Below, piece by piece: positions 1 through 32,804 of a stretch of DNA of 32,804 bases; position 1 is the first letter of the stretch, and each line of letters opens with the position of its first letter. Source of the stretch: Acidobacteriota bacterium (GTDB lineage Bacteria; Acidobacteriota; Terriglobia; Acidiferrales; UBA7541). A program made the translations under genes and the position numbers. Where the stretch lies: positions 1 to 32,804 of the forward strand of contig QHYM01000330.1 in NCBI GenBank assembly GCA_003223295.1. The letters run 5' to 3'. The notes beneath the pieces were generated by a model. The model was not told where the DNA came from and searched no databases. It was given only the letters and a program-made list of their open reading frames with translations.

Positions 1-1
1 C

Positions 2-217
2 CGTGGTGAGCTTCACCAGGGTTCCAACCGCACCCAGGTTCCCATCGGCGTCGAAGGGCGCCCACTCGCGCAGATGCGCCGGGTCGGTAAGCGCCTGCCA
101 GACTTTTTCCGGCGAGTGGCGCAGTTCTCTGACGAGAATGAGCGTCCACTTCTCTCCATCCTTTCGTACCTGCGCCCCGCTGGCCGGACCCGGTGCGTAC
201 TGCTCGCGATCGGTCAT
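2..217 (-). CDS. SRPBCC/AHSA1-type START-domain protein, C-terminus off window
   Basis: Reading from the ATG at 217 toward the window edge gives 72 codons of a protein beginning MTDREQYAPG. It contains the early AHSA1 pattern in which a strand (WTLILVREL) is followed by S-P-E-K-V-W-x-A-L-T-D-P and then L-R-E-W. This is the first strand and helix of the SRPBCC fold, whose members bind hydrophobic ligands in a cavity; the ligand here is unknown. An AGGAG-like site lies just upstream of the ATG and the VOC stop codon is 10 nt away. It is therefore the third gene of an ArsR-VOC-SRPBCC operon, a common bacterial arrangement. The gene is cut only by the window edge; the preserved part looks intact. 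Confidence 0.8.
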   Translation of the reverse strand, partial: MTDREQYAPGPASGAQVRKDGEKWTLILVRELRHSPEKVWQALTDPAHLREWAPFDADGNLGAVGTLVKLTT

Positions 218-227
218 CTTCTTCTCC

Positions 228-626
228 TTAGTGTGCATAGCGTGCCAACTGGGTGAGCTGAATGAGGTTGCCGCAGGTGTCTTTCAGCATCGCAATGGTC
301 GAGGCGGTTACGTCGGTGGGCGGCATCGTGAACTCGGCGCCGCGGGCCTTGATCCGCTCGTAGTCGCCCTTGACGTCGTCGGTGAAGAACATGGCCGCGG
401 GCTGGCCCTGTTGAAACATCGCCTGCTGGTACGCCTTGGCTGCGGGGTTGCCGTTCAGCGCCAGCTGCAGCTCAGTGCCCTCCGGCTCCTCGGGCGAGAC
501 CACGGTCAGCCAGCGAAATGGGCCCTGACTGAAATCGGCCTTCTTGGCAAAGCCCAATACCTGCGTATAGAAGCGCAGGGCCTTGTCCTGGTCGTCCACA
601 TATACGCTGGTCATTTTGATTTTCAT
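228..626 (-). CDS. VOC (glyoxalase/bleomycin-resistance fold) family protein
   Basis: A 132-residue protein of typical single-module VOC length. It opens with a beta strand and the signature V-Y-V-D-D-Q-D-K-A-L-R-F-Y-T-Q-V-L-G-F, then has the TELQLAL strand and a second half with A-M-F-F-T-D-D-V and G-N-L-I-Q-L-T. VOC proteins are usually metal-dependent lyases, dioxygenases or binding proteins; the substrate cannot be read from sequence. The start at 626 has AGGAGAAACGAA before the ATG. The gene is followed 10 nt later by the SRPBCC gene. Upstream, the original junction to the ArsR gene has been opened by the intron derivative at 639-894, which leaves its ribosome binding site intact. Confidence 0.88.
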   Translation of the reverse strand: MKIKMTSVYVDDQDKALRFYTQVLGFAKKADFSQGPFRWLTVVSPEEPEGTELQLALNGNPAAKAYQQAMFQQGQPAAMFFTDDVKGDYERIKARGAEFTMPPTDVTASTIAMLKDTCGNLIQLTQLARYAH

Positions 627-638
627 TTCGTTTCTCCT

Positions 639-894
639 GTGCGCCGACTAAACCGGCGAGGTTGTAGTGAATGGAAAAGTCACACGAAAGTGGAGTAGCG
701 ACCCACATCGGCCCCGAGTCATGCGGAACTGCTCGCAAGGGCAGCGTCGAAGCGTTGACAGGGGAACGTGCGGGCCGGGTCCCTATCCCCTGCGACACGT
801 AGGCGTCCTCACCTAAAGCAAGAGCCGGATGCGGGAATCCCGCTTGTCCGGATCCGTGGAGGGGGTTATGAGCGATCATGATTCCTACTCCAAC
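639..894 (+). mobile_element. Mini group II intron derivative (5' end, domain V and VI kept; no ORF)
   Basis: The plus strand begins GTGCGCC, the usual 5' end of a bacterial group II intron, followed by a small hairpin (642-646 with 654-658) and a GGGGAAC segment near 760 that recalls domain I. At 822-854 lies a domain-V-like 33-nt hairpin starting GAGCCGGATGCGGG. At about 855-894 lies a domain-VI-like stem ending CCTACTCC and then AAC. The total is only 256 nt, so most of domains I to IV and the maturase gene are missing. In domain V the catalytic AGC is present, but the usual G-U partner is G-A and the usual bulge is replaced by TT, so splicing is doubtful. Removing 639-894 leaves the ArsR stop directly before the AGGAG of the VOC gene, which supports these boundaries. 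Recognition is by eye, not by covariance model. Confidence 0.65.
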
Positions 895-896
895 TG

Positions 897-1274
897 TCAC
901 GTTCGCGGTTTGGGCCGCGTCGTCTTCATCCTTGTCTTCCTTTTCGTTGGTGTTGCCCGCTCCATAGACTGATCCATGCGGTCGAGGTGGCGTTCGAGAG
1001 CATCTACGTGAGCGGACCAAAACCGACGGAACTGAGTCAGCCAGGCATCCAGCTCCTGAAGTGGCTCAGGTTTTAGCCGGTAGAGGCGGCGCTGTGCGTC
1101 CACCGTGGATTCCACGAAACCGGCCTCTCGCAGCACTCGCAGGTGCTTTGACACGGTCGGCTGCGGCATACGAAGTTGACGCTCGATCTCTCCAACCGAC
1201 TGTTCTGACGAGACCAGGAGGCTCAGTATCGCGCGGCGGTTCGGCTCCGCAATGATTTCGAACACAGATTCCAT
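897..1274 (-). CDS. ArsR-family winged-helix transcriptional repressor
   Basis: The protein begins MESVFEIIAEPNRRAILSLL, the classic ArsR N-terminal helix. It continues with G-E-I-E-R-Q-L-x-M-P-Q-P-T-V-S-K-H-L-R-V-L as the recognition helix and a wing with R-R-L-Y-R-L-K-P. The C-terminal part contains W-L-T-Q-F-R-R-F-W, seen in ArsR proteins that sit with SRPBCC genes. No cysteine metal site is visible, so it is more likely a ligand- or partner-controlled regulator than a metal sensor. A longer reading to 1310 exists, but the ATG at 1274 matches the family start. It heads the operon with the VOC and SRPBCC genes. The basic C-terminal tail stops at 897, three bases from the intron derivative. 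Confidence 0.88.
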   Translation of the reverse strand: MESVFEIIAEPNRRAILSLLVSSEQSVGEIERQLRMPQPTVSKHLRVLREAGFVESTVDAQRRLYRLKPEPLQELDAWLTQFRRFWSAHVDALERHLDRMDQSMERATPTKRKTRMKTTRPKPRT

Positions 1275-1473
1275 GGTCTTAGTATGCTCCACGGAGCATA
1301 TACGTGTCAAGGCATATTAAGGCACCGAAAGGAATCTCCGCAGAGGGCAGCAGGGGGCCCAGGCAACGGTTTCAGTCGGCGTGCCGGGATGCACTGTCCG
1401 ATGCGTTTTTGGCGGGTGCGATTCATGGCGCTGCGCGCTCCGGCCGCTTCAGTGTTGAGACGGGGACAAGGGC

Positions 1474-1605
1474 TTCCGTCCCGACTATCTCCCAACGGTC
1501 ACCGTGGTTTCTCTCATCCTGCTGGCAGTGGCAGCTCTCGCGTGTTTTGTTCCGGCGCGCCGCGCATCACGCCTCGATCCAGTGATTGCTCTCCGGAATA
1601 AATAA
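1474..1605 (+). pseudogene. C-terminal remnant of an ADOP/MacB-type ABC permease
   Basis: Translation from 1474 gives a hydrophobic helix ([15 protein letters not shown]) followed by [18 protein letters not shown] and a stop at 1603-1605. This is the closing helix and the PARRA-x-R-x-DP-x-x-ALR tail of MacB/FtsX-type permeases, and it matches the end of the intact permease at 16213-18669 (ACYLPARRATRVDP). An in-frame stop lies just upstream, in the codon at 1456-1458, and no start or earlier domain is recognisable. Only about 43 codons survive. It is a relic of a former permease gene. Confidence 0.7.
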
Positions 1606-1907
1606 CTCGTGTCAGGTGTTCTGATGGAGTGCTGCGGCAATCGGTTCGTCACTCTGTCGCCAGCCTGAACTCCAGACATGCGGTCCCTTGCAAGCAAGTG
1701 GTTGTGGAAGACCCTGATCGTGGAAGACCCTGTGGCCGGTTGGACTGTGAATGCATCGTCCGCAACCCGGAAACTATCCAGAAACGCGGTTCGAGGAGAT
1801 CGGTGGTGATGCCCGCGAACCGGACGTTAGCACCTCATCCGCCCGCACCCGCACTCAGTCTCTCACAAGGCTGACTTCCGTTCCGTTCTCGGCTAAACTC
1901 CTGCGCT
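1606..1907. other. Intergenic; short direct repeat only
   Basis: No convincing gene is visible between the permease relic and the next start. The only structure noted is a 12-nt direct repeat, TGGAAGACCCTG, at 1705-1716 and 1721-1732 (16-nt period). The promoter of the following gene presumably lies here but no clear -35/-10 pair was found. Confidence 0.4.
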
Positions 1908-4145
1908 GTGAACCGGCGCTCATTTCTGTTGACGACTGCCTCGCTAATTTCGCCTCCCGCCGATTTTCTGCGGAACGCGGCCACAGGCGAGATTTCACGA
2001 CCTGCCGACGACGGTCGGAATTTGGTCGAAGGCCTCGCGCAGGCACCGAACGTGTCTAGTTCAGGCCCCTGGTACGCTGTTATGCGGCGCTGTGGACAGA
2101 TTAACTACAACGACCGCGACCCGCTGACCATCGACGCCGAGGCCTGGGGCGACTACTGGGCATCTCTGAAGGTCGACGCAGTGCTTCTGAACGGCGGAGG
2201 GATTGTCGCCTTCTATCCCACCCAAGTGCCTCATCACCATCGCAGCGAATTCCTCGGCACCCGCGATTTGTTTGGTGAAATGGTGGCTGCGATGAAGCGC
2301 CGGCGGATTCGTGCGGTGGCGCGCATGGATTGCAATCTCGCTTACGAGGATGCGTTGAAAGCCCATCCAGAGTGGTTCGAACGGAACCAGGATGGGTCGC
2401 CCAGGCCTCACGGCGAGAGCCCCTGGCTGTTTGCGACCTGCATGTTTAGCACGTATTTCTCCGAGCAGATGCCGGCCATCTATCGCGAAATCAATCAGCA
2501 TTATCCCATCGACGGCTTCTTCACCAATGGCTGGCCTTCTACGGGGGCTCTGCCGGTCTGTTACTGCAAGAACTGCCGGCGCCTCTTCGAGAAGCTAGGT
2601 GGAGTGCCGCCCACAGAAACGGATGCCTCAAATCCGCTTTATCGCAAGTACTACGAGGCTTATATGGACCGCGTGCAGGAGATCTGGCACCTTTGGGACA
2701 ACATTGCACACGAAAGGAACCCGCAATCCGTGTACGTAGGCAATCTTGGCGGCGGGCTCGATACCGTAAAGGATTTGAAGCAAATTAGCCAGGTGGCGGC
2801 GTGGTTCAATGCCGATCACCAGGGCCGTTCCGGGGAAACGGCGATCTGGGATTGCGCGCAACAAGGCCGTGTGGCGTATTCGGTGATGCAAGGGCGCACG
2901 GTAACAAACGTCGCGGGAGCTTACAGCAATGCGCAACCAACCTGGCGGCACGTGTCGAAGGCGCCTGCGGAGTTGACGCTTTGGCTCGCTCAATCCACAG
3001 CGAGTGGCATGGTGCCCTGGTTTCACTGGCTGGGCGGTTCTCCGGAAGATACGCGCTGGCGCGAGGTTGGCCGTTCGTTTTTTGATTGGCTTGCGGCAAA
3101 TGAGGCCCATTTCCGCAACCGGCACTCGCTTGCAGATGTGGCGGTGCTGTATCCGCAACGTACGGTAGCTTTTTACTCGCGGCCAAACTCTCGGCGGCCA
3201 CGCCATCGCGGCGGCCCGATCGACTATCTACAAGGCCTCTACTATGCGCTACTGGAGGGGCGTTTCTTTTTCGACTTCGTGCACGAAGGAGATCTCAATC
3301 CGGTGACCCTGCGGAAATACCGCGCACTCCTGATTCCCAATGCGGCATACCTTGGCGATACTCAGTGCAACGTCATTCGACAATACGTCAAGGATGGAGG
3401 CTCTCTTCTTGCCACCTTTGAAACTTCACGTTACACGGAATGGGGCGACAGCCGACGCGATTTTCAATTGGCCGACGTTTTTGGAGCGCACGCGGCAGGC
3501 GAGGTCATCGGCCCGAAAGGAAACAGCTACGCCCGCATGGAAGCACAACATCCCATCCTCGAAGGCTTCAAAGGGACCGCGCTGCTGCCCGGAGCTGAAA
3601 ACCGCGTTTCAATAACGGCGGACTCGATTCCTCTGGTATTAAGCGTTGTTCCTGCTTATCCGGCATTTCCGCCAGAAATGGTTTATCCGCGCACGCCGCG
3701 AACAACCGAGCCCGCCGCCGTCTTTCGGGAGATCGGGAACTCGCGAGTCGCCTATTTTGCGGGCGACGTTGATCGCACCTGCTGGCGTTCCGGAAACAGC
3801 GATCTCAGCCAGCTCCTGCAGAACGCCATTCGCTGGGTAAGCGGTCCGGATTCTGTAGTCTCAGTCAACGGTGTCGGGCTGATTGAGGCATTCGCGTGGG
3901 AAACCGAGCCCGGTTACGCGCTGCATCTGCTCAACTACACCAATCCCAATATGACGCACGGCGCTATTCGCAACATCTATCCGCTTGGTCCCCAACAAGT
4001 GCGCTTCCGCGTGAATGAACGTCGTAGCATCAAGACGGTGCGTGCTCTGCGCGCTGCCACCAATCTAAAATTTCAACAACAACGCGAGACGGTCACCTTC
4101 GAGCTGCCGGGGATTGCAGATTACGAGGTCGTAGCGCTAGTGTGA
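1908..4145 (+). CDS. Tat-exported glycoside-hydrolase-like protein (GHL6-like barrel plus beta-galactosidase trimerisation-like domain)
   Basis: A 745-residue protein. Residues 1-30 carry a twin-arginine type N-terminus (N-R-R-S-F-L-L). Residues about 55-330 resemble the TIM-barrel hypothetical glycosyl hydrolase 6 group, with A-R-M-D-C-N, H-P-E-W-F, and Y-P-I-D-G-F-F-T-N-G. A C218-x-C220-x-x-C223 cluster follows directly after that strand. Residues about 370-590 resemble the beta-galactosidase trimerisation domain (D-V-A-V-L-Y-P, Y-R-A-L-L-I-P-N-A-A-Y-L, Y-V-K-D-G-G-S-L-L-A-T), and the C-terminal 150 residues look like a beta domain. The likely role is hydrolysis of a plant or microbial glycan outside the cytoplasm; substrate and catalytic acids are not assigned. 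The next gene is convergent, with stops 15 nt apart, and encodes another protein of similar build. Confidence 0.75.
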   Translation: MNRRSFLLTTASLISPPADFLRNAATGEISRPADDGRNLVEGLAQAPNVSSSGPWYAVMRRCGQINYNDRDPLTIDAEAWGDYWASLKVDAVLLNGGGIVAFYPTQVPHHHRSEFLGTRDLFGEMVAAMKRRRIRAVARMDCNLAYEDALKAHPEWFERNQDGSPRPHGESPWLFATCMFSTYFSEQMPAIYREINQHYPIDGFFTNGWPSTGALPVCYCKNCRRLFEKLGGVPPTETDASNPLYRKYYEAYMDRVQEIWHLWDNIAHERNPQSVYVGNLGGGLDTVKDLKQISQVAAWFNADHQGRSGETAIWDCAQQGRVAYSVMQGRTVTNVAGAYSNAQPTWRHVSKAPAELTLWLAQSTASGMVPWFHWLGGSPEDTRWREVGRSFFDWLAANEAHFRNRHSLADVAVLYPQRTVAFYSRPNSRRPRHRGGPIDYLQGLYYALLEGRFFFDFVHEGDLNPVTLRKYRALLIPNAAYLGDTQCNVIRQYVKDGGSLLATFETSRYTEWGDSRRDFQLADVFGAHAAGEVIGPKGNSYARMEAQHPILEGFKGTALLPGAENRVSITADSIPLVLSVVPAYPAFPPEMVYPRTPRTTEPAAVFREIGNSRVAYFAGDVDRTCWRSGNSDLSQLLQNAIRWVSGPDSVVSVNGVGLIEAFAWETEPGYALHLLNYTNPNMTHGAIRNIYPLGPQQVRFRVNERRSIKTVRALRAATNLKFQQQRETVTFELPGIADYEVVALV

Positions 4146-4160
4146 AGCGCTCCGCGACGT

Positions 4161-5660
4161 TTAGCCGCGCAACGCCTCTCCTGCGGCCCGCAAATTGGCC
4201 AAGCGCATCTCGGAATACTTTCGGGAGAGGATCACCCCTTCCGCGCCGGCGCCTAGAGCCGCTCGAACGGCGTCGCGTACGTCCTGTGGCTCGGTTTTCT
4301 TTTCGTCCTGGCCCGTTGGGATATCGATGTCGATCCCAGGCCAGATCTTCGGCGTGCCCAGAGTGCCTGACGCCGGCGCCGATTCATCAGGATGAGGGGC
4401 AACGCCAATGACCGCGCGTCGCGTTTCCCGCGCCACATAATCGGCGGAAAGTCCCTTGCGGCCAAGCTCAGCGAGATTCGCTCCTTGATAGTCCTGTACT
4501 TTGTAGGTGAGGCCCAGCACTTCGTCAGCCGAAAAATCACCCAAAATCGTGCGGCTCATGCTGTTCGCGTAAGATGCGAGCCGGGTTCCGCCGCAGTTGT
4601 TGTAAATCACCACCTTGAGAAAGTCAGAATACTTGCGAAACTCGGCATAATCCTGCTCCGCTCGATAAAACGGGCTGAACGAATTGTTGTGCCAAATGTG
4701 CCAGCCAACGCCGACGTCCCGCCGAATCGATTTTGCAAGCTGGTAGATGTTTGCGTATGTGCTCTGCTGGCCCTCCGTCCACAGCTTTTCCCATGCGAGA
4801 ATCTCCGGGTATTTCAGCAGAAGCCGCCAGTAAGAAACAAAATAGCCGTCGGCTGGACGCTTCTCCGCGCGGCTCTCCAGTACCAGCGAAGCAAGCTTCG
4901 TATATCCGTCGATGGCTCGTTGCGCCTCGATGCCGCGGGACTTTGCTTCGCGCTTGCAGAAGTCGCAAAAGCAGGTCACTTCAAGCGGATTCGATCGGGC
5001 GCCGCCGTGCATTGCCCCAAGGGCGTTGCCGAAGGGTCCCTGACGCTCGCTGCCCCACATGACACCGTCAATCGCGTAACTACGGACGTAGTCTTCCGTG
5101 AGCGCCTGCCAAAACGCCTGCACTTCGGGATTATGAAAACAAAGCGTGCTCGCTTTCTTGCCAGACAGCGTTACTTCTTGCAAGCGGTCAATGCCCTCCA
5201 GGTCGCGGCGAAAAACATCTTCATACCAACAGAACACCTTCATGCCTCTCGACCGCGCTTGCGGTAGAACGCTGGCGAGAACGTCGAACCCGGGATGGTC
5301 GCTACCCTGGATCTTTTTCAAGGAAGTGCGCGCGTAATACTGCTCGTGTGTGCGGGCGAAGTTGCCGCCGTGAAATTCTGGATCGTATTCCTGCTTGCCG
5401 TGATCCGGCAACGGTTGGCCGGGAACTTGCCGCCCGGCAATACCGCGGCCGTAAGTGAAACTTGCGACAAACAGGGCGTTGATGCCGGCGTCCCGCTGAA
5501 ACCGATCCAAAACCGGCTCAACACCTTCATCAACAAAGGATACAGCTCCTACCTGGATGCCAATTGTCCGTCTGGAGGTTTGCGGCTGTTGCGGAAAACT
5601 CGAGGCAATACCGGCAGCACCGACTAATTTTGCAAATTCTCGTCTGGAGAGTTCGCTCAT
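4161..5660 (-). CDS. Tat-exported putative glycoside-hydrolase-like (TIM-barrel) protein
   Basis: A 499-residue protein with a twin-arginine signal (S-R-R-E-F-A-K-L, residues 5-12) and a short hydrophobic stretch. The middle has barrel-like strands: G-M-K-V-F-C-W-Y-E-D near 139-148, then Y-A-I-D-G-V-M-W-G-S-E near 195-205. A C230-x-C232-x-x-C235 cluster follows, then H-I-W-H-N-N. The order 'xIDGxx strand then CxCxxC' is the same as in the convergent gene at 1908-4145, so both probably belong to one broad superfamily, although this protein has no trimerisation-like domain. The likely cellular place is periplasm or envelope. Function beyond a putative sugar-active hydrolase is not supported. 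No strong ribosome binding site is seen before the ATG at 5660. Confidence 0.65.
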   Translation of the reverse strand: MSELSRREFAKLVGAAGIASSFPQQPQTSRRTIGIQVGAVSFVDEGVEPVLDRFQRDAGINALFVASFTYGRGIAGRQVPGQPLPDHGKQEYDPEFHGGNFARTHEQYYARTSLKKIQGSDHPGFDVLASVLPQARSRGMKVFCWYEDVFRRDLEGIDRLQEVTLSGKKASTLCFHNPEVQAFWQALTEDYVRSYAIDGVMWGSERQGPFGNALGAMHGGARSNPLEVTCFCDFCKREAKSRGIEAQRAIDGYTKLASLVLESRAEKRPADGYFVSYWRLLLKYPEILAWEKLWTEGQQSTYANIYQLAKSIRRDVGVGWHIWHNNSFSPFYRAEQDYAEFRKYSDFLKVVIYNNCGGTRLASYANSMSRTILGDFSADEVLGLTYKVQDYQGANLAELGRKGLSADYVARETRRAVIGVAPHPDESAPASGTLGTPKIWPGIDIDIPTGQDEKKTEPQDVRDAVRAALGAGAEGVILSRKYSEMRLANLRAAGEALRG

Positions 5661-6165
5661 CGTATCACGCGTATCGACGGCGGGTGGGGCTTTGAATGGG
5701 TCACGCGAAGGGCCCGTCCCGCTCTAGGCCTTTTTTTGTCCTTTGCGCGGATATGGCGGAAAGAGTCTACATCACAGGCCTTACAGGGGGAATCGGGCAT
5801 TAGTGAAGCGCATGGTTCGAGAACAGTATTGCTGGCGAGTGGTCGGCCCTTCAAGTCTTCCGTCGATGATTACGACATGTGGATAGACTTCCACATCCTG
5901 CTTCCCCCGAACTCAGTCCAGTACTCTCTCAATCACTTACAGACTGTCCTCGTTCTGCCACACATTTTGAACCTCTTTTTTTTCAACCTATTGCGAACTG
6001 CCAAATTTGCAAGTCCTTTGTTTTGATGACTATCCAACAGTACCGGGCGTGGGTGGGTCCCCCTCGTCCCCGCTTTCCCGTTTCTTCCGGCGCAATGTTT
6101 AAACGCGGCCCGTGCGTCCCGTGTCCGTCGGCGGCGTTTTCTCCATCTCCTTTAGTACACTGCGC
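5661..6165. other. Intergenic; one short hairpin, no gene seen
   Basis: About 500 bases with no supported ORF. A perfect 7-bp hairpin with 6-nt loop occurs at 5877-5896 (ATGTGGA/TCCACAT), and there is a run of eight T near 5979. It must contain the promoter of the minus-strand gene ending at 4161, but no clear motif was found. Confidence 0.35.
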
Positions 6166-6301
6166 CTTCGCCCGGTGTCTGCGCGAAGAAAAGGCAGTTC
6201 CCCAATTTCGTGCGCTAACCCCTTTAGAATGCGCAATTCCGAAAAAAGGTGGGGAAGGCGTGCCCGTAGGTCTTTCCAGCCGCTCCCAAACCTCTGCGAG
6301 G
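6166..6301 (+). ncRNA. Candidate structured RNA or long leader, strand uncertain
   Basis: Three consecutive hairpins can be drawn. The first pairs 6166-6171 with 6183-6188 (CTTCGC/GCGAAG). The second is a 72-nt imperfect rod: 6193-6196 with 6261-6264, 6198-6203 with 6251-6256 (TTCCCC/GGGGAA), 6206-6210 with 6240-6244 (TTTCG/CGAAA), and 6211-6215 with 6231-6235 (TGCGC/GCGCA). The third is 6291-6294 with 6298-6301. A fourth, stronger hairpin follows at 6324-6366. No known RNA family was recognised. It could be an independent RNA or the leader of the acyl-CoA ligase mRNA. Confidence 0.3.
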
Positions 6302-6323
6302 CGCCGCGGTCGCATCCATTAGA

Positions 6324-6366
6324 GGAGGCCACGCAAATGGGACTTACGTCTCATTGCGTGGCCCTC
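6324..6366 (+). promoter_or_regulatory. Strong hairpin in the leader of the acyl-CoA ligase gene
   Basis: A perfect 10-bp stem (GGCCACGCAA at 6327-6336 with 6354-6363) continues inward, after one bulged A, through six more pairs (6338-6343 with 6348-6353, one of them G-T) to a TTAC loop. An outer GAG/CTC pairing with a bulge extends it to 6324-6366. It ends 31 nt before the ATG at 6398. No T-run follows, so it is not a normal intrinsic terminator. It may affect mRNA stability or translation, or be a protein site. Confidence 0.5.
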
Positions 6367-6397
6367 GCCTGTAGGATACAGTTTCGGCTGAACGACC

Positions 6398-8221
6398 ATG
6401 AACTCGACCACGAACTACGGCACGCTTCCCTCGCGCCTACTGAACGCTGTGGAGAATCTGCCGAATCCCCGTGCCCAAATGGTGCGGCGCGACGGCCGCT
6501 GGGAAGCCATTGCTTCGCAAGAGTTCCTGCGCCGGGTCGCCGGTCTTTCCGCGGCCTTGGTGGAACTCGGGGTCAAGCCCGGCGATCGCGTCGGCCTGTT
6601 CTCCGCCAACGGCCCCGAATGGCACACCGCGGACTTTGCCATCAACGGCGCTGGCGCCATCGTCGTTCCGATCTATTTCAACGAGTCACCCGACCGCATG
6701 ACCTACATCCTCAGGCATTGCGGCGCCAAAGTGGTTTTCGTCGCCGGCAAACCGCCGCTCGAAAAACTTCTTACCGTTCGCGCCAATCTTCCGGAACTCG
6801 AAAACATCATCGCTGCCGACGCGGGCACGGACCTTCCCAGCGAATGCCTCCGCTACGACACGCTTATTGCGACTGCCGGTGCCGCGGACATTTCCGGCTA
6901 CCGCCTGCGCGTCGCGCAAGTTCTCCCCGGCCAGCTCGCTTCCATCATCTACACTTCCGGCACGACCGGCGAGCCGAAAGGCGTGATGCTCACGCACACC
7001 AATTTTTGCTCCAACGTCAACGACGTGGGCGACGACTTCCGCCTCAATCCCGCCGAAGACCTGGCGCTTTCCTTTCTGCCTCTTTCCCACGTTTACGGGC
7101 GCACTCTCGACTACATCTACATTTTTCAAGGCTGTCCGATTGCCTACGTCGCGTCCATCGACGAAGTGGCGCAAGCGCTCGTGGAAGTCCGCCCCACCGT
7201 TCTTGCGGCGGTTCCACGTTTCTTTGAAAAAATCTACGCGCGCCTCGTTGAACAAGGTTCCAAAACTGCGGGTGCGAAACGTTTGATTTTTGACTGGGCC
7301 ATGAAGATTGCCAATCAGTCCGTGCATTGGCGTGCCAGCGGCGGCCACGCCAGTCTCGCGGTGAAGTTGCAATGGCTGCTCGCCAATCGGCTTGTCTACA
7401 AAAAAGTTCGTGAAGGATTGGGTGGGCGCTTGCGCATCGTCAGTTCCGGGGGAGCGCCGCTTTCCAAGGAGCTGGCGGAATTTTTCTGGGCCATCGGCGT
7501 TCCCATCTATCAGGGTTACGGTTTGACCGAAACTTCTCCCATTGTTTCCAACAATTATCCGCAGAATCGCGTTGGCAGTTCCGGAAAAGCGATCGCCAAT
7601 GTGCAGGTCCGCATCGCGGAAGACGGCGAAATCCTGGTCAAGGGACCTTGCGTCATGCAGGGTTACTACAAGAATCCCGAAGCCACTCGCGAGACCCTCA
7701 CGGAAGACGGCTGGTTCCGCACCGGTGACATCGGCCATCTCGACGCCGACGGCTATCTCTACATCACCGATCGCAAGAAGGACCTGCTGAAGACGGCCGC
7801 TGGAAAGTTTGTCGCCCCGCAGCCCATTGAAAACGCGCTCAAAACCAGTCCGTACATTCTCAATGCCATGGTTGTTGGCGATAAGCGCAAATTCGTCGCC
7901 GCGCTGATCGTCCCCAATCCAACTACCGTGGGAGCGCGGCTGGCCGACGAAGGCTTGAGGTTTTCTTCCAATTCTGAACTCGTGGCGCATCCCCGCACGC
8001 GCGCTCTGATCGAAAAAGAGGTCAAACGCCTCACCGCGCATCTCGCGCAGTACGAAACGATCAAGCGCTTCGCGCTTCTTCCTGAAGATTTCACGTTCGA
8101 CAGCGGCACGCTCACCTTCACGCTGAAACTCAAGCGTCGCGTCGTCGAAGAAAAATATCGCAGCGTCATCGAATCCCTTTACGCCGACGTCGCCGAGCCC
8201 CGCCCCATCTTCCAGGAGTGA
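6398..8221 (+). CDS. Long-chain fatty acid-CoA ligase (AMP-forming)
   Basis: A 607-residue protein of the ANL superfamily that activates fatty acids with ATP and CoA to acyl-CoA, on the cytoplasmic membrane face. The P-loop-like A3 motif Y-T-S-G-T-T-G-E-P-K-G is at residues 185-195. The Y-G-L-T-E-T motif is near 371 and the G-W-F-R-T-G-D-I-G-H acyl-CoA synthetase signature is near 440. D-R-K-K-D and K-T-A-A-G-K, with the probable adenylation lysine, come close after. Length and motif order are those of the FAA1/FadD15-type long-chain ligases (about 600 residues). It stands alone, downstream of a hairpin-rich leader, and converges on the M16 peptidase gene. Confidence 0.9.
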   Translation: MNSTTNYGTLPSRLLNAVENLPNPRAQMVRRDGRWEAIASQEFLRRVAGLSAALVELGVKPGDRVGLFSANGPEWHTADFAINGAGAIVVPIYFNESPDRMTYILRHCGAKVVFVAGKPPLEKLLTVRANLPELENIIAADAGTDLPSECLRYDTLIATAGAADISGYRLRVAQVLPGQLASIIYTSGTTGEPKGVMLTHTNFCSNVNDVGDDFRLNPAEDLALSFLPLSHVYGRTLDYIYIFQGCPIAYVASIDEVAQALVEVRPTVLAAVPRFFEKIYARLVEQGSKTAGAKRLIFDWAMKIANQSVHWRASGGHASLAVKLQWLLANRLVYKKVREGLGGRLRIVSSGGAPLSKELAEFFWAIGVPIYQGYGLTETSPIVSNNYPQNRVGSSGKAIANVQVRIAEDGEILVKGPCVMQGYYKNPEATRETLTEDGWFRTGDIGHLDADGYLYITDRKKDLLKTAAGKFVAPQPIENALKTSPYILNAMVVGDKRKFVAALIVPNPTTVGARLADEGLRFSSNSELVAHPRTRALIEKEVKRLTAHLAQYETIKRFALLPEDFTFDSGTLTFTLKLKRRVVEEKYRSVIESLYADVAEPRPIFQE

Positions 8222-8291
8222 GTGCACACACCTTTGCGAATGTCCCTCGGTGGTGCCGCGGACCTTTTTTTGATGAATTAATATCGATGGC

Positions 8292-11021
8292 CTAGAGCGG
8301 TTTTCCGTCCGGGCTGAGGAAGCGGAGCTCGCCCAGGTTCAATTCCTTGACTCCCGCCTCGATCTTGGAGCGGTCGCCGACAACCACCCAAATCAGATTG
8401 TCCGGGTGAACGATAATCTTTGCCGCCTCCGCGACATCGGCGGACTTGAGTGCCCGGATCTTTCCCGCCAACGTTTCGTAGTAGTCGTCGGGCAATCCGA
8501 ATTGCACCAGCTCATTCACGGAATTACCCACTTCCTGTTGCGTTTCTCTGGAGCCCGGCAGGCTTAGCGTCTCATTGTCCTGAACGATGGCCAGTTCTTC
8601 CTGCGACAGGGGATGGTCGGTCAGGATCCCGCGAAGCTCCTTGTTAAGCTCTACGAGAGACTCTTTCGTCTTATCGGTTTGCACCGGCGCGAGCGTGAGC
8701 CATGGCCGCTGTCCTCGCGCTCCCCACAATAGTGTGGTCGTCCCATAAGACCAGTGCTTGTTCTCGCGCAGATTCGAATTGATTCGGGAGAGGAACAAGC
8801 CACCAAGGCCATCGTTCATCGCCGCAATGGCGATCTCATTGGGATTGGCCGTTGGCGGCGCGACATTTCCCACAATGATGATGGACTGCTGCGCCCCGGG
8901 CTTGTCCATCAAATAAACGACCGATTTCGGCGCCAATTGCACATTTTTGATGCTTTTCTCTGGAGCCGGGCCTGGCTTCCAGGCGGCAAACAGTTTTTCG
9001 AGTTTTGGAGTCAGCTCGCCGAGGGTGATGTCACCTGCAATCACCAGCGTCGCATGGTTCGGTTTGAACCATGCTTGATGGAATTTGGCCATGTCTTCGC
9101 GCGTCATCTTTTCGACGCTTGCGATCGTTCCCGATCCCGTTAACGGATTGCTGTAGGCGTGTCCTGGACCGTACAGGAGGCCTGGGAACACGCGTAATGC
9201 CATCTGGATCGGCGTGGTTTGTTCACGCTGGATGGCTGCAATTTGTAACTTCTGTTGCTTCTTGAAATCGTCCTCTGGAAAAACGGGGTTCAAAATCAGA
9301 TCCGAGAAAAGCCCAAGGGAGGGATCCAATTTCGTTTTCAGCGCGGACAGACGCACGATGGACAGATCCAGATTGGAGAAGGCGGAGATCTGCGCGCCCA
9401 GCAATGCCTGTTCGTCGCTGATTTGCAGCGCGTTTCTCGTTTTGGTGCCGCCATTCAGCAGCGCCATGGCCATGCTCGAGGTTCCGGGCAGCGCGGAGGG
9501 ATCGGCAGCGTAGCCCGCATCGACGTCGAGCCAGAAGGTCACCAGCGGCACTTCGTGGCGCTCGGCGAGGATGACTTTCAGCCCGTTCGAAAGCGTGGCT
9601 TTCTGCAGTTTCGGCAGCTTGAGCGCAGGGGGTGTCCCCGTGGAGGGAGGTTTCGAACGGTCTGCCCCCGCCGTTGCTGCCTTATACTCCGGGAAGGGGT
9701 GCACTTCCAGAATGTAGACGCCATCGGAGAGCCAACGATTGGCAGCGGCTTTCAAATCTTCGGCGGTGGCTTCTTGCACGCGTTTCATTGAGATTTTGTA
9801 GTGCGCGGGATCGCCATGGAAGACCTGGTTCCGCGCCAACTGGTCGGATTTTCCGCCGAAACCGCCGATGCGTTCGATGCCACGGATAAAGTTGGCTTGA
9901 TACTGCGCTTTCACGCGGGCCAATTCTTCTTGCGTCGGGCCGTCCTTGAGGAACTTGGCCAGTTCCTCATCCAGTTCTTTTTCGACCTGCGCCAAATCCC
10001 CGCCCGGCTTCGCCGTCGCTTGCACGCGGAACTGCCCGGCGATTTCGTTCAATCCCACAAACGCGTTTGCATTGGTGGCAATCTGGTCGTCGTATACCAG
10101 GCGCTTGTAGAACCGCGAGCTCTTCCCAACACTCAAAACATCGCTCACCAGGTCCAAGTAGTCGCCGTCGGGTGTGCCGTCCTGCGGCACATTCCAAATC
10201 TTATAAATCCGGGCCTGCGGGACGCGATCCTGCACGTGTTGCCGGTGGGTTGCGGTCATTTTCGCGACCCAGACCTCATGGTGCGCGACAGGCGGTCCGG
10301 CGGGAATATTGCCGAAATACTTTTCAACTTTTTCCTTGGCGGTCTTGGCGTCGATGTCTCCAGCCAGGACAATAACGACGTTGGACGGCCCGTAGTAGGT
10401 TCTGAACCATTCCTTCACGTCATCCATGGATGCGGCATTCAGGTCGGCCATCTCTCCAATCACGGTCCAGGAATAGGGATGCCCCGCCGGATAGGTATTT
10501 TGGGTAATGAGCTGAAAGGCGACGGCGTACGGCTGGTTTTCGCCCTGGCGTTTCTCGTTCTGCACGACGCCACGCTGCAAATCGAGGGTCTTTTGATCCA
10601 AGGAGCCCAGCAGGAAGCCCATGCGGTCGGATTCCATCCACAAGGTGTAATCGAGCGCGGAAGTCGGGACGTTCTCGAAATAGTTCGTACGGTCGTTGTT
10701 GGTCGTGCCGTTCAGGTCGGTCGCGCCGATCTTTTCCATCGCGTCGATGTAGCGTCCGGACGCATGCTCGCTGCCGCCGAACATCAAGTGCTCGAAGAGA
10801 TGCGCGAATCCCGTTTTCCCGGGCTTCTCGTTTTTCGAGCCCACGTGATACCAGAGATTCACCGCCACGATGGGCGCCTTGTGGTCTTCGTGCACGATCA
10901 AGGTCAGACCGTTATTCAGCACGAATGTTTGGAAAGGAATGTCAATGTCCGCGCTCTGCGCGAAAGTCCTTCCCGCCATGAGCGCCAAGACGAGAATTAG
11001 CCCAGCCGCTTTGCACTTCAT
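8292..11021 (-). CDS. Secreted M16 (pitrilysin) family zinc peptidase, two fused halves
   Basis: A 909-residue protein starting MKCKAAGLILVLALMAG, a clear signal peptide, with GGGAGGG-type ribosome binding sequence before the ATG at 11021 (a longer reading to 11087 is less likely). The first half carries the inverted zinc motif H74-L-F-E77-H78 and, about 78 residues later, the third ligand region N-E-K (E156). It also has the N-N-D-R-T-N-Y-F-E stretch typical of M16. The second half, from about residue 460, repeats the fold (L-S-N-G-L-K-V-I-L-A-E) but has no HxxEH, as expected for the inactive partner half. It should degrade peptides in the periplasm in a clam-shell chamber. It converges on the acyl-CoA ligase gene, 70 nt apart. 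Confidence 0.92.
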   Translation of the reverse strand: MKCKAAGLILVLALMAGRTFAQSADIDIPFQTFVLNNGLTLIVHEDHKAPIVAVNLWYHVGSKNEKPGKTGFAHLFEHLMFGGSEHASGRYIDAMEKIGATDLNGTTNNDRTNYFENVPTSALDYTLWMESDRMGFLLGSLDQKTLDLQRGVVQNEKRQGENQPYAVAFQLITQNTYPAGHPYSWTVIGEMADLNAASMDDVKEWFRTYYGPSNVVIVLAGDIDAKTAKEKVEKYFGNIPAGPPVAHHEVWVAKMTATHRQHVQDRVPQARIYKIWNVPQDGTPDGDYLDLVSDVLSVGKSSRFYKRLVYDDQIATNANAFVGLNEIAGQFRVQATAKPGGDLAQVEKELDEELAKFLKDGPTQEELARVKAQYQANFIRGIERIGGFGGKSDQLARNQVFHGDPAHYKISMKRVQEATAEDLKAAANRWLSDGVYILEVHPFPEYKAATAGADRSKPPSTGTPPALKLPKLQKATLSNGLKVILAERHEVPLVTFWLDVDAGYAADPSALPGTSSMAMALLNGGTKTRNALQISDEQALLGAQISAFSNLDLSIVRLSALKTKLDPSLGLFSDLILNPVFPEDDFKKQQKLQIAAIQREQTTPIQMALRVFPGLLYGPGHAYSNPLTGSGTIASVEKMTREDMAKFHQAWFKPNHATLVIAGDITLGELTPKLEKLFAAWKPGPAPEKSIKNVQLAPKSVVYLMDKPGAQQSIIIVGNVAPPTANPNEIAIAAMNDGLGGLFLSRINSNLRENKHWSYGTTTLLWGARGQRPWLTLAPVQTDKTKESLVELNKELRGILTDHPLSQEELAIVQDNETLSLPGSRETQQEVGNSVNELVQFGLPDDYYETLAGKIRALKSADVAEAAKIIVHPDNLIWVVVGDRSKIEAGVKELNLGELRFLSPDGKPL

Positions 11022-11377
11022 CGGAAAACCCTCCCATCCAAATTTGCAGCAACTCTTCACACGGAAGCGTTGCAGAAACACCACCACCGCAGATATAGAC
11101 GCTTACGATGCAAGAAAGTCGCCTTCGGAACTAAGACTCGTCCCGCAGATGTAGTGTGCTCACCGCTTAGACTCAACGACCAGCGAGTGTACACCGCAGG
11201 GCGTTATTGAGGAAATCGATTAAGCGGCGGTAGGTGGCAATTTCCTAGTAGCCGTTTATTAGCGGAAGCTGACCCTTGCGCGAATCATAGGATGGCAAGT
11301 AAGTGAGCACGCGTCCGATTTGTTCCCGCGCCCGGGAGGGTCTAAAATCCTTCTTGAGAGCGGGAATTGAGGTAGCT
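11022..11377. other. Divergent intergenic region between M16 peptidase and thiG
   Basis: This 356-base spacer must hold the promoters of both flanking genes. A thiamin pyrophosphate riboswitch was looked for ahead of thiG, but the conserved CTGAGA and the ACC-CTTTGAACCTGA blocks are not present. Nothing else was recognised. Confidence 0.35.
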
Positions 11378-12082
11378 ATGCCGGATAATTTGGTGATTGC
11401 CGGGCGCGCGTTTCAATCGCGGCTGATTGTGGGAACAGGGAAGTACCGCAGTTTTCAGGAAATGGCCCGGGCGCACGCCGCTTCGGGAGCGGAGATGATC
11501 ACGGTGGCGGTGCGCCGCGTGAATCTGACCGGCTACACCGCGGAAGAAGCCATCCGCACGGCGCGGCTGGCGCGCGAAGTGGGGCTTTCGAATTGGATCA
11601 AGCTTGAAGTGATTGGCGACCAGCAAACACTTTTTCCTGACACGGAGCAGCTCATCGAGGCCACGCGCGTTTTGGTGAAGGAAGGCTTCGTGGTCCTGCC
11701 GTACACCAACGACGACTTGATCGCCGCACGCAAGCTGATTGACGCTGGCGCAGCGGCGGTGATGCCGCTGGCCGCGCCCATCGGTTCCGGTCTGGGCATT
11801 CAGAATCCCGCCAATCTGCGGATTCTCCGCGAGCGCATCACGGAAGTTCCGATGATCGTGGATGCCGGAGTTGGCACAGCTTCCGATGCCGCCATCGCCA
11901 TGGAACTGGGCGCCGATGGGGTGCTGATGAACACCGCCATTGCCGAAGCGGAGAATACCGTGCTGATGGCGGAAGCTATGCGCGATGCGGTCATCGCTGG
12001 GCACAAGTCGTATCTTGCAGGCCGCATGCCCAAGCGCCTGTACGCGTCGGCATCGAGTCCCATGAGCGGCGTGGTCCGCTAG
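11378..12082 (+). CDS. thiG: Thiazole synthase ThiG, apparently shortened by about 23 residues
   Basis: ThiG forms the thiazole phosphate ring of thiamin from 1-deoxy-xylulose 5-phosphate, dehydroglycine and ThiS-thiocarboxylate. The 234-residue product has V-G-T-G-K-Y at 18-23 and V-A-V-R-R-V near 43-48. It also has the catalytic-lysine strand W-I-K75-[25 protein letters not shown] and V-D-A-G-V-G. The start at 11378 is preceded by TTGAGGT; a longer reading to 11303 lacks family support. Between R-V-N-L (residue 50) and T-A-E-E-A (54) only T-G-Y is found, whereas E. coli ThiG has about 26 residues there, including the LLPNTSG strand. No thiS, thiF, thiH, thiO or thiE lies nearby. The reading frame is otherwise intact. 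Confidence 0.9.
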
Positions 12083-12319
12083 CCATAATTCCTAACCCAA
12101 TCGCGAGTGCAGCTGTTCCTTTGGGCTGGCGCTTGCTGGCTGTAGCCTGAACGTGAGTGTTAAGGAGTTTGCCTGAATAACCGATTCGAAACCGAAAAAC
12201 CAGAAGCCCACTGGCATAAATCCAGTTTCTTGACACTACTAGTGGGGAAGCCCTTCGAGCGGCTTGTTTCCGAACGGGCGGCGTAGAAGCCTGTCCCAGG
12301 GGCAACCTCTCGAGCCCTT

Positions 12320-13744
12320 ATGGAACTGAAGCTCAGCGCGTGGCGTCCGCATTTGGCCAGGCAGGTCCTCATCGGCCTGGCTGCCTGTGCCACGTACATG
12401 CTCGCCGCGAAGCTGAGCCTGCGCCTCGCCACAGTGCATCCCAGCGCAAGTCCTTTCTGGCCGCCAACGGGCATTGGCATCGTGATGCTTCTCCTTCTTG
12501 GTCTGCGCTTTTGGCCTGCGATTTTTGCGGGAGCCTTTCTCGTGAACCTTACGACGGCAGGCTCGGCGCTTACGTCGCTGGGTATCGGGGCGGGGAACTG
12601 TCTTGAAGCCGTAACGGCGTGCTATTTGGTTACGCGGTTTGCCCACGGCAAGGATGTTTTCGACAGCACCAGAGACATTCTGCGTTTTGCTCTTTTCGGC
12701 GGAATCGTGAGCAGCGCTGTCGCCGCCACGTTTGGCGTCACGAGCCTGGCGCTGGGCGGGTTCGCGCCGTGGCATCAGTACGGGATTATCTGGCGCACTT
12801 GGTGGCTCGGAGACGCGGCAGGGGCACTGGTTTTTGCGCCCTTCTTGCTTCTGTGGTGCGCCAATCCGAGCCTGAACTGGTCCAAGCAACAGTTTGTTGA
12901 AGCCGCCGCGCTGTTAGCTTCAACACTGCTCATTTCGGGAATTGTTTTCGGCCCATTGTTGCATTCTGCAGTGAGGAACGACCCCTGGACGTTTCTCTGC
13001 ACGCCGTTTCTCGTGTGGGTGGCCTTTCGCTTTGGGCCGCGCGAAGCTTCAGCTATCATCTGCCTGGTGTGTGCGATTGCGGTGGTGGGCACCACGCACG
13101 GTTACGGGCCGTTTGCGCGCCCATCGCCCAACGATTCGCTGCTGCTGCTGCAATCTTTCCTTTCCATCCAGGCGCTGATGACGCTGGTGTTTGCCGCCGA
13201 GGTTTCCGAGCGGCGGCGGCAGGAACAGCAAGCCAGAATGCTGGCCGTGCGCGATCCCTTGACAGGCCTGGCGAACTACCGGCTGCTGGTGGAGCGCATC
13301 GACGAGGAGATTAAACGCTACGGGCGCACCGGCAAACCGTTCTCGGTTCTGTTGCTCGACCTTGACGGGTTGAAAAGGATCAATGACGAATACGGGCACC
13401 TTGTGGGCAGTCTGGCTATTTGCCGGGTGGCCGAGGTTTTGCACTTAAGCTGCCGCGAGACGGACACCGCGGCCCGTTATGGCGGCGATGAATTCGCGTT
13501 GGTAATGACGGAAAGCTCCGCGGAATCGGCCACGATGGTGGCTCAGCGTGTTTCCCAACGGCTGGCGCAAGATGCGGAAGAACCGCGGCTGTCCGTGAGC
13601 ATCGGCGTTGCGGAGTTTCCGCGCGACGGCGCCACGATCGAGCACCTGCTCAGCGCCGCCGACCAGGCGCTTTACAATGACAAGCGGCAGGTCCGTTCAT
13701 CTTCGCTCCCGCCCCGCGTTGAAAGTAGGAAATACTCAACGTAA
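12320..13744 (+). CDS. MASE1-GGDEF membrane diguanylate cyclase
   Basis: The 474-residue protein begins with eight or so membrane helices (residues about 12-295). These carry the MASE1 features L-A-T-V-H-P-S-A-S-P-F-W-P-P-T-G and W-W-L-G-D-A-A-G-A-L-V-F-A-P. A short linker of charged residues (296-308) is followed by a GGDEF domain. D-P-L-T-G-L-A-N-Y-R starts it at 312, the active-site G-G-D-E-F is at 388-392, and the inhibitory-site R-E-T-D is at 379-382, five residues before it. Synthesis of cyclic di-GMP with product inhibition is therefore expected. One change from the usual pattern is V-G-S at 362-364 where most enzymes have xGD. The input signal to MASE1 is unknown. The gene follows thiG by 237 nt and is probably transcribed separately. 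Confidence 0.9.
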   Translation: MELKLSAWRPHLARQVLIGLAACATYMLAAKLSLRLATVHPSASPFWPPTGIGIVMLLLLGLRFWPAIFAGAFLVNLTTAGSALTSLGIGAGNCLEAVTACYLVTRFAHGKDVFDSTRDILRFALFGGIVSSAVAATFGVTSLALGGFAPWHQYGIIWRTWWLGDAAGALVFAPFLLLWCANPSLNWSKQQFVEAAALLASTLLISGIVFGPLLHSAVRNDPWTFLCTPFLVWVAFRFGPREASAIICLVCAIAVVGTTHGYGPFARPSPNDSLLLLQSFLSIQALMTLVFAAEVSERRRQEQQARMLAVRDPLTGLANYRLLVERIDEEIKRYGRTGKPFSVLLLDLDGLKRINDEYGHLVGSLAICRVAEVLHLSCRETDTAARYGGDEFALVMTESSAESATMVAQRVSQRLAQDAEEPRLSVSIGVAEFPRDGATIEHLLSAADQALYNDKRQVRSSSLPPRVESRKYST

Positions 13745-13842
13745 CACCCTGTCTGGAGACGGCATGGGTTGCACTCGTGCAGAGAATCTCAGGGAAAATT
13801 GTCGACACAAGAACAAGGGGTGTACTTTTTGGCGCGCCTGGT

Positions 13843-14373
13843 CTAGCCGCCGGCCGCTTTGCGGGCTTGGGCGTCGTCGTAGCTTTCGCCGTAAATGGAG
13901 GGCACCTTCGCGCCCATGCAGCGCAAGTAGGAAGAGAGCTGGCCGCGGTGGTGGATGGTATGGTGCAGCCCCAGCATCACGAAGGTGACCGCCGGGCGCT
14001 GGAACATCCCGCGAAAATCGACCATCTTCAAAAGCTGCTCGCCGGTCGTTTTTGCCAGGGCATCGAAGTTTCTTGCGAAGCGCTGCTCGTACCAGGCGGC
14101 GACTTCCTGAGGGGTCTTCACGCTTTCGGGAAGCGCGGCGGCGTTCACGTCAAAAACGCCGTTGATCACCGTTTCCAGGAAGCGGTTCTCGGCTACGGCG
14201 ATGTGTCTGACGAGTTCGATGGCGCTCTTGGACACGGGGTCGGGGCGGTGGTCGCATTTATCCGCAGGCACGGACTCGAGGACTTTCTTGGTGATGCGGC
14301 TTTCGTTTTTCAGCGCGCCCAAGTAAGCGTTTTGCAGCAAGAACACGGCTTGTTCGCTGGTCATTGCGCTCAT
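13843..14373 (-). CDS. DinB/YfiT-family four-helix putative metal-dependent protein
   Basis: A protein of about 176 residues, typical for DinB. It has the three-histidine metal site pattern: H57 in V-R-H-I-A-V-A-E-N-R-F, then the pair region L-H-H-T-I-H-H-R-G-Q-L near residues 136-146. Family members include bacillithiol or mycothiol S-transferases and uncharacterised proteins; the substrate here cannot be told. The ATG at 14373 has GGAGGAG five bases upstream; an in-frame GTG at 14379 is an alternative. It converges on the GGDEF gene. Confidence 0.85.
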   Translation of the reverse strand: MSAMTSEQAVFLLQNAYLGALKNESRITKKVLESVPADKCDHRPDPVSKSAIELVRHIAVAENRFLETVINGVFDVNAAALPESVKTPQEVAAWYEQRFARNFDALAKTTGEQLLKMVDFRGMFQRPAVTFVMLGLHHTIHHRGQLSSYLRCMGAKVPSIYGESYDDAQARKAAGG

Positions 14374-14509
14374 TTCCACTCCTCCTTCGCTGTGCTTTCG
14401 TCCGTCAAATGCTATCTGTTTTTCTGGGACCGGGCTTCCTTGGCCCGTTGGATGCGCAAAGTTTATTTCCGTTTCATTCGATATTGCGATTGTGCCGGCT
14501 CACCGAGAC

Positions 14510-15064
14510 CTAATGGCGGCCGGTGCGCATCCATTCCCGAACTTCGTCCTCCACAGAGAAAACGTCCAATGGATTTCGCGTGGAGCGCGCATCCAACTGG
14601 TAGGGCTGTTCTTCGAAACGGCACAACCATCCACAACCCCGCTTCATTCAGGGTTTTGAAGTAGCCCCGGATCACGCGCTCTGTTCCTATGAGAACAAAT
14701 TGTGTCACATGAACCAGACGGTGGAAGAGCGTTCGCAGCGACGGCTTCTGGTTGAACACATTCACATCGAGGAAAGCGATCGCCGTCATGTGGGCGGCGT
14801 CAGGAAGAACGCGGTTCCCGCCAGCGCGAACCGTTTCGTAAAAAGGAGGATACGGAAGCGTTTCGCCGGTTTGCGACAGATCCAGAATCCTCCCTCGATC
14901 GAGGATTTCGGCAGAGAAAAACGGCTCTAGTTTCCTTCTTCCACCTCGCGCAAGCGCTTCTTCGGCGTCGTGCGCACGGGAAGAATCCGGCCGTCCAGCT
15001 CGACTCTGGGCAAATCCTCAACCATGACGGCTCGCCAAACGGTGCTGGCCTTCTCCAGAGTCAT
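14510..15064 (-). pseudogene. Decayed HExxH-type putative metallopeptidase-like protein, two compensating frameshifts
   Basis: The ATG at 15064 has a good GGAG site and opens a frame (MTLEKASTVW...) that stops at 14927-14929. The next frame then reads E-P-F-F-S-A-E-I-L-D-R through L-F-H-R-L-V-H-V-T-Q-F to V-V-P-F. At the AAA run near 14616-14618 the reading returns to the first frame as E-E-Q-P-Y-Q-L-D-A-R and continues to V-E-D-E-V-R-E-W-M-R-T-G-R-H and a stop at 14510. The total span is 555 nt, an exact 185 codons, so one deletion and one insertion cancel out. The motif L-F-H-R-L-V-H looks like a former H-E-L-V-H zinc site with E changed to R. The family is recalled as an uncharacterised small putative zinc-peptidase group; that identity is tentative. 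The gene is very probably non-functional unless these are assembly errors. Confidence 0.6.
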
Positions 15065-15114
15065 TATTTACTCCAACACTAGGCCCAAAAAAACGATACA
15101 TGGACAATTCCTCG

Positions 15115-16119
15115 TTACAAAGTTCGGAAAAGGAAATGCCAGGTGGTGTCCACGGCGGCGTGGACAAGCGCGGAGGCAAAGATGGATCCGGTTCTACGCC
15201 ACGTCCAGCCGTAGAAAATGCCAGCAATGGTTGCAAGAACCACGTAACGCCAGTTCGGGAATCCCAGATTGGTGATGTGTGAAAAGCCAAACGCGACGGA
15301 GGCCGTCCACCAACCGGTAATTTCACTCTTGGACACGCGGGAGAGGAGGTTCTGCAGCAAGCCGCGAAAAAGAAACTCCTCGGGCCACGCGGTGAAGAAG
15401 AGAATGCCCAGCGCGGTCAGCGGCAGGGATTTCCACTCCCACCATTGCGGTTCGAATTGAATGAAGTGCATGCCGATGCCCAGCGGGATGGCGATCAACG
15501 CCAAAGCGAGAAAGCTGGCCCCAATGAAAAAGCTCCAGCGGCGGCTCCAGCCGATGGAGTAACCGATGCCGTCTATGCGGCGCAAGAGCACGAATGCGGC
15601 TAGCGTGACGTTCACGCACAGGAGTATGGTCATCACGTAGGCCAGCCGGCCGCCGGGAAACGGCCAAAGCCAATGCGACATCGAGAAGCCCCAGCGGTTG
15701 GGGAACGGTTTCACCGCCACCCAAATTCCCGCAATAATGCAAAAGTCTTGCCACGTGCCTGCGGGTTTTCGCTCCGCGGATGCCGCGACCGAGAGCGGAA
15801 TAAATACCAGAGCGGCGGCAGTTGCCGCACGGCCCACGGTAAAACTATCTGTCCCTAGCGCATAAATCAGGTAGACAAGGAACAATGCGGCGCCGAGCAA
15901 ATGACCTGCACCGGCGCCAAAGCGTGTGGCGAGGCTGGTTTCCACGCCACGCGCGGCGAACAGCAACATGATCAGAAACAAAAAAGCGAAGGCCGTCAGG
16001 GTTGCCGCATAGGCGCGTCCGCTGTAGCCGAGCCACACGGAGTAAAGCATGCCGGTGAGCGTCAGAATGGCCCACAGGCCAAGCATGGAAAACAGGCCGA
16101 GTTGGCGGGTGGTAGGCAA
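15115..16119 (-). CDS. CPBP-family (CAAX protease/bacteriocin-processing) intramembrane metalloprotease
   Basis: A 334-residue membrane protein with about eight helices. Its C-terminal part has the three CPBP motifs in order: E247-E248-F-L-F-R252, F-S-H281 and H320-A-A-V-D324. These residues coordinate a metal within the membrane in Rce1-like proteases. Bacterial members cleave or process membrane peptides, or act in immunity to bacteriocins; the substrate is not known. The reading starts with TTG at 16119 and has no clear ribosome binding site. An ATG at 16086 (M12) is also possible, so the N-terminus is uncertain. Confidence 0.85.
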   Translation of the reverse strand: MPTTRQLGLFSMLGLWAILTLTGMLYSVWLGYSGRAYAATLTAFAFLFLIMLLFAARGVETSLATRFGAGAGHLLGAALFLVYLIYALGTDSFTVGRAATAAALVFIPLSVAASAERKPAGTWQDFCIIAGIWVAVKPFPNRWGFSMSHWLWPFPGGRLAYVMTILLCVNVTLAAFVLLRRIDGIGYSIGWSRRWSFFIGASFLALALIAIPLGIGMHFIQFEPQWWEWKSLPLTALGILFFTAWPEEFLFRGLLQNLLSRVSKSEITGWWTASVAFGFSHITNLGFPNWRYVVLATIAGIFYGWTWRRTGSIFASALVHAAVDTTWHFLFRTL

Positions 16120-16162
16120 GCGAGAATTGTAACGCAGCCCGATGGCAGACCAAATTCAAACT

Positions 16163-16185
16163 GCGGGGCAGGAAGAGCGTCCCGC
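16163..16185 (-). terminator. Possible weak terminator of the ADOP permease gene
   Basis: A 7-bp GC-rich stem (GCGGGGC at 16163-16169 with 16179-16185, one G-T pair) lies just downstream of the permease stop on the minus strand. It is followed on that strand by AGTTTGAATTT rather than a clean T-run. Support is modest. Confidence 0.25.
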
Positions 16186-16212
16186 GAAATTGCAGGTCAA
16201 TCGAAGGTGGCG

Positions 16213-18669
16213 CTATTCGTAGCGCAAGGTTTGTATGGGATCCACGCGGGTTGCCCGTCGTGCAGGCAGGTAGCAGGCCGCCAGGGCTACCGCAAAAAGC
16301 AAAACGGTGACGCCCGTGAACGTCGGAAGATCCGTCGCCGTCACGCCAAAGAGCAGACTCGCCATCAAGCGCGTCAGTGCAAACGCGGTGGCAAGCCCCA
16401 CAACAATTCCAATCGCCACCATACCAGCCCCTTGTTTCATCACCAGTCCGAGGACGTCACCGCCTTGCGCGCCAAGCACCATGCGCAGACCGAATTCCTT
16501 CGTTCGCCGGGCCACAGAGTAGGACACCACGCCGTAGATTCCCACTGTCGCGATGGCCAACGCGACAACGGAGAAAAGAGAGAGGAGCAGCGTCAGGAAC
16601 CTTGGCCGCGCCTGCGCGCGGCTGAGCACATCCTCCATCAGGCGGACATCCGCCAAAGGCAGGGACGGATCGATTTGATTCAACTGTTCGCGCACGACGC
16701 TCGTTAGCGAGCGCGGGTCGCCCGCTTGCGCCCTCATGACTACATACATGTCCGAATTGCCCGCTCCAGCCGGTTGGCGGTATGGCAGATATAATTCGGT
16801 TCCCGCTGGCCGTTCGAGGCCAGCGTTCTTGACATCGTCTACGACCCCGACGATCGTGCTCCAGTCTTTGCTCCCGCCTGCGCGGATACGCCTGCCGATA
16901 GGATTCTGGTGGGGCCAGAAGGTCATCGCCATGGTTTTGTTGATGATGACGACATCGGGCGCGCCTTGCACGTCACGCTCGTCAAACAACCGTCCATCCA
17001 TCAGCCGAATGCCCATGGTCGTGAAATAGTCTTCGCTGACGGCTTGGTAAAAATCCACGTTCTGGATGGGACCGTCCTGCGTCTGGACAAATCCTTCGAT
17101 GTCCGTGTCGTTCATGTTTGGAGGGCGCATGGGGGCCAATCCGGAGACCAACGCGGATTGCACGCCCGGGAGATTCTTCAGCCGGTCATCGAGCTGCGTC
17201 CAGAAACCCGTAATCTTAGCGTTGTCTGTGTACGTTCCGCTGGGCAGGGAGACGCGCATGGTGATGACGTTCTCCGCGTGGAGGCCGGTATGGACCTCCT
17301 GCAGTTTCCAGAAAGCCCGCAGCATCAGCCCGCAGCCAATCAGCAGGACGAGAGCCATCGCCAGCTCGCCGGCCACCAGAATGCGCCGAAAAATTTGCGC
17401 TCCGGCAGCGGACGTCGTGCTACCCGCGGTGTCTTTCAATGATCCGGAAATCCCGCTAACCAGCAGGGGCGCGAGCGGCGCGAGCCCAAAGAGCACTCCT
17501 GTAAGCAAGCTCGTTCCCAGGGTGAAAAGCATCACGCGCCAGTCCATGGAAATTTCATCCGCGCGAGGAATGCCGCCAGCGTTGGTGAGTTGAACCAGGC
17601 GCACGCCTCCAAAGGAAAGAGCCATGCCGAGAACGGCTCCGCAGAGCGCTAGCAAAATTCCTTCGGTTACGAATTGCCGGGCGAGCCGCAGCAATCCAGC
17701 GCCGAGCGCGCCACGAATCGCGATTTCCCGGCGCCGGGCTTCGGCGCGTGCGAGCAGGAGGTTTGCTACGTTCACGCTGGCGATCAGCAGAACGAAAGCC
17801 ACCGCGCCAAGCAGCATCAAGAGCGCGGGCCGAACGCTTGAAACGACTTCTGCCTGAAGAGGAAAGCTGACAATGGTGTGAGTTTTTGGGTGGAAGCCGT
17901 GTACCTTGGGCACTTTTTTCTCCCCATAACTCTGCACCAGAGAGGCCAGTTCTCCCTGGGCCTGCCCCGCGGTGACGCCCGGCTTCAGCCGTCCCAACAA
18001 ATAATAATTGTGGCCGCCGCGGTTGCCCGGGTTCGCCGGATCCAATCGCAAAGCGGTCCAGACCTGGGCGGGGTCCTGCTCACCCGGAGGAAACCGAAAG
18101 CCTTTTGGCATGACGCCGATGACGGTGCACTTCAGGCCATCGAGGTAGGTTTCGCGGCCGACGACGTTGGGATCGCCTGCAAAAACGCTTTGCCACGTAC
18201 CATAAGAAATGTCCGCTACCACCTGTGCTCCCGGCGCATCGTCCGATGGCGATATCAGCCGCCCCGCAACTCGGGCCACGCCCAGCGTTTCCAGCAATCC
18301 GCCGCTCACGTACGCTGCCGTTACGCGCACCGGTTGGGTCTTGCCGGCGAGATTCGCACCTGCAGTGATCCACGCGTCCAGCGATGCCCAGGAATGCGTG
18401 TCCCGACGAAGGTCCAGGAATTCTGGTCCGGAAGTCCAGAAACGGCGCAGACCTCCGTTCGGAAACGTCGGAAATTCCGTGTAAATGCGGACCAGCTGCC
18501 CGGGATGCGAGTACGGCAACGGCTGAAGGAGAACGGCATTGACCACGGTGAATATGCCGGTGGTGGCTCCGATCCCAAGCATCAAGCAAAGCACCGCCGC
18601 GGTGGTAAAAGCCAGATTCTTGCGCATCATGCGGACCGCAAACTGGAAGTCTTGCCACAACGTTTCCAT
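16213..18669 (-). CDS. ADOP-type ABC transporter permease (MacB/FtsX fold, duplicated)
   Basis: An 818-residue protein with the layout of the acidobacterial duplicated permeases. A first helix (about 20-45) is followed by a periplasmic MacB-PCD domain (about 50-270) and helices near 285-400. A second helix-PCD-helix half follows, ending in C-Y-L-P-A-R-R-A-T-R-V-D-P-I-Q-T-L-R-Y-E. It lacks an ATPase, and none is adjacent, which is usual for this group. Such proteins are thought to take part in macrolide or lipoprotein-type export, but no substrate is known. The ATG at 18669 has GGAGGTGTTCA upstream. The relic at 1474-1605 is the tail of a second member. Confidence 0.9.
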   Translation of the reverse strand: METLWQDFQFAVRMMRKNLAFTTAAVLCLMLGIGATTGIFTVVNAVLLQPLPYSHPGQLVRIYTEFPTFPNGGLRRFWTSGPEFLDLRRDTHSWASLDAWITAGANLAGKTQPVRVTAAYVSGGLLETLGVARVAGRLISPSDDAPGAQVVADISYGTWQSVFAGDPNVVGRETYLDGLKCTVIGVMPKGFRFPPGEQDPAQVWTALRLDPANPGNRGGHNYYLLGRLKPGVTAGQAQGELASLVQSYGEKKVPKVHGFHPKTHTIVSFPLQAEVVSSVRPALLMLLGAVAFVLLIASVNVANLLLARAEARRREIAIRGALGAGLLRLARQFVTEGILLALCGAVLGMALSFGGVRLVQLTNAGGIPRADEISMDWRVMLFTLGTSLLTGVLFGLAPLAPLLVSGISGSLKDTAGSTTSAAGAQIFRRILVAGELAMALVLLIGCGLMLRAFWKLQEVHTGLHAENVITMRVSLPSGTYTDNAKITGFWTQLDDRLKNLPGVQSALVSGLAPMRPPNMNDTDIEGFVQTQDGPIQNVDFYQAVSEDYFTTMGIRLMDGRLFDERDVQGAPDVVIINKTMAMTFWPHQNPIGRRIRAGGSKDWSTIVGVVDDVKNAGLERPAGTELYLPYRQPAGAGNSDMYVVMRAQAGDPRSLTSVVREQLNQIDPSLPLADVRLMEDVLSRAQARPRFLTLLLSLFSVVALAIATVGIYGVVSYSVARRTKEFGLRMVLGAQGGDVLGLVMKQGAGMVAIGIVVGLATAFALTRLMASLLFGVTATDLPTFTGVTVLLFAVALAACYLPARRATRVDPIQTLRYE

Positions 18670-18806
18670 TGAACACCTCCGCGCGGTAAGGATACGTTCG
18701 AAACCTGGCCCATATTCCCAAATGCTGAATTCTGCCCATCAACATGTGCAGGTCATCTTACTGGATTAGAGGTATTTGACAACAAGGCATGAGAGACGTT
18801 TCTCCT

Positions 18807-18834
18807 TTGCGGAAATGTTTCAACCGTCTATGAT
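18807..18834 (+). promoter_or_regulatory. Possible sigma-70-type promoter of the DUF1624 gene
   Basis: TTGCGG (18807-18812) and TATGAT (18829-18834) are 16 nt apart and end 27 nt before the ATG at 18862. The -10 is one base off consensus and the -35 shares TTG. This is a plausible but unproven promoter. Confidence 0.3.
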
Positions 18835-18861
18835 TCGCAATCACAAGACATCACGGCAAGA

Positions 18862-19986
18862 ATGAAACGAATCGCATACATCGACTGGATGCGCGGGCTG
18901 GCCTGCGTGCTGATGTTTCAGACGCATTGCTATGATTCCTGGCTCAGCCCCGCCGCGCGAAAATCATCGTCACTGATTATTTGGTCGCAGCTTGGCGGAA
19001 CGCTGCCGGCGCCGCTGTTTATTTTCTTGGCGGGAGTGTCTTTCGCCCTGGTGACGGAGAAACTGCGCGAGAGGGGAATTGCTCGGAACGCCATTGCCAA
19101 GCAAACCATTCTCCGCGGAGCGGAGATTTTTGGCCTGGGCTTGCTTTTTCGCGTGCAGGAATTTGCTGTCGGTTATCCGTGGTCTCCTTGGACAGACCTG
19201 CTGCGTGTGGACGTTCTGAACATTCTCGGGCTTTCGATGATGCTTATCGGCGTTCTTTGCTGGGCGACAGGTGATGGCGCCGTGGCCGCTGCGCGGACCC
19301 GGACGCTTGTTGGCGGATTATGCGCGGCCGCAGTCGTGGCGTTGGTTACGCCGCCGCTGTGGACCACACATCGGCCCAAATTTCTGCCCTGGCCGCTCGA
19401 GTCGTATATCAACGGGGTGCATGTCTTCGACAAGCCGCAGCCGTGGCTTTTTCCACTGTTTCCCTGGTCGGCGTTTGCGTTTGCGGGCCTGGCTGCGGGC
19501 CTCTACTTGTTCTCAGATTTCGCCAAGCGCAAGGAAGGACTTGCCTTCGCTTTACTAGGTGGTGCGGGAGTTCTGTCCTGCTGGGTCTCCACCATTTTCG
19601 ATTCGTCGCGCTTCCGTCTCTACGCGGTTTACGACTACTGGCACAGCAATCCCAGCTTTTTTCTCATGCGCTGCGGCATCCTGCTGATCATTCTTTTTCT
19701 GGTCTACACGTGGTGCCGCTGGGGATTCGCGCAAAAAGGTTTCAGCCCCATCATCCAGCTCGGTAACACTTCGCTGCTGGTTTACTGGGTGCACATCGAA
19801 TTCGTCTACGGAAGATTTTCGATTTTGCCCAAGGGGCAGTGCAGCGTGCTAAAGGCCACTGTGGGATTGCTCACGATCTTTCTGGCGATGGTGGCACTGT
19901 CTGTGGCCCGGACCACTTGGAAAAAACGGAAGCTCAAGGCCTCGAGGCAGGATCTTGCGGCAACTGCTGCGACTGCGGAATCTTAA
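18862..19986 (+). CDS. DUF1624 / heparan-alpha-glucosaminide acetyltransferase-like membrane protein
   Basis: The 374-residue polytopic protein opens M-K-R-I-A-Y-I-D-W-M-R-G-L-A-C-V-L-M-F-Q-T-H, the DUF1624 signature with the conserved D-W-x-R-G and a histidine at the end of helix 1. It continues with L-F-I-F-L-A-G-V-S-F and R-V-D-V-L-N-I-L-G. About ten membrane helices are predicted by eye. The eukaryotic relative acetylates a glucosamine across the lysosomal membrane; bacterial members are mostly uncharacterised and may modify envelope glycans. The last 53 nt overlap the end of the convergent ftsB-like gene. The start has no strong ribosome binding site. Confidence 0.85.
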   Translation: MKRIAYIDWMRGLACVLMFQTHCYDSWLSPAARKSSSLIIWSQLGGTLPAPLFIFLAGVSFALVTEKLRERGIARNAIAKQTILRGAEIFGLGLLFRVQEFAVGYPWSPWTDLLRVDVLNILGLSMMLIGVLCWATGDGAVAAARTRTLVGGLCAAAVVALVTPPLWTTHRPKFLPWPLESYINGVHVFDKPQPWLFPLFPWSAFAFAGLAAGLYLFSDFAKRKEGLAFALLGGAGVLSCWVSTIFDSSRFRLYAVYDYWHSNPSFFLMRCGILLIILFLVYTWCRWGFAQKGFSPIIQLGNTSLLVYWVHIEFVYGRFSILPKGQCSVLKATVGLLTIFLAMVALSVARTTWKKRKLKASRQDLAATAATAES

Positions 19987-20296
19987 TGATCACTTCACCT
20001 GGCTTGGCGAGGCCCAGTTCATCTCGGGCAATCTTTTCGATTTTGCGGGGGTCGCTCTTCAGCGCTTTGACTTCCTCTTCCAGTTGCACGTTTTCCTTAT
20101 TCAGTTGCTCGGTGTTCGCTTTCACTTTCTTAATTTGTTGTTCCGTGCGCCGCATCGCCAGGTAGCCGTGGGTCCCGAAAATGTCGTGTACTACCAGCGC
20201 CAGCAACAACAGGCCCAGCAACGTGCCTCCATAGTGCCGCAGCCACTCCGCAGCTTTTTCGCCCGCATCCGGTTTCTTCAGCTTTGCAGAACCCAT
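19934..20296 (-). CDS. ftsB: FtsB/DivIC-like septum formation initiator protein
   Basis: The frame from the ATG at 20296 gives 120 residues, the usual size. A short basic N-terminus precedes a single membrane helix (G-G-T-L-L-G-L-L-L-L-A-L-V-V, about 23-38). A coiled coil follows (E-Q-Q-I-K-K-V-K-A-N-T-E-Q-L-N-K-E-N), then the family tail D-P-R-K-I-E-K-I-A-R-D-E-L-G-L-A-K-P-G-E. Such proteins bridge FtsL, FtsQ and the septal synthase at the division site. The frame can be extended to 20398 but the extra part lies in the upstream gene. The start overlaps the phosphohexomutase end by 19 nt, so the two may be translationally coupled. The end overlaps the convergent DUF1624 gene by 53 nt. Confidence 0.85.
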   Translation of the reverse strand: MGSAKLKKPDAGEKAAEWLRHYGGTLLGLLLLALVVHDIFGTHGYLAMRRTEQQIKKVKANTEQLNKENVQLEEEVKALKSDPRKIEKIARDELGLAKPGEVIIKIPQSQQLPQDPASRP

Positions 20297-21723
20297 TTCG
20301 TCGCTTCGCTCGTCAACTTTGCTGAAGCCGCCGCGCTTTCCGCCTCCACATAGAGCCGCAAAAGCGGCTCCGTGCCTGACAGACGCAGCAGCATCCACGA
20401 TCCGTCTTCAAAAACAAATTTTGCTCCATCGGTGCGGTCCATGGATACGACTTTCCGCCCCAGCAGTGTCGAACTGTCCACCGCGACTTTCCGGACCGCA
20501 TTTGCCTTTTGTTCGTCGCTCAGATACAGATTCTCGCGCACGGGCCAGAATTCCCGCCCGAGCTTTTTGTACATCGCTTTTATTTGCTCGCCAATGGAGA
20601 CTCCGCGGGCGGCGATCATTTCGGCCACCAGCAGGCAGGCAAGGATGCCGTCTTTCTCCGGGATGTGCCCGCGAATCGTCAGGCCTGCGCTCTCTTCTCC
20701 GCCGAGCGCGATCTTATCTTCACGGATGAGCTGGCCGATGTATTTGAATCCAACCGGTGTTTGATGAACGCTCTGGCCGTGCGACGTTGCCACGGCATCG
20801 ATCATCTCGGTCGTCGCCACGCTGCGGGCCGCCGGCAGCTTCCACTGGCGCGTTTCCACCAGGTAGTCATAGATGAGCGCGAGAATCAGGTTCGGCTGGA
20901 TCCACGTGCCGTCGCGATCCACGATTCCGAAGCGGTCCGCGTCGCCATCCGTTGCCAAGCCTGCCGTGGCCTTTGACTCGGCAACTTTCTTTTGCAGTGG
21001 CGCGAGGTTCTCTTCGGACACATCGGGCCCGGTTCCATCAAACAGGCAATCGCGATCCGTTCGAATCGCCTCCACGGCCACGCCATAATCGCCCACTGTG
21101 CGGTCCAGGTAGCCCGCACCGCATCCGTGGAGGGCATCCACAACAAATTTCACGTTCGCTTTTCGGAGCACGTCGAGGCGCACAAGTTCTTCCAGCCGCT
21201 TCAAATAGCTATCCCGCAGATTCACTTTTTCACTCGGCTTCACCTTTGTGGCGCTATGAGGCAGCGCGGGCACACCGCCCTTGGCCGCAATCTGCAACGC
21301 CCGCGCCTCAATGTCTTTGGTGACCTCAGGGAGCGCCGGCCCGGCGTCCGCCGAAGAGAACTTCAAGCCGTGATACTGCGCGGGGTTGTGGCTGGCAGTG
21401 AAGTTAATTGCTCCGTCCAGCTTGCGCCGCATGATTTCGAACGCTACTGCAGGTGTCGGCGTGAACGTCTCGCACAGCAGCGCGCGGATGCCCTGATGCT
21501 GCAGGATGTCCACCGCGAGCTGCGAGAATTCTTCCGAATAGAAGCGAGTGTCGTAACCGACGAGGATCGAGGGTTGGGGCGACCTCGCCTTTACGTGTTC
21601 TGCGATGGCCGTCAGCGCGAGCCGGACGTTGGCGAAAGTGAAGTCCTCGGCAATCACGCCGCGCCAGCCCGAAGTGCCAAATTTGATGGGAGGAGTGGTG
21701 CTCAATCCAGCGCTTGTGCTCAT
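20278..21723 (-). CDS. Phosphoglucomutase/phosphomannomutase (alpha-D-phosphohexomutase)
   Basis: A 481-residue enzyme of full family length. It has G-T-S-G-W-R-G at 16-22 and the phosphoserine loop T-A-S111-H-N-P. The magnesium loop D259-G-D261-A-D263-R is followed by the sugar loop G-G-E-E-S-A-G near 350. The phosphate-binding R-L-S-G-T-E-P-L-L-R lies near the end. It interconverts hexose 1- and 6-phosphates, supplying nucleotide sugars for the envelope. Whether glucose, mannose or both are used cannot be settled. It lies upstream of, and overlaps, ftsB. It diverges from cutA with only 57 nt between, which must hold both promoters. Confidence 0.92.
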   Translation of the reverse strand: MSTSAGLSTTPPIKFGTSGWRGVIAEDFTFANVRLALTAIAEHVKARSPQPSILVGYDTRFYSEEFSQLAVDILQHQGIRALLCETFTPTPAVAFEIMRRKLDGAINFTASHNPAQYHGLKFSSADAGPALPEVTKDIEARALQIAAKGGVPALPHSATKVKPSEKVNLRDSYLKRLEELVRLDVLRKANVKFVVDALHGCGAGYLDRTVGDYGVAVEAIRTDRDCLFDGTGPDVSEENLAPLQKKVAESKATAGLATDGDADRFGIVDRDGTWIQPNLILALIYDYLVETRQWKLPAARSVATTEMIDAVATSHGQSVHQTPVGFKYIGQLIREDKIALGGEESAGLTIRGHIPEKDGILACLLVAEMIAARGVSIGEQIKAMYKKLGREFWPVRENLYLSDEQKANAVRKVAVDSSTLLGRKVVSMDRTDGAKFVFEDGSWMLLRLSGTEPLLRLYVEAESAAASAKLTSEATKWVLQS

Positions 21724-21780
21724 GGCGCGATATTTTAGCCTTTCGCGCTATGCCCCGAAAGCCATTATTATGAAGGCCCT

Positions 21781-22143
21781 ATGAAACAAGAAAGAATGAA
21801 TCGCGCACAAGCAAAGAACTCGCGGGTGGTCCTCGTCACCTGCCCGTCTCTGGCCCTCGCGCGGAAGATTGCGCGAGCCGTCGTGCAGAAACGTCTCGCC
21901 GCCTGCGTTAATGCCGTGCGCAGCCCTGTCGAATCTTTCTACACCTGGAAGGGCAAACTCGAAACCGCCCGCGAGCATCTGCTGCTCATCAAGACTACTG
22001 CCACACGCCTGCGGCAATTGGAAAGGGAAGTAAAGCGCCTACACACCTACGAAGTCCCGGAATTCGTGGCTCTTCCGATAATCGCGGGTTCGGTGGACTA
22101 TTTATCGTGGTTGCGTGAAAGCGTGGCGGGCCTTCGAAAATAG
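21781..22143 (+). CDS. cutA: CutA-like divalent-cation tolerance protein
   Basis: A 120-residue protein with the CutA core: V-V-L-V-T-C-P, A-R-K-I-A-R-A-V-V-Q-K-R-L-A-A-C-V-N, then F-Y-T-W-K-G-K-L and E-V-P-E-F-V-A-L-P-I-I-A-G-S-V-D-Y-L-S-W-L. CutA forms PII-like trimers. It was first linked to copper tolerance but its cellular role remains unclear. The ATG at 21781 has AAGG close upstream; the ATG at 21796 is an alternative. The end faces the frameshifted membrane gene at 22167. Confidence 0.9.
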   Translation: MKQERMNRAQAKNSRVVLVTCPSLALARKIARAVVQKRLAACVNAVRSPVESFYTWKGKLETAREHLLLIKTTATRLRQLEREVKRLHTYEVPEFVALPIIAGSVDYLSWLRESVAGLRK

Positions 22144-22166
22144 GGTGGCTTAGGTCCAGGTACCTA

Positions 22167-22561
22167 TCACTTCCACATGAAGTACCACCATGGGAAGGGC
22201 GATACCATGATCGCAAAGAAAGTCCAGGCGGGAATCGGCAGGCCGAAGGCAGTCGAATAGATGTTGTGGCGGCCCAGGAAAGCGGAAACGCGAAGGCGAT
22301 ATAACACGGGATGGTGATTCTAAAGAATCTTTGATACCACTTGCGAGGCACCTCAGATCCTTTCGTCATCCTGATGAGAGCCCGCAAGATTATCCACGGA
22401 AAACACAGCGGTATAACGAACCAACTGATACCACCGTGCCCGGAGTAGGTGAAATTAAGGCCTGGAATGATTGCCAACGCAAACACTGCGATCGGAAAGC
22501 GATACACGCGAATGACGTCACGCCAAAAACTGGGATCAGGCTTGCTTTCACTCCGCCTCAT
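22167..22561 (-). pseudogene. Small membrane protein gene with one frameshift
   Basis: From the ATG at 22561, with AAGGGA just upstream, the frame reads MRRSESKPDPSFWRD and then membrane helices (I-A-V-F-A-L-A-I-I-P-G-L-N-F and W-F-V-I-P-L-C-F-P-W-I-I-L). It reaches I-A-F-A-F-P near 22290. The natural continuation is in another frame: F-L-G-R-H-N-I-Y-S-T-A-F-G-L-P-I-P-A-W-T, then P-F-P-W-W-Y-F-M-W-K and a stop at 22167-22169. The uncorrected frame turns into arginine- and serine-rich text without helices. The span of 395 nt is one base short of 132 codons, so a single-base deletion near 22275-22305 explains it. The family is not recognised. It sits 15 nt after the gamma-synthase gene, as if in its operon. 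Confidence 0.6.
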
Positions 22562-22576
22562 TCCCTTGCCCTGGTG

Positions 22577-23716
22577 CTACACGTACAGCAGCGCCTGGTC
22601 CAGGTCCGCAATGATGTCTTCCACGTCTTCGATCCCTACCGACAGACGCACCAATCCTTCGGTGATTCCCACGCGCTCGCGCACCTCCTTGGGCATGGAC
22701 GCATGCGTCATCAACGCGGGAAGTGAAACCAATGTTTCTACGCCACCCAGGCTTTCCGCCAGAGAGCAGAGCTGCAAATGGTTCAGAAACCGGCGCGCGG
22801 CATCTACCGAACCCAAGTCAAACGAAAGCATCGCGCCGGGTCCTTTTTGCTGCTTACGTGCGACTTCATGGTGTGGATGAGAGGGCAATCCTGGGTAAAA
22901 CACCTTTCGCACCTTCGGATGCGCGTCGAGGTGTCGCGCTACTGTAATCCCATTCGCGTTGTGCTGCAGCATGCGAACTGCCAGCGTCTTGATTCCTCGT
23001 GAGACCAGGAAGCAATCCATTGGCGCTAGCCCGCTTCCCGCCGAGCGCTGAATGAAATAAATCTTCTCCGCATCCTCAGGCCGCGTTAGCACGACGGCCC
23101 CGCCGGTGGCATCGCTATGACCGTTCAAGTATTTGGTCATGGAATGCACCACGATGTGCGCGCCGAGTTCGATTGGCCGTTGCAGGTACGGGCTCAAAAA
23201 CGTGTTGTCCACGGCCAGGGTGATATTCCGCTCACCTGCGATCTTGGAGATCGCCGCGATGTCCGTCACGTTCATCGTTGGATTCGTAGGCGTCTCGATA
23301 TACAGCATTTTGGTATTGGGCCGCATAGCCATACGTACCGCCTCGGTCATGGAGGTGTCCACAAAGCTAAACTCCAGCCCAAAGTGCACCAGCAATTGCG
23401 TGGAGAGCCGGAAAACTCCGCCATACACTGCTTCCGACAAAACCACGTGGTCCCCGGGGCGCAACAGGCGGAACACCGCGTCAATCCCCGCCATCCCCGA
23501 AGTGAAAACGTATGCGCTATGTCCCCCTTCCAGCTTGGCCATGGTGCGCTCGAGCGCCTTGCGATTCGGGTGATTTGTTCGCGCGTAGTCGTAACCTTTG
23601 TTCTTTCCCAGCTCTTCGTTGACATACGTGGAAGTTTGATAGATGGGCGCAACGATTGCGCCTGTGGCGGGATCCGGCTCTTGGCCCACATGAATGGCAT
23701 TCGTGGCAAAGCCCAT
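22577..23716 (-). CDS. Cystathionine gamma-synthase/gamma-lyase type PLP enzyme
   Basis: A 379-residue Cys/Met-metabolism enzyme with P-I-Y-Q-T-S-T-Y and the phosphate-binding Y-D-Y-A-R-T-N-H-P-N-R. It also has S-G-M-A-G-I-D-A, the cofactor aspartate in A-V-D170-N-T-F-L-S-P and the Schiff-base lysine in S-M-T-K195-Y-L-N-G-H-S-D. The C-terminal part has S-L-G-G-V-E-T-L-V and the S-V-G-I-E-D ending. It forms or cleaves cystathionine in trans-sulfuration; sequence alone does not separate gamma-synthase, gamma-lyase and O-acetylhomoserine sulfhydrylase roles. AAGGAGAGC precedes the ATG. No SAM riboswitch was recognised upstream. Confidence 0.9.
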   Translation of the reverse strand: MGFATNAIHVGQEPDPATGAIVAPIYQTSTYVNEELGKNKGYDYARTNHPNRKALERTMAKLEGGHSAYVFTSGMAGIDAVFRLLRPGDHVVLSEAVYGGVFRLSTQLLVHFGLEFSFVDTSMTEAVRMAMRPNTKMLYIETPTNPTMNVTDIAAISKIAGERNITLAVDNTFLSPYLQRPIELGAHIVVHSMTKYLNGHSDATGGAVVLTRPEDAEKIYFIQRSAGSGLAPMDCFLVSRGIKTLAVRMLQHNANGITVARHLDAHPKVRKVFYPGLPSHPHHEVARKQQKGPGAMLSFDLGSVDAARRFLNHLQLCSLAESLGGVETLVSLPALMTHASMPKEVRERVGITEGLVRLSVGIEDVEDIIADLDQALLYV

Positions 23717-24009
23717 GATGCTCTCCTTGCTCTTTTCTCACACCTTTGTGAAGCAGGCAGCCTGAGGTTGGCGGCTGACCGCCCGCGGGCACTTCCAAGG
23801 GTTCAACTGTTCCCGTGTTGCATTCGGAGCAGGTTCTTGAAAACTTACAGGAGCCTCACAAGTCCGTCAATTAGGCTACCACGGAAGTTTCCAGGCCATG
23901 CCAAGCTCGCGGCAGTCCGTGGGGAATCAGGCGGAGCAGCAGTTCTTGCCTTCGAGGCATCCAATTTCCTGGCGACCAGGCTTGACCGCAGGCCGCCCTT
24001 CCGTTCAGG
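23717..24009. other. Divergent spacer with small palindromes
   Basis: This region precedes both the gamma-synthase gene (minus) and the secreted protein gene (plus). It contains TCACA-CCTT-TGTGA near 23740, GGCGG-CTGA-CCGCC at about 23770-23783 and the perfect palindrome GCCCGCGGGC at 23781-23790. They could form a structured leader for the minus-strand gene, but no riboswitch family fits by eye. Confidence 0.3.
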
Positions 24010-24447
24010 ATGGTGTTCAGTCAGATGATGAACTTTTCTCGAATTCTACTGTGTTCTTCTCTTGTGGCATCGCTCGTCCTGGTGGGCCGGGTCTGGCCGC
24101 AGAATCCCCCTTCCTCCTCTCCCGAACCCAAGCCTGCGGCCCCCAAGGCCGATCTCCAATCACGCATCACGATTGAAGTCACCGGCGGCGAGAAAGCGTC
24201 GCCGGTTGAAAATGCGAGTGTTTACTTCAAATATGTCGAAGAGCGCAAGATCAGGAAAAACAAGAGCATGGAAATGAATGTGAAAACGAATCGTGATGGC
24301 GTTGCCCATGTTCCCGACGCGCCTTTGGGCCGCGTGCTCATCCAAGTGCTCGCTGAAGGCTGGAAAAGCTATGGCCGATGGTTTGACATCACCGATCCCA
24401 AGCAAACCATCAAAATTCGTCTGGAACGTCCTCCGAAATGGTACTGA
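24010..24447 (+). CDS. Small secreted protein of unknown function
   Basis: About 140 residues. The N-terminus has a signal peptide (I-L-L-C-S-S-L-V-A-S-L-V-L-V-G), a proline-rich linker (P-S-S-S-P-E-P-K-P-A-A-P), and then a beta-type domain. That domain has I-T-I-E-V-T-G, A-S-V-Y-F-K-Y, G-V-A-H-V-P-D-A-P-L-G and I-L-pattern strands ending I-K-I-R-L-E-R-P. The order resembles a carboxypeptidase-regulatory or transthyretin-like beta sandwich, which is common in acidobacterial secreted proteins, but this is only a resemblance. ATG codons at 24010, 24025 and 24028 are all possible starts. Confidence 0.65.
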   Translation: MVFSQMMNFSRILLCSSLVASLVLVGRVWPQNPPSSSPEPKPAAPKADLQSRITIEVTGGEKASPVENASVYFKYVEERKIRKNKSMEMNVKTNRDGVAHVPDAPLGRVLIQVLAEGWKSYGRWFDITDPKQTIKIRLERPPKWY

Positions 24448-24699
24448 GTGGGCATTTCTTGACAAGATTTTCGCCTCGAAAAGGATTCGTTGCTAGCTTC
24501 GATTCCTACACTGGTTACCGCGCAAGAGTTTCTTGTTTCGTGATTCCCCTCACCGTGCAATGTGATGCACTTTCGTGCGAGTTTTGGCGGTGAGACTCTG
24601 ACAGCTGGTTCCCCTTCTTGCGCTGAATTCCCATCCTGAATTTTGCCAGCCGGTCGTTAGCCCCGATAGCTGTTTTGAGGGAAAGCAAAAAAGGCCGAT
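24448..24699. other. Intergenic, no gene seen
   Basis: About 250 bases between the secreted protein gene and two palindromes. Short ORFs exist on the minus strand but show no protein-like features. Nothing else was recognised. Confidence 0.3.
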
Positions 24700-24720
24700 A
24701 TTGCACACAAATAGTGCAAT
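24700..24720. promoter_or_regulatory. Inverted repeat, possible operator
   Basis: ATTGCAC (24700-24706) and GTGCAAT (24714-24720) are perfect inverted arms separated by 7 nt. This is the size of a helix-turn-helix dimer site. It lies about 200 nt upstream of the permease gene at 24921 in an AT-richer stretch. Confidence 0.45.
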
Positions 24721-24777
24721 GCGCGGAAGATTGTTGAACTACAGGAAGTTACCTAATGCCGCGGACCTGATTTCCAC

Positions 24778-24807
24778 AAACTTTTCAACACTTGTGTTGA
24801 AAACTTT
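24778..24807. promoter_or_regulatory. Long near-perfect palindrome, possible operator
   Basis: TTTTCAACAC (24782-24791) and GTGTTGAAAA (24794-24803) are perfect 10-bp arms with a TT centre. After one C-C mismatch, AAA and TTT add three more pairs, giving 24778-24807. The two-base centre makes a DNA-binding dimer site more likely than an RNA hairpin. It sits 114 nt before the permease start. Confidence 0.5.
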
Positions 24808-24920
24808 ACAACACAGAAACATTTGTTACGATTTTCGGCACGCCGCTTGCTCCGCGCGGCGCGCACTTGCTTTGACCCCAGCAAAATCAGAGTGTTACAG
24901 TACCATTTCGGTTTTAACTC

Positions 24921-26039
24921 ATGAACGAGACCTATGAAGGACCTTTTTCGCTGCTCCAAATGTTCTGGGGCAGCATCACCGCGCGTCCAATGCGCAGTTC
25001 TCTCAGTGTGATTGCCATCGCTATCCAGGTAATCCTTGTTCTGATGATCGTCGGTCTCACTTCGGGAGTCGTTTCCGAATGGGGAAAGCGCGTGGAAGGT
25101 GTTGGCGCGGACATTCTCGTGCAGCCTCCGAACTCTTCGATTTTCTTTGCCTTCTCCAGTGCTGTGATGCCGGAGCCTCTTGGAGATCAGATTGCCAGCG
25201 TGAGCAGCGTTGATGAGGTAGCTCCCACGGTTATCCTCACGGAACCAAAGAGTTTAGTGATGGTTTACGGCATCGACTACCAGCGTTTCAACGCCCTCAG
25301 CAAAGGCTTCTTGTTTCGCGATGGCCGCCCGTTCGAAGGGCCCGATGAAGTGATTGCCGACGACATCATCGCGCAAACGCGACATTTGAAGGTCGGCAGC
25401 CAAGTCACCCTGCTGAATCATCAATTTACGGTCAGCGGCGTCGTTGCTCATGGCAAAGGCGCGCGCTTTTTCATTCCTATGCGCACCGCGCAGGAAGTTG
25501 CCGGTGCGGAGAAGCGCGTCTCCATGTTCTACGTTCGCAGCAAAGGCGATACAGAGGCCACGCGCGCGCAACTCGCAAAATTGTTTCCCCAATACAGCAT
25601 CCGCTCTCTCGCGGAATACGTTTCCCTCATGAATTCTTCCAATTTGCCGCAACTTCGTCCCTTCACGCGCACCATGGTCGCCCTCGGCATCGTCATCAGC
25701 TTTATCGTCGTTTTGCTTAACATGCACACGATGGTCATGGAGCGCACACGCGAGATTGGCATTCTGAAGGCCTTGGGTTTTTCCCGTTTTGACATTGTTC
25801 GAATGCTCCTCACAGAGACATTCATTCTTACTCTTTTTGGCGCTGGCCTTGGCGTGGGCCTCACTTTTCTTACTCGTGTGATTCTAAAAGAAGTGAATCC
25901 TGGCCTCACGGTTCTCATTTCTCTCAACTGGATATTTAGCGCCATTGTCCTCGCGTTGGTTGGGGCCGCGGCTGGTGCGTTGTACCCTGCGCTCCGCGCC
26001 GCCACCTACGATCCTGTGGTCGCGCTGGCTTACGAATAG
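24921..26039 (+). CDS. FtsX/MacB-type ABC transporter permease without adjacent ATPase
   Basis: A 372-residue single-unit permease. Helix 1 is near residues 27-50 (S-V-I-A-I-A-I-Q-V-I-L-V-L-M-I-V-G-L). An extracytoplasmic MacB-like domain follows (about 55-245), then three C-terminal helices with the FtsX core (M-E-R-T-R-E-I-G-I-L-K-A-L-G-F-S) and the ending A-L-Y-P-A-L-R-A-A-T-Y-D-P-V-V-A-L-A-Y-E. Such permeases work with a LolD/MacB-like ATPase in export or lipoprotein handling, but none lies in this window. It is followed, 37 nt later, by the ferredoxin-NADP reductase. No clear ribosome binding site precedes the ATG. Confidence 0.85.
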   Translation: MNETYEGPFSLLQMFWGSITARPMRSSLSVIAIAIQVILVLMIVGLTSGVVSEWGKRVEGVGADILVQPPNSSIFFAFSSAVMPEPLGDQIASVSSVDEVAPTVILTEPKSLVMVYGIDYQRFNALSKGFLFRDGRPFEGPDEVIADDIIAQTRHLKVGSQVTLLNHQFTVSGVVAHGKGARFFIPMRTAQEVAGAEKRVSMFYVRSKGDTEATRAQLAKLFPQYSIRSLAEYVSLMNSSNLPQLRPFTRTMVALGIVISFIVVLLNMHTMVMERTREIGILKALGFSRFDIVRMLLTETFILTLFGAGLGVGLTFLTRVILKEVNPGLTVLISLNWIFSAIVLALVGAAAGALYPALRAATYDPVVALAYE

Positions 26040-26076
26040 TGGTCCACTTTTGTTGGCGGCAAGATATTGCGCCGCT

Positions 26077-26883
26077 ATGGAAGCAACCCAGATGGTTCGT
26101 TCCTTGGACAAATACTACGGCGCGCGGATTCTCGATCGCCGGGATGTTTCTCAGGATTTGTGCATCCTGCACGTTGATCCCGGCGGACCTCTCGAATTCC
26201 GTGCCGGACAATACGCCACTCTCGGCATCGAGCGCGACGGCGTTCGAACCGAGCGCGCCTACTCCATTGTTTCTTCTCCGTACGAAGACGCACTTGAGTT
26301 CTTCGTCGAGTTGGTTCCACATGGTGGCTTGACGCCTCATCTTTTCCAGTTGAAGCCGGGCGACACGTTTCTCTGCCGCAAAATCGCCAAGGGCCGCTTC
26401 CTGCTGGATCTGAGCAGTGGCCGCAGAAACCATCTGCTCATTTCCACGGTCACCGGCATCGCTCCGTTCGTCAGCTACGTGCGCACGCTCTATCGCGATT
26501 GGAAAAATGGCGCCGGTCCCATGCCCGGCGAACACCAGTTTTTCTGTCTACAGGGAGCCAGCCACTCTTTCGAATTCGGCTATCGCGAAGAACTCGAGCG
26601 CCTTGCCTCTGAAGCCCCGTGGTTCAAATACATACCCACTGTCAGCCGACCTCGGGATGAGCCGCAGTGGACGGGCGAGACCGGGCGCGTGGACGATCTT
26701 TTGAGGAAGTACACAGACGCGTGGGGGCTGCGGCCGGACAACACCACAGCGTACTTATGCGGTCATCCGAAAATGATCGAGAATAGCCGGGGAATTTTGC
26801 AGCGCGCCCGGTGGAAGAAGGACGCCATCCTCGAAGAAGCGTATTACCAAGTCACATTTAAGGAGGCGGGCGGCTCGGCCTGA
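26077..26883 (+). CDS. Ferredoxin/flavodoxin-NADP+ reductase-like FAD enzyme
   Basis: The protein of 268 residues starts MEATQMVRSLD; a longer frame to 25945 lies within the permease gene and is rejected. It has the FAD-binding R-A-Y-S-I-V-S-S-P at 60-68 and G-G-L-T-P-H-L-F at 83-90. The NADP-binding T-V-T-G-I-A-P-F-V-S-Y near 124-134 and L-C-G-H-P-K-M-I near 226 complete the two-domain FNR plan. It should move electrons between NADPH and a ferredoxin or flavodoxin in the cytoplasm. The C-terminus runs about a dozen residues past the usual end. Co-transcription with the permease is likely but the functional link is unclear. Confidence 0.87.
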   Translation: MEATQMVRSLDKYYGARILDRRDVSQDLCILHVDPGGPLEFRAGQYATLGIERDGVRTERAYSIVSSPYEDALEFFVELVPHGGLTPHLFQLKPGDTFLCRKIAKGRFLLDLSSGRRNHLLISTVTGIAPFVSYVRTLYRDWKNGAGPMPGEHQFFCLQGASHSFEFGYREELERLASEAPWFKYIPTVSRPRDEPQWTGETGRVDDLLRKYTDAWGLRPDNTTAYLCGHPKMIENSRGILQRARWKKDAILEEAYYQVTFKEAGGSA

Positions 26884-26918
26884 AGTTTGTATTGAGGACT
26901 GGGAACTGACGACTCTCT

Positions 26919-27356
26919 TCACGCTCCCGGCGAACTGGCCTCGAGCTGTCCGACCACATCATCCACAGTGCTCAAAGGCACCAGCACGTGAACATTCTGA
27001 TCAGGCGCCTCCACGTCAATCTGCAATTTCCCATCGTGCGTGCGAATTCGCACGTGTTGGTCGTCATCCTTGACTTCTACAAACTCGGCGTCAGGAAATT
27101 CTTTCAATTCCTTGAACAACGCGTGGGCCACGGGCAGAAACTCTCGCGCGTGTTCCGCAGCGTCCCGAAGGTGATGCCTCGGCACAAAATGCATGGTCAT
27201 TGGCACGACGGCAGCCGGCACCCACATGTGAACGTGCGAGCCTCCCGCGCGGTATTCATCCACATCCACGCGAATCAGGCCTTCGTGGAACGTGTACGTA
27301 CCCGCCATTACGAGCGCGCCGCCTAGTCCGAGAGCAGCTTTCGCCAGCAGCATCAT
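26919..27356 (-). CDS. Secreted protein with a beta-rich module shared with its neighbour
   Basis: A 145-residue protein with a signal peptide (L-L-A-K-A-A-L-G-L-G-G-A-L-V-M-A-G). Two segments follow the pattern 'V-x-V-x-V-P' then a helix and 'E-F-V-E-V-K-D-D-D-Q-H-V-R-I'. The same pattern occurs twice in the upstream gene product, so the pair derive from one module. No known domain was recognised; anti-sigma or surface roles are possible but unsupported. GGGAGG precedes the ATG at 27356. It follows the neighbouring gene by 45 nt and is probably in one operon with it. Confidence 0.72.
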   Translation of the reverse strand: MMLLAKAALGLGGALVMAGTYTFHEGLIRVDVDEYRAGGSHVHMWVPAAVVPMTMHFVPRHHLRDAAEHAREFLPVAHALFKELKEFPDAEFVEVKDDDQHVRIRTHDGKLQIDVEAPDQNVHVLVPLSTVDDVVGQLEASSPGA

Positions 27357-27401
27357 GTTTGCCTCCCTGGGCGTTTCGAACGCCTTGCCTTGTTCGGGGT
27401 C

Positions 27402-28040
27402 TTAGTCCGCCACGTTCTTGGAATCCAGCCAGACCTTCACGGTGTTTTCGCTGTCCTTCACGGAAACCAGTTCGACGTCGCCTTGAGCGCCCAGCGCGTG
27501 CAGTGCCGCCACCAGGTCCAGTTCATCCTTGCCCGCCGAGAGCAGGGCCTCGATCACCTTCATCGGCACCTTGACTTCGACCTGCGACTTCTTTGACGCG
27601 CCCTTGTCCACCACATGAATAATCAGGTGGTTGCCTTCCTTGGCAACGCGCACATCGTTGTCGTTGCCCTGAACGGTGACGTATTCGCCGTCCTTGGCGG
27701 TGCGTATCGCGTCCACGAGGGCGCGCAGGTCAACGTCGTTGATGTCCGAGGAATCGATCCTCACCTTTCCGTTGTGCAGCCGGTCGTGATTGACCGCGGG
27801 AAGGACCTTTTCCGCCAACTCGAGCGGCACGTTGACGCGGACGGTGTCACCCTTGCCGGTGGTACAGATCACGCGCACGTGCAGCCAGCGCTCCCCCTTT
27901 TCTGTCGTCGCGGAACTCGTTGACTGCGCAGCCTTTGCGGGTGCCGGCGTGCTCTGCGCCATAACGCCCACCGAAAGCAGCAAACCCGTTGCGGTCGCGA
28001 GAACAGCCTTGGTGATGAACCCTCGATTTACATTGGACAT
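27402..28040 (-). CDS. Secreted protein with two copies of the same beta-rich module
   Basis: A 212-residue protein: signal peptide to about residue 30 (V-L-A-T-A-T-G-L-L-L-S-V-G-V-M-A-Q-S), a linker rich in S, T, A and P (30-48), then two modules. The first has H-V-R-V, V-R-V-N-V-P-L-E-L-A-E-K-V-L, A-L-V-D-A-I-R, D-G-E-Y-V-T-V and D-V-R-V. The second has V-E-V-K-V-P-M-K-V-I-E-A-L-L, D-L-V-A-A-L-H-A-L, G-D-V-E-L-V-S-V and T-V-K-V-W-L. The alignment of the two halves is clear by eye. Function is unknown. AGGAGA lies 10 nt before the ATG. A possible ECF-type promoter is at 28130-28156. Confidence 0.78.
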   Translation of the reverse strand: MSNVNRGFITKAVLATATGLLLSVGVMAQSTPAPAKAAQSTSSATTEKGERWLHVRVICTTGKGDTVRVNVPLELAEKVLPAVNHDRLHNGKVRIDSSDINDVDLRALVDAIRTAKDGEYVTVQGNDNDVRVAKEGNHLIIHVVDKGASKKSQVEVKVPMKVIEALLSAGKDELDLVAALHALGAQGDVELVSVKDSENTVKVWLDSKNVAD

Positions 28041-28129
28041 GGCGGATTGTCTCCTAGCCGGCGTTTTCCTTGGAGTGGCGGTCCTTCAGGCTATAAATGG
28101 GACTGCCTTCCCCGGCTGTTGGATAGAGG

Positions 28130-28156
28130 TACGAGACAGCCCTCAAAAATGTTTCC
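28130..28156 (-). promoter_or_regulatory. Possible ECF sigma-type promoter
   Basis: On the minus strand GGAAAC (28156-28151) and CGTA (28133-28130) are separated by 17 nt. This is close to the TGAAAC-N16-CGTA pattern of sigma-W-type ECF factors. Transcription would begin about 80 nt before the start of the secreted-protein gene at 28040. One site only, so low confidence. Confidence 0.3.
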
Positions 28157-28273
28157 TTAAAAAAAAGGGCCTTCCCACCGTTACAGGGCAGATCCATTTA
28201 TCTCGGCATAGACGCGGTATAACGGCCACCGCCCAGTGGCTGTTGGCTTCTTGCTCACCCCATGCTCTCGGCT

Positions 28274-28447
28274 ACTTTTTGCACAGCCGTGCACAGCTTT
28301 CCACAGCTAAATTCGCAGATTCCCCTTGCCACGAAAAAGCGCTGGGCTTACTCTGCCGCTCAGATTGAGCCGGGAAGCCTTAAAAACTTTGCGGCACAAT
28401 TGAAAGAGGGCGCAGCGGTCGCAAGGCCGTTGCGCCCTCAATCTTTT
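28274..28447 (+). repeat. Direct repeat copy 1 (~174 bp) with phased CACAGC boxes and terminator hairpin
   Basis: This copy aligns without gaps (except in a T run) to 29458-29631 at roughly 90 % identity, counted by eye. It starts with a T run and three CACAGC boxes at 28282, 28292 and 28302, exactly 10 nt apart. In the middle a hairpin with 7-nt loop (GGCTTACTCT with AGATTGAGCC) has one mismatch. It ends with the 15-bp hairpin at 28406-28439 and ATCTTTT. It lies just downstream of the MBL-fold gene. It may encode a small RNA or be a dispersed mobile repeat. Confidence 0.75.
28406..28447. terminator. Intrinsic terminator, 15-bp stem with GCAA loop (copy 1)
   Basis: The left arm GAGGGCGCAGCGGTC (28406-28420) pairs fully, allowing two G-T pairs, with 28425-28439 around a GCAA tetraloop. 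AATCTTTT follows on the plus strand and TTTCAATT on the minus strand. It can therefore stop transcription from the plus-strand repeat and also from the MBL-fold gene, whose stop codon is 63 nt away. Confidence 0.75.
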
Positions 28448-28501
28448 GGCCCACGCCATTTCTGTCTTTGCCGTGCTGTTTCCGGAACCTCTTGTCAAAC
28501 T

Positions 28502-29410
28502 TCACTTTTCCGTTTTAATTGCCGCGTAAATCTCATGCACAAATGCATCCGCCGGAACGCGTCCGTGTCCCCACTTCTCGTCGAAGTCGGCTGTCGGGTG
28601 CTCCGCAATCACCCGGCTTTCTGTGTGCCCCGCGTCGATTGAGCGCTTCACCCGGTCGCGAACGGCCACGATCATGTCGCGAAAAGCCCTTACGCTTGTG
28701 CCGTTCGTCACTTCGCCGCGCGCGGGCACAACATGGAACCCGGGATCCGTCCATCCGTCCAGCATTTTCAGCAGCCCGTCGAGCGTGCCGCCTTGCGCGG
28801 TATCGATCGCGGGGTAGCCGTCTCCCGGAAACACTTCGCCCCAATAAACCAGCTTGGCCACATGAAAATGCACTAGCGCGTCGGCGTCGCTGTATCCCGG
28901 TTTTTGGTGCACGATGTGGACCGCCTCTCCGTTGACATCGAAGGTCATCACCTCCGAGAACGCGATTCGTGGGCGGTCGACTCCCAGTTTTACAAACCGC
29001 TCGGACAGTGGTGGCGGCGCACCCATGACGTGCCCGCCGATTCGTTCTACCGCCTTTTCCTGCATCGCCACGAACGCTCCGCGGCGTCCCCATCCCGCGT
29101 CGCCTTCCGAATGCGTGGGATCCTGCGGTGCGATCACCACGTATCGCACCGCCGATTTCGTCCGGCTCGCCAGCTCGCTGCTGATGCGTGCCGTGCTGTC
29201 TGCGGACGGCGTTCCGATGAGCAACGCACCATCCGGTCCCACCAAGGCCACGACGTTGCCGGTCTTGGTGGAAAACACTACGACAGTCGGCGTGATCTCG
29301 GTGACGGCCACTGTCTCCTGTGTGTCCATTGCGGACTGGCCCGCGAATGCAAGCACGAATCCAATTAGCACCCTCGCGCAAAGACCAGCGCCCGTTTGAA
29401 AAGCGTTCAT
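28502..29410 (-). CDS. Secreted metallo-beta-lactamase-fold protein lacking the metal ligands
   Basis: 302 residues from the ATG at 29410, which has AGGAGGGTGGAG upstream; a longer reading to 29446 is less likely. A signal peptide (V-L-I-G-F-V-L-A-F-A-G-Q-S-A) is followed by the usual MBL start (V-V-V-F-S-T-K-T-G-N-V-V-A-L-V-G-P-D-G-A-L-L-I). The strand-loop that normally carries T-H-x-H-x-D-H reads A-P-Q-D-P-T-H (94-100). The second histidine motif reads G-Y-S-D-A-D (172-177) instead of HxxGD, and the G-D-x-F bridge aspartate is E (G-E-V-F, 191-194). The reading frame is full-length, so this looks like a pseudoenzyme rather than a broken gene. It lies between the two copies of a ~174-bp direct repeat. 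Confidence 0.8.
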   Translation of the reverse strand: MNAFQTGAGLCARVLIGFVLAFAGQSAMDTQETVAVTEITPTVVVFSTKTGNVVALVGPDGALLIGTPSADSTARISSELASRTKSAVRYVVIAPQDPTHSEGDAGWGRRGAFVAMQEKAVERIGGHVMGAPPPLSERFVKLGVDRPRIAFSEVMTFDVNGEAVHIVHQKPGYSDADALVHFHVAKLVYWGEVFPGDGYPAIDTAQGGTLDGLLKMLDGWTDPGFHVVPARGEVTNGTSVRAFRDMIVAVRDRVKRSIDAGHTESRVIAEHPTADFDEKWGHGRVPADAFVHEIYAAIKTEK

Positions 29411-29457
29411 CTCCACCCTCCTGGCATGCTCCGCATGAGTGTCCATTGCGGGCCCTC

Positions 29458-29631
29458 ACTTTTGCACAGCCGTGCACAGCTTTCCACAGCGAAACTTTCA
29501 GATTCCTCTTGCCAAGAAAAAGCGCCGGGCTTAGTCTCTGGCACAGATTGAGCCGAGAAGCCTTAAAAACTTTGCGGCGCAATTGAAAGAGGGCGCAGCA
29601 GCCGCAAGGTTGTTGCGCCCTCAATCTTTTT
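29458..29631 (+). repeat. Direct repeat copy 2 (~174 bp) with phased CACAGC boxes and terminator hairpin
   Basis: Second copy of the element at 28274-28447. CACAGC boxes start at 29465, 29475 and 29485, again 10 nt apart. The middle hairpin (GGCTTAGTCT with AGATTGAGCC, 7-nt loop) is fully paired here with two G-T pairs. The end is the 15-bp hairpin at 29589-29622. It begins 47 nt upstream of the MBL-fold gene start, so that gene's promoter may lie in or beside it, and it is downstream of the aldolase-like gene. Confidence 0.75.
29589..29631. terminator. Intrinsic terminator, 15-bp stem with GCAA loop (copy 2)
   Basis: GAGGGCGCAGCAGCC (29589-29603) pairs with 29608-29622 around GCAA, followed by AATCTTTTT on the plus strand. 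Compared with copy 1, one G-C pair has become A-T, one G-C has become G-T and one T-G has become C-G, so the stem is kept although the sequence changes. It lies about 80 nt after the stop of the aldolase-like gene on the minus strand and can terminate that as well. Confidence 0.75.
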
Positions 29632-29701
29632 CGGCTAATTTCCTGCAGCAGATATCAGCAGCGTTGGTTCTATCTAATTCCCTTTTGCGCTGACTTCCTC
29701 T

Positions 29702-30916
29702 TTATGCCTTCTCGGTGGCTGCCTGATGCATACGGGAAGCCGTTGCCTTCGGCCCTTGCAGCAACGGCGCCTCGCGGCCACGCGCCGTCACCTTTTCTAC
29801 TGACTCGATTTGGCCATCCCGCACTAACAGTGCGCAATCAAAATTGTTCACTGTAGGGCAAACGTGCCGTGGAAGGAGGAAAAGCGCTTCACCAACCTGA
29901 GGGCCCGCGGTCCCACCTGCGACCGCCATGGGCAGATGTTCTTCGCTCGGCGAAAGCGGCGTGAGTTCCGGATGCCCCACGACCACGCACGTCGGCACCC
30001 CGGCATCGGCGGACACGGACTTGTGCCCGGCATCGCAAGTGACCACGCCCGCTCGCGGCTGGCTTACCACTCGTGTCAACACCAGCACCGCAGGCCGCAA
30101 ACCATATTCGTCCGGCAGTTGCGCCAGGTTCGTTGCATCGTTATAGACCACGGTCCCCGGCGACATGCGGTGAACGAATCCATTCCCGCGAAAACCCTTG
30201 TACGCAAGCGAGCACGGGAGCGTCGGCGTGCCCGCGGTGATGACCTCCCGCACGCTTGCTCCGCTGCGATGAACCTCGCTCACCATTCCTAGCAGGGAAT
30301 CATAGCCGGCATGCGCCGCCACGATTCTTTCGCGTTCTTCCAAGCCGCCGTACTGCCCGTCGTAATAATGCAAGCCACGGAACTCCAGTGCTGCTGCTAT
30401 CACCGCGTCCACAAGCTTAAGAACTTCGGCTCGGTGGCTCTGTTCGATACCGGTGCGATTCATGCCGGGATTTATGTCGAGAAACACGCCGACGCGGCTG
30501 CCTCGCCATTGCCGCACTTGTTCCTCGTTCTCAGCCAAAACGGAAATGCGCGTATCCGGAATCTCATCCGCAATTTTGCGCACGCGGCGCGCATTCGCAC
30601 CCACTGCCGGATAAGCGTAGAGCACATCCGCTGCGCCGCTTTGGCAGGCCACCAGCAGTTCCAGCGTGGTCGCACACTTAAAGTTCCTGATCCCGCGCTC
30701 GACCAGCATGCGCAACGTGTAATCCAGTTTTGCCGTCTTGATGTGCACGCGCCAACGATCCGCGTTGCCACCCAGCAGGTCCAACGTCCGCGCAATGTTA
30801 GAGGCGATCATTTCCGGATACACCACGAGCGCAGGCGTAAGCACATCCTCGAGGCCCGATACGCGGTAGCGCTCATCCCAAGGAAACTCGCTCAGCATGG
30901 ATTTTTCCGTTGCCAT
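29702..30916 (-). CDS. D-threonine aldolase-like fold-III PLP enzyme (alanine racemase-type barrel)
   Basis: About 404 residues. The N-terminal barrel has L-T-P-A-L-V-V-Y-P and the PLP-lysine motif H-I-K-T-A-K-L-D, where most relatives have HVKTHK; the first lysine is the likely Schiff base. Further on come L-D-I-N-P-G-M-N-R-T-G-I, G-L-H-Y-Y-D-G-Q-Y and T-A-G-T-P-T. The C-terminal beta domain carries the metal motif R-H-V-C-P near the end, used with a divalent ion in D-threonine aldolases and D-serine dehydratases. It may cleave beta-hydroxy-D-amino acids or dehydrate D-serine. The start is uncertain: ATG at 30916 or 30898, or TTG at 30967. It is divergent from the APC permease relic. Confidence 0.85.
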   Translation of the reverse strand: MATEKSMLSEFPWDERYRVSGLEDVLTPALVVYPEMIASNIARTLDLLGGNADRWRVHIKTAKLDYTLRMLVERGIRNFKCATTLELLVACQSGAADVLYAYPAVGANARRVRKIADEIPDTRISVLAENEEQVRQWRGSRVGVFLDINPGMNRTGIEQSHRAEVLKLVDAVIAAALEFRGLHYYDGQYGGLEERERIVAAHAGYDSLLGMVSEVHRSGASVREVITAGTPTLPCSLAYKGFRGNGFVHRMSPGTVVYNDATNLAQLPDEYGLRPAVLVLTRVVSQPRAGVVTCDAGHKSVSADAGVPTCVVVGHPELTPLSPSEEHLPMAVAGGTAGPQVGEALFLLPRHVCPTVNNFDCALLVRDGQIESVEKVTARGREAPLLQGPKATASRMHQAATEKA

Positions 30917-31060
30917 CTCGGCATCGATGATATCGCGTAATTGCGAATCAGAACCACTAGCATACAAATTCCCTTTCTGTGGAGTTGGACGTTACCATCC
31001 GAGTGCATTCTGGTTGACCACCTTTGTGGCGGATAGTAGGCTCTCTCAATTCTTTCTCCA

Positions 31061-31545
31061 ATGAGCCCTCATCCAAAGGAGCATCCCGAACGATCAGACT
31101 TGGTCCGCGGCCTCGGGCTGTGGGCGGCGACTGCGGTCGTCATTGGCGACACCATCGGATCGGGCATCTTTCTCGTCTCGAGCGACATGGCCCGTGCCTC
31201 TGGCTCGGCGACGCTGGTTTTCGCCGCCTGGATTCTCGGCGGGCTTATCGTGCTGTTTGGCGCTTTCTGTTATGCGGAGCTCGGCGCGGCATTTCCGAAA
31301 GCGGGCGGCCCATACCTTTACTTGAACCGCGGCCTTGGGCCTCTCTGGGGATTCCTGTTCGGATGGATGAGCTCCTTTCTTGAGCGGCCCGTGGCCATGG
31401 CCGCTCTGGCAGCTGGATTCCTGCGATTTCTGGGATTCCTGTTTCCCGTTGTGGCTACCCCGTTGTTCACGGGGCACGTCGGCCGGTACGCATTCACGTT
31501 CACCGCGGCCCAGCCGCTGGCGGCGCTCGTCGTGCTACTCCCTAC
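31061..31545 (+). pseudogene. APC-family amino acid permease, 3' part cut off by IS110
   Basis: From the ATG at 31061 the frame gives about 160 residues of an APC transporter. It has G-L-G-L-W-A-A-T-A-V-V-I-G-D-T-I-G-S-G-I-F-L in helix 1, then Y-A-E-L-G-A-A-F-P-K-A-G-G-P-Y-L-Y-L with the conserved helix-3 motif, and G-F-L-F-G-W-M. Family members have about 450-500 residues, so two thirds are missing. The homology stops at L-A-A-L-V-V-L-L, where the IS110 element begins. The same frame remains open through the antisense of the transposase to the window end, which is accidental. The rest of the gene may lie beyond the element. Confidence 0.75.
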
Positions 31546-32804
31546 GAAAATACCTTCAGGCGGTCTGCGCGAGTGGCTCCAAGGTCACTTTGTGGCCCAG
31601 GCGTTCCAGCCGTCTGACCAAGGATCGGCGAATTCGCTTCACGTCGATCCGATCAAAGTGATCCGCGCCGAGTTCCCGGTAGTCTTCCTTACGCTTCAGC
31701 ATGTGATAAGCAATCTCCAGCAGCGCATGGGCTACCGCCATGATCGCGCGCTTGGCTCCCCGCCGAGCAGCAATGCGCCGATACAGGGTCGAGAGATAGT
31801 TATTCTTCATCATCGAAATGGCCCAGGCCGCCTGCGACAAGCAACGCCGGAGCGAGACATTGCCCTTGCGCATCTTGCCACTCAGCCGCTTCCCAGCGCT
31901 CTCAAAACTCCCCGGACACAAACAAGCCCAAGAAGCCAGGTGCCCGGAAGACGGAAACTGATTCATGTTCATTCCCATTTCCGCCAGCATTCCCCACGCG
32001 GTCACTCGGTCGACTCCGGGAATGGTGCACAGCCGAATGACCTCATCCTGAAAAGGGCGCATGCGCTTATCGATCTCCTGCTCGATCTCACTCCGTTTCG
32101 ATTCCGTAAAGCGCAGATGATCGAAGAGCTGTCGGAGCAAAAATCGATGATGCTCGGTCATACGACCTTCGAGCGCCAGCTGCAGTTCCGGGATCTTGTT
32201 CCGCAGTTTCCCTTGGGCCATCTCTGCCAGTCGGGCCGAGTCTCGCTCCCCAGCGAGCATCGCCTCCAAGATCGCTCTCCCGGAAGCACCCAAAGCGTCG
32301 GTCGCTACCGATGCCAACTTAATGTTGGCATCCTCCAGCACCTTCTGAATGCGATTCGCAATCCGGTTGATCTCCTGTACCAAACTCACGCGATACCGCG
32401 TGAGGTCGCGAAGTTCACGTGTTGGTTGCGGGGGCACGAAACTCCCCCGGAGCAATCCGTGCTGCAGCAAGTCCGCAATCCACTCACTGTCTTTCTGGTC
32501 GGTCTTCCGACCCGGCACGGCTTTGATGTGCTGCGCATTCACCAGCAACACCTCGAACTGCTCCGCAAGAATGTTCCACACCGGCTTCCAGTACACGCCA
32601 GTGGACTCCATGGCCAAATGCGTTACGCCGCACTCCGCCAGCCAATCGGCCAACTGAAGCAGATCGTGAGTGAATGTCCCGAAGCGCTTCTTCTCTTTAC
32701 GGCTCTTCCCCTTGGCCTCAGCCCACAACACACATGCGGTAATACTCTTCTTATGTACGTCCAAACCACAACAGCAGGGATAGACAACTTCCATCGCGCG
32801 ACTC
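31545..32804 (-). mobile_element. IS110-family insertion sequence, one end outside the window
   Basis: The element is recognised from its transposase and from the break in the APC permease. Its right end (transposase 3' side) is placed near 31535-31550 by the loss of permease homology; no inverted repeats were seen, as is normal for IS110. Only 10 bases upstream of the transposase start are in the window. The non-coding left end, where IS110 elements usually encode the bridge RNA, is therefore not visible. Confidence 0.8.
31556..32794 (-). CDS. IS110-family DEDD transposase (bridge-RNA-guided recombinase)
   Basis: A complete 412-residue protein. The N-terminal RuvC-like domain shows D12 in G-L-D-V-H-K-K, E63 in M-E-S-T-G-V-Y-W and D99/D102 in K-T-D-Q-K-D, the DEDD set. 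The C-terminal Transposase_20 domain has I-P-G-V-D-R-V-T-A and the catalytic serine region G-H-L-A-S-W-A-C-L-C-P-G, followed by K-M-R-K-G-N. It catalyses cut-and-paste style recombination with a bridge RNA in characterised relatives. All key residues are present, so the element may be active. Start and stop lie very close to the element ends. Confidence 0.93.
   Translation of the reverse strand: MEVVYPCCCGLDVHKKSITACVLWAEAKGKSRKEKKRFGTFTHDLLQLADWLAECGVTHLAMESTGVYWKPVWNILAEQFEVLLVNAQHIKAVPGRKTDQKDSEWIADLLQHGLLRGSFVPPQPTRELRDLTRYRVSLVQEINRIANRIQKVLEDANIKLASVATDALGASGRAILEAMLAGERDSARLAEMAQGKLRNKIPELQLALEGRMTEHHRFLLRQLFDHLRFTESKRSEIEQEIDKRMRPFQDEVIRLCTIPGVDRVTAWGMLAEMGMNMNQFPSSGHLASWACLCPGSFESAGKRLSGKMRKGNVSLRRCLSQAAWAISMMKNNYLSTLYRRIAARRGAKRAIMAVAHALLEIAYHMLKRKEDYRELGADHFDRIDVKRIRRSLVRRLERLGHKVTLEPLAQTA

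Follow-up and report, generated by a model that had tools for sequence, protein, structure and literature searches.

A putative DnaA-responsive family of structured small RNA genes in subdivision-2 Acidobacteria

The window analysed here, that is, the whole stretch of 32,804 nucleotides of contig QHYM01000330.1 (assembly GCA_003223295.1), carries the same intergenic element twice, and the locus raises the question of whether such a pair is a copied spacer, a site that acts as DNA, or a gene for an RNA. BLAST places copy 1 at 28277-28447 and copy 2 at 29460-29630, both on the plus strand, with 89.5% identity and 18 differences over 171 aligned bp, in agreement with a sequence-only reading that had described a duplicated element of about 174 bp differing at about 18 places; the ends given by an RNA covariance model are 28448 and 29631. 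The answer developed below, held with reasonable confidence, is that each copy is a gene for a structured small RNA, with a promoter that would be under the control of DnaA, the initiator of replication. The parts of the two copies are as follows.

28277-28305, plus strand: copy 1, trio of DnaA-like boxes TTTTGCACA / CCGTGCACA / CTTTCCACA at 10-bp phase
28326-28331, plus strand: copy 1, -35-like TTGCCA, 20 bp past box 3 (TTGACG aligned there in relatives)
28349-28354, plus strand: copy 1, -10-like TACTCT after a 17-bp spacer (TATCTT aligned there in relatives)
28361-28448, plus strand: copy 1, predicted RNA of ~87 nt, its start inferred from promoter spacing and the onset of RNA-only matches
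28363-28401, plus strand: copy 1, P1 hairpin (28363-28377 paired to 28387-28401, with two or three mismatches)
28406-28448, plus strand: copy 1, GCAA-capped 15-bp terminator hairpin (28406-28439) and U-rich tail
29460-29488, plus strand: copy 2, trio of DnaA-like boxes at 10-bp phase
29509-29514, plus strand: copy 2, -35-like TTGCCA
29532-29537, plus strand: copy 2, -10-like TAGTCT after a 17-bp spacer
29544-29631, plus strand: copy 2, predicted RNA of ~87 nt
29546-29584, plus strand: copy 2, P1 hairpin (29546-29560 paired to 29570-29584, with two or three mismatches)
29589-29631, plus strand: copy 2, GCAA-capped terminator hairpin (29589-29622) and U-rich tail

The 15-bp stem capped by GCAA is intact in both copies, and the changes listed earlier within it (G-C to A-T, G-C to G-T, and T-G to C-G) are found again base by base; pairing is kept in all three, but only one of them is a double-sided compensation, and taken alone these changes are weak evidence. 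Similarly, the second hairpin is indeed kept in both copies, but its apical loop measures 9 nt in the folds and not the 7 nt first described. The length of about 170 nt proposed for the RNA has to be given up, as the first ~85 bp of the element look like a promoter with upstream sites, leaving a likely RNA of ~87 nt.

Conservation and fold of the single-unit RNA

The sequence-only reading had proposed a search for further copies in the genome and its relatives, and such copies exist. The own genome holds four by BLAST (an additional fifth row is a 16-base chance match and was left out of the count), and of 61 genomes searched with copy 1, 20 have relatives, the own genome included, all 20 in the same genus. 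A covariance model, R1, was built from 21 sequences, namely 20 copies of the single-unit form plus the first unit of one array (L016); it matches 29 of the 36 genus genomes at E 0.001, a count that includes the own and ten training genomes, and six of the 36 have neither an R1 match nor an RNA preceded by a box trio. Under a stricter filter, by which weak matches are lost, R1 matches 40 of 95 genomes of the order and 38 of 399 of the class (E 0.0001), the latter all within one family, and none of the 310 sampled class genomes outside that family at the same threshold. A scan of the genome collection for the promoter-plus-start pattern gave 33 stretches, 28 of them in Acidobacteria/Terriglobia records, mostly 'gp2' and also 'Candidatus Acidiferrum typicum'; the remaining five, in unrelated organisms, were taken for chance. 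In the window and in 13 loci, own-genome copies making up three of these, no Rfam 15 family matches the element at its gathering score, and the below-threshold matches are weak and far beneath their cut-offs. Searches of the open-access literature gave no title or abstract that describes this RNA, most subscription papers lying outside that coverage. The element looks like an uncatalogued small RNA gene of soil Acidobacteria: it is intergenic, has a promoter of its own by pattern and an intrinsic terminator, and is without a conserved reading frame.

Both window copies fold far better than shuffled sequence, with z-scores of -6.7 for copy 1 and -6.1 for copy 2 (0 of 200 shuffles as good for each). 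In the single-unit RNAs, the helix P1 is formed by the 5' end and the strand preceding the terminator. P1 was evaluated in a set of 41 distinct RNAs, 83 to 535 nt in length; 40 of them reach at least -11.6 kcal/mol in stability, the exception being L128 (-5.9 kcal/mol), and two more RNAs, in which the script found no terminator, were left out of this set. When the strands were shuffled, no more than 2 of 200 shuffles equalled P1 for all 22 single-unit RNAs and for 15 of the 19 multi-unit ones. In the window the terminator is capped by GCAA; in many relatives the loop is UAAC, UCAC, or GAAA, and still other loops occur in some, such as L028 and L084. GNRA and UMAC loops resemble each other in structure; a literature search on the UMAC loop term found nothing.

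Covariation over the 21 copies is modest. Of 30 pairs, four show a change on both sides. All four belong to the terminator helix, and 105 of 500 shuffles reach this number, which is not beyond chance; nine double-change cells (reached by 7 of 500 shuffles) and 89.5% of cells paired (reached by 2 of 500) are rarer outcomes, but the sequences are related by descent, so that p-values overstate the case. Losses of pairing fall mostly at columns 9/37, 14/32, and 15/31. Many copies with broken stems, named beforehand as one finding that would speak against an RNA, are not the rule: 93.7% of cells are paired in helix 2 and 85.4% in helix 1. A hidden peptide was rejected, since the 21 RNAs of the alignment A2 (20 single-unit RNAs and L016) contain open stretches of at most 29 codons and no Shine-Dalgarno-like AGGAG, GGAGG, or GAGGA.

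A duplicated spacer or a bidirectional terminator without RNA function would account for copies that flank genes and for the weak covariation, and the four terminator-like sites in the region compare with 2.9 expected from shuffles; this explanation is nevertheless very improbable in view of the conservation across the genus, which rules out a mere copied spacer, the promoter layout described below, a P1 beyond shuffles in every single-unit RNA, and the replacement of GCAA by UAAC or UCAC in many relatives. The earlier claims that the element is kept as an RNA, and that it is a gene for a plus-strand RNA with an intrinsic terminator at its end, are upheld by comparison, and on these comparative grounds the RNA gene is very likely real.

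The neighbourhood bears on one further explanation, in which the element is a leader of minus-strand genes. Copy 2 is 13 bp upstream of the first start codon (29446, minus strand) of the 28502-29446 open reading frame. The neighbours differ between loci, however, and the T-run, the promoter, and the boxes all face the plus strand, so that a leader role is hardly credible; an attenuator or riboswitch of the minus-strand genes was rejected, as the neighbours are not constant. Copy 1 sits between the 27402-28040 gene and a D-threonine-aldolase-like gene, as do the single-unit copies in L083 and L092.

Several observations on the surroundings stand apart from these points. RNA copies flank single genes in several genomes (window 28274-29631, L075, L092, L083), the flanked gene being the 28502-29446 frame or the D-threonine-aldolase-like gene, as if genes had come and gone between repeated copies of the RNA; no Pfam family matches the 28502-29446 protein at 0.001. 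Elsewhere in the window, group II intron remnants lie at 676-894 on the plus strand (a D1-D4-6 model at 69.2 bits, directly adjoined by Intron_gpII at 42.1 bits, with no space for a reverse-transcriptase frame), and an IS110-family transposase lies at 31556-32794 on the minus strand, with adjoining short frames at 31024-31661.

Promoter layout and its likeness to dnaA-region boxes

The promoter was assigned by pattern and position alone. In the alignment of the 21 copies, an upstream block that is conserved is followed by a variable stretch, the promoter hexamers, and the RNA, and the first ~85 bp of the element consist of TNCACA boxes at 10-bp phase followed by a -35 hexamer, 17 bp, and a -10 hexamer. 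A set of 43 distinct sequences was selected by the presence of both an RNA start and three boxes at 10-bp phase; in this set, the distance from box 3 to the RNA start, for which 30-75 nt were allowed, is 55, 56, or 57 nt in 11, 31, and 1 sequences, respectively. A loose -35/-10 pattern fits 42 of the 43; among these, box 3 is exactly 20 nt from the -35 hexamer in 41, and the spacer is 17 nt in 41. The 21 aligned copies, having been chosen without regard to boxes, serve as an unselected check on this set: three TNCACA boxes are present in 15 and two in six, at constant positions, and 14 carry the strict trio, one more having three boxes with one spacing of 11; the spacer is 17 nt in 19 and 18 nt in one, and one copy lacks the pattern. 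The hexamers of relatives, TTGACG and TATCTT, compare with TTGCCA and TACTCT/TAGTCT in the window, and a generic sigma-70 promoter scan flagged no site in the region. This layout puts the probable RNA starts at ~28361 and ~29544 and the probable length at ~87 nt, and a weak promoter behind fixed upstream sites suggests an activator. At one further locus (L122; G017:C14, trio at 3341-3366), a box trio and a -35-like site are arranged as in the RNA genes but are followed by nothing recognisable as the RNA, and the locus may be a decayed copy.

The DnaA-box consensus is TTWTNCACA, and several such boxes lie upstream of dnaA in the own genome. Thirty dnaA loci were covered (33 genomes had dnaA, three of them without a locus), and 27 of the 30 have an upstream trio with the same core and a similar middle box; its phase is 11 bp, as against 10 bp at the RNA promoters. 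A DnaA matrix trained on 189 dnaA-upstream sites gives median scores of 3.1 for box 1, 0.65 for box 2, and 3.7 for box 3, compared with -1.8 for a background of 175 sites. With the first base free, NTWTNCACA is found in box 1 in 40 of 43 sequences, in box 3 in 41 of 43, in 105 of the 189 dnaA-upstream sites, and in 16 of the 175 background sites, and the exact TTWTNCACA is found in box 1 in 37 of 43; box 2 is a poor fit, with NTWTNCACA in 0 of 43.

Among the loci examined, many of which were chosen for the RNA or for dnaA so that the count is not genome-wide, TNCACA trios occur only at phases 10 and 11 and at none of 7-9 or 12-15. Genome-wide, the 10-bp trio is present in 35 of 89 family genomes, compared with two of 89 for a reversed control pattern, and in nine of the 310 class genomes outside the family. 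Its 56 places in the family were assigned by reading: 49 are upstream of an R1 match on the same strand, one precedes a divergent array (G004, L128), and six are without an R1 match, two of these overlapping each other and one (G031:C376) being counted without inspection. Exact 9-mers in common with the dnaA region of the same genome are not enriched (12 of 75 versus 38 of 332 in the background, Fisher p 0.18; the script gave no boxes for three of 24 genomes). As a separate observation by eye, L109 and L130 (G001 and G020) have three TNCACA boxes upstream of a similar frame of ~90 aa starting MLFATV, which is perhaps another DnaA-controlled gene.

These data also bear on whether the boxes bind some other transcription factor with a DnaA-box-like site, the RNA then belonging to another regulon. 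The poor match of box 2, the lack of 9-mer enrichment, the difference in phase from dnaA, and the six of 21 unselected copies with only two boxes would fit such a factor; the matrix scores above background, the common core and middle box of the dnaA-upstream trios, and the near restriction of the 10-bp trio within the family to these promoters argue against it, and it is judged unlikely. A DnaA link of the RNA promoter is, by these sequence comparisons, probable.

If DnaA binds here, the element might still act as DNA, as a titration or nucleotide-exchange site in the manner of datA or DARS, with the RNA incidental. Three DnaA-like boxes at noncoding loci in several copies would suit such a site, and the E. 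coli DARS core, as described in the source cited, likewise has three DnaA boxes (PMC5742627); in that core, however, box I is opposite to boxes II and III, and all boxes here have one orientation. The fixed distances from boxes to promoter (20 bp) and between hexamers (17 bp), each in 41 of 42 promoters, and an RNA fold that is both kept and elaborated are likewise at odds with a DNA site, and this explanation is considered quite unlikely.

Multi-unit relatives

In some relatives, in part at the orthologous site, the RNA is 235-535 nt long and comprises about 3 to 7 units of ~76 nt, its 5' end still being able to pair with the strand before the terminator. The 41 RNAs comprise 22 of 83-87 nt, five of 235-237 nt, seven of 385-392 nt, and seven others of 319-535 nt; lengths corresponding to 1, 3, and 5 units account for 34 of the 41, which would fit gain or loss of units two at a time. 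Beside relatives of the 27402-28040 gene, a 5-unit array is found in four other genomes (L078/L108, L079/L121, L089, L103/L120). One genome (G033; C41, C97, C126, C138) has eight R1 matches, several paired ~80 nt apart at more than one site, and seems to hold both single-unit and multi-unit loci. The occurrence of both forms at an orthologous site offers a natural experiment in the growth and shrinkage of a structured RNA by unit duplication.

In the 5-unit arrays, the best strand partners are S3(2)-S5(5) at -23.4, S3(3)-S5(4) at -14.6, S3(4)-S5(3) at -17.4, and S3(5)-S5(1) at -13.0 kcal/mol, compared with -9.9, -7.6, -11.3, and -6.4 kcal/mol when units 2 to 5 pair their own strands; a string of independent hairpins was therefore rejected for these arrays, own strands not being the best partners in units 2 to 5. 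Unit 1 does not discriminate (own -13.5, next -11.4, unit 3 -13.7), and S3(5) pairs with S5(4) at -12.3, almost equal to its best partner. Permutation p-values for the first three best pairs are 0.03, 0.06, and 0.18 over seven related sequences, the array alignments holding 5 to 7 related sequences each. The 3-unit consensus fold consists of P1, two arms, and the terminator; in the 5-unit consensus, the 5' end is paired locally and the first H2 strand pairs with the terminator's 3' strand. Minimum-energy folds of multi-unit RNAs pair the 5' end with the far 3' strand in 13 of 18 cases and locally in five. That the multi-unit form would be one nested multi-arm RNA and not a string of small RNAs is, from these predicted folds, suggestive only.

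Proposed mechanism and known systems

In the proposed mechanism, three DnaA boxes of one orientation and 10-bp phase stand 20 bp upstream of a weak sigma-70-type promoter, at roughly -61, -71, and -81 relative to the predicted start. As the boxes are in phase and 20 bp from the promoter, DnaA bound on one helix face could contact RNA polymerase, in the most likely case as an activator of class-I type, although it might instead repress. The transcript of ~87 nt would fold into the P1 hairpin with an A-rich loop, followed by a GNRA- or UMAC-capped intrinsic terminator, and its level would track active DnaA and hence replication initiation. The RNA would most likely act in trans, either through base pairing or as the ligand of a protein, for instance the genus's Hfq-like protein; an Hfq-like match, mostly weak, occurs in 33 of 36 genomes, seven of the 36 passing the curated cut-off. 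Gene dosage could be adjusted either by dispersed single-unit copies, four in this genome, or by one multi-unit RNA closed by P1.

Taken together, the comparisons are best read as showing a new and probably DnaA-responsive family of structured RNAs in subdivision-2 Acidobacteria. The fuller proposal, in which a DnaA-activated RNA is an output of the replication clock in these bacteria and in some lineages takes the form of a nested multi-arm RNA of 3 to about 7 units, closed by the same 5'/3' helix and with dosage set by dispersed copies or by units per molecule, is tentative and may well prove wrong, confidence in it, as in the main reading, having been slightly lowered by the box count in unselected copies and by the local folds of the 5' end.

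CsrB/RsmZ-type RNAs have several repeated hairpins and a variable gene number. The present RNA resembles them in both respects, but CsrA is found in none of the 36 genus genomes, and a CsrA sponge was accordingly rejected. Acido-1 (RF01686) and Acido-Lenti-1 (RF01687), which the source cited presents as structured RNA candidates of Acidobacteria (PMC2864571), differ from the element in that neither the window nor the 13 loci give it an Rfam match at the gathering threshold. The E. coli DARS and datA loci, according to the cited account, are clusters of three or more DnaA boxes at noncoding loci and act as DNA (PMC5742627); the element likewise clusters DnaA-like boxes at noncoding chromosomal loci, but the boxes of DARS are there described as of mixed orientation, whereas those here have one orientation and a 10-bp phase, with a promoter and an RNA at fixed distance.

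Two DnaA-linked RNAs come closer. ArrA of Bacillus subtilis is described as a DnaA-repressed antisense RNA of the dnaA leader, present in some Bacillus (PMC12112137). It has in common with the present RNA a small size and a DnaA-controlled promoter, predicted here and repressed in ArrA; unlike ArrA, the present RNA is multi-copy and structured, lies in its own genome on contigs other than that of dnaA, and does not pair with the dnaA leader beyond shuffles, the two being set apart by description and not by sequence. Duplex energies with the dnaA leader fall within those of shuffles in 10 of 10 genomes (100 shuffles each, by an approximate shuffle in two-base blocks, with one RNA per genome where up to four existed), the best being that of the own genome, with 13 of 100 shuffles as good; an ArrA-type antisense role was rejected on this basis. 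CcnA of Caulobacter crescentus is, in the account available, a cell-cycle-tied noncoding RNA of 182 nt at the origin, with three weak DnaA boxes and CtrA boxes too (PMC8959179); both are noncoding RNA genes with three DnaA-like boxes, and the present RNA differs, in a comparison by description and not by sequence, in its fixed upstream box array. DnaA-controlled RNAs appear to be few, ArrA and perhaps CcnA being those that the literature searches gave. The promoter layout found here makes such a link between DnaA and an RNA testable in vitro, and, if true, it may provide a direct route from replication initiation to RNA regulation in a mostly uncultured soil lineage.
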